Positions 1-64,000 of a stretch of DNA of 64,000 nt are shown in pieces. Location: positions 863,611 through 927,610 of the forward strand of contig JAHDVH010000001.1 in assembly GCA_023382385.1 (NCBI GenBank), written 5' to 3'. The notes under the pieces are model-generated. The model had not been told where the DNA came from and searched no databases. It saw only the letters and a list, made by a program, of their open reading frames with translations. This stretch comes from a bacterium. GTDB lineage: Bacteria > Electryoneota > RPQS01. A program made the translations under genes and the position numbers. The stretch's first letter is position 1. Each line of letters opens with the position of its first letter.

Positions 1-1308
1 CAGAAGGTCGACGAATTCGCCTTCGTGATTACTCTGACGCACCATGACTTCCAAGCCCAATTCCCGAGCGGTATCGCCGCACAGAATCAGCAACTCATCA
101 TACGTGGCGGTGCCATAAACTGCAGGCTCCCGTAGACCGAGCAAATTCAGATTCGGGCCGTTAATAACGAGCACACGCAGTTTTCGTGGCGACTTGGGAT
201 TTGCAGGTGTTCCCTGCTTGACAACCTTGCAGAGCCAATTTGCGCATTCGGCAACGACTGCTGAACTGACATCGGAAGAGACAATCGCCCGCCCCGCGTC
301 TTGCAATAAGATCCAACGCAGGTTCCGCTCCGCCGCCTTCTTGTCCGCCTGCAGCGCACCCAAAAGAGCAGTGGAGTCGCATTCTGCAGCAGGCAAAGGC
401 AGTTTCGACAGCCATCCAAGAAGTTCATCTGCGCGCTTAGGATGAAGGGTTTCCGTGTAGAGCGACATCCAGACCGTTGCTCTCAAACCATAAAACACCG
501 CTTCTCCGTGCCGCAGATTTCCATAGCCAGACGCATGTTCCAGCGCGTGGCCGAAGGTGTGTCCGAGATTGAGCAGCATTCGCTGGCCGCTTTCGCGTTC
601 ATCGCGCTCGACGATGCCAGTCTTAACAGATGCCGCTCTCGTCGCGAAGTCCCGAACTTGCTCAGGTGTCCACAAGAGTGCGTTCGGTCCGGCAAGTTCG
701 ATTTGCTGCCAAAATTCTCCGCCGGCGATCAGCGCGCTTTTCACGATCTCTGCGGCTCCCGCCAGCAAATCACGTTGCGGCAGAGTGTCTAAAGCAGCGA
801 GAGGCGCCAGCACGAGCGACGGCTGGTGGAACGCCCCAATCAGGTTCTTGCCCAGCGGATGGTTGATTCCCGTCTTGCCGCCTATCGCAGCGTCCACCAT
901 TCCCAGCAGCGATGTCGGAACGGCAACCCACGCGATTCCGCGTTGATAGACACTCGCTGCAAACCCTGCGATATCAGTCACGACTCCACCGCCGAGCGCG
1001 ATGATAAGGTCATCCCGGGCAAATCGATTGATCGCAAGAGCGTCCAGAATCTCGTTCAACCGCATGGAGTTCTTCTGCTCTTCACCGGGTGGCAACACAT
1101 GCTGCGAACACTCAAAGCTCCTGCGGGTCAACGCGGAAGTCAATTCGGCAAGGTAGTGCAGAGCGACATGTTCATCGGTTACGATTAGGATTCGCGGACG
1201 TCTCGCGTGGTAAAACGAATCAATCTCGTTCGCAACCCAGGCAAAGCCGGAAGCTGAGAATCGAATGGGCACGGTTCCCGAGGAAGTCTTCAGTTCAAAC
1301 GAGTCCAT
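1..1308 (-). CDS. aroB-aroQ: Bifunctional 3-dehydroquinate synthase / type II 3-dehydroquinate dehydratase (AroB-AroQ fusion), partial
   Basis: Translated directly from the minus strand, one uninterrupted frame runs from the ATG at 1308 to the window edge (436 codons, no stop), so the 3' end is missing. Residues 1 to about 370 are dehydroquinate synthase (DAHP to 3-dehydroquinate): the NAD-binding [11 protein letters not shown], the AEIVK segment and the metal-binding [10 protein letters not shown] and HGEAV segments are all present. After a short linker ([11 protein letters not shown]) comes the start of a type II dehydroquinase: [17 protein letters not shown] carries the family's catalytic Arg and Tyr, followed by QSNHEGE. 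AroQ (about 145 residues usually) is therefore cut by the window. The start overlaps the end of aroK by 14 bases. The fusion would join steps 2 and 3 of the shikimate pathway in one cytoplasmic polypeptide. I am sure of the AroB part and of the in-frame junction; whether the AroQ part is complete cannot be seen. Confidence 0.95.
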
Positions 1309-1816
1309 CAATGGTCTCAAAGATCATCAGAGCAGTTTGTCGGGGATCCGGGTCATTGACCGGGAAAGTTAAGGGCGCTTCGTCAAACAGGGCCTTGCGG
1401 CGCCCGAGCAGGTCCGCCAGCGTTGCGATTCGCTCGGCAAGCGATTGCCCGTCCGGCAGCAACGGACGCCCGGTCTGATGCAGCGTCCGCGCAGCGATGA
1501 GTTCTATCGGTGCATGTAAATAGACCAGCAAGCCGCTTGCACCGATCACATCGCGGTTCTCTTCGCGTTCCAACGCGCCGCCGCCCAAAGCGATCACACT
1601 GTCGCCACGCGATGCGGCTTGCACGAGGGAGATGTTCTCAAAATCACGGAATCTTTGCTCTCCAAGTTTAAGAAAAATCGCCGGAATCTTCATTCCGGCG
1701 CGTTCTTCTATCAATTGATCCAAGTCGATAAAGGGTTGACCGCGCAACTCGGCAAGCATCGGCCCGATCGTACTCTTGCCCGAACCGGGCAGTCCACACA
1801 AGTAGACTATTGCCAC
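1295..1816 (-). CDS. aroK: Shikimate kinase
   Basis: A 173-residue P-loop kinase that phosphorylates shikimate to shikimate-3-phosphate with ATP (step 5). The Walker A motif GLPGSGKST is at residues 8-16, the substrate-binding DLDQ segment follows near residue 32, ALGGGA is the second conserved glycine loop, and GRPLL is the lid region with its arginine. The length is normal for AroK. It overlaps aroC by 10 bases and aroB by 14, so translation is probably coupled along the operon. Confidence 0.95.
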
Positions 1817-2970
1817 GGTGACGGCGGGGTTGATTGAACGTGCGCGCGAATCTCAGTCATCGAGTCACCGCCGAACTTTTCCATAAAGGGGTTCATCAAA
1901 GCGATTAGAGTCATTGCTTCGCCGACGATTCCGGCAGCGGGAACAACACAGACGTCACTTCGCTCTCGCAGCGCTTGTACTGCTTCACCGGTTGCCAGAT
2001 TCACAGAGTCGAGCGGCTGCATGAGAGTGGAAAGCGGCTTCATCGCCACGCGCATGACCAGTCGCTCACCGTTCGACATTCCGCCTTCGATTCCGCCAGC
2101 CGAATTGCTCGTGCGCACGACACCATGAGGGGCAGGATACATCCTGTCATGCACCTGACTGCCGAAAACATCAGATACGCCAAATCCCATTCCGAACTCA
2201 ACTCCTTTGGCAGCGTGAATCGAGAGCATGGCCTGAGCAAGAATGCCATCGAGCCGACGGTCGTAATGCACGTGGCTTCCTACTCCGACGGGCAGTCCAT
2301 CAACAATCACTTCAAAAACTCCGCCGACCGTATCTTTGGCGTCAACCGCTCGGTCGATGGCCTCGATCATCTGGTGCTCTGCAACCCGATCGCCGCACCG
2401 GACAGGGCTTTCCTCTACTCGGGCAAAGAACTCGCTTAACGGCTCGTTCTTTTGCGGCGATGAGGCGGACACTCCTGCGATCTTCACAACATGGCTGTAG
2501 ACGCGAATACCAAACTCGGCAAAGAACTTTCGACAGACAGCCGCGAGCGCAACACGCATTGCCGTTTCGCGCGCCGAAGATCGTTCAATAACATTGCGAA
2601 TATCATCATGATGATATTTCATCGCGCCAGCGAAGTCCGCATGGCCGGGCCGTGGACTCGAGAGTCTCTCAGTTTGATTCTGTGTACCCGGATCTCCCAC
2701 CGCCATCTTGCCCTGCCAATTTTCCCAATCGAGGTTGTCAATAATCAGTGCGAGTGGAGATCCCAGTGTCATTCCGTACCGAACACCCGCAACGATTCTG
2801 GCTTGATCCTTCTCGATTTTCATTCTGTCGCCTCGGCCATAACCTCGCTGCCTGCGGGACAGATCAAGCGCGATTTCAGATTCAGAAACTGCAAGTCCTG
2901 ATGGCAGACCTTCGAGGATACCAGTCAGACTCGGCCCGTGACTCTCTCCTGCCGTCAGCAAACGAATCAT
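1807..2970 (-). CDS. aroC: Chorismate synthase
   Basis: A 387-residue FMN-dependent enzyme converting EPSP to chorismate (step 7). Signature segments visible are GESHGPSLTGILEG at the N-terminus, RRQRGYGRGDRM, the GIEGGMSNG loop, and RSDVCVVPAAGIVGEAM near the C-terminus. The start ATG overlaps the aroE stop as ATGA. It lies between aroE and aroK, so step order and gene order differ. Reduced FMN must be supplied by another protein; no flavin reductase is adjacent. Confidence 0.96.
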   Translation of the reverse strand: MIRLLTAGESHGPSLTGILEGLPSGLAVSESEIALDLSRRQRGYGRGDRMKIEKDQARIVAGVRYGMTLGSPLALIIDNLDWENWQGKMAVGDPGTQNQTERLSSPRPGHADFAGAMKYHHDDIRNVIERSSARETAMRVALAAVCRKFFAEFGIRVYSHVVKIAGVSASSPQKNEPLSEFFARVEESPVRCGDRVAEHQMIEAIDRAVDAKDTVGGVFEVIVDGLPVGVGSHVHYDRRLDGILAQAMLSIHAAKGVEFGMGFGVSDVFGSQVHDRMYPAPHGVVRTSNSAGGIEGGMSNGERLVMRVAMKPLSTLMQPLDSVNLATGEAVQALRERSDVCVVPAAGIVGEAMTLIALMNPFMEKFGGDSMTEIRAHVQSTPPSPWQ

Positions 2971-3806
2971 GAGTTGCGCAGTTCGGGCAGCAATTCACGC
3001 ACAGCAATCTCAAGCGGGAACGGCTTGCCGGTCCAGATTTGAAAACTTTCAGCGGCCTGCGCCAGCAGCATCAGCAACCCGTTTTCCGTGACTGTGTTAA
3101 AGGACTTTGCGGCTTCCAGAAAGAGCGTCTTACGCGGCGCATAAACCAAGTCAAAGACCAATGCGCCCGCCTTAAATGCAAACGGGGGGTCGAGGGGAAA
3201 TCCCGGGTGTGCAACGCTTCCGACCGGTGTTGCCTGCACTATCAGGTCGAAGTCTGGGAGACGTTTGCGAGCCTTTGTGTGTGTCAACAAAGTCGGCGCA
3301 AAGGGACTTGGCAGAACTGTGGAAACGCGCTCCAGTGCATCGGCCGGCCTCCGCGAAGCCACTGCAATTTCGACAGGAGAAGCGATCTGTGCAACCGCGA
3401 CCATGCAGGCGCGGGCGGCCCCGCCCGTTCCAATGATCAAAACGCGGTCCGTGCGCGAAACGGATTCAAGTTTTTGCTCGAGGGCATAGCGGAAACCGGC
3501 CACATCGGTGTTATAGCCGATTAGCTTGCTTTGTCTGCGCAACAACGTATTCACAGCCCGCGCGGAAGATGCCGTCTCCGAAAGCTCATCGCAAAGGGAG
3601 TACGCCAAATCTTTGTGCGGCGCCGTGACATTCAGTCCGTCCCAGTCCACACGAGCCCGCAACAAGAAAGAGCGCGCCAACCTGCGTGGAAAGTCAAAGA
3701 GCGTATAACTTCCCGACGAACCCGTTTGCTGAAATGCCCATGAGAAGAGCACGGGAGACAAGCTCGAGGCGATATGCTCGCCAATTAGTCCAAGACGATA
3801 GGCCAT
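2967..3806 (-). CDS. aroE: Shikimate dehydrogenase
   Basis: A 279-residue NADP-dependent enzyme reducing 3-dehydroshikimate to shikimate (step 4). The substrate-binding SLSP near residue 15, the catalytic Lys in NVTAPHK, AVNTL, the NTDVAGF segment and the dinucleotide-binding GTGGAARA loop are all in the expected order. The start lies 3 bases after the aroA stop, and the stop overlaps the aroC start as ATGA. Confidence 0.95.
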   Translation of the reverse strand: MAYRLGLIGEHIASSLSPVLFSWAFQQTGSSGSYTLFDFPRRLARSFLLRARVDWDGLNVTAPHKDLAYSLCDELSETASSARAVNTLLRRQSKLIGYNTDVAGFRYALEQKLESVSRTDRVLIIGTGGAARACMVAVAQIASPVEIAVASRRPADALERVSTVLPSPFAPTLLTHTKARKRLPDFDLIVQATPVGSVAHPGFPLDPPFAFKAGALVFDLVYAPRKTLFLEAAKSFNTVTENGLLMLLAQAAESFQIWTGKPFPLEIAVRELLPELRNS

Positions 3807-3809
3807 CTA

Positions 3810-5117
3810 TCAAGTGAGTGATACTGAATTCGGGAAGTATTGTGAAAGTTCCCTGAAAAACTCAGGGTAGGAAATTGCGGCGCAGTCCGCCTGCTGAATG
3901 GTCAACTCTCCTTTGGCGACCAACCCTGCAAGCGCAAAGGCCATTGCAATGCGATGGTCGCGCTGCGTATCAATCGCTGCGCCATGCAACTTCGCGACAC
4001 CACGGATATGCAGGTTATCTCCGCGCACGCTTGCCTTCGCACCCAACGCATTGACATTCTCGGCTATCACCGTCAGGCGATCGCTTTCCTTGAGGCGCAG
4101 CTCTCCGACCTGCTCAAAAACGGATTCACCATCAATGGAGGCGGCCAGCACGGCGAGGACGGGAATTTCGTCAATAACTGTGGGCACTTCGGCGGCTTTT
4201 ACGTGCATCGGTGAAAGTTTACCGGCACGAACTGCAATCGTCCCCATCGGTTCGGCACAAACCATTTCGCTTACCGATGCGGAGACATTGGCTCCGGCAC
4301 GCCGAAGAATCTCGAACCATCCCGCACGGAGGGGATTCAGGAGTACATTTTCAATCGAAATTTCAGAGTCGGGAACAAGCAGAGCTGCTACCGCCCAGAA
4401 GGCAGCGCTTGAAAGATCTCCTGGAATCAGGCCACTAAGTTCAGGTGTATGATCCGCAGTCATTTCGCGCATGACGCTCCAGAAACCATCCTCACTCTGC
4501 CGCAGCCCCAGTAATCTTTCTGTGTGATCCCTTGAAGCGAAAGGCTCACGCACTCTTGTCATGCCGCGTGCAAAGAGACCGGCGAGCAACAGCGCACTCT
4601 TGACTTGTGCACTTGCGAAAGGCAAGTCGTGTTCTCTGCCCTGCAAATCAGTTCCGAGAATGCGGGCGGGAAGAGTCCCGCCTTTCTGCAAGTCAATCTT
4701 GGCACCCATCAGTTGCAACGGCTCAGCGACCCGTCCCATCGGTCTACGGCTCAGCGATTCGTCGCCGATGATCCTCCACTCTCCTTCACGTCCTGCCAGC
4801 ATGCCCATCAGCATTCTTGCGGTCGTTCCTGAGTTCCGACAATCAAGCGTCATACCGGAGCGAGTGGCCTCACCGCTGATGACAAGCTGATTGCCTTCGC
4901 GCTTGACCTGCTTGCCAAGCGTTTCGATGCAAGTTAGAGCAGTCTGGCAGTCGGCGCCGGTTCCGAAGTTCTCCAGCAAAACGGGTCGTGACTCAAGCAG
5001 CGAGAAGAGTGCCCGACGAATCGAGACAGATTTGTCACCCGAAAGAGTAATTCGCGCGCGTAGCGGCTGTTCGGCAGCCGTAACTCGCGCGGTTGCGAAC
5101 TTATTTTCCACGAACAC
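3810..5117 (-). CDS. aroA: 3-phosphoshikimate 1-carboxyvinyltransferase (EPSP synthase)
   Basis: A 435-residue enzyme adding the PEP enolpyruvyl group to shikimate-3-phosphate (step 6). Visible motifs are the SGDKSVSIRR substrate lysine, NSGTTARMLMG, the catalytic Asp region VIDEIPVLAVLAA and LRLKESDRL. The length is normal for the family. The start appears to be GTG at 5117, overlapping the end of the DAHP synthase gene by 17 bases; a second GTG two codons later is an alternative. No clear separate Shine-Dalgarno is seen, which fits translational coupling. Confidence 0.95.
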   Translation of the reverse strand: MFVENKFATARVTAAEQPLRARITLSGDKSVSIRRALFSLLESRPVLLENFGTGADCQTALTCIETLGKQVKREGNQLVISGEATRSGMTLDCRNSGTTARMLMGMLAGREGEWRIIGDESLSRRPMGRVAEPLQLMGAKIDLQKGGTLPARILGTDLQGREHDLPFASAQVKSALLLAGLFARGMTRVREPFASRDHTERLLGLRQSEDGFWSVMREMTADHTPELSGLIPGDLSSAAFWAVAALLVPDSEISIENVLLNPLRAGWFEILRRAGANVSASVSEMVCAEPMGTIAVRAGKLSPMHVKAAEVPTVIDEIPVLAVLAASIDGESVFEQVGELRLKESDRLTVIAENVNALGAKASVRGDNLHIRGVAKLHGAAIDTQRDHRIAMAFALAGLVAKGELTIQQADCAAISYPEFFRELSQYFPNSVSLT

Positions 5118-6045
5118 TCAAGGTGCGCCCAACAATCGGGGCAAGACGTGCGAGATCCGAAACAAGTTCGGTAAATTCATCGGGGTCGAGCGATTGATAA
5201 CCGTCCGACAGAGCCTTCTCGGGATCGGGGTGCATTTCCAAGAGCACGCCGTCCGCGCCGGCAGCGATCGACGCACGGGCCATTGGAGCCACCAAGTCGC
5301 GGCGGCCGGTGCCGTGCGAGGGATCGGTTATGACCGGTAAATGCGAGAGCTGTTTCAGGGCTGGAACGATGTTCAAGTCAAGAGTGTTTCGCGTGAAGTC
5401 CGAAAACGTGCGAATTCCGCGTTCACAAAGCACGACTTGGTCATTTCCTGCGGCCATGATGTACTCGGCAGCATTCAGGAATTCTTCCAGAGTTGCGGCC
5501 ATCCCCCGTTTCAGAAGAATCGGTTTGCCCGTTGCCGCGGCTTGCTTCAAGAGCACGTAGTTGTGCATATTGCGGGTCCCGATTTGCAGCATGTCTGCGT
5601 GCGCGGCGGCAAGCAGCACACTCTCTTCATCCACAACTTCAGTAACGATCGGCAGACCGGAAACACGGCGCGCTTCCGACAGCAGTTTTAACGCGGCTTC
5701 GCCCAAACCTGAAAACGAATAGGGTGACGTGCGCAGCTTAAAAGCTCCTCCACGTAACAGGTGTGCTCCCCCTGCAGCAGCATGCTCCGCGGCAGCAATC
5801 AGCTGTTGCGGCGACTCGACTGCGCACGGTCCGGCCATGACGGTCAGTTCGGTTCCGCCGACCGCCACGCCGCGCACACCTACAATAGTATTTGCAGGGT
5901 GGGAGCGCCGCAGCACTCGGTAGTAGCTCGGCTGATCCCAGAGCGCATTTTCGACAAAGTGTGAGGGGCGCTCAGACGAGGAGGGCTCGTTGGTCAAGCT
6001 GATATTCTTGGGGTCAGAAGTACGGGATTTTGAATCGCGGGGCAT
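5101..6045 (-). CDS. 3-deoxy-7-phosphoheptulonate (DAHP) synthase, class I-beta type
   Basis: First gene of the operon and first step of the shikimate pathway (PEP plus erythrose-4-phosphate to DAHP). The core reads MAGPCAVES, RGGAFKLRTSPYSF, LQIGTRNMHN, LLKRGMAATLEE, LCERGIRTF and ITDPSHGTGRR, which is the KDO8P-synthase-like I-beta subclass. The N-terminal 60 residues are divergent and polar; no full regulatory domain is recognised, so feedback control is unclear. The frame is open to a TTG at 6066, but a -10 box ends at 6074, which would leave almost no leader, so I prefer the ATG at 6045 (314 residues). The Shine-Dalgarno for that ATG is weak. Confidence 0.9.
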   Translation of the reverse strand: MPRDSKSRTSDPKNISLTNEPSSSERPSHFVENALWDQPSYYRVLRRSHPANTIVGVRGVAVGGTELTVMAGPCAVESPQQLIAAAEHAAAGGAHLLRGGAFKLRTSPYSFSGLGEAALKLLSEARRVSGLPIVTEVVDEESVLLAAAHADMLQIGTRNMHNYVLLKQAAATGKPILLKRGMAATLEEFLNAAEYIMAAGNDQVVLCERGIRTFSDFTRNTLDLNIVPALKQLSHLPVITDPSHGTGRRDLVAPMARASIAAGADGVLLEMHPDPEKALSDGYQSLDPDEFTELVSDLARLAPIVGRTLSVRGK

Positions 6046-6073
6046 ATCCAACTCGTGAAAGTTCAAGTCTTAC

Positions 6074-6102
6074 AAAATACGGAAAATCGTTGCCTCAGTC
6101 AA
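6074..6102 (-). promoter_or_regulatory. Sigma-70-like promoter of the aro operon
   Basis: Read on the minus strand: TTGACT at 6102-6097, exactly 17 bases, then TATTTT at 6079-6074. It lies about 30 bases before the preferred ATG of the DAHP synthase gene and is the only convincing promoter seen for the six-gene operon. Confidence 0.6.
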
Positions 6103-6121
6103 GGAAGGAACTCGCCAGACC

Positions 6122-6137
6122 TTGGGAAGTTTCCCAA
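6122..6137. repeat. Perfect palindrome in the divergent aro / thioredoxin-NHL promoter region
   Basis: TTGGGAA-GT-TTCCCAA, a 16-base inverted repeat with a 2-base centre, about 20 bases upstream of the aro -35 box and between two divergent genes. It has the shape of an operator for a dimeric regulator, but no regulator gene is adjacent. Confidence 0.5.
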
Positions 6138-6164
6138 CACTCGAATTTTAAGGAGTTATAAGCA

Positions 6165-6191
6165 ATGAACTTAACTTTCGGGCAATTCTAA
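6165..6191 (+). other. Possible leader micro-ORF (8 codons) with strong ribosome binding site
   Basis: AAGGAG, nine bases, ATG, then seven sense codons (peptide MNLTFGQF) and TAA. The ribosome site is better than that of the downstream gene at 6268. It could be a leader peptide or chance. It contains no run of aromatic codons that would suggest an aromatic attenuator. Confidence 0.25.
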
Positions 6192-6204
6192 CAAGGGAAC
6201 TTTT

Positions 6205-6232
6205 TTGACAATGAGCCGTCATGTGGTAAAGC
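6205..6232 (+). promoter_or_regulatory. Candidate promoter of the thioredoxin/NHL gene
   Basis: A perfect TTGACA at 6205-6210 is followed after 16 bases by TAAAGC, a weak -10. Transcription would start near 6240, just before the gene at 6268 and downstream of the micro-ORF. The -10 match is poor, so confidence is low. Confidence 0.3.
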
Positions 6233-6267
6233 CTTAGCCCTCGTTTCGCCTCGCAATCTCCCTTTTC

Positions 6268-8325
6268 ATGAGCAATTCTCACTGGATACGGCTGGGAACA
6301 CTCTTGTTGCTTGCAGCTCTGCTAATTCTGGCGACTTATTCGGGAGTTCCGAGTTCGGCGCCGTTGCCGTTTCCTTTTAAGTCCCCGGCACAGGTAGTCA
6401 CTGATGCCCCTCACGCGGAGAAAACTAAAATGCCTCGTCCGCAACTGCCCTTGAATCGTGTCCTTGCACCGGAATTTCCGCGGAATTTCGCATGGGTTAA
6501 TACCGACCGACCTCTGTACGTGCAAGAGGATTTAAGAGGGCGCATTGTCGTCCTCGACTTCTGGACTTACTGCTGCATCAACTGCATGCATATTTTACCG
6601 GACCTTGACTATATCGAGAAGAAATACGCCTCGGAGCCTGTAGTTGTAATCGGAGTGCATTCAGCCAAATTTGATAATGAGGGAGATCAACAGAACATCC
6701 TCACCGCCTGCCAGCGCTACAATATCAACCATCCTGTGATTGTGGACGAGCACCATCGGATCTGGACAGAGTATGGCGTGCGTGCCTGGCCGACGCTGGG
6801 GATAATTGACGCAGAAGGCCGAGTTGTCGGGCAGCTTTCAGGCGAAGGAAACCGTGAGATACTGGACGGAATCATTGCGGCACTGCTCGATGAAGGCCGC
6901 GACAAGGGCGTGCTTGCTGCAGGACCACCGGACTTCAAGCGGAACTCGCGTGTCCCTGCCCGATCGGGACTGTCATTCCCCGGAAAAGTTCTCGCACGAA
7001 AAGACAGGGTGTTCATCGCGGACTCCAACCACGATCGCATCATCGTCGCGGATAGCAGCGGCAAAGTGATCTCGATAGCGGGGTCTGGATTGAAAGGGAG
7101 AAGCGACGGCGGTTTTGCGGATGCGGAATTCAACAATCCGCAGGGAATGGATTGGGATGAGCAGCGTGATCTTCTCTACGTCGCCGACACAGACAATCAT
7201 CTCATCCGAAGACTTGATTTGAAGTCGAGAGCCGTCACAACAATCAGCGGCACAGGTGAACAGGTGTACGATCGGCTAGGCGGGGGCATAGGCACAGCGC
7301 AAGGCTTGAACAGTCCGTGGGACGTGGTACTTGACGGCAACACACTGTACATTGCCATGGCAGGACCCCACCAATTGTGGACGCTTGATCTGCCGACGGG
7401 AGTTGCACGCGCCTGGGTTGGCTCGGGACGTGAAGACATCACAGATGGCATTGGCACGCGAACAGCCGCGCTTGCTCAGCCATCGGGACTCGCCCTGCAT
7501 GGTGAGTGGCTCTACTTCGCAGATAGCGAGGTGAGTGCGGTCCGCCGTGCTGATGTCAAGACGACCGCTGTGGAGACTCTGGTGGGAACAGGTTTGTTTG
7601 ACTTTGGCGATCGTACCGGTTCTTTCAACCGGACACTTCTTCAGCATCCGCTCGGCGTGGCCATACACAACGGCGACGTGATTGTTGCCGATACGTACAA
7701 TCACAAGATCAAGCGGCTCGATCTTGAGAGCAAACAGTCAAGCGATGTCATCGGATCCGGCAAGCCGAATCGTCAAACGGAAGATTCCGGCGAACTTTCT
7801 CTCTACGAACCCGGCGGCCTCTCAGTTAGCGGAAACTGGCTCTACATTGCCGACACAAATCATGACCGGATAATTCGTATGTCACTTAGCGACCGGCGTT
7901 GGTCGGAATTCCATCTCATGGGACTGCGATCGATGGAAAGTTTGATGCTCAAGCATGATTTCGAAGCCGAAGCGACCGTGAACTTTCAACGGGGTAGTGA
8001 CTTGACACTGCTGCTAAATGTCTCACTTCCCTCCGGAGTGCATCTGAATCGGGACGCACCTGTGGGTTACGCGGTCGCGGGTGGCGATTCAGCCCTTGAA
8101 GGACTGGCCGCAAGCGCCGAACTTCCAGTGCGTGTAATGCTTCCTGCATCCACACTTTCAGACAAAGCGGAACTTTCTGTGATGCTGTCGCTCGCTTACT
8201 GTACGGACAAAAACATGGGGCTTTGCGTTCCGATCTCAGTTGGATGGAAGGTGTTCCTGCAGGAGTCACCCGACGCAACGCAAGAGGCCGAACTAAGAGC
8301 GACGGTCGACGGTTTGCCAAATTGA
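6268..8325 (+). CDS. NHLRC2-like protein: membrane-anchored thioredoxin-like domain plus NHL beta-propeller
   Basis: 685 residues. Residues about 8-25 form a hydrophobic signal/anchor, so the rest is probably outside the cytoplasmic membrane. Residues about 75-205 are a TlpA-like thioredoxin fold in which the active site is CCINC (the family variant of CxxC), followed by the cis-proline segment VRAWPTLG. From about 230 to 540 there are repeated blades of the type FIADSNHDRI, YVADTDNHLIRRLD and IVADTYNHKIKRLD, i.e. an NHL propeller. The last 120 residues are a beta-rich C-terminal domain. The domain order matches NHLRC2 proteins. The molecular role is unknown; a redox or scaffolding role is inferred. 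No good Shine-Dalgarno precedes the ATG. The gene is monocistronic and divergent from aro. Confidence 0.88.
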   Translation: MSNSHWIRLGTLLLLAALLILATYSGVPSSAPLPFPFKSPAQVVTDAPHAEKTKMPRPQLPLNRVLAPEFPRNFAWVNTDRPLYVQEDLRGRIVVLDFWTYCCINCMHILPDLDYIEKKYASEPVVVIGVHSAKFDNEGDQQNILTACQRYNINHPVIVDEHHRIWTEYGVRAWPTLGIIDAEGRVVGQLSGEGNREILDGIIAALLDEGRDKGVLAAGPPDFKRNSRVPARSGLSFPGKVLARKDRVFIADSNHDRIIVADSSGKVISIAGSGLKGRSDGGFADAEFNNPQGMDWDEQRDLLYVADTDNHLIRRLDLKSRAVTTISGTGEQVYDRLGGGIGTAQGLNSPWDVVLDGNTLYIAMAGPHQLWTLDLPTGVARAWVGSGREDITDGIGTRTAALAQPSGLALHGEWLYFADSEVSAVRRADVKTTAVETLVGTGLFDFGDRTGSFNRTLLQHPLGVAIHNGDVIVADTYNHKIKRLDLESKQSSDVIGSGKPNRQTEDSGELSLYEPGGLSVSGNWLYIADTNHDRIIRMSLSDRRWSEFHLMGLRSMESLMLKHDFEAEATVNFQRGSDLTLLLNVSLPSGVHLNRDAPVGYAVAGGDSALEGLAASAELPVRVMLPASTLSDKAELSVMLSLAYCTDKNMGLCVPISVGWKVFLQESPDATQEAELRATVDGLPN

Positions 8326-8349
8326 TCTGCCAACAGACTTCAAAACGAA

Positions 8350-8371
8350 CGGGCGGTCAGTTGGCCGCCCG
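8350..8371. terminator. Hairpin terminator between convergent genes
   Basis: CGGGCGG, an 8-base loop, CCGCCCG, between the convergent NHL gene and deoC. The following bases (gcgcgtttctt) are only partly T-rich. Confidence 0.5.
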
Positions 8372-8394
8372 CGCGTTTCTTGCAAAAGCGGCGG

Positions 8395-9060
8395 TCATGG
8401 AATTTCATCCAGAATCGCCACGCCACTGGAGGTTCCAATGCGCTCGGCTCCCGCTTCAATCATCCGCTTAAAATCGGCAAGTGTGCGAATCCCTCCTGAA
8501 GCCTTTACCTTCAGTCCATTAGGCGCAACCTCACGATGCATCAATTTGACTGCTTCGACAGTCGCTCCGCCTGCACCAAATCCAGTTGACGTTTTCACCC
8601 AATGAGCGCCGGCTACAATACAAAGCCGGCAAGCACGAACGATCTGTGGTTCGGAGAGTACCGCAGTTTCAAAAATGACTTTGAGGACCGCACCGCGTTC
8701 ACGGCAGGCATACGCGAGTTGGCCTATGTCATTTGCAACCAAGTCGTCCTCTCCGCTCAGAAGACCACCAATCCACAATACCATGTCTACTTCTAATGCG
8801 CCGTCGGCGATTGCAAGTGTCGCCTCCGCAAGCTTCGCCTCGGTGCTCATCGCGCCGAGCGGAAATCCCACGACAGTGCACACAGTTACTCCACTGCCCT
8901 GCAGGCGTTTGGTGCATGACTTGACAAATCGGGAATTGACACAGACTGTCTTAAATTTGTAATGTACCGCCTCATCGCACAATTTCTCAATCTGCGCTGA
9001 GGTCGCTTCCGCCTTGAGAAGGGTGTGGTCTATGAAAGCTGCGGCTTGATCACGAGTCAT
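8395..9060 (-). CDS. deoC: Deoxyribose-phosphate aldolase
   Basis: Cleaves 2-deoxyribose-5-phosphate to glyceraldehyde-3-phosphate and acetaldehyde. TIM-barrel with FIDHTLLK at the N-terminus, VVGFPLGA, the EVDMV aspartate, the Schiff-base lysine in WVKTSTGF and the second lysine in VKASGGIR. The open frame extends ten codons upstream, but AAGGAGGA sits seven bases before the ATG at 9060, which decides the start (221 residues, normal length). It stands alone rather than in a nucleoside catabolism operon. Confidence 0.95.
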   Translation of the reverse strand: MTRDQAAAFIDHTLLKAEATSAQIEKLCDEAVHYKFKTVCVNSRFVKSCTKRLQGSGVTVCTVVGFPLGAMSTEAKLAEATLAIADGALEVDMVLWIGGLLSGEDDLVANDIGQLAYACRERGAVLKVIFETAVLSEPQIVRACRLCIVAGAHWVKTSTGFGAGGATVEAVKLMHREVAPNGLKVKASGGIRTLADFKRMIEAGAERIGTSSGVAILDEIP

Positions 9061-9122
9061 GGAGTTCCTCCTTTTCCGAATATACATCACGTCTCCGTCT
9101 CATGCAAGGGCATGCAACAAAG

Positions 9123-9146
9123 AACGGCCACCTTACAGTGGCCGTT
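9123..9146 (-). terminator. Terminator of the HPt/response-regulator pair
   Basis: AACGGCCAC, a 6-base loop, GTGGCCGTT, about 20 bases after the response regulator stop codon; followed on the minus strand by CTTTGTTG. Confidence 0.6.
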
Positions 9147-9167
9147 GCTGAGGCGGTAAGCATGAGA

Positions 9168-9809
9168 TCAGCTAACTTCGGCAATCTGCTCGGAGGCTTT
9201 CTTCGCGAAGAATGCCTCTTGCATGGGCTTGACCTTTGACTCAAAGCAATCGGGACATATTGAGTGGGAAAACTGCACGTTTTCCTGATGCTCAGAGATA
9301 TACTCTTCAATCTGCGACCAGAGGTTTTCGTCATCGCGGATCTTCTTGCAATATGCGCAAATCGGCAGAAAACCTTGCAGCATTCGGACGTGCTGCCGCT
9401 CCGCCTCAAGATCGCGGACCCGTGCAGCAAGCGTCTCCTGCAGCGTCATGATCCGCTTGCCGACCCGCATCCTCGCTCGCAGTTGCTCCGGGTCTATCGG
9501 TTTTGTCAGGAACTCGTCCACACCGGCAAGCATCCCAGCAAGCATGTCGTCTTTGTCCTGCAGAGATGTCAGCATGATGATGTAGGTGTAATCCGTTTCT
9601 CCAAAAGCACGAATTGTCTTGACGATAGTGGGGCCGTCCATTTCCGGCATCATCCAATCCGTGATCAGAATTCTGGGCTTGTGCTCGAGGAAGCAGCGCA
9701 ACGCCTCCGTTCCATTCATGGCCGTCAACGTTTCATAGCCGAACTTGGACAGTAGTCGCTCCAACGTCATCAAGGTAACGCGGTCGTCATCAACGGCGAG
9801 GACCTTCAT
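9168..9809 (-). CDS. Response regulator: receiver domain with C-terminal zinc-ribbon-like output domain
   Basis: 213 residues. Residues 1-120 are a CheY-type receiver: acidic VDDD at 6-9, phosphoacceptor Asp in ITDWMMPEMDG near 51, a conserved Thr in MLTS near 80 and Lys in LTKPID near 103. A short helical linker (LAARVRDLEAERQ) leads to a domain with CAYCKKIRDDENLW, the segment SQIEEYISEH, and SICPDC near the C-terminus. This two-CxxC domain recurs at the ends of receiver and PAS proteins; its output is unknown. There is no DNA-binding domain. It overlaps the HPt gene by 4 bases. No histidine kinase is adjacent, so it probably takes phosphate through the HPt protein from a kinase elsewhere. 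Confidence 0.9.
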   Translation of the reverse strand: MKVLAVDDDRVTLMTLERLLSKFGYETLTAMNGTEALRCFLEHKPRILITDWMMPEMDGPTIVKTIRAFGETDYTYIIMLTSLQDKDDMLAGMLAGVDEFLTKPIDPEQLRARMRVGKRIMTLQETLAARVRDLEAERQHVRMLQGFLPICAYCKKIRDDENLWSQIEEYISEHQENVQFSHSICPDCFESKVKPMQEAFFAKKASEQIAEVS

Positions 9810-10177
9810 CGAGTGAGCTCGGATTTGATGGTCAGTAGTTCGTGCGAGACGTGAGCAAACTCCTGCTCCAGTGCTTCAATTCTGCTCGCCTCAACTAAGA
9901 TGCGCAATTTGCGCGCCGTGTCGTCAATCGAGGCGCAGAGATCGGCTAAGGCATTTGCGCCGACATTTAACGCGGCGCCTTTCAGCGAGTGCGCAAGCTT
10001 GCCAACACTCTCCATTTCCTGAGCTTCATACGCCTGACGCAACATATGCACGCGCGAATTCCCGTCTTCAAGCATGATATCGATGAGTTCCGCAGTGAAC
10101 GATGGATCGCCCATGCCGATTTCGTCCAGTCGGCTGCGCGACACATGAGGACTTATGGTTGACATAGCATTGCTCAT
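9806..10177 (-). CDS. Histidine phosphotransfer (HPt) domain protein
   Basis: 123 residues, all helical in character, with the HPt signature AHSLKGAALNVGA, whose His is the phospho-acceptor, near residue 62. It would relay phosphate between a kinase and the receiver protein with which its stop overlaps. The start may be the ATG at 10177 or the one four codons later; the promoter -10 ends only 12 bases upstream of the first, which slightly favours the second. Confidence 0.88.
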   Translation of the reverse strand: MSNAMSTISPHVSRSRLDEIGMGDPSFTAELIDIMLEDGNSRVHMLRQAYEAQEMESVGKLAHSLKGAALNVGANALADLCASIDDTARKLRILVEASRIEALEQEFAHVSHELLTIKSELTR

Positions 10178-10188
10178 AGAGGCTGAAA

Positions 10189-10217
10189 TCTATACTGTGA
10201 CATTGAGAATCATACAA
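10189..10217 (-). promoter_or_regulatory. Candidate promoter of the HPt/response-regulator operon
   Basis: On the minus strand, TTGTAT at 10217-10212, 17 bases, then TATAGA at 10194-10189. Each box matches the sigma-70 consensus at four of six positions. Confidence 0.4.
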
Positions 10218-10260
10218 TTTCATCGCAAAGAATGCGCCGAACAAAAATCGCGACGAAACT

Positions 10261-10295
10261 TTTGCGGATGGAATGACATTTGCGCGATCCGCAAA
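10261..10295. repeat. Inverted repeat in the leader of the carbonic anhydrase gene
   Basis: TTTGCGGAT and ATCCGCAAA, nine perfect base pairs with a 17-base spacer, ending 20 bases before the ATG at 10315. It may be an operator pair or an RNA hairpin in the leader. The spacing is not that of a terminator and no T-run follows. Confidence 0.45.
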
Positions 10296-10314
10296 TAGTT
10301 AATGTAGGATCCCT

Positions 10315-11109
10315 ATGAAGATAATCACTCTGACGTTGTGCCTGATTTGGGGTGCAGTCGGTCTTTCCGCGGAGCGGAACCAGACTTGGACGGTGGACCA
10401 GTCCCTTGCGAGGTTGCGCGATGGCAACGACCGCTTTGTCAATGGGAAACCAAGCCGTCGGGACAGCGGCGAGCATCGCCGACGCGAAGTCTCGGGCGGG
10501 CAGACGCCTTATGCATGCATCATCACATGTTCCGACTCGCGCGTGCCGCCAGAACAGATCTTTGATGCCGGACTTGGAGATCTATTCGTTATTCGCGTTG
10601 CCGGCAACGTCACATCACGCGAAATCGTGGCTTCCGCAGACTATGCAGTCGACCACTTGAGTTGTCCTGTGATTGTTGTCATGGGTCATTCGAACTGTGG
10701 AGCAGTCGGTGCGGCACTCGCCGAAACGGCATATCCCGAACCCGTCAACTCCTTGATCGAACACATTCGCCCAAGCGTTTCGGCATGCGAAGCAAAAGGC
10801 TACGACGGTTCGTCGCTATATGACGGAGTCATTCGAGAGAACGCACGGGTCGGCGCGATGAGTCTTCTGTCCGGCTCGCGCGCGATAGAAGAAGCCGTTA
10901 CTTGCGGCAGGTGCATTGTGCTCTCTGCCGTCTATGACATTACCTCCGGCGTCGTGCACTGGCAATCGCAGGTTGCCGCCCCGACCCAAGAGGCTGTGCA
11001 AGCAGAGCAACTAATGAACAAAAACGGCAAGCCGTCTGAACCGGCACCGGAACCAGTCATTCAAGAGACCAGGCGCACACCCATAGCTTCTTCCAAGTCA
11101 CGACATTAA
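10315..11109 (+). CDS. Exported beta-class carbonic anhydrase
   Basis: 264 residues, catalysing CO2 hydration. Zinc ligands of the beta class are visible: TCSDSRV (Cys and the Asp-Arg dyad) near residue 72 and GHSNCGAV (His, Cys) near 125. An N-terminal hydrophobic stretch (IITLTLCLIWGAVGLSA) is a signal peptide, so the enzyme should be periplasmic. The last 40 residues (from about QAEQLMNKN) are a polar tail that I do not recognise. Shine-Dalgarno AGGA is 7 bases before the ATG. The gene is monocistronic. Confidence 0.92.
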   Translation: MKIITLTLCLIWGAVGLSAERNQTWTVDQSLARLRDGNDRFVNGKPSRRDSGEHRRREVSGGQTPYACIITCSDSRVPPEQIFDAGLGDLFVIRVAGNVTSREIVASADYAVDHLSCPVIVVMGHSNCGAVGAALAETAYPEPVNSLIEHIRPSVSACEAKGYDGSSLYDGVIRENARVGAMSLLSGSRAIEEAVTCGRCIVLSAVYDITSGVVHWQSQVAAPTQEAVQAEQLMNKNGKPSEPAPEPVIQETRRTPIASSKSRH

Positions 11110-11130
11110 ATCTGTGTGACATAAGCTAAA

Positions 11131-11156
11131 AGCGGCAGGCTTCTGGGCCTGCCGCT
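11131..11156. terminator. Bidirectional terminator between carbonic anhydrase and transaldolase
   Basis: AGCGGCAGGC, a 6-base loop, GCCTGCCGCT: ten perfect pairs between convergent genes, preceded by AAAA and followed by TCAT. Confidence 0.75.
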
Positions 11157-11178
11157 TCATATTCGCCAACTTCAACTG

Positions 11179-12279
11179 TCAGGCCGACACGCCCGCCTTC
11201 ATCTTCGCCGCGATAGCATCCAGCATGGCGTCGTAAGATTGCGCAAACTTAACCACCCCGTCCTCGATCAGGTCAAACGCAATTTGATTGATGTCTATTC
11301 CAACCCTCAAAAACTCGGCAATCGTGGCATGCGCGGACTCCATATTCTTGAGCAGCTTGTGCGAGGGCTTGCCGTGATCCTTAAATGCAGTTAACGTCTG
11401 CGGGGGAACCGTATTCACGGTATCCGGCGCGATAAGCTCGTCAACATAGAGCACATCAGAATACTCAGGGTTTTTGGTGGACGTCGAAGCCCAGAGGGGC
11501 CGCTGGACGCGCGCACCCGCAGCAGCGAGCGTCGCCCAACGTGAACTTGATGTCACCGTCAAGAAGTGCTCGTAGGCCAAACACGCATTGGCAATCGCGG
11601 CTTTGGCTGCAAGGTCGTGACGACCGGCCTTCTCGGCCTGTGTATCTGCCACAGAGTCAATTCTGCTGACGAAGAAACTTGCGACAGAGGCTACACGCCT
11701 TAGGTCCTCTCGCCTCTTCAGCCGCAGTTCGAGTGCCTGCAGATAGGTTTCGAGCACTTGCTTGTATTGAGCGAGTGTGAACAGCAAAGTGATGTTCACA
11801 TTGACTCCGCGAGTCAACAGCTCGTGCACAGCAGGCAGCCCCGCCTCGGTTCCGGGAACCTTGATCATCAGATTGGGACGACTTACGCGCTCCCACAGAC
11901 GCTGTGCTTCCTGAATTGTTCCCTGCGTGTCATGCGCAAGCTTCGGCGAAACCTCAAGACTCACGTATCCGTCCACTCCCTCGGACTCATTGTAAACGCT
12001 CATCAGCATATCACAAGCGCGGGAGACATCGCTGACGGCAAGATTCTCGAAGACAGCCTGTGGAGACAAATCACTCGCAATCCCCTTGCGGACGTCATCG
12101 TCATAGTCGGTACTACTCGCAATCGCTTTCTCAAAGATTGTCGGATTGGACGTCATGCCGCGCAATCCTTCCGCGACGTGCCGCTCCAGTCCGCCGGAAT
12201 TCATCAGATCACGGCTGATGTAATCCAACCATAAGGACTGACCGAGGTCGAGCGTCGCTTTCATGATAGGGTGACTCAT
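11179..12279 (-). CDS. tal: Transaldolase
   Basis: 366 residues; transfers dihydroxyacetone between sedoheptulose-7-phosphate and glyceraldehyde-3-phosphate, yielding erythrose-4-phosphate and fructose-6-phosphate. Recognised by LWLDYISRDLM, GMTSNPTIFEKAI, the Schiff-base lysine in LMIKVPGT, NVNITLLF and LWASTSTKNP. This is the longer transaldolase type found in cyanobacteria and actinobacteria rather than the short 220-residue form. It is the last gene of the tkt-rpiB-tal cluster; a 29-base gap separates it from rpiB. Confidence 0.95.
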   Translation of the reverse strand: MSHPIMKATLDLGQSLWLDYISRDLMNSGGLERHVAEGLRGMTSNPTIFEKAIASSTDYDDDVRKGIASDLSPQAVFENLAVSDVSRACDMLMSVYNESEGVDGYVSLEVSPKLAHDTQGTIQEAQRLWERVSRPNLMIKVPGTEAGLPAVHELLTRGVNVNITLLFTLAQYKQVLETYLQALELRLKRREDLRRVASVASFFVSRIDSVADTQAEKAGRHDLAAKAAIANACLAYEHFLTVTSSSRWATLAAAGARVQRPLWASTSTKNPEYSDVLYVDELIAPDTVNTVPPQTLTAFKDHGKPSHKLLKNMESAHATIAEFLRVGIDINQIAFDLIEDGVVKFAQSYDAMLDAIAAKMKAGVSA

Positions 12280-12308
12280 ATCTATTTCCTCAATTCTGTT
12301 GTCAATCT

Positions 12309-12758
12309 TTACTTGCCTGCTGCCTCGATAGCCAACACTTTCTCGAGCCGGCGTTGATGTCGATCGAGTCCCGAATAACTCGCGTTCAAGAACGCTTTGA
12401 TTACTTCCCTTGCAAGCTCGATTCCTATGATACGCGATCCAAGACAGAGGACGTTCATGTCATCGTGCTCAACGCCTTGTCGCGCGGAATACGAGTCGTG
12501 GCACATTCCAGCGCGAATCCCCTTCATCTTGTTTGCTGCGACACAGGCACCAACACCGCTGCCGCAAATGATGATTCCGCGGGAAACGCGATGAGACACG
12601 AGCTCAAGTCCGACGGCTCGTGCAAAATCGGGATAGTCCACAGCTTGTGTTGAGTGAGTGCCGACGTCGATTACCTCATGCCCAAGTTCGGACAGCCACG
12701 GAAGCAGATCTCTCTTCAGCTCAAACCCTGCATGATCGGATCCAATGGCAAGCTTCAT
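12309..12758 (-). CDS. rpiB: Ribose-5-phosphate isomerase B
   Basis: 149 residues; interconverts ribulose-5-phosphate and ribose-5-phosphate. [10 protein letters not shown] at the N-terminus, the VDYPDFA segment, the catalytic Cys in [14 protein letters not shown] and [13 protein letters not shown] are the RpiB hallmarks. The start overlaps the transketolase stop by 4 bases. Confidence 0.95.
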
Positions 12759-14770
12759 TTCGCATCGCCTCTGTTTAGCGTTTGGTAAACGGCCATCGCC
12801 TTGAGCGCGACATTTTCCGCCGTTAACCCGAGCTTCTCATAAATGGTTTTAGCAGGCGCGGACGCACCAAATCGATCCAGACCAATTACCTCTCCGTCCA
12901 GCCCGACATACTTCCACCAGCTGAGAGTCGCAGCCGCTTCTATCGCAACGCGTGCTCGGACATCCCGCGGCAGAACGTGATCCCGATACGCTTTTGGCTG
13001 CATGTCAAAAAGTTCCATGCACGGAACGGAAACGATTCGAGCGTGAACTCCTTCCCGTTCAATCAGCGTTTTCGCTGCCATCGCGATTTCCACTTCGCTT
13101 CCGCTGGCTAACAGAATCACATCCGGGGAACCATCGGCTGCGTCGGCGATTATGTACGCGCCTAACTCCACAGGATTCTGTTCACCCTCATAAGGCAGAA
13201 TCGGCAACGCCTGCCGTGTCAAGCAGAGTGCAACTGGCCCATCAGCCCGCTCCAGCGCAGCGCGGTAACATTGTGCCGTTTCATTTGCGTCGGCGGGCCG
13301 CATCGTCCACAAGTTAGGAGTAGCACGAAGGTGTGATAAGTGCTCTATTGGCTGATGCGTCGGGCCATCTTCACCCAAGCCGATGCTGTCATGAGTAAAG
13401 ACATACAGCACGGGCAAATGCGAGAGGGCAGCGAGCCGTACGGACGGCTTCATATAATCCAGAAAATTCAAGAACGTTGCTCCGAAAGGGATGAACGGGG
13501 CGGAACTGGCGATACCATTCAGAATCGCGCCCATCGCATGCTCGCGGATGCCAAAACGGATATTCCTTCCGCCTCGCGTGCTCTTCTGAAAGTCGCCGCG
13601 GCCTTCAAGGTAGGTCAAGTTCGACTCGACAAGGTCCGCACTGCCACCGACAATCCACGGCGAGTCTTTCAACGCATGTAGACACATCTCCGACGCTTTG
13701 CGGGTCGCAATTTGCTTGTCGCCTGTCTTCCAACTTGGCAGCGTATCCGCCCACTTTTCCGGCAGGCGACGCGACCAGAACTGTTGCCATTCCGATTGAA
13801 GCCCCGGGTGAGCTTTGTGCGCGTCCTCAAGTAAACTCTGCCAAGTTGCTTGCAGTTCCACTCCTCTTGTACGTGCCGCACCCATGTGCTTGAACACTTC
13901 GGAGGGAACAAAGAATGGCTCATTTTCCGGCAAACCTAATGCTCGCTTCGTCAACTTTAGCTCTTCGTCACCGAGCGGGGAGCCGTGCACTTTTGAGGTT
14001 CCCGCTCTGTTCGGCGAACCAAATCCGATCTGCGTGCGGCAGCGAATCAAAGTGGGCCGAGTGTTTTCGGCGATCCCTTCGCGGATTGCACCGTCTACTT
14101 CGTTCAAATCCATGCCGTCGCAGGCGAGCACGTGCCAGCCCATGCTCTCAAAACGAGCACCGACATCTTCAGTGAACGCAATATCGGTGGAGCCGTCTAT
14201 CGTGATGCGGTTGTCATCGTAGAGCAGGACAATCGAACCCAGCCCGAGGTGCCCGGCCAAGGATGCCGCCTCGGCAGCCACGCCTTCCATCAAATCGCCA
14301 TCGGAACATATTCCAAAGACACGGAAGTTTATGATCTCGTGTCCTTCCCGATTGAACATCGCTGCCAAGATCTCGCGGGCAATCGCGATTCCGACGATGT
14401 TACCTACACCCTGCCCGAGAGGTCCGGTTGTGGCTTCGACTCCCGGAGTCAATCCCAACTCAGGATGCCCGGGCGTAATGCTGTTCCATTGCCGGAAGTT
14501 TTTCAGCTGCTCCATTGACAAGTCATAGCCTGTCAAGTGCAGCAACGAATAGAGCAAGGCACATCCATGCCCTGCTGACAACACGAACCTGTCGCGATTG
14601 GGCCACGCGGGATCAAGGGGATTGTGTCTCAGGTGTTTCTGATAGATCGCATACCCCATGACCGCGGCTCCCAACGGCAATCCAGGATGGCCAGAGTTGG
14701 CCGCTTGCACAGCGTCAATTGCCAATCCACGAATCGTGTTCACACTCAGTCGATCCAAGACTTCCGACAT
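12755..14770 (-). CDS. tkt: Transketolase
   Basis: 671 residues, thiamine-diphosphate enzyme of the non-oxidative pentose phosphate pathway. Motifs in order: [23 protein letters not shown], the TPP/metal motif GDGDLMEG written here as [17 protein letters not shown], and [15 protein letters not shown]. The frame is open 22 codons further upstream, but CGGAG lies 7 bases before the ATG at 14770 and the conserved [15 protein letters not shown] start matches the family. First gene of the cluster; its upstream DNA contains the terminator of the preceding giant gene. Confidence 0.95.
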
Positions 14771-14805
14771 TATTGTCTCCGATTGTCCAATAGTACGTAT
14801 GGACA

Positions 14806-14830
14806 AAGCGACGGAGTGTATCCGTCGCTT
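14806..14830 (-). terminator. Hairpin after the giant surface-protein gene
   Basis: AAGCGACGGA, 5-base loop, TCCGTCGCTT: ten perfect pairs, 39 bases after the stop at 14869 and just upstream of tkt. No clear T-run follows on the minus strand, so termination may be partial and tkt may receive read-through. Confidence 0.55.
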
Positions 14831-14868
14831 CGCCAACCCGACACCAATCAGCCAAACAGCCGATCAGT

Positions 14869-17800
14869 CTACTTCATTAACACCATCTTGCGGCTTTGCA
14901 CGAAGCTGCCGGCTTCCATCCGATACAGATAGACACCGCTTGCAAACTGCGAGGCATCAAACGTAACGGTATGGTAACCGGCACCGAAGCTGCCTTCGGC
15001 CAGACGTGCGACTTCACGGCCCGTGATATCATAGACAGTCAGCTTAACATAATCCGCTTCCGGCAATCCGAACCGAATCTGCGTCGTCGGGTTGAACGGA
15101 TTAGGATAGTTCGCGGACAGCTCATGCACCAGTGGGATGGCCACGTGCCCGAACGCCGGCCTGTCGCCGCCTTCGTTATCGTCGTCCTGCGGCCTGATGA
15201 TGGAGGCACCTTCCACAACATCGAGCAGCGAAGAGAGCCAGATCTTGATTGTGCCTTCACCGGCACCCAGCACGTCGGTATCCTGATCGCCGTCAAAGTC
15301 GGCGCCCTTTACGACCGAAGCCTGAGTGAAGGAGCTCGACATGACATTCCGATAGAAGCGGTTGTCAGTATTCCTCCACCACGAGATTTCATTCGGCTCG
15401 TTGGCAGCCACTAGCAGATCCGCTCGTCCGTCATCATCCATATCCACGGCATCCAATTCGCGCGGGAACGGGAGCAATGACGTAATATAGTTCTGTTCCA
15501 TCGTCGCACCATCCCACCACGCAATCATCGGCTGTTGCGCCACACAGAAGTAGATATCAAGCACGTTGTCATTGTTCAGATGCGCCGCATTGATATAGGA
15601 CGCTCCGAACCAGCCGGTTGCCAGAACGTGGCGGGTAAACGACTGAGTTCCGTTATTCGACCACCACGCGAGCATGCCGCCTTCATACGCCGCACCGAGA
15701 ATGTCCTTATCACCGTCATTCCCGATATCCGCGACCTCGATTGAGCGAGCACCCACGAAGTTGTTGTCCACAACAAAGCGCGTGAACACGCCACTTCCGT
15801 TGTTGCGCCACCAGCTTACATCATTGTCGTCGCAAGCGGCCGTCACCAGGTCTCGATCACCGTCTCCGTCCATGTCGACGATAATCACATCGCGGGCACC
15901 ACGGTAATTCGTGAGAATGATGTTGGGAGTGAAAGTGCCGTTTGCATTCTTGCGGAACCACATCAACTCGTTGGCGAACTGCGCCACCGCGGCGATGTCC
16001 AAGTCACCGTCGCCGTCCAAGTCACCGACGGCCACAGAACGTGCACCGTCCCAATCTGCTATCACAACATGCGGAGTGTAGTCCCACGTGCCGTTGTTCT
16101 CGTACCACATCACCTTGTCAGCGAACATTCCTGCGGCAACGACATCCATATCGCCGTCGCCATCCATATCAGCTGGAACCGCAGACATACAGCCGTAGAG
16201 TTCCGTCGTGACGGTTACGACTCCGAAGATGATCGGATCAACGGGCACACGATATCCGTACACCACGGTGGACATTTCACCGAGGCCGCAATTGTTGAAC
16301 GCGCGCACACGATATTCATATTCGACACCCGGAGCTGCCGAGAAGTCGTTGTAACTCGTGACATCCGCGCTAACCGTCGCTATTGATTGCGGCGGGAACC
16401 CACGCAGAATTTCGTAGCCTGTTTCCTGCGCTACGTTGTTCCACGTCAAACGAACGCGATCGTTGAGGTTAACTGTTGCAGTGATATTCGTCACAGTCGC
16501 TACCTGCTGAGCGGAGAAACCCGTAGTCGGAGCCGACAAGACGCCCAATCCGCACTGGTTGACACCGCGCACTTGATAGTTGTACGTCACGCCGGGCTGC
16601 ACGTTGTTGTCCGTGTAAGAGTTAAATGCGCCCGGGATGTTGTCAGCCAGTAGTGTGTTATTGCGCCAGACCTGATAGCTCGTAGCGGTGGCCACCAGAT
16701 TCCAGCTCACGATAACCTGATTACACAGGCCGTCCGAAGCGGCCACGCCGGTCGGAACTGCGGGCAGCGGGATCGTCGACCCCGTTACCGGCGGAGTCTG
16801 CGGACCGGAACCGCAATCGTTCGTCGCAGCAACCGTATAGCTATTGGTTGTCCCAGTCGGAACGTTGTCGGAATAGACGAAGGTCCCTTGCGGAACATTC
16901 GCCAGCACTGCGCCGTTACGTCTCACGACGTACTGCGTTGCATACTGCGTACCGGTCCACGTCAGGATAATTGTGTTACAACGATCATTCGTCGCAGCGA
17001 GATTCGTAACCGCACCAGCGACCGGTGCGGCCTGACCGACGTCATTCGCACATCCTCCCTGTCCGCAGATATTGGACAAGGCGCAGACTTCATAAACCGC
17101 TACAGCCGGCAGCGGACTTGCGTCCACATAGCTTCGTTGAACATTCGGCAATCCTCCCGCCAAGCGAGCAATGACGTTGCCGTTACGCTTTACGTGCACG
17201 GAATCCTGTCCATCGACATCCGTGAAGGTGAAAGTGACGGTGACAATTCCGCATCCATCGTCCGAAGCGGCCATTTGAGAGGGTCCGATCGGTGTCGGTG
17301 CTGTACGTCCGCCATCTGTCGCAAGCGGTGATTCAATCGTGTCTCCGGGGGCGCACACGCGCAGTGCAGAGATGCTGTAGGTGCTTTGCGGCCACACGCC
17401 AAGTTGATTGTAAGACGTCGTGCCGGCAGGAACGTTTGCGACGTTTGCACCGTTCCGACGAATCTTGAGCAATGATACTCCGCTGTGGCTATAAGCAGTC
17501 CATTGGAGCAGGACACGATCGCAGAGATTTTCTGACGCGGTGAAGCCCGAAATCGCCGGAGGATAGGTATTCGGAGTAACCACAATCGCACTAGACAGCG
17601 GGCCGATTTGGCAGCTGTTAAACGCCGCCACCTGAACCGAACAGGTTTGCGTGTCCGCCGGACAGTAGGTCAACGTCGTTACATTCGCGCCGACCGTATC
17701 CACGATTACGCCATTACAATAGATGTAATAGCCGCTCTCGTTCGCAACGTTACTCCAGTTCAGATTGATGCAGAAGCAGTTGCTCGGAACGGCCGTGAAG

Positions 17801-20800
17801 CCCGTTACTTGAACCAGATTGGGAATCACGGTCACACTGTTGCTCAATGCGGATTGCGCTCCGGCACCGCACTGATTGGCCGTGACGATTCTGTAGGAAT
17901 ACGTTCCGGCCGCGACATTCGCGTCCATATACATGGTAGTACCGACGGGCACCGTGGCAATTTGAGAGCCGTTGCGCAGCACGCGGTACTCTTGAATCGG
18001 CTGAGTCGCCGGCGCGTTCCACGTGACCGTCACGTTGCCGCAATTCTCAGCAGCAGCCACACCGGTTGCGACACCGGGAACCGTCAATCCTTCGCCTGCC
18101 ACGGCCGATCCCGCTTCACCGTTTCCACAGTTGTTGATTGCGCGCACATTGTATGTGTGAACGCCGGTCACTCCTGTGTCGGTGTAGTTCGTCTGATTCG
18201 CCGGAACCGTCGCAATCGGAGTAGTCAGATTGCCATCGCGATAGACGAGATAACCTGTCTCCGAAAGCTGATCCTGCCACGTCAAAGCAATCTGCGAGCA
18301 GATGTTGTTCGACGCGGTCAATCCGGCCACCAGCGGCGGAACCGTTGCAACGGCACCTTGCGCGGGAGCGCTCTGTGGCGCGTTGCCGCAGGCGTTGACG
18401 GCCAGAATCGTATACATGTACGCGACACCCGGTGTCGCGGTATTGTCGTTGTAGGTAGTCGTGTTCGCAGGAACGTTCTGCACGAGCAGTACTCCGTTGC
18501 GATACACATCATAGCGGTCTTCGTCTGCCGTGTCGGTCCAATTCAGGATGACCATGGAGCAGTTCGTCGTCGTAGCTGTCAGGCCTTGCACTTGCGCAGG
18601 AATATTACGACGGCAACCCTGCACAATCACCGACTCGGGACCTGCACCACCGATGTTAAACCCGCGCACCGTGTAGTTGTAGCACACGCCGGGCACGGAG
18701 GTCAAATCACAGTAAGTCGTGACGTTCGCACCGACCGAGGCGAGCAAGGCTCCATCACGCAGGATCTCATAGCCGGTTTCATTTTCGATATCGGACCACG
18801 ACAGGCAAATCTGATTACAATCTGTTGTAGAAGCCGTAACACCGGTAACCTGACTTAAACTGAACACGGCAACACCCTGCGCTCCGGCAGACAGATCACC
18901 TTCACCGCAGACGTTTGTCGCGGCGACGGTGTAGGTATAAGTCACGCCGGGCGAAGCTGTTCCGTCGCAGTAGGTGACGTCATCGGCACTGTTGCTGGCG
19001 ATGAGTGTTCCGTTGCGATAGATATTGTAGTTCAACTCTCCGTTGACATCATTCCAACTCAAGCAGACCTCACTGACCAAGTTTTGCGTGGCCGTGAGAC
19101 CGGTAACTTGGCTCGGAGTCTCGGCGCGCTGTCCCGTTGCCGGCGCAGACTGCGGTCCTTCGTTGCAAGGATTCACCGCCGTCACACGGTAACTGTATGG
19201 TACACCTTCTGGCACGGAGTTGTCAAAGACAGATGTCAAGTGCGGCGCAAGACTTGACCACCAATTGTTGGGATCGTCGCTGCGATACACGCGGTATTCG
19301 GTTGCGCCGGGATACGCACTCCACGTAATCAGAATACCGTCACAACTGTCAACGGACGCCGTAACACCCGTGACCTGTCCCATCTGCGGCAGACGCTCAC
19401 CCGTCGCAGGAGCGGACGGATTCGTTTCACCGCAGAAAACACTATAGGCCCGCACGGTGTATTCATAGACACCTGCTGGCGGCGTGTCAGCAAATTGTGT
19501 CGTCGGCGGCAGGACGGTTCCTGCCAGAGCGCCATTCCGGAACACACGATATTCCGTCACATCTCCGGGCGCGGCACTCCAACTCACAAGGATTTCGTCA
19601 CAATCGTTATTGGACGCCGTCACGTTAGTTGGCGCATCCGGTCCTTCAAGTCGAGTTCCATTGTCAGCAGCAGATTGCGCCGTCGTTCCGCACACATCGT
19701 CCGTTGCAGCCACCGTATACGAGGCTGTTGTCCCGCCCGCAATACCGGTATCCGTGTAGTTCGTCGTGGGAGCCGCGACGAATGCCACGAAGGCACCGTT
19801 ACGATAGACGTTGTATCCGTCGAAAGTGCCGGTGGAAGCGGTCCACGTCACGTACACATCCGAGCACGACGTATCAGACGCCTGCACGTTGGTCGGAGTC
19901 GTCGGGAAAGGAAGCACGGTGCCGCTTGTTGCCGCAGGGTCGGAATCATCGCAGCCAGTTGTTAAGCTGTAGGCCACGATAGTATAGTTATTCACGCCTT
20001 CGCTCGCACCCGCGTCGACAAACGTGCGGTCATCGTTGTGCGCAGCGCCTTCGAAAATCAGCGTGGCACCGCGATAGATGCGATAGCCCGCAAGCGCGGT
20101 GTTGGCCGGCTGCGCTCCCCACGTCAGCGTGACACCAGAGCAACTATTACTTGAACCCGCAAAGCTTGGCGGAGCAATTGGAGAAGCCAACAGTTGAATG
20201 TCTATCGGAGCGCTGAGGCCGCCTTCACCGCAAAGTGCGGAATAGGCACTCACTCGGTATGTTCTCTGTCCCGGAGTAGCCGGCAGATATCCGAAGCACG
20301 TCGCAACCACCGTATCAATCGGAACACCGTTCGCATAAATAATGTAACCGTCAACGTCACCTGAGGCCGCAGTCCAGCAGAAAGACAACGTATCGCAGCG
20401 CGCTTCGGCTGCAACCAAGCCGGTAGGAATCCCGACGGATTCGAGCTTACGGCCCGGGACAGGATCGCTGGCCTCGGAGTCGATACATTCTGCACTGCCC
20501 GCCGAAACAGCATAGTCGTGCGGCAAGGCATCAGGAGGACTATCAGAGAAGATTCTAACACCCGGATTGCTGTTGCCGACAAGTTGGCCGTCGCGATAGA
20601 TATTGTAGTAGTCCACGTCACCCAGCGACGCGTCCCAGGTCACCCACACGAAGAAACACGAGGTATCGCTGGCTATGACGTTCGTGGGCACCGTCGGAGC
20701 TTGAGCCACACTAACTTCAATCTCTTCACTCGTAGCGCCTACGTCGCACTCGTTCTCGGCTCTGACAAAGTATTCATACGTTGCGGGGCCGTTGCCGACA

Positions 20801-23295
20801 TTGTCCAGATACTCGCCTACACCAAAAGGAACCGTTGCAATCAGCACCAAGTTGCGATAGATATGAATCTCATCGGCTCCTGCCGGATCTGTCCATTCGA
20901 GCAGGACGTCCGCACAATTCTCGCTCGTTCCCGTCAAGTCGGTCACGACTCCGGGGGCCTGCAATCTGCTCACGATATACTGTTCACTCGTGTCTCCGCG
21001 ACCGCACTCATTGGCGCCAATCGCGTAAACGACATGCTCTGCGTCATCCGGCAACGTCACATTGAAGTTACCCGCAGCACCTACGCTCGTATTAATCTGC
21101 ACTCCATCAAGGAAAAAGACCGTAGTGTCCGCAAAGTCTCCCCGCTCATAAGAGAAATTCACTCCAGTACAGGTTGAAGACACCCAGACCAAAGCTGGCG
21201 CTTGCGGCAACGGAGCGCGACCGCCGTTGTCAGGCGTGCTGTTTGCGGGACCGCCCGGGCCGGTGGCCTGAACGATATAGGCATATACAACTCCCGGCAC
21301 GGCAGTGTTGTCGCTGAAGTTCGTCGCGTTGGCCGCAACCGAGCCAATCTGGTTCCCATCGCGCAAGATGTTGTAACCCGTCTCATTCTGGGTATCCGTC
21401 CACGTCACATCCACGCGGTTACACAGATCATCCGTCGCCTGCACGTTCGTCGGCGGACTTAGTGAGGCAAGCACCTGTCCCGTATTGCCTACGGAAACCG
21501 CACCGTCGCCGCATTCGTTATAGGCTTGTACCGTGTACATGTAAACGACGTTGGGCACGGCCGTCATGTCGTCATACGTCGTAATATCCGCATTAACTAT
21601 CGCAAGCTGCACAGCGTCCCGCAAAATCCGGTAATTCGTTTCACGGATGATGTTGGTCCACGTCACCGTCACGCGGTCCGGCAGGTTATCCGTCGCATTG
21701 ACGCCCGTCACCTGCGGCGGCACCTGCTTGCGCGAACCGGAGTTCGCCGTCGGAATCGTGCTGTTGCCGCAGGCATTGTAGGCCAGCACCGTGTAGCTGT
21801 AGACCGTGCCCTGCGCCGCCGTCGTATCGTTATACGTCTGCAATCCCGCCGCTACCGTGTCGATATTGACACCGCCGCGGCGAATGATGAATCCGAGTTC
21901 GTTGTTCGAATTGTCCGTCCACGTCACCTGCACAAAGCAGAGCGTCGAGTCGGTCGCCTGCACGTTGGACGGCGCCAGCGGTTCATCGATGTCCGAGCCG
22001 ACGGCTGGAGCCGACTGCGCACTCGTCTGACAATCCGCCGGATTGTTCGTATTGCGCGCAGCTACCGTGTAATTGTTATTCTGGTTCGGAGTAGGAGGTT
22101 CATGTGTAAATGGCGGAGCAGCCGGTGTGCCGATCTGATTGCCGTCGCGATACACGATATAGCCCGTCGCGCCGGCCGAAGGTGTCCAGTTGACCGTCAC
22201 GAGACACTGACCGACAGATGCCGTGACGTTCGCCGGCACGGCAGGAGCGGCAAACGCCGTTCCTTGGTCGGGAGCCGACTGCGTTCCTGCGCCACACCCC
22301 GCGTTCCACCCGGCCACGGTATAATTGGCAGTTCCGGCGATGAAAATGGTGTCGCTGTTCGGCTGTCCGGCCTGCCCGCGAATCTGTCTACCTACTTCAA
22401 TACCGTCTCGGAAAATGGCAAACGAGTCAATCGTCGCAATGTTATTCGGCACCGTCCACGAAACAATCACGCTTCCGCAGCGGTTGTCTGAAGCTGTGCA
22501 GGTCGCCGGACCCAAGGCCGAGGGCAGACGCGTTCCGTTATCTGACCTGCTGGTCGAAAAACAGGTGTCATTGCCCTGTACCGAGCGGGCGATGATGATA
22601 TAGCCATAGGAGCCCTGCGGAGCATTCGAATAGACATACTGCGTAGCCGCTCTGGCGACACGCGCCACCAGCGTATCCGTGTTGCTGCGGTAGATGAACA
22701 GCGAGTCCACACTCTGGTCAGCAGGATAAGGACTCCACGTCATCGTCACCTGCGAACACGAGTTGTCAGAAGCCTGAAAATTGGTCACCGCATCCGGCGT
22801 GATGCAGCCGCCGCAGGCCTCTTCCACACATGTCCAATCCGCCTGACGAAACGTCACTTCACTGTAACCGTCCGTAATCGTGAAGGAGTTCGTTCGCCAA
22901 TAGCGATTCTGCCCGGGCACACAGACCCGCACCCAGTAGCGCGACGGCTGCGGCGTATTCGTGGAAATCGTAAATAGGTCATAGGAATAGAATCCGCCTT
23001 CACAACCCAGATCATCCACCGAATTGAAGGGCATGCTGTTGAAGTTTGCGCGGCCAAAGACGGGTCCGTCGATACGGGCAAGCTGGTCGGCTGCGTCCGG
23101 ACCGTTATCGTTCGCATCCCAGAAAATCTGGGCGATCGTCGTTCCGTCCGGCAGCGGAGCACCCGTAAAGCCGCATTGGTACGTCAAACCGGGATCTGTT
23201 GTGCAATCGTACAGCAGGAAGCAGTTAAACTGTGCGTTCGCCGCACCGGTCAAAAGCAGAACGCATCCGCAGAATAGTAGAGCACGTAACTTCAT
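14869..23295 (-). CDS. Giant secreted protein: fibronectin-III-like array, VCBS/FG-GAP repeats and type IX sorting domain
   Basis: 2808 residues. A signal peptide (KLRALLFCGCVLLLTGAANA) is followed by a Cys-rich N-terminal domain of about 150 residues. Then come about 25 FN3-like modules of about 85 residues each, with a recurring strand pattern such as VTVTWT..ETGYNILRDG. Next are about seven VCBS/FG-GAP calcium-loop repeats such as DMDGDGDMDVV and DLDGDGDLDIA. The last 85 residues are a Por/type IX C-terminal sorting domain (ANYPNPFNP, YDITGREVA, ASGVYLYR, KMVLMK). It should cross the outer membrane by the type IX system and be surface-attached or released. An adhesive or matrix role is inferred. 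GGAGG seven bases before the ATG at 23295 sets the start; two earlier codons (GTG, TTG) lie inside the spacer. Confidence 0.93.
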   Translation of the reverse strand: MKLRALLFCGCVLLLTGAANAQFNCFLLYDCTTDPGLTYQCGFTGAPLPDGTTIAQIFWDANDNGPDAADQLARIDGPVFGRANFNSMPFNSVDDLGCEGGFYSYDLFTISTNTPQPSRYWVRVCVPGQNRYWRTNSFTITDGYSEVTFRQADWTCVEEACGGCITPDAVTNFQASDNSCSQVTMTWSPYPADQSVDSLFIYRSNTDTLVARVARAATQYVYSNAPQGSYGYIIIARSVQGNDTCFSTSRSDNGTRLPSALGPATCTASDNRCGSVIVSWTVPNNIATIDSFAIFRDGIEVGRQIRGQAGQPNSDTIFIAGTANYTVAGWNAGCGAGTQSAPDQGTAFAAPAVPANVTASVGQCLVTVNWTPSAGATGYIVYRDGNQIGTPAAPPFTHEPPTPNQNNNYTVAARNTNNPADCQTSAQSAPAVGSDIDEPLAPSNVQATDSTLCFVQVTWTDNSNNELGFIIRRGGVNIDTVAAGLQTYNDTTAAQGTVYSYTVLAYNACGNSTIPTANSGSRKQVPPQVTGVNATDNLPDRVTVTWTNIIRETNYRILRDAVQLAIVNADITTYDDMTAVPNVVYMYTVQAYNECGDGAVSVGNTGQVLASLSPPTNVQATDDLCNRVDVTWTDTQNETGYNILRDGNQIGSVAANATNFSDNTAVPGVVYAYIVQATGPGGPANSTPDNGGRAPLPQAPALVWVSSTCTGVNFSYERGDFADTTVFFLDGVQINTSVGAAGNFNVTLPDDAEHVVYAIGANECGRGDTSEQYIVSRLQAPGVVTDLTGTSENCADVLLEWTDPAGADEIHIYRNLVLIATVPFGVGEYLDNVGNGPATYEYFVRAENECDVGATSEEIEVSVAQAPTVPTNVIASDTSCFFVWVTWDASLGDVDYYNIYRDGQLVGNSNPGVRIFSDSPPDALPHDYAVSAGSAECIDSEASDPVPGRKLESVGIPTGLVAAEARCDTLSFCWTAASGDVDGYIIYANGVPIDTVVATCFGYLPATPGQRTYRVSAYSALCGEGGLSAPIDIQLLASPIAPPSFAGSSNSCSGVTLTWGAQPANTALAGYRIYRGATLIFEGAAHNDDRTFVDAGASEGVNNYTIVAYSLTTGCDDSDPAATSGTVLPFPTTPTNVQASDTSCSDVYVTWTASTGTFDGYNVYRNGAFVAFVAAPTTNYTDTGIAGGTTASYTVAATDDVCGTTAQSAADNGTRLEGPDAPTNVTASNNDCDEILVSWSAAPGDVTEYRVFRNGALAGTVLPPTTQFADTPPAGVYEYTVRAYSVFCGETNPSAPATGERLPQMGQVTGVTASVDSCDGILITWSAYPGATEYRVYRSDDPNNWWSSLAPHLTSVFDNSVPEGVPYSYRVTAVNPCNEGPQSAPATGQRAETPSQVTGLTATQNLVSEVCLSWNDVNGELNYNIYRNGTLIASNSADDVTYCDGTASPGVTYTYTVAATNVCGEGDLSAGAQGVAVFSLSQVTGVTASTTDCNQICLSWSDIENETGYEILRDGALLASVGANVTTYCDLTSVPGVCYNYTVRGFNIGGAGPESVIVQGCRRNIPAQVQGLTATTTNCSMVILNWTDTADEDRYDVYRNGVLLVQNVPANTTTYNDNTATPGVAYMYTILAVNACGNAPQSAPAQGAVATVPPLVAGLTASNNICSQIALTWQDQLSETGYLVYRDGNLTTPIATVPANQTNYTDTGVTGVHTYNVRAINNCGNGEAGSAVAGEGLTVPGVATGVAAAENCGNVTVTWNAPATQPIQEYRVLRNGSQIATVPVGTTMYMDANVAAGTYSYRIVTANQCGAGAQSALSNSVTVIPNLVQVTGFTAVPSNCFCINLNWSNVANESGYYIYCNGVIVDTVGANVTTLTYCPADTQTCSVQVAAFNSCQIGPLSSAIVVTPNTYPPAISGFTASENLCDRVLLQWTAYSHSGVSLLKIRRNGANVANVPAGTTSYNQLGVWPQSTYSISALRVCAPGDTIESPLATDGGRTAPTPIGPSQMAASDDGCGIVTVTFTFTDVDGQDSVHVKRNGNVIARLAGGLPNVQRSYVDASPLPAVAVYEVCALSNICGQGGCANDVGQAAPVAGAVTNLAATNDRCNTIILTWTGTQYATQYVVRRNGAVLANVPQGTFVYSDNVPTGTTNSYTVAATNDCGSGPQTPPVTGSTIPLPAVPTGVAASDGLCNQVIVSWNLVATATSYQVWRNNTLLADNIPGAFNSYTDNNVQPGVTYNYQVRGVNQCGLGVLSAPTTGFSAQQVATVTNITATVNLNDRVRLTWNNVAQETGYEILRGFPPQSIATVSADVTSYNDFSAAPGVEYEYRVRAFNNCGLGEMSTVVYGYRVPVDPIIFGVVTVTTELYGCMSAVPADMDGDGDMDVVAAGMFADKVMWYENNGTWDYTPHVVIADWDGARSVAVGDLDGDGDLDIAAVAQFANELMWFRKNANGTFTPNIILTNYRGARDVIIVDMDGDGDRDLVTAACDDNDVSWWRNNGSGVFTRFVVDNNFVGARSIEVADIGNDGDKDILGAAYEGGMLAWWSNNGTQSFTRHVLATGWFGASYINAAHLNNDNVLDIYFCVAQQPMIAWWDGATMEQNYITSLLPFPRELDAVDMDDDGRADLLVAANEPNEISWWRNTDNRFYRNVMSSSFTQASVVKGADFDGDQDTDVLGAGEGTIKIWLSSLLDVVEGASIIRPQDDDNEGGDRPAFGHVAIPLVHELSANYPNPFNPTTQIRFGLPEADYVKLTVYDITGREVARLAEGSFGAGYHTVTFDASQFASGVYLYRMEAGSFVQSRKMVLMK
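16240..22830 (-). repeat. Array of about 25 fibronectin-III-like coding repeats
   Basis: Counting the recurring V-x-[VL]-[TS]-W ... Y-x-[IV]-[YL]-R-[DN]-G strand pair gives 25 modules, roughly 250 bases each. Modules are diverged; no two adjacent copies look identical. One unit (VNFSYERGDFADTTVFFLDG) is degenerate. Neighbouring modules often share the linker Q-V-x-G-[LV]-T-A. Divergence argues against recent slippage or assembly collapse. Confidence 0.85.
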
Positions 23296-23670
23296 CAACA
23301 CACCTCCACAAACGAAATCATTTCGAACGAAGCCGTCGACTGGAACCCGGCGGGTGTCCGCAAGGTAAAGAGAGCAGCATTCACTGCTGAAGAATCTGGC
23401 GGTGAACCAGCAGCCCGCGGGAGGAGCGGAAGCGCTCTTCCCGAGAAGGAGTAAACAATGTCCCGAGTCATGACTTGCGAATCCTCGTTCAGGTAATTAT
23501 CTTTGATTGATTTAGCAAAATGTAAAGACGCATGGCTTCAGAGCGAATCCATGCAGGGCTTAGAAAGATAACCATTTCTCGTGAAGCAGTCAACAGTTTG
23601 GACCCCGCAAGTGCTACGAAATTCAAATCTTGGCGACTTCCCGCCCCCTGTCGAAACTTATCCACAACCT
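23296..23670. other. Intergenic leader region with hairpins and a micro-ORF; no gene recognised
   Basis: Between the divergent giant gene and the propeller gene. It holds a 13-base palindrome CGAAAT-C-ATTTCG (23313-23325), a small hairpin AGCAG/CTGCT (23373-23388), and an 11-pair hairpin CGGGAGGAGCG-GAAG-CGCTCTTCCCG (23418-23443, one wobble). Fifteen bases after the last, on the plus strand, an AAGGAG-preceded ATG opens a 12-residue ORF (23458-23496). The structure-plus-ribosome-site arrangement could be a regulated leader, but I cannot match it to a known riboswitch class. Confidence 0.4.
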
Positions 23671-24597
23671 ATGCTCAACGTGCTGATTTCACCGCGGCTC
23701 AGAAGTCTCTTCATTCTCACATTTATATTTGTTTTTTATGGAATTGTAGAATCTGCCCCCAAAAAGGTAGCAGAACGTGCTGGCCGAGGCTGCTCCGCCC
23801 CACTATGGGACAGCAATGGAAAGTTGCTGGCCTACACGACCCTTGACTTGGACGAACTGCATGCCACCGAGTTGGCCACCAGTATCCGGTTGCAAAAATT
23901 CTACCGGGTCGCGAATGCTAAGGGGGTTGGGAGGAGATTTGTGTTCGATCCGGATGGCGAAGCGTTGGTCTACAGACGCATCGCAGAAGCGCTGCCAAGC
24001 AAGCCGGAGCGACTGGTAGTGACCCCTTTAAGCACATTAGAAAACAGAATGATAACGTCCAACAAGGAGTCAATTTTAGGCCCTTATAGGATTGATGATA
24101 AGATCTACTATCGTAGTGCTCTCGATGAACCATTGACCGACCTCGAAGGGAGCAAGAGGCTGGATGGACCTTTCCTGAAAGGAAGCACACTGACCGTCCG
24201 CAATCCGGCAGGAGATGCCGTCTGGCAGTCACCAGCAACCTACGCAGTCGAGGGGTTCGAGCTTTCCCCGGACGGCGCATGGGTCGCAGTCGTTGGCAAA
24301 ACAGCCGAATCAACAGAGGTCAAGATTGTGGAGGTCGCTGCAGGGAAGGCTGTGGAGCTTGGCCGCGGCCGCTGGCCTTCTTGGTCGGGTGACTCGAACC
24401 GCCTGATATTCATCGTGGACAAGTCTGAACTGAAGTTTGCCGAGCTGGTCGTCTATGATATCCCCAGCGGTCAGCGCCGCTCTGTGCAGGGCATCACACA
24501 GTTTTGGCCGGATGAACCCGCCCTCAACCCAGACGGATCGCGCTGTGCTTTTGTCCACGACGGCGAGGTTTATGTGACGGAAGTAACCGGCTTCTGA
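23671..24597 (+). CDS. Exported TolB/WD40-like beta-propeller protein
   Basis: 308 residues from the ATG at 23671, chosen because it places a signal sequence (LRSLFILTFIFVFYGIVES) at the N-terminus; the frame is open 30 codons upstream. Blade-like segments include APLWDSNGKLLAYTT, RRFVFDPDGEALVYR, GFELSPDGAWVAVVG, WPSWSGDSNRLIFIV and PALNPDGSRCAFVHDG, i.e. the [PS]DG...[VL] pattern of TolB-type propellers. Role unknown; periplasmic or surface location inferred. No clear Shine-Dalgarno. Confidence 0.75.
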   Translation: MLNVLISPRLRSLFILTFIFVFYGIVESAPKKVAERAGRGCSAPLWDSNGKLLAYTTLDLDELHATELATSIRLQKFYRVANAKGVGRRFVFDPDGEALVYRRIAEALPSKPERLVVTPLSTLENRMITSNKESILGPYRIDDKIYYRSALDEPLTDLEGSKRLDGPFLKGSTLTVRNPAGDAVWQSPATYAVEGFELSPDGAWVAVVGKTAESTEVKIVEVAAGKAVELGRGRWPSWSGDSNRLIFIVDKSELKFAELVVYDIPSGQRRSVQGITQFWPDEPALNPDGSRCAFVHDGEVYVTEVTGF

Positions 24598-24636
24598 GTG
24601 CCTTACGCCGAAGTTTGACTCCGTCCGCAAAACAGC

Positions 24637-24663
24637 AAAGCCCCGAATTTCCTTCGGGGCTTT
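24637..24663. terminator. Bidirectional terminator between propeller gene and hisC
   Basis: AAAGCCCCGA, a 7-base loop, TCGGGGCTTT: A-run before and T-run after, between convergent genes. Confidence 0.85.
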
Positions 24664-24682
24664 GTCCTTCAAGCCGGCAAAT

Positions 24683-25777
24683 CTATGCCTGTGCCATACA
24701 AATATCGCGCAGGGCTTCCGCCAGAAACTCATTCTGCTCCGGCGTTCCAATCGTTATCCGGACGCAATGCGGAAGCATGAATCCTCTGAGCGGACGCACA
24801 ATCACACCGCGTTTCTCAAGCTCCTCTGACAGTTTCAAGGCCTGCGCCTCAGTCTCAAAAGGCAGCATGAAGAAGTTCGCAGCGGAAGGAACATACCGAA
24901 GTCCGAGCTCGTCGTAGAGTTTCGGCATTTCCACACGTCCTATGCGGTTGGTCTCCTGCGTGAGCTTCAGAAAGTCCTCATCATCGAGCGCACCCGCACC
25001 GGCCGCCTGAGCGACACTGGATGGTTCAAACGGGAGTTTGACCTTTAAGACGTTCCGGCACAAGTCTTCGTGACCGAATCCATACCCGATGCGCACCGCC
25101 GCCAGACCGTATGCTTTTGAAAAGGTTCTGAGCGTCATGACATTATCGAGGCGGTAGGTCATCGAATCGGGATAGTCATCGAAATCTTCCGCATACTCGC
25201 AGTAAGCTTCATCCAGTATCACCAGCACGCGCGACGGCACGCGTTTCATGAATATCTCAAACTCTGTCTTGGTGAAATAGGTACCGGTCGGATTGTTCGG
25301 ATTGGCCAGATAGATAATCTTCGTCTTGGGCGTAATCGCATCGGCCAATGCTTCGAGATCATAAGCGAAATTCTTAAGGGGCAGGGTCACCAACTTCACG
25401 CCGCGCGACCAGGCCGCGACATAGATTCCTATGAACGTTCCGGCCACCGTCAGGATTTCTTCGTCATCGAGCATGAACGTGCGTACGATATTTGCCAGAA
25501 TCGACTCGGAACCGTTCCCGACGACCACATTATCCAGCTTGACTTCATAGAGCTTAGCAAGCTTTTTGCGCAGCATCAGTCCGCCATCAGGATAAAGCTG
25601 AATGTCGTGATATGAACTCTTCGCCGCCTCGATTCCCTTGGGCGACGATCCGATCGGATTTTCGTTCGACGCGAGCTTGATGATCTTTTCGATACCGTAT
25701 TGCTCGCGAATCTGCTCCGCCGACTTCCCGGGTTTGTAGGGTATTAGGGATTCAATGTAAGGTGGAACTAAAGTCAT
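24683..25777 (-). CDS. hisC: Histidinol-phosphate aminotransferase
   Basis: 364-residue class I/II PLP aminotransferase. LASNENPIGSSPKG at the N-terminus, the NPNNPTGT segment, VILDEAYCEY and the PLP lysine in TFSKAYGLAAVRIGYG are the HisC subfamily pattern. No other his gene is near. HisC-type enzymes can also act on aromatic keto acids, so a role in tyrosine or phenylalanine synthesis downstream of the aro operon is possible, but that is inference. Confidence 0.9.
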   Translation of the reverse strand: MTLVPPYIESLIPYKPGKSAEQIREQYGIEKIIKLASNENPIGSSPKGIEAAKSSYHDIQLYPDGGLMLRKKLAKLYEVKLDNVVVGNGSESILANIVRTFMLDDEEILTVAGTFIGIYVAAWSRGVKLVTLPLKNFAYDLEALADAITPKTKIIYLANPNNPTGTYFTKTEFEIFMKRVPSRVLVILDEAYCEYAEDFDDYPDSMTYRLDNVMTLRTFSKAYGLAAVRIGYGFGHEDLCRNVLKVKLPFEPSSVAQAAGAGALDDEDFLKLTQETNRIGRVEMPKLYDELGLRYVPSAANFFMLPFETEAQALKLSEELEKRGVIVRPLRGFMLPHCVRITIGTPEQNEFLAEALRDICMAQA

Positions 25778-25801
25778 AAATAACTCAATGGTTTTCTTCT
25801 A

Positions 25802-27718
25802 CTATTTGAGGAGGATCATTTTCTTTGTCATACTCTCCCCGCCCGACTCCAACCGCGCAAAATACACTCCCGTCGCAAAACTGCTTCCGTCGAACGTGAC
25901 CACGTGCGCGCCGGCACTCATCGCTTCATCCAAGAGTGTTGCAACCTGACGGCCCGTCACGTCGTACACTGCAAGCTTGACACTTCCGGCCTTCGCCAAA
26001 TCAAACTGAATATTCGTCATCGGGTTGAACGGATTAGGATAGTTCTGATGCAGCAGCATCTCCGCGGGCAAAACGACGTGCTCACCGCGCGAACTTAACT
26101 CCCGCGGAAATCCGGTCGAGTCAGCACGAAACGCCCAAATCTCCTGCAATGGATGCGTCGGAATGTCACTCACCGGAACGCGCATGTAGACCATGTCATT
26201 CAGCGTGGCCGGGCCTTCCGCTCCGCTGCCTGCAACTGCGCTGCCCGCCGCGTAGTCATGCTGGTAAAGAGCATGAATGACCCCGTCCGTCACATACTTT
26301 GCAATTGTAATGTCGCGTTCGCTCGGATCGTTGCCCGTCGGCTGATTTGGCTGGCCCGGCGTATTGCTCACGTTCGTCGGTATGGCCCACGTCTGTCCGT
26401 TATCCGTCGAAACGGAAATGTAGAATTCCCCCATTGGATAACCTGCATCGCTGAAGGCATGCTGGTCAAACTGTTGAAATGAGCAATAGAGATAGCCGTT
26501 CGTCGTGTCAATCGCCAGACTCGGGCGGTGGCACATCAGGTTGTTCACGCCGAGGGCAACGGAGTCATTGGCAAAGAACGCGTGATTGATCAAATTGAAC
26601 TCTTCGCGATCTTCACCCCAGTGCCAGATTGTAGAGTAGACCAATCCGAACGGCCCTACCGTGCCATCTTCATCAAAGTAGTACCAGGCGTGCGCCGTGT
26701 AGGCAATGTGAACATTGTCGTCGTCGTCGAGAATCAGGGACAAGTCAATCCACGGACGGAATGTGTCGGCGTTGCAGGTGATGTAGTCCCCGCCGTTAGC
26801 CATGCAATTCGGGTCAATCGGTGGAATGCCCGTGACTTCAACAATGTCGCTCCAATTGTTGCCTCCGTCTTCGGATACTCGCATTTGGATATTCTCTTGA
26901 TCGATGTCCCCCGCCGGATCGGCAATCCAGGCGACCGCCACGCGATCACTTTGGCGTGAGCACGCCACATCAATAGTTATGAACGTCGCAGGATCCCATG
27001 GCGTGACGAAGCCCGCGCCCCAGTTGATATCGATTCCGAAACCCGAGTCATAGCTGGGTTGTCCGCGCACATAATACTCTTCAGCCGCGCCTCCGCTTTC
27101 AGTTGCCACCATGTGGATCCGTCCATGGCGATCCATATCAATGTGCGGCCAGATGATGGCCGGTTCGTGCCCGCCGAACGGAACCTCGAAAGCGGTATAA
27201 GCTCCAGCGCGCGCGATGAAGTCAATGCTTGCCGCAGCATGGGGAGTGCTCAAGAGCGCTTGGTGAAAAGCAGGGAACGCAAAGCCGTTGGCCGCAGCAG
27301 CGATGTTGCAGAAACCTGCTCGATTGCTGCTCTCCACAGTCACACCCGTGGGACCTTGGGCAAGCGTATCCTGATACCAGCAATTGTAAAAGACGTGCCT
27401 GCTGCTCGACTGCGCATCTTCTCCGTTGGTCCACGCGAAATGCACAGCGCCAAGCGGATCGACCGCAATTTGCTTACCGTGAGTCCCGTTGGTTTGGATG
27501 TCGAACCAGGTCTGGCCAACAATCTCATACGTCGAATTAGGGGTCCCGCCTTCGTCATCGAGGGTCACTCCCGGAACTCGTAAGTACGCCTGCGCTCTGA
27601 CAGCTTCGCCTCCGGTCACCGCAACAGGTCCCATCACATAGTCTTTCGCCGGACGGGCGGACGCAATGGTAAACAACGAAAGAACAGCTATTAACGAAGC
27701 TTGGAGATAGCGAACCAT
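25802..27718 (-). CDS. Secreted sialidase-fold (Asp-box) protein with type IX sorting domain
   Basis: 638 residues. The signal peptide (VRYLQASLIAVLSLFTIASA) starts at the ATG at 27718, with AGAGGTG just upstream; the frame is open 33 codons further. The body contains Asp-box motifs VSEDGGNNWSD and VSTDNGQTWAIP and repeats such as HIDMDRHGRIHMVA and DDDDNVHIAYTAHA, typical of a beta-propeller of the exo-sialidase fold; catalytic sialidase residues are not established. The last 80 residues are a type IX sorting domain (HQNYPNPFNPMTNIQFDL, YDVTGRQVA, ATGVYFARL, KMILLK). A surface glycan-binding role is plausible but unproven. Confidence 0.88.
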   Translation of the reverse strand: MVRYLQASLIAVLSLFTIASARPAKDYVMGPVAVTGGEAVRAQAYLRVPGVTLDDEGGTPNSTYEIVGQTWFDIQTNGTHGKQIAVDPLGAVHFAWTNGEDAQSSSRHVFYNCWYQDTLAQGPTGVTVESSNRAGFCNIAAAANGFAFPAFHQALLSTPHAAASIDFIARAGAYTAFEVPFGGHEPAIIWPHIDMDRHGRIHMVATESGGAAEEYYVRGQPSYDSGFGIDINWGAGFVTPWDPATFITIDVACSRQSDRVAVAWIADPAGDIDQENIQMRVSEDGGNNWSDIVEVTGIPPIDPNCMANGGDYITCNADTFRPWIDLSLILDDDDNVHIAYTAHAWYYFDEDGTVGPFGLVYSTIWHWGEDREEFNLINHAFFANDSVALGVNNLMCHRPSLAIDTTNGYLYCSFQQFDQHAFSDAGYPMGEFYISVSTDNGQTWAIPTNVSNTPGQPNQPTGNDPSERDITIAKYVTDGVIHALYQHDYAAGSAVAGSGAEGPATLNDMVYMRVPVSDIPTHPLQEIWAFRADSTGFPRELSSRGEHVVLPAEMLLHQNYPNPFNPMTNIQFDLAKAGSVKLAVYDVTGRQVATLLDEAMSAGAHVVTFDGSSFATGVYFARLESGGESMTKKMILLK

Positions 27719-27783
27719 GTGACACCTCTGGAGTAACGCTGTGGGACCCAATACAAGAATGTAGAGCCGCAGGGTTGAAAAGT

Positions 27784-27807
27784 CAAGCACCTCCGAAGAG
27801 GTGCTTG
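27784..27807 (-). terminator. Terminator of the TonB receptor / DUF4249 operon
   Basis: CAAGCACCTC, CGAA loop, GAGGTGCTTG, 23 bases after the DUF4249 stop; on the minus strand ACTTTTC follows. Confidence 0.7.
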
Positions 27808-27829
27808 GAACAGGCAATTCGGGTCAAGC

Positions 27830-28666
27830 TTAGTCTTCGAGTGTGTCTGTCACGGTGATGTGAAAGGTGTCGCAGTCCACCGCACAGAAGACGCCTCTCC
27901 CACCGCTGACATTTGAAATGGGATTCAACGCTGGCTCGCCGATGATCGTCGTGGCGATAAAGTTCCACGCCGCCGTGTCGCACGAGAAGATGCGGAACAT
28001 GGTAGGACCGGTGTAACAGAGTCCGATCCAAGGGACATCCTGTGTTTCGATATAGCGGGTGGTCCAAATGGAGAGATAGGTTCCCGGACCATTGTCATCC
28101 CCGAAATCACACTCTTTGCCGTATTTGCCTTCATCCATGGCTTGAATCAGAATTGCATAGCCAAAATTCACATCACTCGTCGTCCAGCGCAAGCGAAGCT
28201 CATCTCCTCCGTATTCCAGCGTATCGGGAGCGGGATCGGTGATCAAATCGCCATCAACCAGCACGGCCTGAGTGATTTCAATTGGTGCCACGGCGTAGGA
28301 GTAAGCCCGCAAGGTGTCCTGCTCACGCACGACGAGCAGATCGTAACGCTCGCCGGTGGTTACGACGTGCACAGACTCGGGCAAAGCATAAGTCCCGGGC
28401 ACTCCGGAGTTCTCTTCAGTAAGCTGATAGGTGGACTGCTGATTGACCGTAATGTAAACCTCCGCTCCACTCACGCGCACCTGATCGGGATAATAAGCCT
28501 GATCGATCGGCACGGTGTGAGACAGGCGGATTTCCAGCCGCTGCCCGATATACATGAACCCGTCAACCACCAGCTCTTCCTGATACTTGACGTCCGCTTC
28601 ATCGTCACAGGCGGACAGCAGGAATGTGCTGAACAAGGCAAGAAGTATGTAAGAAGAATATTTCAT
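27830..28666 (-). CDS. DUF4249-type outer-membrane-associated lipoprotein
   Basis: 278 residues. The N-terminus is a lipoprotein signal with lipobox LLSAC (Cys at 20). The rest is beta-rich (EELVVDGFMYIGQRLEIRLS, then Ig-like strands), matching the DUF4249 lipoproteins that sit beside TonB-dependent receptors in Bacteroidota. It starts 3 bases after the receptor gene ends, so the two form an operon. It probably works as a surface or periplasmic partner of that receptor; the ligand is unknown. Confidence 0.8.
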   Translation of the reverse strand: MKYSSYILLALFSTFLLSACDDEADVKYQEELVVDGFMYIGQRLEIRLSHTVPIDQAYYPDQVRVSGAEVYITVNQQSTYQLTEENSGVPGTYALPESVHVVTTGERYDLLVVREQDTLRAYSYAVAPIEITQAVLVDGDLITDPAPDTLEYGGDELRLRWTTSDVNFGYAILIQAMDEGKYGKECDFGDDNGPGTYLSIWTTRYIETQDVPWIGLCYTGPTMFRIFSCDTAAWNFIATTIIGEPALNPISNVSGGRGVFCAVDCDTFHITVTDTLED

Positions 28667-28669
28667 GGA

Positions 28670-30919
28670 TTAGAACTCCGCGGTGAAGCCGACAGTAGGC
28701 AGAAACGGCAATTGGCCGATAATCTCATAGCCGACCGGATTGGTGGTCAAGTCGAGCGACCTCAGGAAGGCGTTCTTGCGACCCAGCACGTTGATGACCT
28801 CCACATAAGGAGAGAACTTGCACCAGCTCCATTCGTATTTTAAGCGATAGGCGACATCCAGTCGAACATACGGACTGAAGCGTTCGCCGTAGGTTGGTCC
28901 CGGTTGGAAGAAGTGCGCGGGCAATCCGAGACCTGGACTGTAAGCTCCCAATGCCTTGGTATACGGCAGGCCGGACTGATAATTCAACCTTGTTTCCAAA
29001 CTGCCGCGCCTGCGAATCTTCCGGCTGACAAACAAGTTGCTGCTGTGTTGGCGGTCGAAATATGCGGGGAAGGTCTTTCCCTGATCAAGCGGCTCGAAGT
29101 TCTCAAAGGCTCCGAAGACTCTTCGTGATCTTCCCCATGCATAACCCAGACTCATCTCATAGCTTCCAAAATCTCCGCCGATGGTGGCGTCGAAGCCGTA
29201 GGCGTATCCTTTACCGACACGAACGTAATCTTCAAGGTCCGTGTCGCCGTCATCCTTGGCATTGATCAGGTCAAGCTGCACAATATTCTGGAAGTTCTTG
29301 TAGTATGCGCCACCTGTCACTTTAAACCTGCCCAGACTGTCATCCACAAAACTCAGGGCAAAATGCTGTCCACGGGCAATGCCGAAGCGTTCACCCAGCG
29401 CAATGTACGAATCGAACAGCGAAGCAAAGTCCTCGCCCACGCGCACCTGCTGAAGATACTGGGTGTATAGTCCCCACGCGCCGCTCACATACATTCCCGG
29501 GGCCAAATCCCTGCGCGCGGCAAGTCGCGGCAGCAATTCATTTGACTCTTTCAGACTGTAATGTTCGTAACGCAGACCGGGGGTAATCGTCCATTTGTCG
29601 GTCAGACGGTAGTCGTCAGACGCGTACAGCGACAGCAAGTCGCCATCGTAGTCGTTGCGTCCTAAAAGGTAGTCAGAGGACAGGAACTCCAGATACGAAT
29701 CAAACATCTTGGCTTCAAACCCGAAGGTCATCGAGTTTCGCGCATTTGCGAAATAGGTGATGTCGGATTCGAGGGTGAGGTCATTGATATTGTTGTTCCA
29801 TTCCCCCCACGAGTCCGTCGTTTCGAAGCGTTGTTTACCGTAGAAGTTGCTGCCGGCGAAGTTTGTATGCGAGTAGACCTTTGGCGAAAAGATGTGAACG
29901 AACGGAATGCTGAATGTCCTGTTCCCCCAAGTCAATCGCAGGCGGTCGCCGACCGCCGACGACAGCTTCAGGATATCGTCGCCCCAGTAGGCAGACGGCG
30001 AAATTCGGTCACCGTTCGCGAAATCCCGCGTGACCTTCGCATTGAAATCGAAGAAGTAGTAAGGAAAGTCATCTTCGATGATGCCCGCGTTTTTGAAGGC
30101 TTTGGTCGCCGCGTCAATATATGTTCGTCGACCGGCCACCAACCACGACCCGTGCGGCAGCGGCCCTTCGAGCAGAGCCGTAGAAGACAACAGCGAGAGT
30201 CCCACTTTGCCCTGCATCTTGTTGCGGTTGCCTTCGCGGTCCGCCACGTCTACCACAGCGGACAATCTGCCGCCATATTGTGCGCCGAACCCGCCCTTGA
30301 TAAGCTTGACGTCCTTGATGGCGTCCATGTTAAAGATAGAGAACAGACCGGCCAGGTGTGTCGGCTTGTATACATTGATGCCGTTCAGCAGAATCAGATT
30401 CTGGTCACCCGAACCACCCCAGATATTCAGTTCTGCCGAGAAATCACTGGACGGCAGAATTCCCGCCGTGGCTTGCAACGCGCGAAACAAGTCAGGTTCG
30501 GCAAGCTGTGGTAACTTGACCAGTTGCCTCGGAGTGACTTCGATCTGTGCGACTTTGGGCGCGTATTCCGGTTCTTTGCGCTCCGCGATAATCACGACCT
30601 CGCGACCCAGCAGCGCCGCCGGACGCAAGCGAATCTCAAAGTTCTGATTCTCTCCGTTGATCGAGATCGGCTTGCGCAGAGATTCATATCCCAGCGACGT
30701 GAAGACCAGCGTGTATTCCCCTTGTTCCAGATTCGGAATCGAGAAGAATCCTTCCACGTTAGCTGCGGCCCCGCGATTCGTTCCCTCCACAACGACCGCC
30801 ACAGCTGGAATCGACTCTCCCGTGGCGTCGTCTTTGATTTTGCCGGAGACTGTCGCGCGTGCAAACGCCCCCGTTGCCCAGCCCGCCAGCATTGCCAGCA
30901 AAATGATGTTACGAAGCAT
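28670..30919 (-). CDS. TonB-dependent receptor with N-terminal carboxypeptidase-like domain
   Basis: 749 residues from the ATG at 30919 (GGGGAAG upstream; 48 further open codons ignored). The order is: signal peptide (NIILLAMLAGWATGAFA); CarboxypepD-regulatory-like domain (VSGKIKDDATGESIPAVAVVV, AANVEGFFSIPNLEQGEYTL); plug domain (LFRALQATAGILPSSDFSAEL, LILLNGINVYKPTHLAGLFS, GFGAQYGGRLSAVVDV); and a 22-strand-type barrel to the end, closing in an aromatic-ended strand (TVGFTAEF). It imports a ligand across the outer membrane using TonB energy. No substrate clue is visible apart from the DUF4249 partner downstream. Confidence 0.92.
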   Translation of the reverse strand: MLRNIILLAMLAGWATGAFARATVSGKIKDDATGESIPAVAVVVEGTNRGAAANVEGFFSIPNLEQGEYTLVFTSLGYESLRKPISINGENQNFEIRLRPAALLGREVVIIAERKEPEYAPKVAQIEVTPRQLVKLPQLAEPDLFRALQATAGILPSSDFSAELNIWGGSGDQNLILLNGINVYKPTHLAGLFSIFNMDAIKDVKLIKGGFGAQYGGRLSAVVDVADREGNRNKMQGKVGLSLLSSTALLEGPLPHGSWLVAGRRTYIDAATKAFKNAGIIEDDFPYYFFDFNAKVTRDFANGDRISPSAYWGDDILKLSSAVGDRLRLTWGNRTFSIPFVHIFSPKVYSHTNFAGSNFYGKQRFETTDSWGEWNNNINDLTLESDITYFANARNSMTFGFEAKMFDSYLEFLSSDYLLGRNDYDGDLLSLYASDDYRLTDKWTITPGLRYEHYSLKESNELLPRLAARRDLAPGMYVSGAWGLYTQYLQQVRVGEDFASLFDSYIALGERFGIARGQHFALSFVDDSLGRFKVTGGAYYKNFQNIVQLDLINAKDDGDTDLEDYVRVGKGYAYGFDATIGGDFGSYEMSLGYAWGRSRRVFGAFENFEPLDQGKTFPAYFDRQHSSNLFVSRKIRRRGSLETRLNYQSGLPYTKALGAYSPGLGLPAHFFQPGPTYGERFSPYVRLDVAYRLKYEWSWCKFSPYVEVINVLGRKNAFLRSLDLTTNPVGYEIIGQLPFLPTVGFTAEF

Positions 30920-31038
30920 ACTTCCCCATGGATTAAGTTTCGCGAAAGCCTTGCAGCCTTCAATTAGGTTTGTTAATTTGTTTGCCGATACAGTATCTGC
31001 TGTCATTTGTTTTGACTTGAAGTGAGATTGGAGCAGGC

Positions 31039-32307
31039 ATGTCCTCGACCAAGAAGGCCACACTGACCATTTGGATTCTCGCCGCTCTGCTGGCCGGATT
31101 TCTTTTCGGGATAGTCGGCAATGCCTTGCTGCCGGAAGCGGCCAGCACAGGTCTGATCAAGTGGCTGTTGAAACCCGTCGGCGACATCTTCCTGCGGGCC
31201 ATCACCATGCTGGTCGTCCCGATAGTGTTCGTCTCACTCGTCTACGGTGCAGCCTCTATCGGCGATCCCAAGAAGCTCGGCCGAGTCGGACTGCGGGTCA
31301 TGCTCATCTATCTGCTGACGACGGCACTCGCGGTTTCGATGGCGCTCTTCATTGCGGAGGTGATTGTAAGGCCGGGGACGGGGATCTCGCTTCCCACCGA
31401 CGCGTCGTTTACGCCCAAGCAGGCTCCCTTCATCATGGATGTCATCGTGGACATGATTCCCAAGAACCCCTTTCAGGGCATGGTGGAAGGGAACATGCTG
31501 CAGGTTATCTTCTTTGCTCTTTTGTTGGGAATTGCGCTGGCTCAACTCGGCGCGAAGGCCGAACCTGCCATGCGGTTGGCCGAAATCGGCAATGACGTGC
31601 TGATGCGAGTTGTGGAGATAATTATCTGGCTGGCGGTGCCCGGCGTGTTTGCCCTGATTGCCAAAGTCATGCTTGAACAGGGTCTTGGCGTGCTGTTGCC
31701 GCTGCTTGCCTATGTATTGACTCTTTCGGGCACGCTTTTGTTGCAATTGTTCATCGTCTACTCCGCCCTGCTCTATGTCTTCACAAAATTATCACCTGTT
31801 CAGTTTTTCAAGAACCATATTCCGGTGATGACCGTCGCCTTCTCAACATCGTCTTCCAACGCCACGCTGCCGGTATCCATCGACGTCGCAGAGCGCCGGC
31901 AGGGCGTTTCAAAGGGTATTGCCAGCTTTGCGCTTCCGCTCGGTGCGACGATCAACATGGACGGCACGGCCATCATGCAGGGAGTTGCCACGGCCTTCAT
32001 CGCTCAGGTTTACGGCATTGACTTGAACTTTTCGCAACTTGTCACTGTGGTGATCACGGCAGCTTTGGCTTCGGTCGGAACGGCAGGCGTGCCCGGTGTC
32101 GGGCTGATTACGCTTTCGATGGTGTTGATGTCTGTCAATCTGCCGGTCGAGGGAATCGCCTTGATTATCGGTGTGGACAGGTTGCTGGATATGCTTCGCA
32201 CGGTGGTCAACGTCACCGGGGATTCTGCAACAGCCGTCATCGTCTCCAAAATGGAGAACGAACTGGATGTCCACGAATTTTACGCCGAGAACGCAGGCGT
32301 GGATTAG
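31039..32307 (+). CDS. Dicarboxylate/amino acid:cation symporter (DAACS family, GltP/DctA-like)
   Basis: 422-residue inner membrane transporter with eight or so hydrophobic segments and two re-entrant loops. Diagnostic segments are the serine-rich FSTSSSNATLPVS, the cation/substrate site ATINMDGTAIMQG and NVTGDSATAVIV near the C-terminus. It takes up C4-dicarboxylates or acidic amino acids with protons or sodium; the exact substrate cannot be told. GGAG lies 6 bases before the ATG. Divergent from the TonB receptor with a 119-base gap. Confidence 0.93.
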   Translation: MSSTKKATLTIWILAALLAGFLFGIVGNALLPEAASTGLIKWLLKPVGDIFLRAITMLVVPIVFVSLVYGAASIGDPKKLGRVGLRVMLIYLLTTALAVSMALFIAEVIVRPGTGISLPTDASFTPKQAPFIMDVIVDMIPKNPFQGMVEGNMLQVIFFALLLGIALAQLGAKAEPAMRLAEIGNDVLMRVVEIIIWLAVPGVFALIAKVMLEQGLGVLLPLLAYVLTLSGTLLLQLFIVYSALLYVFTKLSPVQFFKNHIPVMTVAFSTSSSNATLPVSIDVAERRQGVSKGIASFALPLGATINMDGTAIMQGVATAFIAQVYGIDLNFSQLVTVVITAALASVGTAGVPGVGLITLSMVLMSVNLPVEGIALIIGVDRLLDMLRTVVNVTGDSATAVIVSKMENELDVHEFYAENAGVD

Positions 32308-32330
32308 ACACCTTCACTCGCGATTCATGA

Positions 32331-32355
32331 AGGGCGGCTTAAAGCCGCCCTTTTT
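32331..32355. terminator. Bidirectional terminator between symporter and carboxypeptidase
   Basis: AGGGCGGC, TTAAA loop, GCCGCCCT followed by TTTT: a textbook intrinsic terminator for the plus-strand symporter gene. Confidence 0.88.
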
Positions 32356-32363
32356 CATCGTGG

Positions 32364-33875
32364 TTACAGCTTGTAGAGAGCAGAGAACTTCTCAGTTAAG
32401 TAGCTCAGGTAATCTTCCGTTCCAAGCGGCTTGCCAGTGGCTCTGATAAGCAACTCGTCGCGGGTGTAGCGCCGTCCGAGTTTGTGGACGTGCTCACCAA
32501 GCCAAGCAAGAATGTCACGGAACTCGCCTTTTTCAATCTGCTGAGTCATATTGGAGATATCGGCGTTCATTTTCTTCCACAACTGACCGGCAATAATGTT
32601 CCCGACGGAATAGGACGGGAAGTATCCGAAGCTGCCGCCGCTCCAATGCACGTCCTGCATCACTCCTTGCTTGCCGTCGTCCGGCGGTGTCAGACCCAGA
32701 TAGCTCTGGATTTTCTTGTTCCAAACTGAAGGCAGGTCCGAAACGGAGATCACACCCGCAAACAGGTCGCGTTCGATTTCAAAGCGCAGGATAATGTGCA
32801 GGTCATAGGTCAATTCATCGGCCTCTACTCGGACGAGGCTGCGTTCGACGTGATTGATGGCCAGCACCCAATCGTCCATGTTCATGCCGGCGAGTTCTTC
32901 GCCGAAGTGATTTATGAGATTCGGATAGAAGTGTTTCCAGAACGGCTTGCTGCGACCGATGTAGTTCTCCCACATCCTGCTCTGTGACTCGTGCATGCCG
33001 TAGCTCAGCGCCTCCGAGAGTGGTGTGCCATAGGTTTCCGGCGCGACACCCTGTTCATAAAGCCCGTGCCCCATTTCGTGAATGATGCCGAACAGAGCCT
33101 GCGTCGGCGCGTGCTCGTTATAGCGCGTGGTCAACCGGACGTCACCCAGTCCACCCGAACAGAATGGGTGAATGGAAGTGTCCAGGCGGCCGCCCTGTCG
33201 GTCGAAGCCGATAGCGTAGATCAGTTCTTCACCGAACGCCTTTTGCTTCTGAGCTGCGAATCGGTTCTTTTGAAAGGCGAATTTCGCTTTGACAGGTGAT
33301 GCCGTCACGCGGTCGACGAGTGGCACGGTAACCGCTTTGACTTCATCAAACAGCTTGGTCAATGAGTCGGCGGTGGCACCGCGTTCGTAGTCTTCGATCA
33401 GTGCATTGAGCGGAGTGCCTTCGTAGCCCTGCGCTTCTGCATATTTCTTGGTCAGTTCCACGAGCTTTTCAAGCTCTGGCGCGAACATCGAGAAGTCCGC
33501 CTTTTCGCGCGCTCGTCCCCAAACATCGTGCGTCATCGATCGCTGACGGGACAGTTCTTCGACCAACTCTTGCGGAACTTTGGTCGCCCGATGATAATCG
33601 CGCGCCATTTCGCGCACGTTGGCCTTTTCCGCCTCGTTGAGCGCACCGTTAGCCGATTGACATTGCTCAATCAGCTCCCCGACATGTGCAGAGGTAAGTT
33701 TTTCGTGCGCCAGCCCGCTGATCATGGCGAGTTGATTCGCACGTTTCTCAGCGCCCTTCGGCGGCATATTGACCTGCATGTCCCAATGCAGCAGGCCTTC
33801 AATGCCGGAGAGAGTGGAATAGTCTTTGAAAGTTTTTGTTAGTTCAGCGTAGCTCTTTCGAATATCTGCGGTCAT
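32364..33875 (-). CDS. Metallocarboxypeptidase, M32 family (Taq carboxypeptidase type)
   Basis: 503 residues. The zinc motif HEMGH in IIHEMGHGLYEQG near residue 262 and the downstream SYGMHESQSRMWEN glutamate region define family M32; DPDD-like and the C-terminal WSGGSFGYFPSYSVGNI segment agree. It removes C-terminal amino acids from peptides in the cytoplasm. GAAGAAGG lies 7 bases before the ATG at 33875, deciding this start over an upstream TTG. Confidence 0.94.
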   Translation of the reverse strand: MTADIRKSYAELTKTFKDYSTLSGIEGLLHWDMQVNMPPKGAEKRANQLAMISGLAHEKLTSAHVGELIEQCQSANGALNEAEKANVREMARDYHRATKVPQELVEELSRQRSMTHDVWGRAREKADFSMFAPELEKLVELTKKYAEAQGYEGTPLNALIEDYERGATADSLTKLFDEVKAVTVPLVDRVTASPVKAKFAFQKNRFAAQKQKAFGEELIYAIGFDRQGGRLDTSIHPFCSGGLGDVRLTTRYNEHAPTQALFGIIHEMGHGLYEQGVAPETYGTPLSEALSYGMHESQSRMWENYIGRSKPFWKHFYPNLINHFGEELAGMNMDDWVLAINHVERSLVRVEADELTYDLHIILRFEIERDLFAGVISVSDLPSVWNKKIQSYLGLTPPDDGKQGVMQDVHWSGGSFGYFPSYSVGNIIAGQLWKKMNADISNMTQQIEKGEFRDILAWLGEHVHKLGRRYTRDELLIRATGKPLGTEDYLSYLTEKFSALYKL

Positions 33876-34391
33876 ACCCTTGCCTTCTTCCAATGTTGCT
33901 TGTGCATAAGTTGTCTGGGAAACTGATTATTGAACCTTGCTTTGAGACCGGCTTGGTTCGCATGCCAGGAGACTGGGACCAGTATTGGCCAGTCTCCCAC
34001 TTGCACCCGGTCGAATTTGATTGCTTTTGCATAACCCCAAGACTCCGCGGACTGCTGATTAGCGACGGCCAAGAGGAGGCATACAGGGCAATGGGTCTTT
34101 GGCAGAGAAGGGACTCTAAGTCCTCATCTTTACAATAAGAACGCTGCAAGAGCCCGGTAAGTGCTTGTTATTTATTTCCACTTGCTCTGGAAACAAAATA
34201 GTGATTTCTCCATTAATTCTCAAATACCGTCAAATTTAACGGGTCAGTAATTTTGAATAGTGGACCGACAGGAGCGAAATTATTTTCACAGTCGGTCGAA
34301 CAGGTGTTGTCATTCATTGGTTGATATGCTACCTTGAAGCGATTTGTGGAAGCTACCTGCGTCCAGGATACTGGGAACTCTTGTTGAGGGC
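33876..34391. other. AT-rich intergenic region, no gene recognised
   Basis: It separates two divergent genes. The left part still reads as an open frame on the plus strand but resembles nothing. From about 34140 the DNA is notably AT-rich. An inverted repeat GACCGAC/GTCGGTC with a 21-base spacer (34263-34297) lies about 95 bases before the beta-helix gene. No convincing promoter hexamer pair was found. Confidence 0.5.
34263..34297. repeat. Inverted repeat upstream of the beta-helix gene
   Basis: Seven perfect pairs, GACCGAC (34263-34269) and GTCGGTC (34291-34297), 21-base spacer. Operator-like or part of the leader RNA. Confidence 0.35.
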
Positions 34392-37300
34392 ATGCTGAGA
34401 CTATTCGCTATTGTATTTATGATGACCGTTTCGCACTCGGCTTTTGCGGTGCTGAACGGTCATTACTCTATCGGACCCTCAGGACAGTTTGCCACCCTTC
34501 GTCAGGCCGTAGACAGCCTGAATTCTCAGGGCATCTCCGGCCCGGTCACTTTTTCCGTCGCGCCTGGCACGCAGACCGGCCCGATTGCCCTCACATCGTT
34601 CCCCGGCTCAGGCGACTTCAACGTCACATTTGCTCCCACGGCGGCCGGATTCATCACCGTAGTTTCGAGCGACACGTCGCAGCCTGTGATTCGGGTGACA
34701 GGCACGAAGAACGTTCAGTTGAAAGGGTTCGCGGCCAACTCCGTGAGCCAGTCGCAACCTGCTTTGCGCATCGACGGCAATAGCACGGAAATCACCATTC
34801 ACCAAGGGAATTTCTCGGCGCGCGCAACGTCGCGTGTGATTGAGATTGTGGGGACGCAAGTCTCCGGTGTGCGGGTCACCGAATGCGGCGTCCGGCGCGG
34901 CGGCGACGGCATTTTCATATCGTCACCTGCGGCGTCGAGCCAAGGTCACAGGATCGAGAGCTGCGTGATTGACAGCGTGCTGCGCGGCATTGTGCTGGAG
35001 CGGCAGACGGACTGCTCGATAGAGCGGTGTATCATCAAGCCAAATTCGGGTTCCGGGTCCGGCGCGACCGGAATCCACGTCGGGCCGCAGAACGAGTCGG
35101 ACAGCGTGAGCGTGCAGGGCAACGTCATATCTCAGATACGCACGACAGGCGGATACGCGACAGCGATCCGACACGCTCCGTTGAACAACTCCTCCCGCCT
35201 GACCTGCATGAACAACATCGTTCACAGTTTTCAGAACACCGGTTCTTCTCAAGTTCGTGCGCTGTTCTTCACTGGCGGCAGAAGTGCCGTCATCAACAAC
35301 AGCGTGCTTGTCAACGATGTCACGTCAACGGGAACGACCTACACAGTGTACAACGGTCTGACGTCGCCCGACGCCAGCCTGACACTCTTGAACAACATTT
35401 TTGTCAATCGTGAAGCGACTCGCCCGTCCTACAACGTGTTTATCCTGACGTCGGCCGGAAGTCTGACCTCCAATAATAATCTATTCCACGGCACCGGAAG
35501 TTCATACAGACTGGGTTGGTATCAAACAGAACACGCAACTCTGAATGCTTGGAGTTCCGCCACCGGACAAGACCTCTCAAGTTATGTTGGTGATCCGCAG
35601 TTTGTCTCCGACACGGATCTACACCTGCGATCAAGCTCCTCCCTTCCCCACCAGAACGGCGCAATTGCAAAGATGGCGGGGATTGACATTGACGGCGAAC
35701 CGCGCTTTCAGCCTCCGGATATCGGGGCCGACGAGTATACGTACGATGCACCGCCGTTTGACGCGGCAGTATTGTCTGTCTTGGATGCGCCTGCGGGGGT
35801 TCCGGAATACACGACTGTCACGATACACGTCTTGATTCAAAATCGCGGCTCACAGCCGCTTGTGGATCTTCCGATACGACTATCGGCGAACGGCTCTCAG
35901 CTTGCTGAAACTCAAGTAACCATTTTCCCGTCTGTCGCGGACAGCGTCGCGCTGACTTGGGAAACCGGCGCCGCAGGTGAGACGCTTTCGCCGGTTGTGG
36001 AAGTAGTACTGCCGGAAGACTCGAATCCTGCCAATAATTCGCGATCATTCACACTTCACGTAACTGCGGCGGCACTTTCGGGCACCTATCGCGTCGGCGG
36101 GACAGACTCCGATTTTGCGAGTATCGCGGCAGCGTTGGGTGAACTTTCAACGCGCGGAGTTTCCGGCCCCGTTACATTTGAACTGAGCGCAGGCGACTAT
36201 TCCGAGTCCATCCATCTTCAGCCGTTTCCGGGAATGGGTGCACAGCATCCGCTGACGATACGGCGCGCTCCCTCTGTAGCCGGTAGTGTGGTGCTCATGC
36301 CCGGCACAGGAGAACCTGTGGTTCGACTCACCGGCGTCACGCATGTGACCTTTGAAGATCTGACCTTTGCCTGTCTGGGTCTTGCACTTGAAATCGTGCG
36401 TCTGGAGAACGGCAGCTCGCACAACACACTGCGGAACTGCGTCATTCACAACGCATCGCACGAGCAGGTGACATCATCCGGCATCGCACTGCACGGCGGC
36501 TGTCACAACAACTTGATTGAGAACTGTTCGGTCGTTGCGTCGTACACCGGTATTTTGCTGGAGGGCGAGGGTGCGACCCACGGTTTTGAGAATGTCATCC
36601 GCAATTGCACGCTCGACAGCATCCGCACGGGAATCTCTGCGATTCGCCAGCACAGGTTGAATATCGAGCAGTGTGATGTTCGCGCGGGCTACCCGGGCGC
36701 GCCGGGTAATATCCATGCAATTCGTATTGGATCGCTGGCCGCAACGGATACGATCGTGATCAGCCGCAACAAGCTGTTTGGCGGAACTTCGAGCGGCACA
36801 CTTTACGGCCTCTATAGCGAGCCGGCGTCGGGCACCGTAATCGCCGCGAATAACTGGATTGGCAACTTCGACAGCACGTCAGCGGCCACAGTAACGGCAA
36901 TATCCTGCCGCAGCGGAACGACCGTGCTGTGGCACAACAGTATCGAGATCGGCAATCTCTCTGCTCCCAGCGCAGCGATTGTGATAGCACTGAGCGGCTC
37001 GCAGACGGCACTTACGATGAGGAACAACATTTTGCGCGTGCGCCGGACAAACGGCATTGCCAGAATGTTTGATTGGTCGTCAGGCGTGCTCGACTCCGAC
37101 TACAATCTATTCGAGACACCGGGAACGAATCCGGAGTTTCGCTTCGCCAATTCATCTCTTGACGAGAATTGGCAGACGCTCGCAGCTTGGACGACAGGCA
37201 CACAGCAGGACAGCAGCAGTATCACCAGTCAAGCCGGCTTTGTCTCCGCGACGGATTATCACGTGCGGCCGGATGCTTTCGGGCCGTCCAATCGGGGCAT

Positions 37301-39263
37301 CCACCTTCCGCAGGTCACCACCGATTTTGACGGTGAACCGCGCGACAGTGTTCCCGACCTCGGAGCCGACGAATACAACTACCTTCCCGCGATTGTTGAC
37401 ATCGCGGTGAATGCGCTGGAACTTGAGACGCTTCCGTTGCCGTCCGGCGCGACAACCACCGTGTATGCGATGGTTGAGAATGTCGGTCAGCTTTTCGCAC
37501 CCTTAGTTTCCGCAGAGCTTCGTTATGAAGGCGTTGTCCTCGGTATGCAGACGATCGATCTGCCTGCCGGCGAAGTGCGTGAATTGACGTGGGAATGGGA
37601 TGTGCCCGAGAGCTCACTGATGTTCGGTTCGCTTGAGGTCAGCGTTTCGACCGCGGGCGATGCCGTTCCGTTCAACAACACGCAGACACGCAGCGTGGTT
37701 ATTGCCGGTGTTTCGCTGTCAGGACAAGTTTTGGTGGGTGCAGGCGGCCAATTCCCGTCACTCAGTCAACTTGCGGCTCATCTGAAGTGGCGTGGGATAT
37801 CAGCAGACGTGACCGTCGGGATATTGCCCGGCACGTACACTGAGAAGGCAACGTTTGATGCGATTCCCGGTGCCGGCGTGCAGGGCCGCGTGATGATCCT
37901 GCCGGCACTGCCGAACACTGTGACACTGACGGCCGCTAACTCCTCATGTGTGCTGGAGCTTCGCGGGACGGAGTATCTCGAGTTTCGCGATCTTAATATC
38001 CAGACTGGCGCAGGCACGTCCATGGGCGTGCGGCTGTTTTCCGGTGCGAGTTACAACGTCTTTTCGAACTGCACGGTAAGCGGCCCGGGTGAAGAGAATC
38101 TGGGCGGCGTCGGGTTGCAAGTGCTGGGAACGGGCTGCCTCGGGAATGTGGTCGAACAATGCGACATCTCCAATTTCTATACGGGTGTCTCGCTGACGGG
38201 AAGCAATTACGATCTTTCGCGGGACAATCAAGTGAAGTTATGCCGCATCACCGACGCCTATTACGGAGTTTGGCTGGATCACCAGCGGGACGTGCAGGTG
38301 TATGGCAATGAGATTCTTCCCGGGTCATCAACGGGACCAGCGAACGCGTGCTACGGGATTTACATCTTGCAGCTTGGGACGGGAGGATCCGCGCGCATCG
38401 AGGGGAACAGGATTCACGGGTTCCGCGATTCATCCGGTCCGCGATCGAATCGCGCGTCTGGAGTCTACTCTGCGCCGGGCTTGAACGCATCCGTCGACAT
38501 CGTGAACAATTTCATTTACGGTTTCGGCAATCTGGTCACGCTGCGAGTGCGCGCAATCTATTTGTCAAGCGGTGAACACTTTGTGGCCAACAACTCGATT
38601 CATTTAGACGACACGCCGGCCAACAACGACATGTCGGGGATTTTCATTTCGACGGGTGCGGAACACGAGCTTTACAATAATTGCATCGTCACCTACGAGA
38701 GCAACGTGCCCGCCTACGGACTTGAGTTGCAAAGCGGAGCCGCGGCGCTCTCAGACTTCAATTGTTTGTGGGGTAATTCAACGCAGTTCAAGGCGGCGAT
38801 TTCCGCGGGAACGGTTTACCAGACGTTGGGCCAATGGCAGACCACGGGACAAGACGCAAACAGTATCGCTGCACGTCCAAGGTATGTTTCGGCCACCGAC
38901 TTACATTTGATGAACGACGATACTGTCTGCTACGATTCGGGAATTTCGCTGCCGGAGGTCACTCTGGATATTGACGGTGAGTCACGGGCACCTCGGCCCT
39001 GTATTGGCGCGGACGAGATCTTTCCATCGAATTCAATCGGCCCGCCGGTCGGCTTGACGATTGTCTGTGTGGATGGAGCGGAATACACGCTGTCGTGGGA
39101 AGCAGTGCCGAGCGCAAGGCTGTATCATGTTTACGCCGCCGAAAGCCACGAGGAGTTGCAGACTTCACCGTATGAACTTGGGGTGACAGAGGATTCTTTC
39201 CTGACGGTGAGATTGGAAGAGTTTGGTCCTGCAAAGCTGTTCTTCCACGTTCGCGCGCAATAA
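34392..39263 (+). CDS. Large exported protein: three tandem beta-helix plus CARDB-like units and a C-terminal FN3-like domain
   Basis: 1623 residues from the ATG at 34392, which opens on a signal peptide (RLFAIVFMMTVSHSAFA); a TTG 48 bases upstream is the longer alternative. Three related units follow, beginning near 34455 (YSIGPSGQFATLRQAVDSL), 36080 (YRVGGTDSDFASIAAAL) and 37730 (VLVGAGGQFPSLSQLAAHL). Each holds a right-handed parallel beta-helix (repeats like NVIRNCTLDSIRTGISAI). Each ends in DLHL/YHVR ... DIDGEPRFQPPDIGADEY-type closing strands. CARDB-like Ig segments (DAAVLSVLDAPAGVPEYT...) link the units. It ends in an FN3-like domain (LSWEAVPSARLYHVYAAES) with FFHVRAQ as the last residues. 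There is no type IX sorting domain, so the export route past the inner membrane is unclear. Function unknown; a surface or matrix role is inferred. Confidence 0.88.
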   Translation: MLRLFAIVFMMTVSHSAFAVLNGHYSIGPSGQFATLRQAVDSLNSQGISGPVTFSVAPGTQTGPIALTSFPGSGDFNVTFAPTAAGFITVVSSDTSQPVIRVTGTKNVQLKGFAANSVSQSQPALRIDGNSTEITIHQGNFSARATSRVIEIVGTQVSGVRVTECGVRRGGDGIFISSPAASSQGHRIESCVIDSVLRGIVLERQTDCSIERCIIKPNSGSGSGATGIHVGPQNESDSVSVQGNVISQIRTTGGYATAIRHAPLNNSSRLTCMNNIVHSFQNTGSSQVRALFFTGGRSAVINNSVLVNDVTSTGTTYTVYNGLTSPDASLTLLNNIFVNREATRPSYNVFILTSAGSLTSNNNLFHGTGSSYRLGWYQTEHATLNAWSSATGQDLSSYVGDPQFVSDTDLHLRSSSSLPHQNGAIAKMAGIDIDGEPRFQPPDIGADEYTYDAPPFDAAVLSVLDAPAGVPEYTTVTIHVLIQNRGSQPLVDLPIRLSANGSQLAETQVTIFPSVADSVALTWETGAAGETLSPVVEVVLPEDSNPANNSRSFTLHVTAAALSGTYRVGGTDSDFASIAAALGELSTRGVSGPVTFELSAGDYSESIHLQPFPGMGAQHPLTIRRAPSVAGSVVLMPGTGEPVVRLTGVTHVTFEDLTFACLGLALEIVRLENGSSHNTLRNCVIHNASHEQVTSSGIALHGGCHNNLIENCSVVASYTGILLEGEGATHGFENVIRNCTLDSIRTGISAIRQHRLNIEQCDVRAGYPGAPGNIHAIRIGSLAATDTIVISRNKLFGGTSSGTLYGLYSEPASGTVIAANNWIGNFDSTSAATVTAISCRSGTTVLWHNSIEIGNLSAPSAAIVIALSGSQTALTMRNNILRVRRTNGIARMFDWSSGVLDSDYNLFETPGTNPEFRFANSSLDENWQTLAAWTTGTQQDSSSITSQAGFVSATDYHVRPDAFGPSNRGIHLPQVTTDFDGEPRDSVPDLGADEYNYLPAIVDIAVNALELETLPLPSGATTTVYAMVENVGQLFAPLVSAELRYEGVVLGMQTIDLPAGEVRELTWEWDVPESSLMFGSLEVSVSTAGDAVPFNNTQTRSVVIAGVSLSGQVLVGAGGQFPSLSQLAAHLKWRGISADVTVGILPGTYTEKATFDAIPGAGVQGRVMILPALPNTVTLTAANSSCVLELRGTEYLEFRDLNIQTGAGTSMGVRLFSGASYNVFSNCTVSGPGEENLGGVGLQVLGTGCLGNVVEQCDISNFYTGVSLTGSNYDLSRDNQVKLCRITDAYYGVWLDHQRDVQVYGNEILPGSSTGPANACYGIYILQLGTGGSARIEGNRIHGFRDSSGPRSNRASGVYSAPGLNASVDIVNNFIYGFGNLVTLRVRAIYLSSGEHFVANNSIHLDDTPANNDMSGIFISTGAEHELYNNCIVTYESNVPAYGLELQSGAAALSDFNCLWGNSTQFKAAISAGTVYQTLGQWQTTGQDANSIAARPRYVSATDLHLMNDDTVCYDSGISLPEVTLDIDGESRAPRPCIGADEIFPSNSIGPPVGLTIVCVDGAEYTLSWEAVPSARLYHVYAAESHEELQTSPYELGVTEDSFLTVRLEEFGPAKLFFHVRAQ

Positions 39264-39283
39264 AACGAGTTTCACTTGCGTGA

Positions 39284-39312
39284 AAAGGCCGCCCGAAAGA
39301 GCGGCCTTTATT
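39284..39312. terminator. Bidirectional terminator between beta-helix and UspA genes
   Basis: AAAGGCCGC, loop CCGAAAGA, GCGGCCTTT followed by ATTTAT; convergent genes on either side. Confidence 0.8.
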
Positions 39313-39332
39313 TATGCCGAGCTTTTCGAAGC

Positions 39333-40169
39333 TTACTGATAGACCAAGAGGGGGACGCTGCCGAACTCAAGAAGTTTTTCAGTTGCCGAGTGGCTCAAGA
39401 AGTCAGCGAGCCACCCCTCCCGGACGGACCCTATGACGATCAGTGGATCGGGATAGTGCTGCGTTTCATTCTTGAGGACGCTGGCCATCTCGCCTTCGCG
39501 CCGCGCAATGTCGACCGGTAGTCCATATGCCTGGACATAGCGTGCTGCAAGTTCGAGCCGCTGTTTGGACAATTCACTTTCCATGTCGACAGTGACGAGC
39601 ACTACTTTTGAGACAATCGGGGAGAGATTGTGCAGATGCAGCAGCGCGGACAGTGCCCTGCCGCTGTATTTGTCGCCTTGGTAGTTCACAAGAGCAGTCT
39701 GGCGCGGGGTCCAGTTTTCGGTGACGGCCAAGACAGGCGTAATCGGATGCTTGACAAGTCGGAGGACGGTATCGCCCGGTTCGCTTTGTGTTTCGAAGTG
39801 GAAGAAAGTGCGCACCCCGACGACAATCAAGTCGGCGGTTTTGGCATATTCGAGGAGCGCGCGGAACGGCACGCCGATTTCATGCGCGATTTCATAGGGG
39901 ACACCGGCGGCCTGGCAGGCTTGCGCGAAATCAGAGAGGAACTCTTTTGTGCGGGCGGTAGCACTGGCGAGGTGTTCTTCAATGATTTTTCGTGAATAAT
40001 AAATTGAGCCAAGTCCTGCGCCAGTTTCGGCACTTTCAATACCGGGCAAGTCAATGACGGCGACACCGATGACTGTTCCTCCGCAGGCAGCGGCCCGGCT
40101 GAGCGCGGCGGAAATGGCCGCGTTGGAATAGGTCGAGCCATCCAGCCCGACGACGATTCGCTTGCTCAT
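39333..40169 (-). CDS. Tandem universal stress protein (two UspA domains)
   Basis: 278 residues from the ATG at 40169, chosen for the TGGAG box 5 bases upstream; 13 further codons are open. Domain 1 (about 1-145) starts RIVVGLDGSTYSNAAIS and has VVGVRTFF...DTVLRLVKHPITPVLAV. Domain 2 (about 150-278) ends in IVIGSVREGW with SHSATEKLLEFGSVPLLVYQ. The second domain keeps a recognisable GS..G nucleotide-loop pattern, the first less so. Cytoplasmic stress-response protein of unknown specific function; monocistronic. Confidence 0.9.
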   Translation of the reverse strand: MSKRIVVGLDGSTYSNAAISAALSRAAACGGTVIGVAVIDLPGIESAETGAGLGSIYYSRKIIEEHLASATARTKEFLSDFAQACQAAGVPYEIAHEIGVPFRALLEYAKTADLIVVGVRTFFHFETQSEPGDTVLRLVKHPITPVLAVTENWTPRQTALVNYQGDKYSGRALSALLHLHNLSPIVSKVVLVTVDMESELSKQRLELAARYVQAYGLPVDIARREGEMASVLKNETQHYPDPLIVIGSVREGWLADFLSHSATEKLLEFGSVPLLVYQ

Positions 40170-40286
40170 GGGGACTCCAGACTTTCCTGAATTTTCTGAA
40201 GATACCATTCTGGAGCGACATCGTCAACTCCCTTGCCGCTCGCGCGGGATTTGCGTATTTTGTCAGGATGACAAACGGAGGACCTG

Positions 40287-41849
40287 ATGAGCTATTCCAA
40301 AACTGACCAGAACGGTCAGGCTTACTTCACGCGGCGGCTGGTGGACTGTCTGGCGGATTGTCCACGGGAGCAGGTGCCAACCCGCGACGAGGTGGATGAG
40401 CGGCGGTTTATGGAGCGGCTGCGCGCAGGTGTGCTCGGCAACGGGATTGAAATTGAGACTCCATACGGGCGTAAACCGCTGAGGTATTTTGACTTCATCG
40501 CATCGGGCAGATTTCATCGCGATGTGGAAGAGGAAATTGCGGAGCGGGTGTTGCCGTATATGGCAAATACGCACACGGAAAGCTCTTTTACAGGGCGGCA
40601 CATGACGCGTCTGTTTGAAAACGCGTTTTGTCGAATTGCCCGCTATATGAACGCGAGCGAGGATGATGTTGTGATTCCGGTGGGTTCGGGGTCGACGGGA
40701 ACGATCAACCGGTTGATTCACGTGTTGGGATTAAGACTTCCGGATCAGCTTGACGAGAAGTATCATTTGCGAAGCCACATTCCAGAGGACGACCGGCCGG
40801 TAGTATTTCGCTCGCTGATGGAGCATCATTCGAACGACATCTGCTGGCGGGAAACGATCGCGGAAACGGTCTATGTAGACTTGAACGAGCACGGCTGTAT
40901 CTGTCCGAATGATTTGGCGGAAAAGATGCAGAGCTATAAGCATCGCAAGGTCAAGTATGGAACGTTCAGCGCGGCATCCAATGTGACAGGGATTCTGAAC
41001 GATTGTCATGCGTTGGCGCGGGTGCTGCACGAGCACGGGGCATACGCGTTTTTTGACTTTGCTGCAGCGGGGCCGTATGTGGAGATTGATATGCATCCGC
41101 AGGGCGATCCGCTGGGATATTACGACGCGGTGTTTTTGTCGGTGCATAAGTTTCTGGGAGGGCCGCGCACGCCGGGGATATTGGTGGCGAACAAACGGTT
41201 GTTTACGAATCGGGTTCCGGCAGAACCCGGCGGCGGGACGGTGCTCTACACGTCGCCGTGGGATCACCGCTATTTGTCGTCAATCGCGCAACGCGAGACG
41301 GGCGGGACTCCGCCGATTGTGCAGAGTATTCAGGCGGGGTTGGCGTTCGATTTGAAAGCAGCGATGGGAACGGAACGGATTCAGCGCATCGAGCACGATT
41401 ACATGACACGAGCGTTGAAGGAGTGGCTGCATAACGATCAGATTTTGATTCTTGGCTTGACGGATGCCAAGCGGCTCGGGGTGTTCAGTGTCATCTTCAA
41501 GGACTTGCATCACAACTTAGCTGCGGCGTTGTTTAACGATCTATTCGGGATTCAGGTGCGTGGCGGGTGCATGTGCGCGGGTCCTTACGGGCATCTGCTG
41601 CTGCATATTGAGCAGAGTCACTCAAGCGAAATTCGCAAGCGGCTGGATCACGGTCACATTGGCGAGAAGCCGGGTTGGGTGCGGATCAGTTTATCGCCGA
41701 CGGTCAGCGAGGAAGAGTTTCAGGTGCTGCTGGAAGCGGTCGAGCACATCAGCAGGCACGGGAAGCGCTACGAATCGCAATACAGGCTGGTGGATGACAC
41801 GGGAGAGTGGGTGTGCGAGGGCTGCGGGGTGACCGCTAACCAACAGTGA
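40287..41849 (+). CDS. Class V aminotransferase / cysteine desulfurase-like PLP enzyme
   Basis: 520 residues, longer than SufS/IscS (about 400). Class V fold: YFDFIASGRFHRDVEEEI, ANTHTESSFTGRHMT, GSGSTGTINRLIH, FRSLMEHHSND, the PLP lysine in FLSVHKFLGGPRTPG, and the cysteine-bearing loop RGGCMCAGPYGH where desulfurases have their active-site cysteine. It ends with a WVCEGCG motif. The substrate is unknown; desulfurase activity is possible but not demonstrated, and no Fe-S or thiolation genes are adjacent. Confidence 0.85.
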   Translation: MSYSKTDQNGQAYFTRRLVDCLADCPREQVPTRDEVDERRFMERLRAGVLGNGIEIETPYGRKPLRYFDFIASGRFHRDVEEEIAERVLPYMANTHTESSFTGRHMTRLFENAFCRIARYMNASEDDVVIPVGSGSTGTINRLIHVLGLRLPDQLDEKYHLRSHIPEDDRPVVFRSLMEHHSNDICWRETIAETVYVDLNEHGCICPNDLAEKMQSYKHRKVKYGTFSAASNVTGILNDCHALARVLHEHGAYAFFDFAAAGPYVEIDMHPQGDPLGYYDAVFLSVHKFLGGPRTPGILVANKRLFTNRVPAEPGGGTVLYTSPWDHRYLSSIAQRETGGTPPIVQSIQAGLAFDLKAAMGTERIQRIEHDYMTRALKEWLHNDQILILGLTDAKRLGVFSVIFKDLHHNLAAALFNDLFGIQVRGGCMCAGPYGHLLLHIEQSHSSEIRKRLDHGHIGEKPGWVRISLSPTVSEEEFQVLLEAVEHISRHGKRYESQYRLVDDTGEWVCEGCGVTANQQ

Positions 41850-41899
41850 TTGCGTCCGCCTGCCAGCGTGGCAGATTGCGTTTCGCTGACTATTGAGGA

Positions 41900-42328
41900 T
41901 TACGGGGTGGCATTGCGTTCTTTGTATAATCGGGATCCCACCAGACTCCCTATCAGGAGTTCGGCCAGCCCCCAGACGATGCCGATGACCGTCAATTTGA
42001 CGGGCATGAAGCCGTAGAAGACGTTGGCGACATTAGGAAGGAGATTGCCGATTAGCCAGACAATCACGGCGGCAAGAACCGCTGTTTTTGCTTTCGCTTT
42101 CAGACGGGGGATAAAGGCCGCGTACAGCCAGACAAGCGTGAAGCCAAAGGTGAGCGACACGAACACGAAGTAAGCCATAGCGCCATGACTAAGCGGGGGC
42201 AGGTTGAAGCGGGCGAGTGCCAAGGTCATCTGGTCACCAACGACTGGAAGCATGGTCGCTCCGCTTGCCATGATAAGCAGGCCGGCGACCAATCCACCGA
42301 GGGCGACGCGCCGTAAATTGATTGACAT
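41900..42328 (-). CDS. Small integral membrane protein, four predicted transmembrane segments
   Basis: 142 residues from the ATG at 42328, with CGGAG 8 bases upstream (43 further open codons are not credible: polar, no ribosome site). Hydrophobic segments lie near residues 8-28, 50-70, 80-100 and 110-130. Segments such as NLPPLSHGAMAYFVFVSLTFGF and VWLIGNLLPNVANVFYG are visible. Family not named with certainty; function unknown. Confidence 0.75.
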   Translation of the reverse strand: MSINLRRVALGGLVAGLLIMASGATMLPVVGDQMTLALARFNLPPLSHGAMAYFVFVSLTFGFTLVWLYAAFIPRLKAKAKTAVLAAVIVWLIGNLLPNVANVFYGFMPVKLTVIGIVWGLAELLIGSLVGSRLYKERNATP

Positions 42329-42886
42329 TATTGGTCTCCGAAGCGAAGGAGGTGTTTTTGCCATGTGAGGCAACGGGTCGTCTGCAGACTTGGACTCACA
42401 TACCCCGAGGATACTTTCGAGGTTCTGCGCGAGACGATAGGTTCTTGCTGATTCCAACCGCTTGTCGGTCTGGGCGGTCCGGTTGAACTTTCTGCCGGAA
42501 GTCTCGGTTGGAGATTTTGGTGGTTAGCTGTGCTTAATATACGACGTTTTGCGGAGCATGTCAAGGGATTTTGTATTATTTATTGTTATTTAATGCAAAG
42601 TATTGTTTGATATTTGTTTGTTAAGGGAGCCTCGGAGCCTTTTGTTGAAGTTACGGGGAAGAGGCGCGGGGAGCAAAGGTTACAGGAGGAGGTCGAGCCA
42701 TCAGCTCGACCTTTGTTCTTAATTGCAAAGAGGTTACTTCGGCAAGAAATGGAGTTCTGGATTTAGAACTAATTATTTGATTGGTAAACTGACAATTCTG
42801 TGACAACTTGGGGTGCAAGTTTTTGTATACTTAGGCCAGATTGTGGATAAAATAGTCCTTAGTTGGTCTAATTTGGACATTAGAGT
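42329..42886. other. AT-rich intergenic region with an isolated intrinsic terminator
   Basis: No protein gene is recognised. A strongly AT-rich tract (about 42560-42630) is followed by a GC-richer stretch that ends in an intrinsic terminator at 42690-42720, although no coding gene on the plus strand precedes it for 800 bases. A TATACT box at 42826-42831 lies about 56 bases before the polyferredoxin start and may be its -10; no good -35 at standard spacing. Confidence 0.5.
42620..42720 (+). ncRNA. Candidate small RNA ending in an intrinsic terminator
   Basis: Hairpin AGGTCGAGC-CATCA-GCTCGACCT (42690-42712) followed by TTTGTTCTT is a good plus-strand terminator with no gene to terminate. The 70 bases before it are GC-richer than the flanks, and AT-rich promoter-like DNA precedes them. 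The 5' end is a guess. A decayed gene is the main alternative. Confidence 0.3.
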
Positions 42887-43963
42887 ATGGATATAGTAGA
42901 GTTAGCCAGGCAGCCTGTGAAGAGGCCGATTCCCGGGACGACCAAGGGGAAGATGTATAAGGGCTTCTGGACAACGAGGCACGTGGTTCAGTTGTCGTTT
43001 GCCGCGCTGAATGTTGCGCTGGGGGTTCAGTTCTATCTGTTCGTACGTGCCCTGATGCTGGATACAGAGGGGCCGCTTCCCACGCGCCCTGCGGGTGTTG
43101 AAGGCTGGCTGCCGATTTCGGGATTGATGGGAGTGATTGACTGGGTCGCGCGGGGAGAGTTGAACTTAATACATCCGGCGTCGGCGATTTTGACATTGTG
43201 CTTTTTGGCGATTGCCTTTCTTGCGCGGAAATCCTTCTGCTCGTGGCTGTGCCCGGTCGGAACGATCAGCGAAGGATTGGCGATGCTGGGACGAAAGTTG
43301 TTCGGCAGGACTTTTCTACTGCCGCGTTGGCTGGACTATCCGCTGATGAGCATCAAGTATATTCTGCTCGGATTGTTTCTGTTTGCCTTTTACATGATGG
43401 GTGCCGCGGGCATTGCGGCATTCATGAACAGCCCGTACAATCAGATTGCGGATGTGAAGATGCTGTTGTTCTTCGTGGAGATTGGAGTTGTCGGGATTAC
43501 AGTGCTTGCCGTGCTGATTATCGGGAGTGTGTTTGTAGAGGGATTCTGGTGCAGGTATCTTTGTCCGTACGGCGCCATGCTGGGATTGGTTTCGTGGGCA
43601 AGTCCGCTGAAGATCCGACGGAACATAGAGACGTGTATTGATTGTGACCGCTGCACAAAGGCTTGCCCCTCGAGACTCCCTGTAGCAACGAAACTGCGAA
43701 TAATCTCTCCTGAGTGCACAGGTTGTTTGAAGTGCGAGTCGGTGTGTCCAATTAAGGATTGCATCACGCTGGCTCCCACTCCGCGCACGAAGGTGAATGC
43801 GAAGCAGCTTGCTCTGACAATTGCGAGTATCTGGCTGGCCTTTGTGTTGACGGCGAAGATAGCTGGTGTATGGGAGACGAAGCTGCAGGACGAAGACTAT
43901 CGTTATCACTATCATCAGCGGGACATGCCGCAATACGGACATCCGGGTATGGACGGTAAATAG
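42887..43963 (+). CDS. Membrane polyferredoxin, NapH/CcoG-like 4Fe-4S protein
   Basis: 358 residues. There are four to five transmembrane segments, two membrane-edge cysteine motifs (FCSWLCPVG and WCRYLCPYGA) of the NapH/NosR type, and two ferredoxin motifs (CIDCDRCTKACP near 249 and CTGCLKCESVCP near 278). A C-terminal membrane helix and a His-rich tail (YRYHYHQRDMPQYGH) follow. It probably moves electrons between the quinone pool and a periplasmic or cytoplasmic acceptor. No nap, nos or cytochrome oxidase genes are adjacent, so the partner is unknown. Confidence 0.88.
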   Translation: MDIVELARQPVKRPIPGTTKGKMYKGFWTTRHVVQLSFAALNVALGVQFYLFVRALMLDTEGPLPTRPAGVEGWLPISGLMGVIDWVARGELNLIHPASAILTLCFLAIAFLARKSFCSWLCPVGTISEGLAMLGRKLFGRTFLLPRWLDYPLMSIKYILLGLFLFAFYMMGAAGIAAFMNSPYNQIADVKMLLFFVEIGVVGITVLAVLIIGSVFVEGFWCRYLCPYGAMLGLVSWASPLKIRRNIETCIDCDRCTKACPSRLPVATKLRIISPECTGCLKCESVCPIKDCITLAPTPRTKVNAKQLALTIASIWLAFVLTAKIAGVWETKLQDEDYRYHYHQRDMPQYGHPGMDGK

Positions 43964-43991
43964 TCAGCGGAAGATTGCGGAAGGTCAGTGC

Positions 43992-44018
43992 AGAGCCGGA
44001 GAAATCTCCGGCTCTTTG
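43992..44018 (+). terminator. Terminator of the polyferredoxin gene
   Basis: AGAGCCGGAG, AAAT loop, CTCCGGCTCT then TTGATT, 28 bases after the stop codon. Confidence 0.8.
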
Positions 44019-44129
44019 ATTATTGAAAGAATCGTGCTATATTGGCGCGATCGAACAGATTGATATTCCATCAAGTTCAAAAGAACAAGGAACAGGTAGT
44101 TACATCACATCACGTCAGGGGAGAAGAAC

Positions 44130-45758
44130 ATGAACGGTGTCAGAATAGCAGCGAGCATTGTACTCGCAACAGTAGTCTTTTGCGCGAGACCGGCAAATTC
44201 AGTAGAGCTGAGAGAGAGTTTGAGAGGCTTCGGGAGAAAAGTCACAACTGAGTCGAAGGATGCGCAGACGTGGTTCGATCAGGGATTCACGTTGTATTTT
44301 TCGTATCATCAGGATGCAGCGATTCCGAGTTTTGCGAAGGCTTACGAACTGGACACGACGTGCACGATGGCATTGTGGGGAATGGCATTAACCGCCGGGC
44401 CGCACATTAACAATCCAGCGATGGACAGCACACAAGCGAAGCTGGCATACGAATCGGTGACCAAAGCGGCAGCGCGGACGGCGCACTTGACGGATGTGGA
44501 GAATGATTTGATCGAGGCGCTGACGCATCGGTATGCGTGGCCGCAGCCAGCGGATCAGATGCCACTAAATGCGGCTTATGCGAACGCGATGCGGGAGGTC
44601 TGGGAAAAGTATCCTGCGGACGTGGATGTGGGGGTGTTTTTTGCAGACGCAATGATGAATTTGCGCCCGTGGGATTTGTGGACTGCGGAGGGCGAGATGC
44701 AGCCGGGGACGGAAGAAATTATCACGACGCTGGAGCGTTGTCTGGCGATGGACCCGCGGCATCCGGGCGCATGTCACTTCTATATTCACACGATGGAAGC
44801 GTCGCCGGCTCCTGAGAAAGCCTTGCCTGCGGCGGATTCGCTTCGACACAGGATACCGGGCGCGGGTCACCTGGTCCATATGCCATCTCACATAGACATA
44901 CGTCTGGGACGGTATGAAGATGCGATATTGGCGAATCAGCGGGCGATTGAAGCAGACAAGCCATATGTGGAGAACGTGGACTTTTTCACAGTTTATCGGG
45001 TGCACAACTGGCACTTCCTTACATATGGAGCGATGTTTGAGGGACGCAGGCAGCTTGCCATGGAGGCGGCGCGCAACGCAGTCGCACAGATGAACATGGA
45101 TTTGGTGCGCGCTTTTCCGGACTTTCTGGACGCGTTTCTAGCTGTCCCATATCACGTGATGGTGCGATTCGGGTTGTGGGATGAGATCTTGAAGGAAGCC
45201 GCGCCGCCGGAAGACATGCTCGCGGCCATGGCTTTCTGGCACTATGCTCGGACAGTGGCGTATGCGGCAACTGGACGAGTAGCCGAAGGAGACGCAGAGT
45301 TTGCAAAGCTTAAGACGGCCTGCGAGAAGATTCCGGAAAGCAGACTGTTGGGCAACAACGCGGTGAATGTCATCGCGGAAATCGGTTTGGCGTTAGCTGA
45401 AGGAGAATTGGAATACCGGAAGGGGAGCTACGAGAAAGCCTTCGCTCTGCTGCGCACGGCGGTTGAGAAGGATGAGAAGCTGAAGTATGACGAACCGTGG
45501 GGATGGATGATGCCTGCGTCGCACGCGCTCGGAGCATTGCTGCTCGAGCAGGGGCATTTTGAGGAAGCGGAGCAGGTTTATTTAGCAGACTTGGAGCGGC
45601 ATCCGGAGAATGGGTGGGCCCTGCTCGGCCTGAAGGAATGTCAAAACAAGACTGGCAGAAGCGCGCAGGCGGCGGAGACCGAAAAGCGGTTTAGTAAGTC
45701 GTGGGAGCGCTCGGACATCAAGATAAAAGCATCGTGTTTCTGCAGCAAGGGAATGTAG
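44130..45758 (+). CDS. Exported tetratricopeptide-repeat protein
   Basis: 542 residues with a signal peptide (RIAASIVLATVVFCARPANS). TPR-like helical pairs are visible: AQTWFDQGFTLYFSYHQDAAIPSFAKAYELD near the start, LGRYEDAILANQRAIEAD in the middle, and YRKGSYEKAFALLRTAVEKD and LLLEQGHFEEAEQVYLADLERHP near the end. A conserved HPGACHFYIHTME segment with MPSHID lies between. It ends in CFCSKG. Family members are common but uncharacterised; a periplasmic scaffolding role is inferred. Confidence 0.82.
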   Translation: MNGVRIAASIVLATVVFCARPANSVELRESLRGFGRKVTTESKDAQTWFDQGFTLYFSYHQDAAIPSFAKAYELDTTCTMALWGMALTAGPHINNPAMDSTQAKLAYESVTKAAARTAHLTDVENDLIEALTHRYAWPQPADQMPLNAAYANAMREVWEKYPADVDVGVFFADAMMNLRPWDLWTAEGEMQPGTEEIITTLERCLAMDPRHPGACHFYIHTMEASPAPEKALPAADSLRHRIPGAGHLVHMPSHIDIRLGRYEDAILANQRAIEADKPYVENVDFFTVYRVHNWHFLTYGAMFEGRRQLAMEAARNAVAQMNMDLVRAFPDFLDAFLAVPYHVMVRFGLWDEILKEAAPPEDMLAAMAFWHYARTVAYAATGRVAEGDAEFAKLKTACEKIPESRLLGNNAVNVIAEIGLALAEGELEYRKGSYEKAFALLRTAVEKDEKLKYDEPWGWMMPASHALGALLLEQGHFEEAEQVYLADLERHPENGWALLGLKECQNKTGRSAQAAETEKRFSKSWERSDIKIKASCFCSKGM

Positions 45759-45790
45759 AGCAGCTCGACTGAGGTTGAAGAGAAGGGAAC

Positions 45791-45822
45791 AGAACGGGGC
45801 ACGCGCAGGCGTGCCCCGTTCT
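45791..45822. terminator. Bidirectional terminator between TPR gene and phosphate transporter
   Basis: AGAACGGGGCACGC, GCAG loop, GCGTGCCCCGTTCT: fourteen perfect pairs between convergent genes. Confidence 0.8.
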
Positions 45823-45853
45823 GCTATGAGCAGCGACTACGCGCTGCCTTGAA

Positions 45854-46840
45854 TCACACGAAGAGGTGAATAAAGAGGCAGACGAGGGCGCCGACTATCG
45901 CTGCGGCGGGAATGGTGAGAATCCACGCGATGACAATATTGCCAGCAAGTCCCCAGCGGACGGCTGACGCGCGGCGCGTGGCACCAACGCCCATGACTGC
46001 ACCGCTGATTGTGTGCGTGGTGCTAACGGCGATACCGGAGAACGCGGTGATCAGAAGCGTGATGGCACCGGCAGTTTCGGCGCAGAAGCCTCCGGCAGGT
46101 TTCAACTTTGTAATCTTCTGGCCGAGGGTTTTGACAATGCGCCATCCGCCGAAGAGTGTTCCCAATGCAATCGCGGAGTGTGACAGCAGGATAACCCAGA
46201 AGGGAACTTCAAAAGTGTCCAGCACACCTGCGGTGACGAGCAGTCCGGTAATGACGCCCATCGTTTTCTGTGCATCGTTCGTGCCGTGTCCGAGACTGTA
46301 GGCCGCGGCGGAAACAAGTTGCAGTCTGCGGAAGGCTCGATTGACATTTGAACCGCGACGTTTGTGGAACAGCCACATCACGATAGCCATGAAGGAGAAA
46401 CCCAATACCATTCCCATCAGTGGCGCAACAGCGATGAAGATGAGAGTGTTGGTCCAGCCGGAGTAGAGAATGGAATCGAATCCGGCGTGCGCGATGGCGG
46501 CTCCCGCATATCCGCCCATCAGGGCATGGGAAGAGCTTGACGGGATGCCGAAATACCACGTAATGAGATTCCATGTGATGGCGCCGCACAACCCAGAGAG
46601 AATCACGAACTCGTTGACGGCGGACAGTTCAATCAGGCCTTTTCCGATGGTCTTGGCGATATGGACATCGAAGAGAAAGGCTGCAGCCATGTTGAAGAAA
46701 GCGGCCCACATCACGGCCTTGCGCGGCGTCAGAACACGCGTTGAAACGATCGTGGCGATGGAGTTTGCGGAGTCGTGAAAACCGTTGAGGAAATCGAAGA
46801 TCAACGCCACGACAATGATGGAGATGACAAGAAGTGTCAT
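45854..46840 (-). CDS. PiT family inorganic phosphate transporter
   Basis: 328 residues from the ATG at 46840, 10 bases after the DUF47 stop; the frame is open 20 codons upstream into that gene, without a ribosome site. Two copies of the PiT signature are visible: FLNGFHDSANSIATIVSTR near the N-terminus and SLGHGTNDAQKTMGVI near 190. About nine to ten hydrophobic segments. It imports phosphate (or divalent metal-phosphate) using an ion gradient. Operon with DUF47 upstream, a common arrangement. Confidence 0.94.
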   Translation of the reverse strand: MTLLVISIIVVALIFDFLNGFHDSANSIATIVSTRVLTPRKAVMWAAFFNMAAAFLFDVHIAKTIGKGLIELSAVNEFVILSGLCGAITWNLITWYFGIPSSSSHALMGGYAGAAIAHAGFDSILYSGWTNTLIFIAVAPLMGMVLGFSFMAIVMWLFHKRRGSNVNRAFRRLQLVSAAAYSLGHGTNDAQKTMGVITGLLVTAGVLDTFEVPFWVILLSHSAIALGTLFGGWRIVKTLGQKITKLKPAGGFCAETAGAITLLITAFSGIAVSTTHTISGAVMGVGATRRASAVRWGLAGNIVIAWILTIPAAAIVGALVCLFIHLFV

Positions 46841-46850
46841 GGCCGCGGCT

Positions 46851-47495
46851 TCAGGCGTGCTTGATGAGCAGGGTTTCGAGGACGTTGGCAACATCTTCAC
46901 AACGGTCTGTTGCAGTTTCCAACGTCACAAAGACTTCCTTTAGTTTGATGATCTCAATCGGGTTGCTGACCTGTTCAAACAGATTTGCAATGGCACGCTC
47001 AAAAATGTTGTCGGCCAGATTCTCAAACTCATTGATGCGCTCGATAACAGAACGAAGTTCATTCGGTTTGGCCATGCGCCGCAGAAGGTGCACGCCTCGT
47101 TCCACTTCCGTGACTGAGGAATGCAGACACTCGATCAGCTTGACCATATCGGGAGGACAGACGCCAATTTTGTAGAGTACTAATCGGCCTGCGCCGCCGT
47201 CAATGTTGTCAAGGATGTCATCGAGCGAGGACGCCAGCAAGTGGATGTCTTCGGGGTCGATCGGTGTGACAAAGGTGCCGTTGAGTTCGGAGAAGATACG
47301 GTGCGTCACCGAATCCCCCATGTGCTCAAGACTTTTGATCCGCTCGACGATCGCAATCCGCTCTTCGGGTGCAGCTGCGGGCAGAGTCAGAAGAGCCTCG
47401 GAAGCAAGGAAGATATTGTGAGCGGATTCTTCGAAGAGGGCAAAGAACTGCTCGTCATGCGGGAGCATGGCTTGGAGGATTCGGTCAAGTCTCAT
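46851..47495 (-). CDS. DUF47 (PhoU-like) phosphate transport accessory protein
   Basis: 214 residues, all-helical, with the PhoU-like pattern FFALFEESAHNIFLASEAL, ERIKSLEHMGDSVTHRIFSEL, TPIDPEDIHLLASSLDDILD and FENLADNIFERAIANLF. Glu/Asp pairs at these positions bind metal clusters in relatives. It probably regulates the PiT transporter encoded immediately downstream. Confidence 0.93.
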   Translation of the reverse strand: MRLDRILQAMLPHDEQFFALFEESAHNIFLASEALLTLPAAAPEERIAIVERIKSLEHMGDSVTHRIFSELNGTFVTPIDPEDIHLLASSLDDILDNIDGGAGRLVLYKIGVCPPDMVKLIECLHSSVTEVERGVHLLRRMAKPNELRSVIERINEFENLADNIFERAIANLFEQVSNPIEIIKLKEVFVTLETATDRCEDVANVLETLLIKHA

Positions 47496-47642
47496 ATGGG
47501 AGTAGTTTCTTGGTTCGGAGCGTGAACGGCGGTACGGGGCTGGGGTGGCCGGAACGAATCAAGGGCCGAAGGGTTTTACTTAATCTAAACAAATCTATTT
47601 AGCAGCGCAAATCGGGGTTGTAACCAGCGGGGAAAAGTGGAC

Positions 47643-47671
47643 TTGACAATGACGAGGGGAAAGGCTATACT
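47643..47671 (+). promoter_or_regulatory. Strong promoter of the tRNA-Glu gene
   Basis: Perfect TTGACA (47643-47648), exactly 17 bases, then TATACT (47666-47671), ending 10 bases before the mature tRNA 5' end. This is the closest match to a sigma-70 consensus in the window. Confidence 0.88.
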
Positions 47672-47681
47672 TAGTGTTCTT

Positions 47682-47754
47682 GGCGCGTTCGTCTAGGGGT
47701 CTAGGACGCTGGCCTCTCACGCCGGTAACACGGGTTCGAATCCCGTACGCGCTA
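47682..47754 (+). tRNA. tRNA-Glu, anticodon CTC
   Basis: 73 bases, CCA not encoded. Acceptor GGCGCGT pairs with ACGCGCT (first pair G-T), D-arm with TCTAGGGGTCTAGGA, anticodon loop CTCTCAC giving anticodon CTC (reads GAG), and a T-arm CGGG-TTCGAAT-CCCG. The 3' end directly borders the prophage-side DNA. Confidence 0.95.
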
Positions 47755-47762
47755 CAATTGTA

Positions 47763-47796
47763 AAACATGAGCTTAGGTTCATGTTTTTCGTTTTTG
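47763..47796 (+). terminator. Terminator of the tRNA-Glu transcript
   Basis: AAACATGA, 8-base loop, TCATGTTT followed by TTCGTTTTT. Confidence 0.8.
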
Positions 47797-47904
47797 TGCA
47801 TCGCCGCAAGTTCAATAATTTACTCTGATTTTGCTTTATTTGTTCTACGGTAGAAAGAAAAGCATTCCGCACAGAGTGTCTCAAGATACGGCCTCTCCTT
47901 TAGA

Positions 47905-47940
47905 ATAACAAGCCCCGCCAATATGGACGGGGCTTGTTAT
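47905..47940 (-). terminator. Terminator at the end of the prophage late operon
   Basis: ATAACAAGCCCCG and CGGGGCTTGTTAT: thirteen perfect pairs, 10-base loop, 18 bases after the last phage gene on the minus strand. Confidence 0.8.
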
Positions 47941-47957
47941 GGATGCCAACAATTTGG

Positions 47958-48257
47958 TTAGACTTTGGACCAGTTGATCCAACGGTCGGCTTCCTCAAAT
48001 AGGTGAGGACAGCCTGCTGATTCCATGTCGGCTTTGGCATCTGTTACCAGAGCCGCTATGGCCGCGTCGTCCAGCTTGGTGCTGGTCTTAAGGACGGCGG
48101 ATGCCGCTTCCGTTCCGGCAGTGGCCAGCGCAAGCTGCGCGAGCTTCTTCTTCTCTTCTTGCTCGGCAGGAAGCGTTCCTTCCGCCATCTGCACAAGGTT
48201 CGGGATGTGCGGCAGAATGAACGGTTCAATCAGCGAGAGGGGAATCTTTACTCCCAT
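47958..48257 (-). CDS. Small phage protein of unknown function
   Basis: 99 residues, mainly helical and Ala/Leu-rich, with a charged segment EQEEKKKLAQLALATAGTEAASAVL. AAGGA lies 8 bases before the ATG. Last gene of the late operon, next to the lysis-region proteins. No family recognised. Confidence 0.65.
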   Translation of the reverse strand: MGVKIPLSLIEPFILPHIPNLVQMAEGTLPAEQEEKKKLAQLALATAGTEAASAVLKTSTKLDDAAIAALVTDAKADMESAGCPHLFEEADRWINWSKV

Positions 48258-48258
48258 T

Positions 48259-49854
48259 TCACGTTCCTTTCAGTTTTGTTCTTACCTGTCTCAATATGGG
48301 AAAAGCGTTCGGTGCTTCCCTGTTCCACCAAAAGACGGCCCAGTCCACTTCGCAGGGGTCAGCGACCGCCGCAAAGACGCTGTCCACGCTAACCGAGCCA
48401 TTGGCATAGATTCCAATGACGGGCCTTGAATCCAATTGCCGTGCCTGCTCAATGACGGAGGCCCATTCGGAGACTCTGTTCGTCTCCGCCCACACGAGCA
48501 GCTTCATTGGTGTCTGCGGGTCGAGATACTGCAGATAGTCACACGTGAAGCCGGTCGGCACTGGCTTCGAAGTGCGGTTGTAGCGCAATTCCTCGGTGTT
48601 GCCACGCGGATCCGTGGCAAAGAACCACGACGTGTCTCCGGTCAACTGAAACGAGGTGAAGGCGGCACGCTCGATATAGCCTGCCCACGCCTGTGGCCAT
48701 CCTGCCGGATAGAGCTTGTCGAAGTTCGGTGTCCATCCGATGGGCCCGTTCAGCTCGTCGGTGACGAACAGCAGAGGTGCTTGCTGGAATTGGCTGAAGG
48801 CCCAGCACGTCTCCCAGATTCCGTTCACGTCCGCAAGGTCAAGTGTCCGGCAATTGAAGAATCCACTTGCATCGTTCCCTACCCAATTGCCCGCACTGTC
48901 CAACTCTGATTCAACGGCGTCGTGCAGGATGATGCTGATGCTGGATATGGAGGCGCCCGCCTGCCCCCGAAATAGGACACGCCCGACGCTGATCCCGGGC
49001 AAGGCTATGAACGGGAAGCGGGTGACAGCGTTCGGAGGGCAATACATCTTCGTAATGTGCGACTTCCCGTCAGAATGATTGACATAGAGCCAACCACCGT
49101 ACAGATTCGCTTTGACGGCGACGCGGCCCATTGTGAACGGCGGCAAGCTGTTGAGCCGTGCCTTCAGGGTTCCAAGCTCAGCGTAGCCCTTGCCGTCCGT
49201 TGAGACGGTCTGGAGGCTTGAGGCTACTTGCCGAGCCTCTGTGCTTAAGGGAATATAGGAACGCGGCGCAGGCCCCCAATGCTTGGCGAGCGCTGGGCCG
49301 CCAGCAATGTAAGTCAGCCCATAACTCTCAATCTGTTCCCTGAGCACTTGCGTTCTCGTGCGCAGGTCCAGTGACTTCGGGTCGTCGCCGAAGTACGCCC
49401 AATTCGTGTGCAAGGCGAGGTGAATGCCGTCGCACAATCCTTCGCTTGCGAGGCTGTCAATCAGAGTCGATGCAAGTCGGTAACTGGCTCCTGTCTTGCC
49501 TTCGCCGTCGAAGCTCACCCACTTCTCCATAGGCAATGCGAACACCTTTCCTTGCGCGAATGCCGGTGCCGCCATGAGCAGGGCCAGCAGCATGAATACG
49601 GCGCCGTTGCGCTGAATACGCTTAGCGAGCTTATGACCGCCGCCGATGCTGATACCGAGAAGCGCCAGCGGCCCAAGAATCCAATCCCAGGGCACGCACC
49701 AGCCGCCGATCACGGGAATCTGCTGCGGGATAGGCAGGCAGTCCGGATACATATGAACCAGTTCGTTCAACTGGTAACCCAAGATTGCGCAGATGGTCGA
49801 CCAGAGCTTCTTCCCGTCGAACCAATTCCAGATGCGGGTGAAAAGAGTCTTCAC
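48259..49854 (-). CDS. Unrecognised phage protein: N-terminal holin-like membrane region joined to an exported domain
   Basis: 531 residues, GTG start with AGGAG 7 bases upstream, overlapping the previous gene by 4 bases. Residues 1-85 resemble a small holin (WNWFDGKKLWSTICAILGYQ, then WILGPLALLGISIGGGHKLA). Residues about 88-103 look like a signal peptide (FMLLALLMAAPAFAQG). The remaining 430 residues are globular, with segments such as DGIHLALHTNWAYFGDD, YGLTYIAGGPALAKHWGP, LLVWAETNRVSEWASVI and DWAVFWWNRE. The alternating strand-helix pattern suggests a TIM-barrel hydrolase, but I see no signature. Position in the lysis region suggests a cell-wall or host-surface enzyme; this is inference. 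Confidence 0.7.
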   Translation of the reverse strand: MKTLFTRIWNWFDGKKLWSTICAILGYQLNELVHMYPDCLPIPQQIPVIGGWCVPWDWILGPLALLGISIGGGHKLAKRIQRNGAVFMLLALLMAAPAFAQGKVFALPMEKWVSFDGEGKTGASYRLASTLIDSLASEGLCDGIHLALHTNWAYFGDDPKSLDLRTRTQVLREQIESYGLTYIAGGPALAKHWGPAPRSYIPLSTEARQVASSLQTVSTDGKGYAELGTLKARLNSLPPFTMGRVAVKANLYGGWLYVNHSDGKSHITKMYCPPNAVTRFPFIALPGISVGRVLFRGQAGASISSISIILHDAVESELDSAGNWVGNDASGFFNCRTLDLADVNGIWETCWAFSQFQQAPLLFVTDELNGPIGWTPNFDKLYPAGWPQAWAGYIERAAFTSFQLTGDTSWFFATDPRGNTEELRYNRTSKPVPTGFTCDYLQYLDPQTPMKLLVWAETNRVSEWASVIEQARQLDSRPVIGIYANGSVSVDSVFAAVADPCEVDWAVFWWNREAPNAFPILRQVRTKLKGT

Positions 49855-50057
49855 TTCAGCACTCCTATTGCTAAATTAACGAGCGTAGTAACCACAAACG
49901 CGGCAACGCTTCCCCACACTGCCGCTTTCGTCTTGAGAGCAATAATATCTTCGCGCATGGCTTCCTGATTATCAGCGAGTCTCTTGATTTCGATGAGGAC
50001 GTGGTTCTTCCACTCGCCCCAACCGTTCGTAGAGTAGTCGTTCGGAGGCATCATCAT
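49851..50057 (-). CDS. XhlA/holin-like small membrane protein
   Basis: 68 residues: an amphipathic helix (WKNHVLIEIKRLADNQEAMREDI) followed by one C-terminal transmembrane helix (AVWGSVAAFVVTTLVNLAIGV). That layout is typical of haemolysin XhlA-type phage lysis proteins. AGGG upstream; overlaps both neighbours by 4 bases. Confidence 0.7.
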   Translation of the reverse strand: MMMPPNDYSTNGWGEWKNHVLIEIKRLADNQEAMREDIIALKTKAAVWGSVAAFVVTTLVNLAIGVLK

Positions 50058-53000
50058 GGTATCCCTACTTCAAAAAAGGTACTGGTAATTTCGCAAGAGT
50101 TCGGATCAAGTTCCTGTTCAATCAATCTAAACCGAGAGGTCGCATTCACCGCCGCCGGTAACAAATCGTGAGACAGTCGCGCGAGTTCGAGTGGTTCATA
50201 ACCAATCAAGCCCAACCCCGTTTTGAACTGAACGATCAGCGGCCTGCGCGTTAGGTGCTTTATGATCGCTTTCAGAAGGAATTCGGCAGTAGCCGCGTCA
50301 CGAATGTTCGTGGCCGTATACTCCCAGCGATTCACCTGCAGCGTGGCAAAATGCGCATCGCGGCAAAGCCCCCAGTAGGTCGAACCTTCGCTTGAGAGAT
50401 TCGTGAAACCCGAGTCGAACGACTCCGCATCGGGACTACTCACGAACAGCGACTCTTCCGGCTCGCCGGTCGCCATGTTGATCTTGAACTTCAACACGAA
50501 TTCATTGTACCAGTACTTGAGGTCGCCGCGCTTGACGGAGACTGACGTCTTGTCGCCGTTCAACCGAAACTTTGACAGGACCGGCGGGCTCTCTCCCGAT
50601 TCGCCTGCGTCGATGCGTGCGATAGTGGACTCGCCAAGATAATTCACGAAATACGCCAGATGCGCGTCGCGGCACAAGTCGCGAATCATGTCGAGACTGT
50701 TACTCTTATCCAAGTACTGACGCGCAAACTTCCATGAGCTGCGCTTGCCCGCCATAACATCAAATCCTGCAGGCGGGTGCGCCACTGTCACGTCATTCTC
50801 CTGAACTTCGGACTCGGAGTACGGAACCTTCGCGCTCGCGCCCGTGACCCAGCGCATAGACGTATGGTTGTTCGAAGAGGCGCCATTGCCATTGCCACTC
50901 GAATCTGTGACCGTGAATGCGCCTGAAGGTGTCGAGCCGTCGGTTTCACGTCGGCCTTCTTCGTCAAATCGCCACCATGCCTTGGTGTTACCCTGGTAAA
51001 AGGATTTCGGATAACCACTGCCCGCGTTATAGAGCTGCTTTGCCTCGCCTTCGCTAATTACCCTGTCCCAAATCCGCAGCTCGTCCAGAATCATATTCGT
51101 CCGCGTAGACGAGCCAGCGCGTAAGCCGATTCTCAGAACGCTGCCGCCGTCTGCCACGGCCTGAATGATACTAGAGCCGTTGTCGACAACGCCATTGATG
51201 TGGATATAGCGCGTTGCTCCGGACCCGCCCGCCGCAGTCGCAACAATGTGATACCACACTCCCGTCGAAAGCGTAGCAACGGACTCGAGGTAATTTGATG
51301 TCGATCCGTCACCGCGCCAGAACCTAACCTTCCCGCCCGTAGAAACGGACAATGCATAGGGCGCGATATTCCCGCTTCCGTTGATTTTCGCGACGATGAA
51401 GTTCTCACCGGCGGCAACGAAGGAGATGAACTTCACCCAGCATTCGATGGACACAATCCCGTCCAGCGCAAGACTTGAGTCATGCAGAACTTGGAAGAAC
51501 GGCGATGTGACCGAATCGTCCTGAGTTTGGATAGCTGCGCCATGCAGTCTCGGCTTCAACCCTAACTCGTCACAAAGTAAAGACTCAATGACGTAAGCGG
51601 GGTTCTCGTTCAAGTCACCCTCGTTGAACGAGTTTGAGTGCTTCGGCGAATCTATCCATTCGCCGAATATCCGGCCCTTGCCGGTCTGCATAAGAACATC
51701 AACATTCTCATCGTCAAGCTCGTCAACATGAACGTACACGGACTTGATTCTGAATTCGCACCCGGCATCATGTCCGCTGACATCAACGAATCTGAATTCA
51801 ATCTGGTACCCGGCATACGACCCCTCGCCTGAATCCAAGGCAGGAGACGCTTTCGTGGCAATGTCAACCGTAACAAAGGAGCCATACGCCGGAACGTCCG
51901 TCCATGAAATGTGCACGGTGCCGTTCTTGGAAATCTGATATTGAACCTTGTCGTTCACTCGGTTGACGGCATCAATGCGGAACTTCCAGTCAACGTTCTC
52001 TGCGGTTGTACCAGTCTTCCCGACTGTCGCAACTATTTCGTACGAGACCACCTCGCCATTCGCGTCTAGCACAGTGAAGTTTGTGTCATTTGTATCAACG
52101 GCATACTCAGGATTCGTCGCACCGGATGTTCCCACCACATCGACGACTGGTATCAAGTGAGTCGTTCTGAACAACGTGTTACTCGCCTTGAACACTTCGT
52201 CTGCGGTAACACCATCAATCACCGCTCCAAACGCAGGTTGTACGTGTCGTATATTCGTCAAGCAGAAGATTTCTCGTTCGTCAACCCAACGCGTCAACTT
52301 CCCGTCCGGAGTGGGATAGCTACGCTGTAATACGTCATGCCCGCATAGAATAGAGCGAGGACGGTTTGCGCCCGTTCCTACATCGCCATATTTGAGCGGC
52401 TGATTCAGGATACCGAGGAAGTAATCATGGTACACAATCGAACTAGCACCAGGGCTGAGATTACTGGCGACACCTGTCTTATTGATGCCCGCCCCTGAAT
52501 TCAACAGCCAATTGCCGTAGAGAATTGGCACAACTTTGTTTCTGTTGGATTCGGGAAGCTCAGGGAATTCATCAGGAGTCAGCATGCGCTTCGGGAGAAT
52601 CCGATGCTGCTTAATCCAACTATCCGAGCAGTAGAACGTCACATGGCTCTCGTCCCACGTCACGTCTTCGATTACCGATTTCGGAGCAACCGGCAAAGCA
52701 TTCATCCAAGACGGACCTGTTTGATCGGTAAAGATGAGCCGTATTTCTGCGCGCCTGCCGATGAAGTTCTCGGTTGCGAGCGTGTCGGAAATCAAGCTCT
52801 GATTTGGAATCTTGAACGTCCATCTCTGCGCCTGTGAAACGTTGCCGCCTTCACGAATGTCAACCGCGCGCCGAATCTTGCCGAATCCGTTCTTCGCAAT
52901 CTTCCCCTCGAAGTCAGGACCTGTCCAGCCTGAAACATTCGCCGGATTACACGGAAACGTCGCCCAGCGATACAGCGTTGTCGCACTCTCAACTTCAATC

Positions 53001-53062
53001 AGAAACTGAGGCGTCGAATTCGCGGCAATTCCGGCGGCGATGTTCGCGGACAGAGCTTTCAT
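50054..53062 (-). CDS. Phage tail protein (tail-tip/hub-like) with an inserted LamG-type lectin domain
   Basis: 1002 residues; the start at 53062 overlaps the upstream stop as ATGA. The N-terminal part (LIEVESATTLYRWATFP, DFEGKIAKNGFGKIRRAVDI) and the C-terminal part (LTRRPLIVQFKTGLGLIGYEPLELARLSHDLLP) look like a tail-tip/hub protein. Between about residues 514 and 680 lies a Laminin-G/concanavalin-like domain: LALDGIVSIECWVKF, GVWYHIVATA, RYIHINGVVDNGSS, ILDELRIWDRVIS. The insertion may bind host-surface glycan. Receptor-binding function is inferred. Confidence 0.8.
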   Translation of the reverse strand: MKALSANIAAGIAANSTPQFLIEVESATTLYRWATFPCNPANVSGWTGPDFEGKIAKNGFGKIRRAVDIREGGNVSQAQRWTFKIPNQSLISDTLATENFIGRRAEIRLIFTDQTGPSWMNALPVAPKSVIEDVTWDESHVTFYCSDSWIKQHRILPKRMLTPDEFPELPESNRNKVVPILYGNWLLNSGAGINKTGVASNLSPGASSIVYHDYFLGILNQPLKYGDVGTGANRPRSILCGHDVLQRSYPTPDGKLTRWVDEREIFCLTNIRHVQPAFGAVIDGVTADEVFKASNTLFRTTHLIPVVDVVGTSGATNPEYAVDTNDTNFTVLDANGEVVSYEIVATVGKTGTTAENVDWKFRIDAVNRVNDKVQYQISKNGTVHISWTDVPAYGSFVTVDIATKASPALDSGEGSYAGYQIEFRFVDVSGHDAGCEFRIKSVYVHVDELDDENVDVLMQTGKGRIFGEWIDSPKHSNSFNEGDLNENPAYVIESLLCDELGLKPRLHGAAIQTQDDSVTSPFFQVLHDSSLALDGIVSIECWVKFISFVAAGENFIVAKINGSGNIAPYALSVSTGGKVRFWRGDGSTSNYLESVATLSTGVWYHIVATAAGGSGATRYIHINGVVDNGSSIIQAVADGGSVLRIGLRAGSSTRTNMILDELRIWDRVISEGEAKQLYNAGSGYPKSFYQGNTKAWWRFDEEGRRETDGSTPSGAFTVTDSSGNGNGASSNNHTSMRWVTGASAKVPYSESEVQENDVTVAHPPAGFDVMAGKRSSWKFARQYLDKSNSLDMIRDLCRDAHLAYFVNYLGESTIARIDAGESGESPPVLSKFRLNGDKTSVSVKRGDLKYWYNEFVLKFKINMATGEPEESLFVSSPDAESFDSGFTNLSSEGSTYWGLCRDAHFATLQVNRWEYTATNIRDAATAEFLLKAIIKHLTRRPLIVQFKTGLGLIGYEPLELARLSHDLLPAAVNATSRFRLIEQELDPNSCEITSTFFEVGIP

Positions 53063-53472
53063 GACGGAGTACTCGTGCCCAGCGAGCGGTAGCGAACAGT
53101 GAACTTCTGCGAATAGATAGAGGGCGCGGCATACAGGCGATGCGGCGGCAAGTTGCCAAACAATTGGCATGTCACCGCGACGCCATTCCCCGCCCCTAAA
53201 TCTACGCCGGAATCGGGCGTCAACGTGAATTGATGCTTCGAGCCTTTCACGGTGTGAAGGAAGAAGTTTCTGAGTTCCGCGAGTTTCGACTGACTCATGC
53301 CGCGAATCTCAAACGTTGCAAGCCACACAACGACGTCGCGGTCATAAACTTCAATCGTGCCATCTTCATATTCCCCGACGCTCTGAAGGCGTTCGGGCTG
53401 AACGTCCAGCGGCTTGCGTGCGCCTGTTCGTCCGGTCAGGGTGACGGTGGTAGAAGAGTATTGCAGTGTCAT
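53059..53472 (-). CDS. Phage tail protein, between tape measure and tail tip
   Basis: 137 residues, beta-rich (VTLTGRTGARKPLDVQPERLQ, VYDRDVVVWLATFEIRG, HQFTLTPDSGVDLG, YSQKFTVRYRSLG). Its position directly after the tape measure gene, with ATGA overlaps on both sides, matches distal-tail-type proteins. No specific family is claimed. Confidence 0.65.
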   Translation of the reverse strand: MTLQYSSTTVTLTGRTGARKPLDVQPERLQSVGEYEDGTIEVYDRDVVVWLATFEIRGMSQSKLAELRNFFLHTVKGSKHQFTLTPDSGVDLGAGNGVAVTCQLFGNLPPHRLYAAPSIYSQKFTVRYRSLGTSTPS

Positions 53473-55667
53473 GATGCGTAGCTCACGCTGAATCTGCGAT
53501 CATCAAGCGCGCGTTCGATGGCGGCAGGGAGCATTTCCTCGACCAGATCGCGAATCTCAATGCGCTTCTGCAGCGGAATTCCCTGACCGTCAAGATTAAT
53601 GGCGATCGACACGTTATTCCCGCCGCGCAATGACCGTCCGTTATTCATCGCTTCCAGAACAGGGAGATTGCGTTGCGCAGCCTGACGATTCACGACGAAT
53701 TCACCGGACTCCAAGAGCGCCGGCACGCGGTCTCCGAACCCGTGCCCGGGCACGACGCCGCCTTCCTGAAACTGCATGGCTCCCATTGCCCGAGCGATAA
53801 TGGCCCCAATCCCCGCAATCGCGACGCCGATCGTTCCCACAGCGAATGCCGGCGCAAGCGGCCCTGCCCACGCGTAGAAGGCTACGAGTTTAGCGTAGGC
53901 TTCAGCCATGAATGAACCCGTGCGCTTTGCCGAATTCGCCTGCTCAGTCGCGGTATACGAGGTGCTCGCCGCCATACCGATCGCCGCAGTCTTCGTCGTA
54001 ATGGCCTGCTTCGTAATCTCATCCCAGATGTACTTGGTAGTGACTTGCGCGATCTTACTGGCAACGCTGGCCTTGAACTGGTTCCAAATCGCATCCCGCT
54101 TTTGCGCACCTGTCATTTCCGTGTTGAGCATTGCGTTCACGGCATAAGCCTGCGTATTGCGCAGAAAATCCGTGTCTTCCAGAAACTGCTGCTTCGCATC
54201 TTGGCGCCGCTTACCGAGTTGCAGGTAGTACCATTCGTCGAGCTTAATCCGGTTATCAACGCCCTCCTCATGTGCCTCGGTCATAATCTGATCGAGTTCC
54301 GTGAGGTTCGCGCCAAACTCGCCGAACGGGTCTTCGCCGGTGTCTTCAGGCGGAATCCACTTCAATTGCACGGGCACGGGATCGGGGGGCGACTCGATCA
54401 CAGGCGTGAGCGGCGTGGAGTTAAGTCGGGCAATCGATTTGGTGACCTTATCGACTTTCTCCTCAAATTCCGACACGCCCGGAATCAAATTATCCGTAGC
54501 CGCCTTTTCTAATTCTTCCGCTGTAACATGACCGAATTCCTTGACAACGCCGGTAGCATCTGAAGCGGCTACGGAAAACTGTTCGAACGCGTCCTCAACC
54601 TTCTCGACTTTCTGCGGCGTATCTTTGACTTCTGATTCAAAACCGGCGATTGCCGCCGTCAGAGCGATAACCGCTGTTGCCCCTCCAATCGCCCAGCCCC
54701 AACCGGGTATAGTCAGCATCAGCGATCGCGTAAAGACCAACGCGGCGTTCATCGAGTGCAGACCTCGCGTGATCGAGGGCAAGAGCAAGCCGATTGCGCT
54801 CGCTGTAGCAAGAAATCCGGTCAGTCCTGCCGCACCCAATCCGACAATTTGGACCAGCATCTGATGCTTCCCCGCCCATTCCCCAATGTCCTTCGCGAGT
54901 GGTCGAATCGACTGAGACAGCGCAGTAATCGTAGGGGCGAACGCCGCACCAAGTGCCTCAGACACGTCACCCACATCATTCTTCAAGCCCTGCAGAGATC
55001 CGCTCAATGTCTTTGCGTCCTCTTCGGCCAAACCCTTGAACTTCTGGCCGAGGATGCTCAGCATGTATTCGGCGCGTTCAGATTCGGTAGCGTTCTCGCC
55101 GAGCACCTCTTTAAGATTGCGGAACTCGGGAATAACGCGGCCCAACATGCCGGCTTCACCCTGCAATACAAGAGACATTGCGCGAGCCGCGCTGGCCGTG
55201 TCCATCTTCATGCCCGCCGCCAAGTCCATCGTCGCGGTCAGATTATCGAATGCGACATCGGCATCGCCGACCAACAGCGTTAAGTCCGCAAACACTCCGA
55301 GCGTCTGCTCATCGCCGAACCGAGTAACCGCCTGCAGCTCCGCCGCGGCGCCCGCGACTTTCCCCTTGTATTCGTCCCACGACCTGCCCGAAATCTGAGT
55401 AGCCGCCCGAGCGCGATTCTCAGCGTCCTCCTGCTCCATGAACGACTTCGTGACCAACCCGATGCTTCCCGCCACACCGGCGAACGCAATCGCAGACGCG
55501 TTCCGAATCTTCGCCAGATTCTCTTCCCAAGACTTGGAAGCGTTCCTCGCGGCATCGTCAGCGGCGGACTCCGCTCCCGCAAGCTGCTCTTTCAACTGAG
55601 AAAAGGCAGAGTCAACGTCTGCCTTCGCCTTCAGAAGTATGGCAAGTTCTCTTTCGCGATCAGCCAT
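53469..55667 (-). CDS. Tail tape measure protein
   Basis: 732 residues. Coiled N-terminus (KADVDSAFSQLKEQLAGAESAADDA), TP901-type core (MDTASAARAMSLVLQGEAG, LGENATESERAEYMLSILGQ), several hydrophobic helices between about 275 and 345, and the typical C-terminal FQEGGVVPGHGFGDRVPALLE. The length of this protein sets tail length; at roughly 1.5 angstrom per residue a tail of about 110 nm is expected if the whole chain counts. Confidence 0.9.
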   Translation of the reverse strand: MADRERELAILLKAKADVDSAFSQLKEQLAGAESAADDAARNASKSWEENLAKIRNASAIAFAGVAGSIGLVTKSFMEQEDAENRARAATQISGRSWDEYKGKVAGAAAELQAVTRFGDEQTLGVFADLTLLVGDADVAFDNLTATMDLAAGMKMDTASAARAMSLVLQGEAGMLGRVIPEFRNLKEVLGENATESERAEYMLSILGQKFKGLAEEDAKTLSGSLQGLKNDVGDVSEALGAAFAPTITALSQSIRPLAKDIGEWAGKHQMLVQIVGLGAAGLTGFLATASAIGLLLPSITRGLHSMNAALVFTRSLMLTIPGWGWAIGGATAVIALTAAIAGFESEVKDTPQKVEKVEDAFEQFSVAASDATGVVKEFGHVTAEELEKAATDNLIPGVSEFEEKVDKVTKSIARLNSTPLTPVIESPPDPVPVQLKWIPPEDTGEDPFGEFGANLTELDQIMTEAHEEGVDNRIKLDEWYYLQLGKRRQDAKQQFLEDTDFLRNTQAYAVNAMLNTEMTGAQKRDAIWNQFKASVASKIAQVTTKYIWDEITKQAITTKTAAIGMAASTSYTATEQANSAKRTGSFMAEAYAKLVAFYAWAGPLAPAFAVGTIGVAIAGIGAIIARAMGAMQFQEGGVVPGHGFGDRVPALLESGEFVVNRQAAQRNLPVLEAMNNGRSLRGGNNVSIAINLDGQGIPLQKRIEIRDLVEEMLPAAIERALDDRRFSVSYAS

Positions 55668-56525
55668 GGTCTTTGGATTTCTTCATCAGATGGGTGAGAT
55701 TCAAGTCATGAATCAGCAATACGCGGTCAAGCAGTTCCTGAAACTCGTCGTCACTCAAGCGAAAATTCCGAGCCGTAAGCACAAAGTCCAGCTTGTCAAT
55801 TCTCGGCAATCCATTCGAGTCAAATCCGGACAGCGACACCGTGTCAAAGTAGACGGACAAAGCGCGGCGTTCTGCCGGAGCTAACTTGAACGGCGGCGCG
55901 TCAGTGTAGAAGCAGTGCCCTTTTTCGTGCGAGAAACAGGGCGGTGTCCGTCCGTCTTCCGTGTAGCCTTCGTAACAGGCGCGGCAGTAGCCCCAGCCGA
56001 GTTCGAGGCTGAGTTCGACGTAACGCCTGAACGCCCCAAAGGGTCAGACGCTTCCTTCGCCTTCTGCGCCGCGAGGTCTATTAGGACGAGTTGGAAGAGT
56101 TCATCGCCGTAAGGCGTTCCTGCGAACGCCGAGACGCTTTCCTCGTCGATCGCAGCTTCCCCGTCCACTTCATTGAAACCGATACCGCTCCAGCTTCTGA
56201 TAGCCCAAAGCAGCGTTCTCACTTTAACAGCGTTCCAGTCCGTCTTATTCGCCACCAGCGCGGCGATCAGCAAGCCGTAGATCTTGTTCGCGAGTCCCGC
56301 TTCATCGTTCGCCCTGAGCGTTCCGTCCTCTTTCAGGACTTCTGAGACGACTTGCCGAACCGCCTCCTTGTCCACAGGCAACGGACCGCGATCTTCAATT
56401 CGGCATTCCCGAATTAGATCTTGATACCGTCGAGTCCCGATTCTGCAGTACGAAATCTCTGCGCCTTCGACAGGAACGTAAGAGAGAAGCTTGGATTCGT
56501 TAATTAGTGAAACTGCGTGTGTCAT
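55660..56525 (-). CDS. Tail assembly chaperone, -1 frameshift product (gpGT-like)
   Basis: Joining the frame that starts at 56525 with the -1 frame after the slippery heptamer at 56043-56037 gives 288 residues. The frame after the shift reads FGAFRRYVELSLELGWGYC, then CxxC (CRAC), then CFSHEKGHC, and continues to LTHLMKKSKDHG, ending at 55660, eight bases inside the tape measure gene. The sequence downstream of the heptamer in this frame looks like real protein, including a CxxC...CxxHxxxC zinc-finger-like pattern and a helical end, whereas the zero frame becomes low-complexity Ser/Thr/Arg. Gene order (major tail, chaperone, tape measure) is where lambda G/GT-type frameshifting is found. Confidence 0.8.
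55881..56525 (-). CDS. Tail assembly chaperone, zero-frame product (gpG-like)
   Basis: 214 residues from the ATG at 56525 (GGAAG 8 bases upstream); the frame is open 16 codons further, overlapping the previous small gene. The N-terminal 160 residues (VSLINESKLLSYVPVEGAEI, LANKIYGLLIAALVANK, LLWAIRSWSGIGFNEVDG) match a tail chaperone in position and type. After the slip site the frame reads a Ser/Thr/Ala-rich tail ending RRRSS, likely a by-product of terminating in this frame. Confidence 0.75.
   Translation of the reverse strand: MTHAVSLINESKLLSYVPVEGAEISYCRIGTRRYQDLIRECRIEDRGPLPVDKEAVRQVVSEVLKEDGTLRANDEAGLANKIYGLLIAALVANKTDWNAVKVRTLLWAIRSWSGIGFNEVDGEAAIDEESVSAFAGTPYGDELFQLVLIDLAAQKAKEASDPLGRSGVTSNSASNSAGATAAPVTKATRKTDGHRPVSRTKKGTASTLTRRRSS
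56037..56043 (-). promoter_or_regulatory. Programmed -1 ribosomal frameshift site (slippery heptamer C CCT TTG)
   Basis: On the minus strand the zero frame reads GAC CCT TTG GGG. The heptamer CCCTTTG fits X XXY YYZ, so both tRNAs can re-pair after slipping to CCC and TTT. Immediately downstream is GGGG; a short stem (CAGCC/GGCTG) lies roughly 25 bases later. A stop (TGA) in the -1 frame lies directly before CCC, so the -1 frame could not have been entered earlier. Confidence 0.78.
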
Positions 56526-56547
56526 TGATGCGTCTTCCGTGGTTTGA

Positions 56548-56724
56548 TTACTTGCCTGACTTTGCCCATTCAATAAATGCGGCCTTGATCAGCGATACTT
56601 TTTCGGTGTCTGAAGTTGCGCCGTGAATCACGGCTTCAATGCTCGCGAGTCTTTGCGACAGCAAAGCCCGCTCTTCAGCGAGCTTGCTGTTCGACTCCGT
56701 AAGTTCCTTCTGTGTGACTGACAT
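56548..56724 (-). CDS. Small coiled-coil phage protein (58 residues)
   Basis: ATG at 56724 to TAA at 56548. The peptide is a single amphipathic helix type (KELTESNSKLAEERALLSQR, then LIKAAFIEWAKSGK). It fills the gap between major tail protein and tail chaperone exactly, 2 bases after one stop and 22 before the next start. The ribosome site is weak. Function unknown. Confidence 0.6.
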   Translation of the reverse strand: MSVTQKELTESNSKLAEERALLSQRLASIEAVIHGATSDTEKVSLIKAAFIEWAKSGK

Positions 56725-56726
56725 GA

Positions 56727-58238
56727 TTACAAATTCTCGTGGTTTTGTGCCATGAACATGTTGAACGGGAATTGGTTCCGTGTCTGGATGATGATCGGCC
56801 CGTTTTCAATGCCGTCTCCAACCGTCGGAGTGGGCATGCCGGCAGGGTTGCCCGTTACGTTGTCGCAATTCAAACACACGAAACTGTGCTTCTCCGGAAC
56901 GACGCCGACGCCCGGGATCGACGTGTCCGGCGTTTCCAAGCGCAGTCTACGAAGCCAGATTTTCAGTTCGTTGTTGCGAACCGTTCCTGTCGTAATCGGT
57001 GATCCGGTGAACGTCAGCGAGGCCATGAGATTCGATTCGTTCAGGAACTGCGTTACGCGCGTGTTTTCCTTATGGCGGGACAGCGTGAAAGAACCGTACA
57101 CTTTGCGCTTTTCGCTGCGGGTAGGTTCGTCGCGATATAGACCGCTGCTCGTGGTCTGTGACGCGTCGTCAAGCGGATTTTCAATCGTGATCTCGATCTC
57201 GGAGATACCGACATTGTGCGAAGCGGACAATGCGGTGCCCGTGCTGAACGCCGCCAATCTGAACACCGCGTCCGGAAACTGAACGCGCTCATAAACCATG
57301 AAAGATGAGCCGCTTGCCGGCACGGCCTGCGTTCCGTTCACATAGCGCCAGGTATCGCGTGTCTGGCTGTTCGAATTGGTCAAGTCATGAAACGCCGGAA
57401 CGCATTCCGCAGACACAAGCAGCCCGTTCTTTGCGTCCAGCTTGAAAGTCAGCTTCCTGATGAATACGAACTGCCATTCTTCGTACTTCCATCCGTTCCA
57501 AGTAACCAGCGTGCCATGGCGCGTGAGAAATGCATTCGTCCCGATCGCCGTTCCCCATACACCCGCCATGATGTTCTGGAAGTTCTCGCCGTGCATGTGC
57601 TTCGAACACTCGTAGGTATGCAGAAACTCACGGGCGACGGCGAAGGCTTTTCCAGCATTCGGGTCAGAGCCGCCGCTCGCGTTCCACGCCGGAGCGACCG
57701 TGATCTGCGTCGTGCTGGTGCGCCCGACAATCTTGCGCACCTGATCGAAGACGTTGGGAGTCGAAGCCAATTCCTGAATCCGCACCCAGTCACCGATAAT
57801 CGCGTCGCTGGTGAACACAGCGGCTGACGCGATCAGCGTGGTGGCGGTGGTACCAGCTGCAGTGGTGCCGGTCAGTGTTGTGCCAAGTCCGCTGATTCCG
57901 AAATCCGGAGACTCCAAAGCTGAACCTCGCACCTTCTCAAAACCCAACGCCGCCGCAATCAACTGGTCAAGGCCCAGAAACCCGGCCTTGATGTCCAATG
58001 CACCGCCGGGCATGACGGCGATCTTGTCATGCTGAGAAGGTCCGGAGGTTCCGTCCAAGACGTCCGCGTCGTCTTCGAACTCATGGTTGTTCTTCAGAGA
58101 GTGCTTGAGAAGCGCAATCTTGTCGTAAGAATTCAGCTTGGGCTGAGAATCGGGCCATGAAATAGCGTAAGGTTCGCTCTTACGGCTATTGAGCCTGAAC
58201 GCCGCAAGCGTGGCCGTTCCTTGTGCCGGTGCAAGCAT
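56727..58238 (-). CDS. Phage major tail tube protein (likely)
   Basis: 503 residues, ATG with AAGGAGAT upstream. Beta-rich with long loops: FRLNSRKSEPYAISWPDSQP, TSGPSQHDKIAVMPGGALDI, ISEIEITIENPLDD, GSFTLSRHKENTRVTQFLNE. Position before the chaperone and tape measure genes is that of the tail tube subunit. The C-terminal CLNC plus the long middle may be an extra surface domain. It is longer than most tube proteins (150-350). Confidence 0.7.
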   Translation of the reverse strand: MLAPAQGTATLAAFRLNSRKSEPYAISWPDSQPKLNSYDKIALLKHSLKNNHEFEDDADVLDGTSGPSQHDKIAVMPGGALDIKAGFLGLDQLIAAALGFEKVRGSALESPDFGISGLGTTLTGTTAAGTTATTLIASAAVFTSDAIIGDWVRIQELASTPNVFDQVRKIVGRTSTTQITVAPAWNASGGSDPNAGKAFAVAREFLHTYECSKHMHGENFQNIMAGVWGTAIGTNAFLTRHGTLVTWNGWKYEEWQFVFIRKLTFKLDAKNGLLVSAECVPAFHDLTNSNSQTRDTWRYVNGTQAVPASGSSFMVYERVQFPDAVFRLAAFSTGTALSASHNVGISEIEITIENPLDDASQTTSSGLYRDEPTRSEKRKVYGSFTLSRHKENTRVTQFLNESNLMASLTFTGSPITTGTVRNNELKIWLRRLRLETPDTSIPGVGVVPEKHSFVCLNCDNVTGNPAGMPTPTVGDGIENGPIIIQTRNQFPFNMFMAQNHENL

Positions 58239-58262
58239 GATCTATCTCCTTGTCTAAAAAGG

Positions 58263-58730
58263 TTAATCCGAAACGGACGTGAAGTACTCCCGTACGTCCA
58301 CGGTCAATTCACAGTAGTGACATAGAGCGTCGCCGAAGAACGCGACCGTGATCCGCTCGCACTGAACGGGAAACTGAAGCTCGCAGTTCAGGTCAAGGTC
58401 TCCGTCATCGTCCAAAGCAGCGGACACGCCGTCAATCAGTCGATTGAACTGTAAGTCAGTGTTGATGTCGTTCAGCAGACTGAGAAACCCGCGAATCCGG
58501 AAGCGATGCAGGCGCTCATGCGCGTGGCCCGTCTCGACCTGCTCATCGGAAAACGATTCGCGCGTCACTGTCCAAGAGTGAATGCGCTTCTGCGACTGGC
58601 AGAAGTGCAATGCGCTAAATTCATCCGGACTCTCGGTGAACATGCGGCCTTCATGGACGTGTCCAATTCCGGACACGGTTCTCATGCGACGGGCAATTGC
58701 GGAAACGATATTCTGATAATCTGACGGCAT
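58263..58730 (-). CDS. Phage tail terminator/completion-like protein
   Basis: 155 residues; helical start (DYQNIVSAIARRMRTVSGI) followed by beta strands (HERLHRFRIRGFLSLLND, ERITVAFFGDALCHYCELTVD). Position between the gp10-like protein and the tube protein suggests a tail terminator. The start overlaps the preceding stop by one base (TGATG). Confidence 0.6.
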   Translation of the reverse strand: MPSDYQNIVSAIARRMRTVSGIGHVHEGRMFTESPDEFSALHFCQSQKRIHSWTVTRESFSDEQVETGHAHERLHRFRIRGFLSLLNDINTDLQFNRLIDGVSAALDDDGDLDLNCELQFPVQCERITVAFFGDALCHYCELTVDVREYFTSVSD

Positions 58731-59257
58731 CAGGATTTCGTGAGCTTTTCTAACACGGCATCGTGCATGCTATTGTAGATGCTTTCAATCTTCGGTCTGG
58801 ACTTCTCGAATCCGTCACGCATGAACCATTTGCCCTTCGTGCCGTGCGCCTTAATCTTCCATTGCATCGCCTTGCCCATCGCGATCGCTTCGCGCGGACC
58901 GAGTCCGAACTTGCGCCGTGCCCAAATGACAAGCGGCCAAAGCGGAGGCATATGTGGCTTTCCGCCTTCCTCGACCGGAACCGCATAACTCGCGGCGTTC
59001 ATGAGCTTCCCTTCAACGGCATCCTGAACCTCGGTCACTTCCTGCGAAAATGCGTTCGCGAGGTTTCCGGTAACTTGCGGCCCGATACGTTCATTCAATA
59101 ACCCAAGCACGACCGGATGAATCTCAAAGAGCGCGCCTTTCGTAGCCACAGTCAGAGCTTCCATAACAATTGCGGCGGCGCGCTCAGGGTTCGCGATTGC
59201 CGCCGACTTCAATTCATTCCGGTCGAACTCAAACCGAAATACAGGTCCGTCAGCCAT
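58730..59257 (-). CDS. HK97 gp10-like head-tail joining protein
   Basis: 175 residues. FEFDRNELKSAAIANPERAA at the start, TGNLANAFSQEV and the segment AASYAVPVEEGGKPHMPPLWPL followed by GFEKSRPKIESIY near the end give the gp10 family pattern (aligned helix, then a VExG.. loop and a basic end). Confidence 0.72.
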   Translation of the reverse strand: MADGPVFRFEFDRNELKSAAIANPERAAAIVMEALTVATKGALFEIHPVVLGLLNERIGPQVTGNLANAFSQEVTEVQDAVEGKLMNAASYAVPVEEGGKPHMPPLWPLVIWARRKFGLGPREAIAMGKAMQWKIKAHGTKGKWFMRDGFEKSRPKIESIYNSMHDAVLEKLTKS

Positions 59258-59258
59258 G

Positions 59259-59606
59259 TCACGTAATCAGTTCGGCGTTGACCCAATTGACGGTAATTGA
59301 AGTGCCGGATGTCAGGGAGAACTTTATCCGGACATACAACGGCACATGTTCGACAGCAACAACCTTGTTAGAGTCAAACACGATGTCATTCACCGTATGA
59401 ATTGCGGCCCAATTCGCGCCATCAGAGGAGCCTTCAATTGTGGCTTTGACTTTCGGACTGCCAGCACCCGAATCATGCCCGAAGGTCAAGATCAGCGTGT
59501 CATGCAGTTGCGCGGAAATGGACTGTGACACGCGTTCCGTTGTGCCCGCCGCGGCGTAAAGGCCCGTAATCGTGTCCAGCGAAATCTGAGTGCGAGAACG
59601 GTACAT
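59259..59606 (-). CDS. Small beta-rich phage head or neck protein
   Basis: 115 residues from the ATG at 59606 (GAGG 7 bases upstream; a GTG one codon earlier overlaps as GTGA). Beta-sandwich style strands: DTLILTFGHDSGAGSPKVKATI, WAAIHTVNDIVFDSNKVVAV, VPLYVRIKFSLTSGTSITVNW. It resembles its neighbour 59606-60040 in strand pattern. Role unknown; a head decoration or neck role is possible. Confidence 0.55.
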   Translation of the reverse strand: MYRSRTQISLDTITGLYAAAGTTERVSQSISAQLHDTLILTFGHDSGAGSPKVKATIEGSSDGANWAAIHTVNDIVFDSNKVVAVEHVPLYVRIKFSLTSGTSITVNWVNAELIT

Positions 59607-60040
59607 CACAAGTCCTCACGAATGTCAAGCTGGGCGAACACCTGTAGATTGATGCCCGCAGCAACCACGAGCTTCGCACGTACCCAGCGCGCCATGCGGC
59701 GAGTCGTAGGGCTAATGGAAACGCTGTAAAGCGTCTCACTCCCTGCGGTCAACCCGACCGCCGAGGCAAACATGCTGGTATATCCGTACGACCTTCCATC
59801 GTTTGCGGGTGCAGGATCGTTCTTCGTATCATCATCGGTTCCAAATGTGTAGACGTCGATCGAGCAACTCGCGCCGCCTGCGGCACCCACCACGCTCAAG
59901 AACATTCCAGATCCGTCATGACGGCTAATGTCAACCGGCTCTGACCAAACTGTCACGCCACCTGCGCCTCCGGAAACCGTCACCCGCGCTCCGGTCGTCG
60001 GATTACCGAACAGTGTGATTGACTTCTGAAAACGCGACAT
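59606..60040 (-). CDS. Small beta-rich phage head or neck protein
   Basis: 144 residues, AAGGAACG upstream. Strands such as VTVSGGAGGVTVWSEPVD, FLSVVGAAGGASCSIDVYTF and RMARWVRAKLVVAAGINLQV. It shares the pattern of the next gene (two beta-sandwich proteins in tandem, possibly from duplication). No family named. Confidence 0.55.
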   Translation of the reverse strand: MSRFQKSITLFGNPTTGARVTVSGGAGGVTVWSEPVDISRHDGSGMFLSVVGAAGGASCSIDVYTFGTDDDTKNDPAPANDGRSYGYTSMFASAVGLTAGSETLYSVSISPTTRRMARWVRAKLVVAAGINLQVFAQLDIREDL

Positions 60041-60056
60041 GATACCGTTCCTTCGT

Positions 60057-60728
60057 TTAATGAGTCAGGTAAGTGTTCTGCTCCGCTGTGCCCGGGTTAA
60101 TCGGTCCCCAGCCCAGTGCAGGCCCTTCGAGCAAACCGCTTCGCTCTTCATACAATTCGGCGAGCCTGAGATACTGAGACCCGCGTGACTCCCGATTGGA
60201 AGCGGCGGTAAGCTGCTCGATGTCTTTCGACGCGTTCACCTTCGCCGCCATGACTCGCAGAAGCTCGGATGCGGCCCAATAGACAACCGCGTCTTCATCG
60301 CCTGTGGAGCGCAGCGAGCTTTCCGTGTTCGTCAAAACGTGCTCGACGGTGTAATAGAGATGTGCCTTGAATCCCAGAGCCGGAACCAAACTGACAAAGT
60401 GAATCACATAAGAGTCATCCGGCTGGAGCATCACTTGAATCTCACTCGCAGAAATCTCCGGCGGGAGACTTTTGGAAGTGACATCGACAGGATAGAGCAC
60501 TTTCTTCACCGTCGAGAATCCGCCCTGCCAATCATTCGGCGCGGGAAATCTGAACGCGACCGAATCGCCCGAAACTTCAAAGATTCGCAGTCGCGGGCGG
60601 AATTGCGACAATCGCGTAACGCCTCGCAGCACAGCAGTTTCATGTTGTGCCGGAACAGTGTGGCGATCGCCGTCCATCAAGAGCAGACGGACGGCGTCAC
60701 ACAACTGTTGAAGCGCACGCGCGGCCAC
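60057..60728 (-). CDS. Phage head-tail connector (adaptor)-like protein
   Basis: 223 residues, GTG start 2 bases after the previous stop. N-terminal helix (LQQLCDAVRLLLMDGDRH), a central beta region (RLRIFEVSGDSVAFRFPAPND), and a long C-terminal helix set (EDAVVYWAASELLRVMAAKVNA). The first helices and position after the capsid genes suggest an adaptor. Confidence 0.55.
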   Translation of the reverse strand: MAARALQQLCDAVRLLLMDGDRHTVPAQHETAVLRGVTRLSQFRPRLRIFEVSGDSVAFRFPAPNDWQGGFSTVKKVLYPVDVTSKSLPPEISASEIQVMLQPDDSYVIHFVSLVPALGFKAHLYYTVEHVLTNTESSLRSTGDEDAVVYWAASELLRVMAAKVNASKDIEQLTAASNRESRGSQYLRLAELYEERSGLLEGPALGWGPINPGTAEQNTYLTH

Positions 60729-60730
60729 GA

Positions 60731-61162
60731 TTATCTCGGGTAAATCTCAAGATACAGAACGCCCGGACCGAAGGCGGGGCTGGTGCCGACGTCTTCAATC
60801 TCGAATGCGAGCACATCGCCTTCGGACATGACCACGCCGTCGGCGTAAGTCGAGTTCAAGGGAATGTTCTTCGCATCAAACGCCACGAGATTCACAGCAG
60901 GCGTGGCGGTGAGGTCGAGGTTGGCGACTTCCGCAGCGCCGGTGGAACCGTCCGCGCCTTTGTAAATCACGTTCAAGTTCTTGCGATTCGAATCATGGCC
61001 CGTAAAGGCCGCGTTCGGCACGAATTCGACTTTCTTGACGATACAAGCGACCGGTGCGCGAAACACCGGGAAGGCAATCGTCGCAGCATCGGCGGCCAGC
61101 GCAGGCGTCGAATAGGAGTGCGGAATCGGCCCGGGAATGTCGCCGTAACGAGTATTGCTCAT
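60731..61162 (-). CDS. Phage head-decoration or fibre-like protein
   Basis: 143 residues. AGGAG lies 8 bases before the ATG. Beta strands dominate (AATIAFPVFRAPVACIVKKVEF, NLNVIYKGADGSTGAAEVAN, GDVLAFEIEDVGTSPAFGPG). First gene after the capsid gene and its hairpin; a decoration-type role is inferred. Confidence 0.55.
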   Translation of the reverse strand: MSNTRYGDIPGPIPHSYSTPALAADAATIAFPVFRAPVACIVKKVEFVPNAAFTGHDSNRKNLNVIYKGADGSTGAAEVANLDLTATPAVNLVAFDAKNIPLNSTYADGVVMSEGDVLAFEIEDVGTSPAFGPGVLYLEIYPR

Positions 61163-61199
61163 GGGAATATCTCCTAATTGAAAGCGTGGATGGAAAGGT

Positions 61200-61256
61200 C
61201 ATCCGAGGGCGGGCAGGCACCACGGAAGGGAAGCACCTGACCCGCCCAGACGGATG
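61200..61256 (-). terminator. Long imperfect hairpin after the capsid gene
   Basis: CATCCG-a-GGGCGGGCAGG pairs with CCTG-a-CCCGCCC-aga-CGGATG; it starts 3 bases after the capsid stop. No strong T-run follows, so it may be a partial terminator or a 3'-end stabiliser that lets capsid be made in excess. Confidence 0.5.
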
Positions 61257-61259
61257 ATG

Positions 61260-63653
61260 TTAGCTCGTGTATCCGGCAATCGGGCGATAGTCGACGCACT
61301 TCACGCCAACGTCCCAGCGCACGCGGTAAGAAACCTTGTCCGCCGTAAAGTTCGAGCCGCTCCCTGCGACTTCCTGCATCAGTTCCGGTTCAGACTCGCC
61401 CTTCAGCGTCGCCACGGCGATGCCTTCAACTTTGCGCGGGTCGGCAATCGCCCACCAGTGTGAGGAGTTGCTGATGCGCGGACACAGAATGTAATCCATG
61501 CCGTACTGAGCATGGACGTTCGGCGCACCGCCATTCGGTAACAGGTCACCGGCATTGTAACCACCCGCCGTGAGAGCAATCTGCACCGTGGACTGCGCCT
61601 TGCACAACGCGAGCGCCATGTCTTCCTTGTCCGGATGGACGACCAGCCACTTCGGCCAGTTCACTTCCATCAGATACTCGGGATTCGTGGCATCGCTTCC
61701 GTACGCCTTCTGATTGTACATCTTGTTGCGTACGTCCTTCATGGTCGTCGGCGAGAGGGCGCCAGACGTCAAGTTGCCATGGCTCGCCGAATGCAGCAGC
61801 GCAACGGAGTCGTAAATCACGCTGTTGCCAATCAGCATATCAAAGACCGCACGATACGGTCGCAGTTTCAGAGCACGCGCCGCCCGAATCGGCAGTAAGC
61901 GAATTGCTTTCATGTCGTCGTTAACGATCATCTTGCGAGTAATCGAGAAGATGCCGCCGCGCGTTTCGAGGTTCAATGCAACCGACTCGTCCGTCAGTCC
62001 GGGCATCGGCAGGAACGTTCCGCCATCCGGATCCACGATCGGCAATTCGCCCCAGTAACCGAGTCGAGTGAAGTTGTGATCGCGGAAGTCGTTGACTTGC
62101 TCCTTGACCGTGATCTTCTCATAATCGCGGTAATCCGGAAGCAGATACTCACGCATCAGCGCGCGGTGCATGGCGTCGCCAAACACCTGATCGAAGCTCG
62201 CGGTCGTAAACGACTCTTTGAAGTTCCGGCGAACGATCGAGTTGTATTGATTCCCCGCGAGCAGTCCGAGGAACAAGTCAGCGTTATCTACACGGTCGCG
62301 GTCAATGCGCCAGCCCTTGTAGGCCGCTTCCTTGATCGAAGAGAATCTGCGCACGGTGCGCTTCTTGTCGTCCTTCAGGTCTTCACCGGCAAAGAAGCCG
62401 TCCAGCGCAAGCATGGCATCGGAGATACCGACGTCATTCAGCCCGCGAATCGTACCGCCGGCAAAGCCGTAGCCCAGGGCTTCGAGCGCCTTCTGCTCGG
62501 CGCTGATCGCTTCCTTGACCTTCATGAGTTCAAGGCCGCGTCCTTTGACCGATTCCTTGAGCTTTTCCTTCACAGGCGCAGGCAGGTTCGAGCCGTCGAT
62601 TTCGGCAACCGCCTTCTCATCGGCAAGTTCGCGCTTCATAGCGTCAACCTGCTCCTTCAGCGCATTAACGTCTTCCGGCTTGACGGCTGAACCGCCGTTC
62701 AAGTCCGGATTGTTCTGCGGCTGCTGGTCGTTGTTCTTCTGCGGTTCGACGTTTGGCTTCGGATCCGTGTTCTTCTGCGCGGCCTGAGCGGTTTCGTACT
62801 CAAGAAGCTTCTTGAGCGCCGCGGTTGCAGCTTCAACATTTCCTGATTCGAGCGCGGTCAACGCTTCCTTTGCGAACGTCTTCCACTGCGCGTCAGTCGT
62901 CTCTTCGCTTTGCTCTTGCAGCACTTCGGCGGCGACCGTCGTCGCAGCGTCGCCTTCGGCTTCGAGAAAGCGCGTGATTCGAGCTTCGACCTTCTCAGCG
63001 TTCTTGGACGCCGCAGCGCGCGCCTCAAGCACTCTGAACAGTAGTCGCTTGGTGTGTGCTTTCATGTTTGTCTTTCCCTTATTTTGAATTGCGGCAGCAA
63101 TGCGAAGTATCTTTCCGCCAGCAGCTGCGCTGTCTACGATGTCGCAAGAATGAACAGACTCGATATAGCCGTTCGCAACGTCAATCCCGTCCACACGGGC
63201 GAGTTCATACGCCCCGTCGCCGTCAATCGATAACTCGGCAAAGTCCTTGAATCCGCTGTCCCACGCGTTCTTGATGCGGTTTGCAAGGTCAGTATCGACC
63301 AGATGTAAATCGCAAATGACGCCTTCATTCCCTTCGGCGTCCTTTCCCCAACGCGGGTTCTTGTAGACGCCGACTTTGTTCTTGACAAAGCCAGTCGCGC
63401 GCTTCGCGTCGTCCGAAAAATCGGCAACGTGCCCCTTCGACCCGTCAGGATTCTCGAACACGTATGCCGGAAGATTCTCGAACTGCGGCATAAGCGTCTG
63501 AAGCATTTCCTTGCCGTAATAAAACGGCACACCTTCCGGAGACCGGTTCTTCGACAGGCCGACCTTGATCGCCATGACTTCGAGGACCCTGCCGGTCTTG
63601 TCTGCGGCGAGGATTCGGCTTTCGCGTGAACGAGTGAGTTTGAGCCTGCTCAT
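61260..63653 (-). CDS. Prohead protease-scaffold-major capsid fusion protein
   Basis: 797 residues from the ATG at 63653; 61 upstream open codons cross the terminator at 63702-63741 and are rejected. Residues 1 to about 200 look like a prohead protease (conserved His in KGHVADFSDD, FAELSIDGDGAYEL with a candidate Ser, then SVHSCDIVDSAAAGG). Residues about 205-400 are helical and charged, including a coiled coil (VNALKEQVDAMKRELADEKA) and a Gln/Asn/Pro-rich linker: a scaffold. Residues about 445-797 are a major capsid protein (NQYNSIVRRNFKESFTTASF, GRLGYW-type strands as FTRLGYWGELPIVDPDGGTF, ETRGGIFSITRKMIVNDDMK). Normally these are two or three separate genes. No Shine-Dalgarno is evident. 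Confidence 0.85.
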   Translation of the reverse strand: MSRLKLTRSRESRILAADKTGRVLEVMAIKVGLSKNRSPEGVPFYYGKEMLQTLMPQFENLPAYVFENPDGSKGHVADFSDDAKRATGFVKNKVGVYKNPRWGKDAEGNEGVICDLHLVDTDLANRIKNAWDSGFKDFAELSIDGDGAYELARVDGIDVANGYIESVHSCDIVDSAAAGGKILRIAAAIQNKGKTNMKAHTKRLLFRVLEARAAASKNAEKVEARITRFLEAEGDAATTVAAEVLQEQSEETTDAQWKTFAKEALTALESGNVEAATAALKKLLEYETAQAAQKNTDPKPNVEPQKNNDQQPQNNPDLNGGSAVKPEDVNALKEQVDAMKRELADEKAVAEIDGSNLPAPVKEKLKESVKGRGLELMKVKEAISAEQKALEALGYGFAGGTIRGLNDVGISDAMLALDGFFAGEDLKDDKKRTVRRFSSIKEAAYKGWRIDRDRVDNADLFLGLLAGNQYNSIVRRNFKESFTTASFDQVFGDAMHRALMREYLLPDYRDYEKITVKEQVNDFRDHNFTRLGYWGELPIVDPDGGTFLPMPGLTDESVALNLETRGGIFSITRKMIVNDDMKAIRLLPIRAARALKLRPYRAVFDMLIGNSVIYDSVALLHSASHGNLTSGALSPTTMKDVRNKMYNQKAYGSDATNPEYLMEVNWPKWLVVHPDKEDMALALCKAQSTVQIALTAGGYNAGDLLPNGGAPNVHAQYGMDYILCPRISNSSHWWAIADPRKVEGIAVATLKGESEPELMQEVAGSGSNFTADKVSYRVRWDVGVKCVDYRPIAGYTS

Positions 63654-63701
63654 GCGATTAAGTTCAGAAATTGCCTGAGCGATTACAACGGCGCAAAACA
63701 G

Positions 63702-63741
63702 AAAACCCTGCAACCTTTCCGGAAATGTTGCAGGGTTTTTT
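63702..63741. terminator. Terminator between MuF-like gene and capsid fusion gene
   Basis: AAAACCCTGCAAC and GTTGCAGGGTTTT (13 pairs, 12-base loop), T-runs on both strands. It separates the upstream head gene from the capsid gene, implying that the capsid operon has its own promoter or relies on anti-termination. Confidence 0.8.
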
Positions 63742-63775
63742 ACATTCAGGCTTGACCTATGCCGCTTTGCCACGA

Positions 63776-64000
63776 TTACAGGTTCATAATCGTGTCCCGC
63801 ACAAGGTCTTCCATGGAATCGACGACCGTTACCCATTGACAGCCGCAGTTGATTGTCTCTTCCGGCGGTCCAGCAGGATCGCGGGGATACATTAAACCAT
63901 TGGAAAACGGTTCATTAAACGGTACAATCTCGCCGTCCATCTCCTGATGCCACCACCTTCTACCGGGTCTATCGCCTCCGCTCACCCACTTCTTCTTCAC
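63776..64000 (-). CDS. MuF/SPP1 gp7-like phage head morphogenesis protein, C-terminal part
   Basis: 74 residues visible; the 5' end lies outside the window, so no true start is seen. The segment KKWVSGGDRPGRRWWHQEMD, then LMYPRDPAGPPEETINCGC and QWVTVVD matches the C-terminus of MuF-C proteins (P..E..NC.C conserved motif), minor head proteins that act with portal and capsid. Confidence 0.75.
   Translation of the reverse strand: MKKKWVSGGDRPGRRWWHQEMDGEIVPFNEPFSNGLMYPRDPAGPPEETINCGCQWVTVVDSMEDLVRDTIMNL

Follow-up and report, generated by a model that had tools for sequence, protein, structure and literature searches.

At the left edge of the window, by which we mean the whole 64,000-nucleotide stretch analysed here (G000:C1:863611-927610, from a genome of 2.9 Mb in 7 contigs), the minus strand carries an operon-like run of shikimate pathway genes in the order aroF-A-E-C-K-[BQ], reaching from position 6066 to past position 1. 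The last gene of the run is an in-frame fusion of aroB and aroQ, so that the seven steps to chorismate are covered by six genes (Table 1). These genes overlap or nearly touch one another, and the 3′ end of aroK overlaps the start of the fusion by 14 bases.

Table 1 The aroB-aroQ fusion, its parts and the neighbouring genes (positions are those of the window unless a contig is named)
Feature	Position	Strand	Basis and remarks
aroB-aroQ fusion gene	1..1308 (first 436 of 527 codons); full gene G000:C1:863335-864918	-	Open reading frame and extension to the left
AroQ (type II dehydroquinase) domain	1..180 in the window	-	Residues 377-436; extends to ~517 outside the window
Interdomain linker, ~20 residues	181..243	-	Residues ~356-376; variable
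AroB (3-dehydroquinate synthase) domain	244..1281	-	Residues ~10-355; PF01761 and PF24621, TIGR01357
aroK, shikimate kinase	1295..1816	-	ORF list; phmmer gene order in relatives; name from sequence reading
aroC, chorismate synthase	1807..2970	-	ORF, relatives; PF01264 at G000:C1:865498-866574
aroE, shikimate dehydrogenase	2967..3806	-	ORF, relatives; PF08501 at G000:C1:867153-867398
aroA, EPSP synthase	3810..5117	-	ORF, relatives' gene order; name from sequence reading
aroF-type DAHP synthase	5101..6066	-	Start codon uncertain; name from sequence reading

The first-pass annotation had read this locus as a dehydroquinate synthase running without a stop into a type II dehydroquinase, and the complete gene bears this out. 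In the ORF list the minus-strand frame 1..1320 is open up to the left edge of the window and contains the motifs on which that reading was based (23 residues not reproduced here, and QSNHEGE). The remaining 276 bases of the gene lie past this edge; with the DNA to the left added, the AroQ domain is complete and the frame closes at a stop codon at C1:863335-863337 (L002:6725-6727). The frame is thus uninterrupted over 527 codons, with neither a stop nor a frameshift between positions 250 and 150, the stretch where a break would have separated the two enzymes. The 527-aa product is counted from the ATG at window positions 1306-1308, the best-supported start, which lies 105 aa upstream of the GGGV(V/T)TD motif; in most relatives the start codon is found 105-107 aa before this motif.

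Both halves of the protein are complete members of their families. Pfam detected DHQ_synthase (148.8 bits), DHQS_C (120.8 bits) and DHquinase_II in that order, all full, and among the NCBIfam models the AroB half passed TIGR01357 (aroB) at 322.1 bits against a cut-off of 305 over query residues 35-353. The AroQ half matched PF01220 (DHquinase_II) from model position 1 to 137/138 with about 169-172.4 bits, over the curated cut-off, and also passed the NCBIfam type II dehydratase model NF003806 (174.4 bits, cut-off 171), while falling slightly short of the aroQ equivalog TIGR01088 (156.8 against 169.9). Relatives in the PDB are DHQ synthases over residues ~30-360 and type II dehydroquinases over ~375-517. 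AlphaFold2, run on the monomer with a 12-sequence alignment, placed both domains with good confidence for the most part (mean pLDDT 84.3), joined by a weaker stretch at ~371-400, and the best PDB fold matches of this model were DHQ synthases.

The catalytic segments that had been noticed in the translation belong to fully preserved active sites. Across all 12 fusions that we collected, the AroB residues D112, D139, K145, K154, N155, E187, K190, R243, N247, H250, H254, H267 and K323/324 are invariant; by the roles established for DHQ synthases, they include the NAD-, metal- (Glu and two His) and substrate-binding residues and the active-site lysine and asparagine. For the AroQ half we aligned the fusions to the M. 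tuberculosis enzyme DHQ2 (chain 1h05), in which Pro11, Asn12, Arg19, Tyr24, Asn75 and His81 correspond to P385, N386, R393, Y398, N449 and H455, and Asp88, Glu99, His101, Arg108 and Arg112 to D462, E473, H475, R482 and R486. All 11 positions are invariant in 12/12 fusions, so no catalytic residue was lost in the part of AroQ beyond the window; the roles of these residues in type II enzymes, including the catalytic Arg19/Tyr24 lid, have been described (PMC6011038). Mean identity among the fusions is 50% for AroB and 56% for AroQ, and the linker has a mean pairwise identity of 34%, with 2 of its 21 positions invariant.

This genome has no AroB and no dehydroquinase besides those of the fusion, and a type I dehydroquinase was not detectable in any of the 39 genomes of the phylum. 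The fusion must therefore carry out both steps, provided that the pathway works, which agrees with the proposal that steps 2 and 3 reside on one chain, as far as complete domains and retained residues can indicate.

To map its distribution, we searched 386 genomes, comprising this phylum and a broad sample of other bacteria, with a profile of the fusion. Two-domain matches free of an intervening stop occurred in only 12 genomes, those of the known fusions; the stops counted in two of them (G004 and G011) fall at the ends of the match and not between the domains. These are all 11 genomes examined of the family (8 genera) and one genome (G011) of a sister family. The 12 separately assembled fusions, from 9 genera, share 46-58% protein identity with the copy in the window and have linkers of similar length. 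The search for the AroB-AroQ architecture called for at first reading thus showed that it recurs, and, with ~468 genomes examined overall, no further AroB-AroQ fusion was found in the about 455 other bacterial genomes sampled; the reverse order, AroQ-AroB, was covered through the lengths of the listed AroQ open frames.

Several candidates elsewhere dissolved on inspection. Six genomes of another phylum, that of G082, gave matches spanning both domains, but with at least one stop between aroB and aroQ, and stops likewise separate the genes in the single two-domain matches of G022 (from the present phylum), G110, G245, G053 and G380. A 565-aa open frame around AroQ in G255 is no second fusion, its overlap with a separate AroK-AroB gene being coincidental, and a match in Nonomuraea gerenzanensis with 80% query coverage consists of two genes with a 4-base overlap. 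Searches of 82 genomes of the phylum of G082 and 6 of that of G245 turned up tandem aroB and aroQ genes but no fusion. In some of these pairs (L129, L130, L132 and L133 from the phylum of G082, and L108 from G245), aroB and aroQ are in frame with a single stop between them, located 0 to about 25 bases ahead of the AroQ start, as in the junctions TGA CGG ATG (L129) and TAG ATG (L133). Such pairs might be precursors one mutation away from a fusion, or possibly cases of stop read-through.

The fusions form one clade on the AroB tree (SH-aLRT 97) and on the AroQ tree (SH-aLRT 88). Closest to them on the AroB tree stands family f4 of the same phylum, where the genes run aroE-aroC-aroK-aroB-aroQ, with aroB and aroQ separate or barely overlapping (a 4-base overlap in L082, a 2-base gap in L083). 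Since the nearest lineages keep aroB and aroQ as two neighbouring genes, a single origin of the fusion through loss of the stop between them is most likely; one such event in an operon of f4-like order is the simplest history, and we place it in the common ancestor of one bacterial order.

Other genomes of the phylum show further rearrangements of these genes. In family f4, G014 carries an AroK-AroB fusion (L082:2756-4411), an alternative joining drawn from the same operon order, and its AroQ (L082:4408-5283) is joined C-terminally to a 4HBT_2-type thioesterase domain according to Pfam; G019 has a similar AroQ gene of 291 aa (L083:3501-4376), the same length as the copy of G014, to which the Pfam run was confined. 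In family f7 (G017, G022, G025, G028, G031 and G034) and in G021 of family f8, aroB and aroQ are present and often adjacent (e.g., L084:3710-5310), and neither chorismate synthase nor shikimate dehydrogenase was detectable in these genomes, leaving what appears to be a stranded module for steps 2 and 3. From a reading of the ORFs, the neighbours of aroB and aroQ in G017 resemble a zinc-type dehydrogenase and a B12-binding radical-SAM protein. No AroB, AroQ or AroD was found in families f3, f5 and f6 or in G012, nor any AroC except in G036, among genomes of 2.3-5.8 Mb of which many are >90% complete; the whole shikimate pathway has apparently been lost across these families and in G012. The phylum thus displays adjacent genes, overlapping genes and both AroK-AroB and AroB-AroQ fusions as stages starting from one ancestral operon order.

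Set beside stand-alone AroB and type II AroQ, the two halves are ordinary representatives of their families, and the difference lies in their covalent joining and in the lack of separate copies. The first reading had also called the protein a bacterial echo of the eukaryotic AROM arrangement, which holds as an analogy but not as a common layout. Like AROM/Aro1 of fungi and Apicomplexa, the fusion is a multifunctional shikimate chain with AroB as its N-terminal domain; AROM, however, unites five activities (steps 2-6), its dehydroquinase being of type I, whereas the fusion has two domains only, its dehydroquinase is of the unrelated type II, as had been proposed, and aroK, aroC, aroE and aroA are separate genes. 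In sequence comparison the AroB half gives better scores with AroBs of bacteria than with AROM, which fits a separate origin. The AroK-AroB proteins (NF010627/PRK14021 and NF010556/PRK13951) are likewise joined neighbours of a bacterial aro operon that include AroB, but in these the shikimate kinase precedes AroB, whereas here AroQ follows it, and the fusion scored far below both models (170.8 against 565 bits for NF010627, 120.9 against 560 for NF010556). In the AroD-AroE proteins, too, a dehydroquinase shares its chain with the enzyme of an adjoining shikimate step; they perform steps 3 and 4 with a type I enzyme, unlike the present fusion, which combines steps 2 and 3 with a type II enzyme. 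Such bifunctional dehydroquinase/shikimate dehydrogenases occur in plants, some archaea, Planctomycetes and Acidobacteria (PMC11237513), and AROM/Aro1, AroK-AroB, AroD-AroE and AroE-AroK fusions are all already known (PMC11237513, PMC9074039). NCBIfam has two models for AroK-AroB and none spanning AroB and AroQ, and we found no description of an AroB-AroQ fusion in the literature searched, which included few subscription papers and no automated database annotations (a 'Multifunctional fusion protein' in PMC9695335 is an unrelated CMP kinase/Der protein). The fusion is therefore probably undescribed, a provisional judgement, and represents a new pairing within a familiar pattern in which neighbouring shikimate genes are fused.

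We consider it very likely that the protein is a single-chain bifunctional enzyme for steps 2 and 3, with one origin by stop loss and an AroQ part that is at least trimeric. Each half is expected to act as its own family does: the AroB half would close DAHP to 3-dehydroquinate, from which the AroQ half would make 3-dehydroshikimate through the anti-elimination typical of type II enzymes, and the likely benefit would be fixed 1:1 production and nearness of both sites. A point against this reading is that AroB is usually dimeric and AroQ a dodecamer, a tetramer of trimers, and the two may not be compatible in one particle. The type II active site takes Asp88 from the adjacent subunit, making the trimer the minimal catalytic unit (PMC6011038); as this residue is invariant in the fusions, the fused AroQ halves are expected to keep forming trimers at the least. 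The dodecamer has tetrahedral symmetry (PMC10772564), which would offer six two-fold positions where AroB dimers could sit, and an AroQ dodecamer bearing twelve AroB domains as six dimers, of about 690 kDa, would be the natural expectation. That it forms a closed tetrahedral particle of this mass, with the AroQ dodecamer as core, the AroB dimers on the two-fold axes and dehydroquinate passed between neighbouring sites, is a tentative picture to which we give perhaps one chance in a few.

A stronger form of the bifunctional reading would have dehydroquinate handed directly from site to site. Consecutive steps on one chain and the retention of both domains over deep divergence speak for such channelling, which we nevertheless regard as improbable, given a variable and weakly modelled linker and no sign of a tunnel or interface. 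Less probable still, and in our view quite unlikely, is that a separate AroQ is also or mainly made, through an internal start or proteolysis of the linker, leaving the enzymes functionally separate: the linker is poorly conserved and predicted with lower confidence, and some fusions have an in-frame GTG or TTG close to the AroQ start, but an in-frame ATG occurs there in only 1 of 12, most fusions lack a Shine-Dalgarno-like sequence ahead of any candidate, and several have no candidate start at all. The idea that an assembly or sequencing error deleted a stop between two genes, which might be suggested by the many unfused aroB-aroQ neighbours in other genomes, some of them in frame and parted by one stop, is hardly credible, as the recurrence of this architecture in 12 separately assembled and divergent genomes excludes chance and artefact.

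If the protein is a single-chain bifunctional enzyme, its gene would by itself be ready for use in engineered production of dehydroshikimate. Its importance would be greater should the fusion turn out to build a large particle of defined form, or a channel. It is also a natural experiment on whether flux gains from linking the dimeric AroB to the dodecameric AroQ. It adds another bacterial way of joining early shikimate steps, and among the genomes examined here no other fusion linked AroB to a type II dehydroquinase.

Follow-up and report, generated by a model that had tools for sequence, protein, structure and literature searches.

A probable frameshifted tail assembly chaperone of the lambda G/GT type, with a conserved four-cysteine segment, in an apparent prophage

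Introduction

Programmed -1 frameshifting in phage tail chaperone genes has long been known (Xu et al., 2004, cited in PMC5009743). In phage lambda, the partner of G is the tape measure protein and that of T is the major tail protein, and the T domain is carried by the rarer, frameshifted product (PMC5009743). The T half of GT is poorly understood, and the recruitment of tail-tube subunits is known mainly from lambda. Two other described systems are close to the locus studied here: the DUF1799 (PF08809) chaperone of T1-type phages (Drexlerviridae), which has an A AAA AAC site and whose second-frame product is encoded immediately ahead of the tape measure gene, and Vibrio phage MAR10, in which MAR10_040 is a second-frame chaperone half that follows the canonical heptamer G GGA AAC.

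Here we describe a locus that, with a probability of about 0.9, encodes a frameshifted tail assembly chaperone pair of the lambda G/GT type. Like lambda gpG/gpGT, it lies between the tail tube and tape measure genes, combines a short chaperone with a -1 extension and carries, toward the end of its first frame, a canonical X XXY YYZ heptamer. Unlike lambda gpG/gpGT, it is without a sequence database match, uses C CCT TTR as its candidate site and has a four-cysteine segment in the extension.

Results and Discussion

Gene Order at the Locus

The window, by which we mean the whole stretch of 64,000 nucleotides that was analyzed, comes from a bacterial genome of 2.9 Mb and carries a tail and head gene module of a phage on the minus strand of its right part. 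The locus appears to belong to a prophage in a little-studied bacterium. The features relevant here are as follows (window coordinates, all on the minus strand):

56727..58238, minus: tail tube (major tail) protein; weak Phage_tube_2 match, E 0.0047, below the cut-off; syntenic homologues elsewhere
55881..56525, minus: zero-frame tail assembly chaperone (G-like), 214 aa, ATG at 56525; from ORF reading
56037..56043, minus: candidate slippery heptamer C CCT TTG, zero frame GAC CCT TTG, -1 re-pairing CCC TTT; kept as C CCT TTG/A in four loci
55660..56043, minus: -1 frame extension (T-like), 127 aa from CCC TTT plus stop; conserved in L002, L005 and L008 (see below); chaperone-like predicted fold
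55881..56036, minus: zero-frame tail after the heptamer, overlapping the -1 frame; variable, from its lengths across four loci
55912..55986, minus: four-cysteine segment CxxC-x12-C-x7-C, probable metal finger; cysteines invariant in four homologues
55660..55896, minus: C-terminal helical part of the extension, DUF1799-like or tape-measure-chaperone-like by hhalign and Foldseek
53469..55667, minus: tape measure protein; phrog_1272, E 1.2e-11, plus other tape-measure families

The order tail tube, chaperone, tape measure was found in all four loci of the homologue set, with the tape measure recognized through PHROG and the tail tube through the weak Pfam match plus synteny. The extension closes at 55660, just within the tape measure gene, whose start it overlaps. 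The G-like protein gave a weak PHROG match to phrog_313 (Tail assembly chaperone) in two of the four members of its set (best E 0.038). An earlier note on this DNA had remarked that a location between the major tail protein and the tape measure fits the logic of lambda G/GT, and gene order, Foldseek and DUF1799 profile similarity all support a lambda G/GT reading.

Several neighboring genes were recorded in passing. A 58-aa ORF (MSVTQKELTES..., window 56548-56724, minus) separates the chaperone from the tail tube gene. An 858-aa protein (61260-63836, minus) resembles Phage_capsid_4 and head-protease families in its C-terminal part and is probably a fusion of protease and major capsid protein. 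A 1038-aa protein (50054-53170, minus), encoded downstream of the tape measure gene, has a Laminin_G_3/concanavalin-like domain (E 3.7e-20) and possibly serves surface binding. On contig C494 of genome G005, the main tail tube gene is immediately preceded by another tail-tube-like ORF (L030 149-1420).

The Frame Junction in the Window

The heptamer C CCT TTG sits in canonical X XXY YYZ register within the 214-aa ORF, near the end of the first frame, with GAC CCT TTG read in frame (56043..56037) and the zero-frame stop at 55881, exactly as first described. In the -1 frame a TGA stands immediately before CCC TTT, after which the frame is open to 55660; the length of 127 residues given for it in the earlier note is exact from CCC TTT, and its protein-like sequence is kept in homologues. 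This frame has no ATG, GTG or TTG before the TTG at 55860, 61 codons past CCC TTT. Since that TTG is the first such codon of the -1 frame, the short ORF called at 55860 is an artefact, and the view that this downstream start had been hidden inside the -1 frame holds.

The 4495 codons of ten neighboring genes contain 10 in-register XXXYYYZ heptamers. By the codon usage of the same ten genes, Asp-Pro-Leu is expected to be written as GAC CCT TTR about 3% of the time; it is so written in all four loci. Folding energies downstream of the heptamer fell inside the range of shuffled sequences (z -1.25 to +1.93), and because they match the shuffles a downstream RNA stimulator is not claimed. Purine stretches resembling a Shine-Dalgarno sequence lie 10-14 nt upstream of the heptamer in all four loci; 9-44% of positions in the same gene are equally strong, so an upstream stimulator is not claimed either. 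Stimulators are not needed at every frameshift site of this kind.

Conservation in Homologous Loci

The homologue set comprises the window and three further loci, L002, L005 and L008, only four close members falling into two clades. L002 is from a genome of the same genus (G001), where the chaperone is 50% identical and GAC CCT TTG stands at the matching position. In L005, from a genome of the same family (G005, MAG contig JAHIZR010000228.1), and in L008, a viral contig (IMGVR_UViG_2713896713_000001), the matching position reads GAC CCT TTA. The heptamer is thus C CCT TTG in two loci and C CCT TTA in two, always at the frame junction. Upstream of it, synonymous sites are heavily diverged, with a dS of 1.84 between the window and L002 and 1.07 between L005 and L008, and the first-frame protein is 28-29% identical between the two clades; given this dS and this identity, the nonanucleotide GAC CCT TTR has been kept against a heavily diverged background. 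The earlier note had looked to homologues lacking the heptamer, or to conservation of the zero-frame tail, as evidence against frameshifting. The heptamer is present in all four homologous loci found, and the tail is unlike in length and sequence between the clades, with the -1 frame kept.

Indeed, past the heptamer the zero-frame tail runs for 51 residues in the window, 55 in L002 and 9 each in L005 and L008; with such lengths it is not a conserved domain, and it is probably dispensable. By comparison of L005 with L008, the -1 frame is under purifying selection: its dN/dS is 0.11, and its third positions take 58 of the 86 substitutions that lie beyond the short overlap, the ratios of the other frames being above 2. 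The frame signal between the window and L002 in the overlap is weaker (ratios of 0.59 for the -1 frame, 0.81 for the zero frame and 1.05 for the third), as expected from saturation and overlap. Judged by these sequence comparisons, the -1 frame is the real coding frame after the heptamer.

Beyond the four loci, neither the extension nor the tail tube had a tblastn match among 50,697 phage records. The extension profile also had weak matches in three genomes (E 0.003-0.009); those in G268 (L014) and G112 (L016) were rejected as chance by their gene context, and that in G285 (L015) is treated as chance.

Taken by itself, the window shows two frames that jointly resemble one protein, as would be seen if a true single ORF had decayed or been broken by an assembly or sequencing error. 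Against this, the break recurs at the same nonanucleotide in four sequences that were assembled separately, the extensions of the others sharing 41-47% identity with that of the window, and the -1 frame is under purifying selection; because the four loci are concordant we exclude sequencing or assembly error, and the chance that the frame break arose in any of these ways is negligible. It is very improbable that the second frame is an independent gene reached by re-initiation. Some phages do carry two separate chaperone ORFs, and the TTG at 55860 could begin a 66-aa product, but the conserved -1 part begins at CCC TTT, 61 codons before that TTG and with the invariant cysteines included, in a stretch free of ATG, GTG and TTG, and re-initiation would leave the conservation of C CCT TTR unexplained. 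The place of slippage might also be different: at window positions 56034-56043 (minus) the sequence CCCTTTGGGG contains two overlapping in-register heptamers, of which the second is T TTG GGG. Slippage mainly at this second heptamer is improbable, since T TTG GGG is missing from L002, L005 and L008. Slippage at C CCT TTR is the reading that we prefer.

Fold and Family of the Extension

The extension had no significant match among Pfam and PHROG families. An AlphaFold2 model of it built from the four sequences (mean pLDDT 76.6, pTM 0.72) was searched with Foldseek against predicted viral structures, and five of the seven best matches were tape-measure or tail chaperones. Four of these, all tape-measure chaperones, came from Enterobacter phage F20, Klebsiella phage Solomon, Caulobacter phage CcrColossus and Serratia phage Scapp; the fifth was MAR10_040 of Vibrio phage MAR10. 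Probabilities for these named chaperones were 0.57-0.99, with modest E-values (0.08-0.94) and TM-scores of about 0.5. Against the PDB, VIA-align of the extension was uninformative (best Z 4.1), and Foldseek of the G-like part found nothing significant.

When inspected as DNA, both the F20 and the MAR10 proteins proved to be second-frame chaperone halves. The F20 protein is the second ORF, ahead of the tape measure gene, and meets the first at an A AAA AAC heptamer; its predicted fold is similar across the whole extension (Foldseek probability 0.99), and its group is DUF1799. An hhalign comparison of the extension with six DUF1799 members gave an E-value of 0.002, and in a local rerun none of 200 column shuffles scored as high. 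The alignment pairs PPFKLAPAERRALSVYFDTVS...LSGFDSNGLPRID of the extension with the DUF1799 region up to and through TQWR...GLDY. No DUF1799 Pfam match above the gathering score was found in the four members or in the genome, so that the C-terminal part of the extension may be called related to DUF1799 by profile similarity and outside the family by the Pfam threshold. The six DUF1799 members have the TQWR motif and lack the four-cysteine segment, whereas the extension in the window lacks TQWR. MAR10_040, from an unrelated phage, was the third-best Foldseek match (20% identity) and is without CxxC pairs. These sequence and fold similarities point, with moderate strength, to a relationship of the extension with known second-frame chaperones.

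A Four-Cysteine Segment at the Start of the Extension

The four extensions have in common P1-F2, VEL, W17, Y19, C20, C23, PPC36, C44, PP, SG.D..LP..DKL and a helical C-terminus. Cysteines C20, C23, C36 and C44, invariant in the four homologues, follow the pattern CxxC-x12-C-x7/13-C and provide four conserved, suitably spaced potential ligands, as in a C4 site; L002 has a 6-residue insertion between the third and fourth. The earlier note had read a cysteine and histidine motif, CxxC...CxxHxxxC. Its cysteines stand, but the second half actually reads C36-FS-H39-EKG-H43-C44, or CxxHxxxHC, in the window, and H39 and H43 are replaced in all three homologues. Histidine as a metal ligand is rejected because neither is conserved. 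The segment is probably a C4 metal finger, and from spacing and conservation a structural zinc site is the simplest and most likely reading.

Frameshifting could be real with the cysteines serving another structural role or another ligand, which we consider unlikely yet worth keeping in view. AlphaFold2 confidence is low across the segment (pLDDT below 50 for most of it), and the extension matched no zinc-finger family in Pfam or PHROGs and gave no fold match in support of a finger. On the other side, the protein is expected to reside in the reducing cytoplasm, its four cysteines are invariant and show CxxC spacing, the loop separating the last two varies in length, and CxxC...CxxC recurs in a distant -1 extension.

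This distant case came from a search with the tail tube profile, which found a remote tail tube relative in G085, a genome outside the phylum of the host. Next after the tail tube there (L033, reverse complement position 2092), the short chaperone ends in A AAA AAC, and the -1 frame reads CxxC...CxxC and then a helical-looking part. In hhalign with the window-type extension (E 0.002), the CxxC, the third cysteine and the C-terminal part align. The G085 chaperone differs in having A AAA AAC at the very end of the zero frame and another cysteine spacing. As a single distant case, it suggests that T-like domains bearing cysteines extend beyond one small clade.

Proposed Mechanism and Significance

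The conserved junction and -1 frame, the four cysteines, the gene order and the fold resemblance are seen in the sequences; frameshifting at this site and its rate we infer, and the partner roles of the short and frameshifted products are taken from lambda by analogy. Most ribosomes would stay in the zero frame, and the short chaperone of 214 aa that they make would coat the tape measure protein. A minority would slip by -1 at C CCT TTG, tRNA-Pro moving from CCT to CCC and tRNA-Leu from TTG to TTT, and produce a fusion with a predicted length of 288 aa. The T-like C-terminal domain of this fusion would recruit the tail-tube protein to the chaperone-coated tape measure. It would open with the four-cysteine segment, forming a small zinc-binding fold that stabilizes the domain, and continue into the DUF1799-like helical part.

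What appears new is the conserved four-cysteine module at the start of a T-like extension, absent from the known versions compared. In the literature searched, which excluded most subscription journals, we found no tail chaperone papers on zinc, CxxC or a zinc-finger-like GT extension, and tail-chaperone frameshifting was unreported for a C CCT TTR site or for this host lineage; the locus would extend it to both. A T-like version with its own conserved cysteine module would offer a self-contained part for purification and structural study. More tentatively, and rather against the odds as we see them, there may be a distinct class of chaperones whose T-like domain gains a zinc-finger module through the frameshift, in unrelated uncultured phages and with both C CCT TTR and A AAA AAC sites. 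If so, the frameshift would determine how much of a metal-dependent adaptor is available to link tape measure and tail tube, and metal or redox conditions could affect tail assembly.

The locus also bears on annotation, as ORF callers miss or split such a gene and, here, report a spurious start at 55860. As a separate observation, MAR10_040 (L025 24877-25275), which matches the tail chaperonin family phrog_3817 (E 1.9e-28), is annotated as a plain ORF and lies directly after G GGA AAC at the end of MAR10_039; from its sequence context it is probably an unannotated frameshift product.
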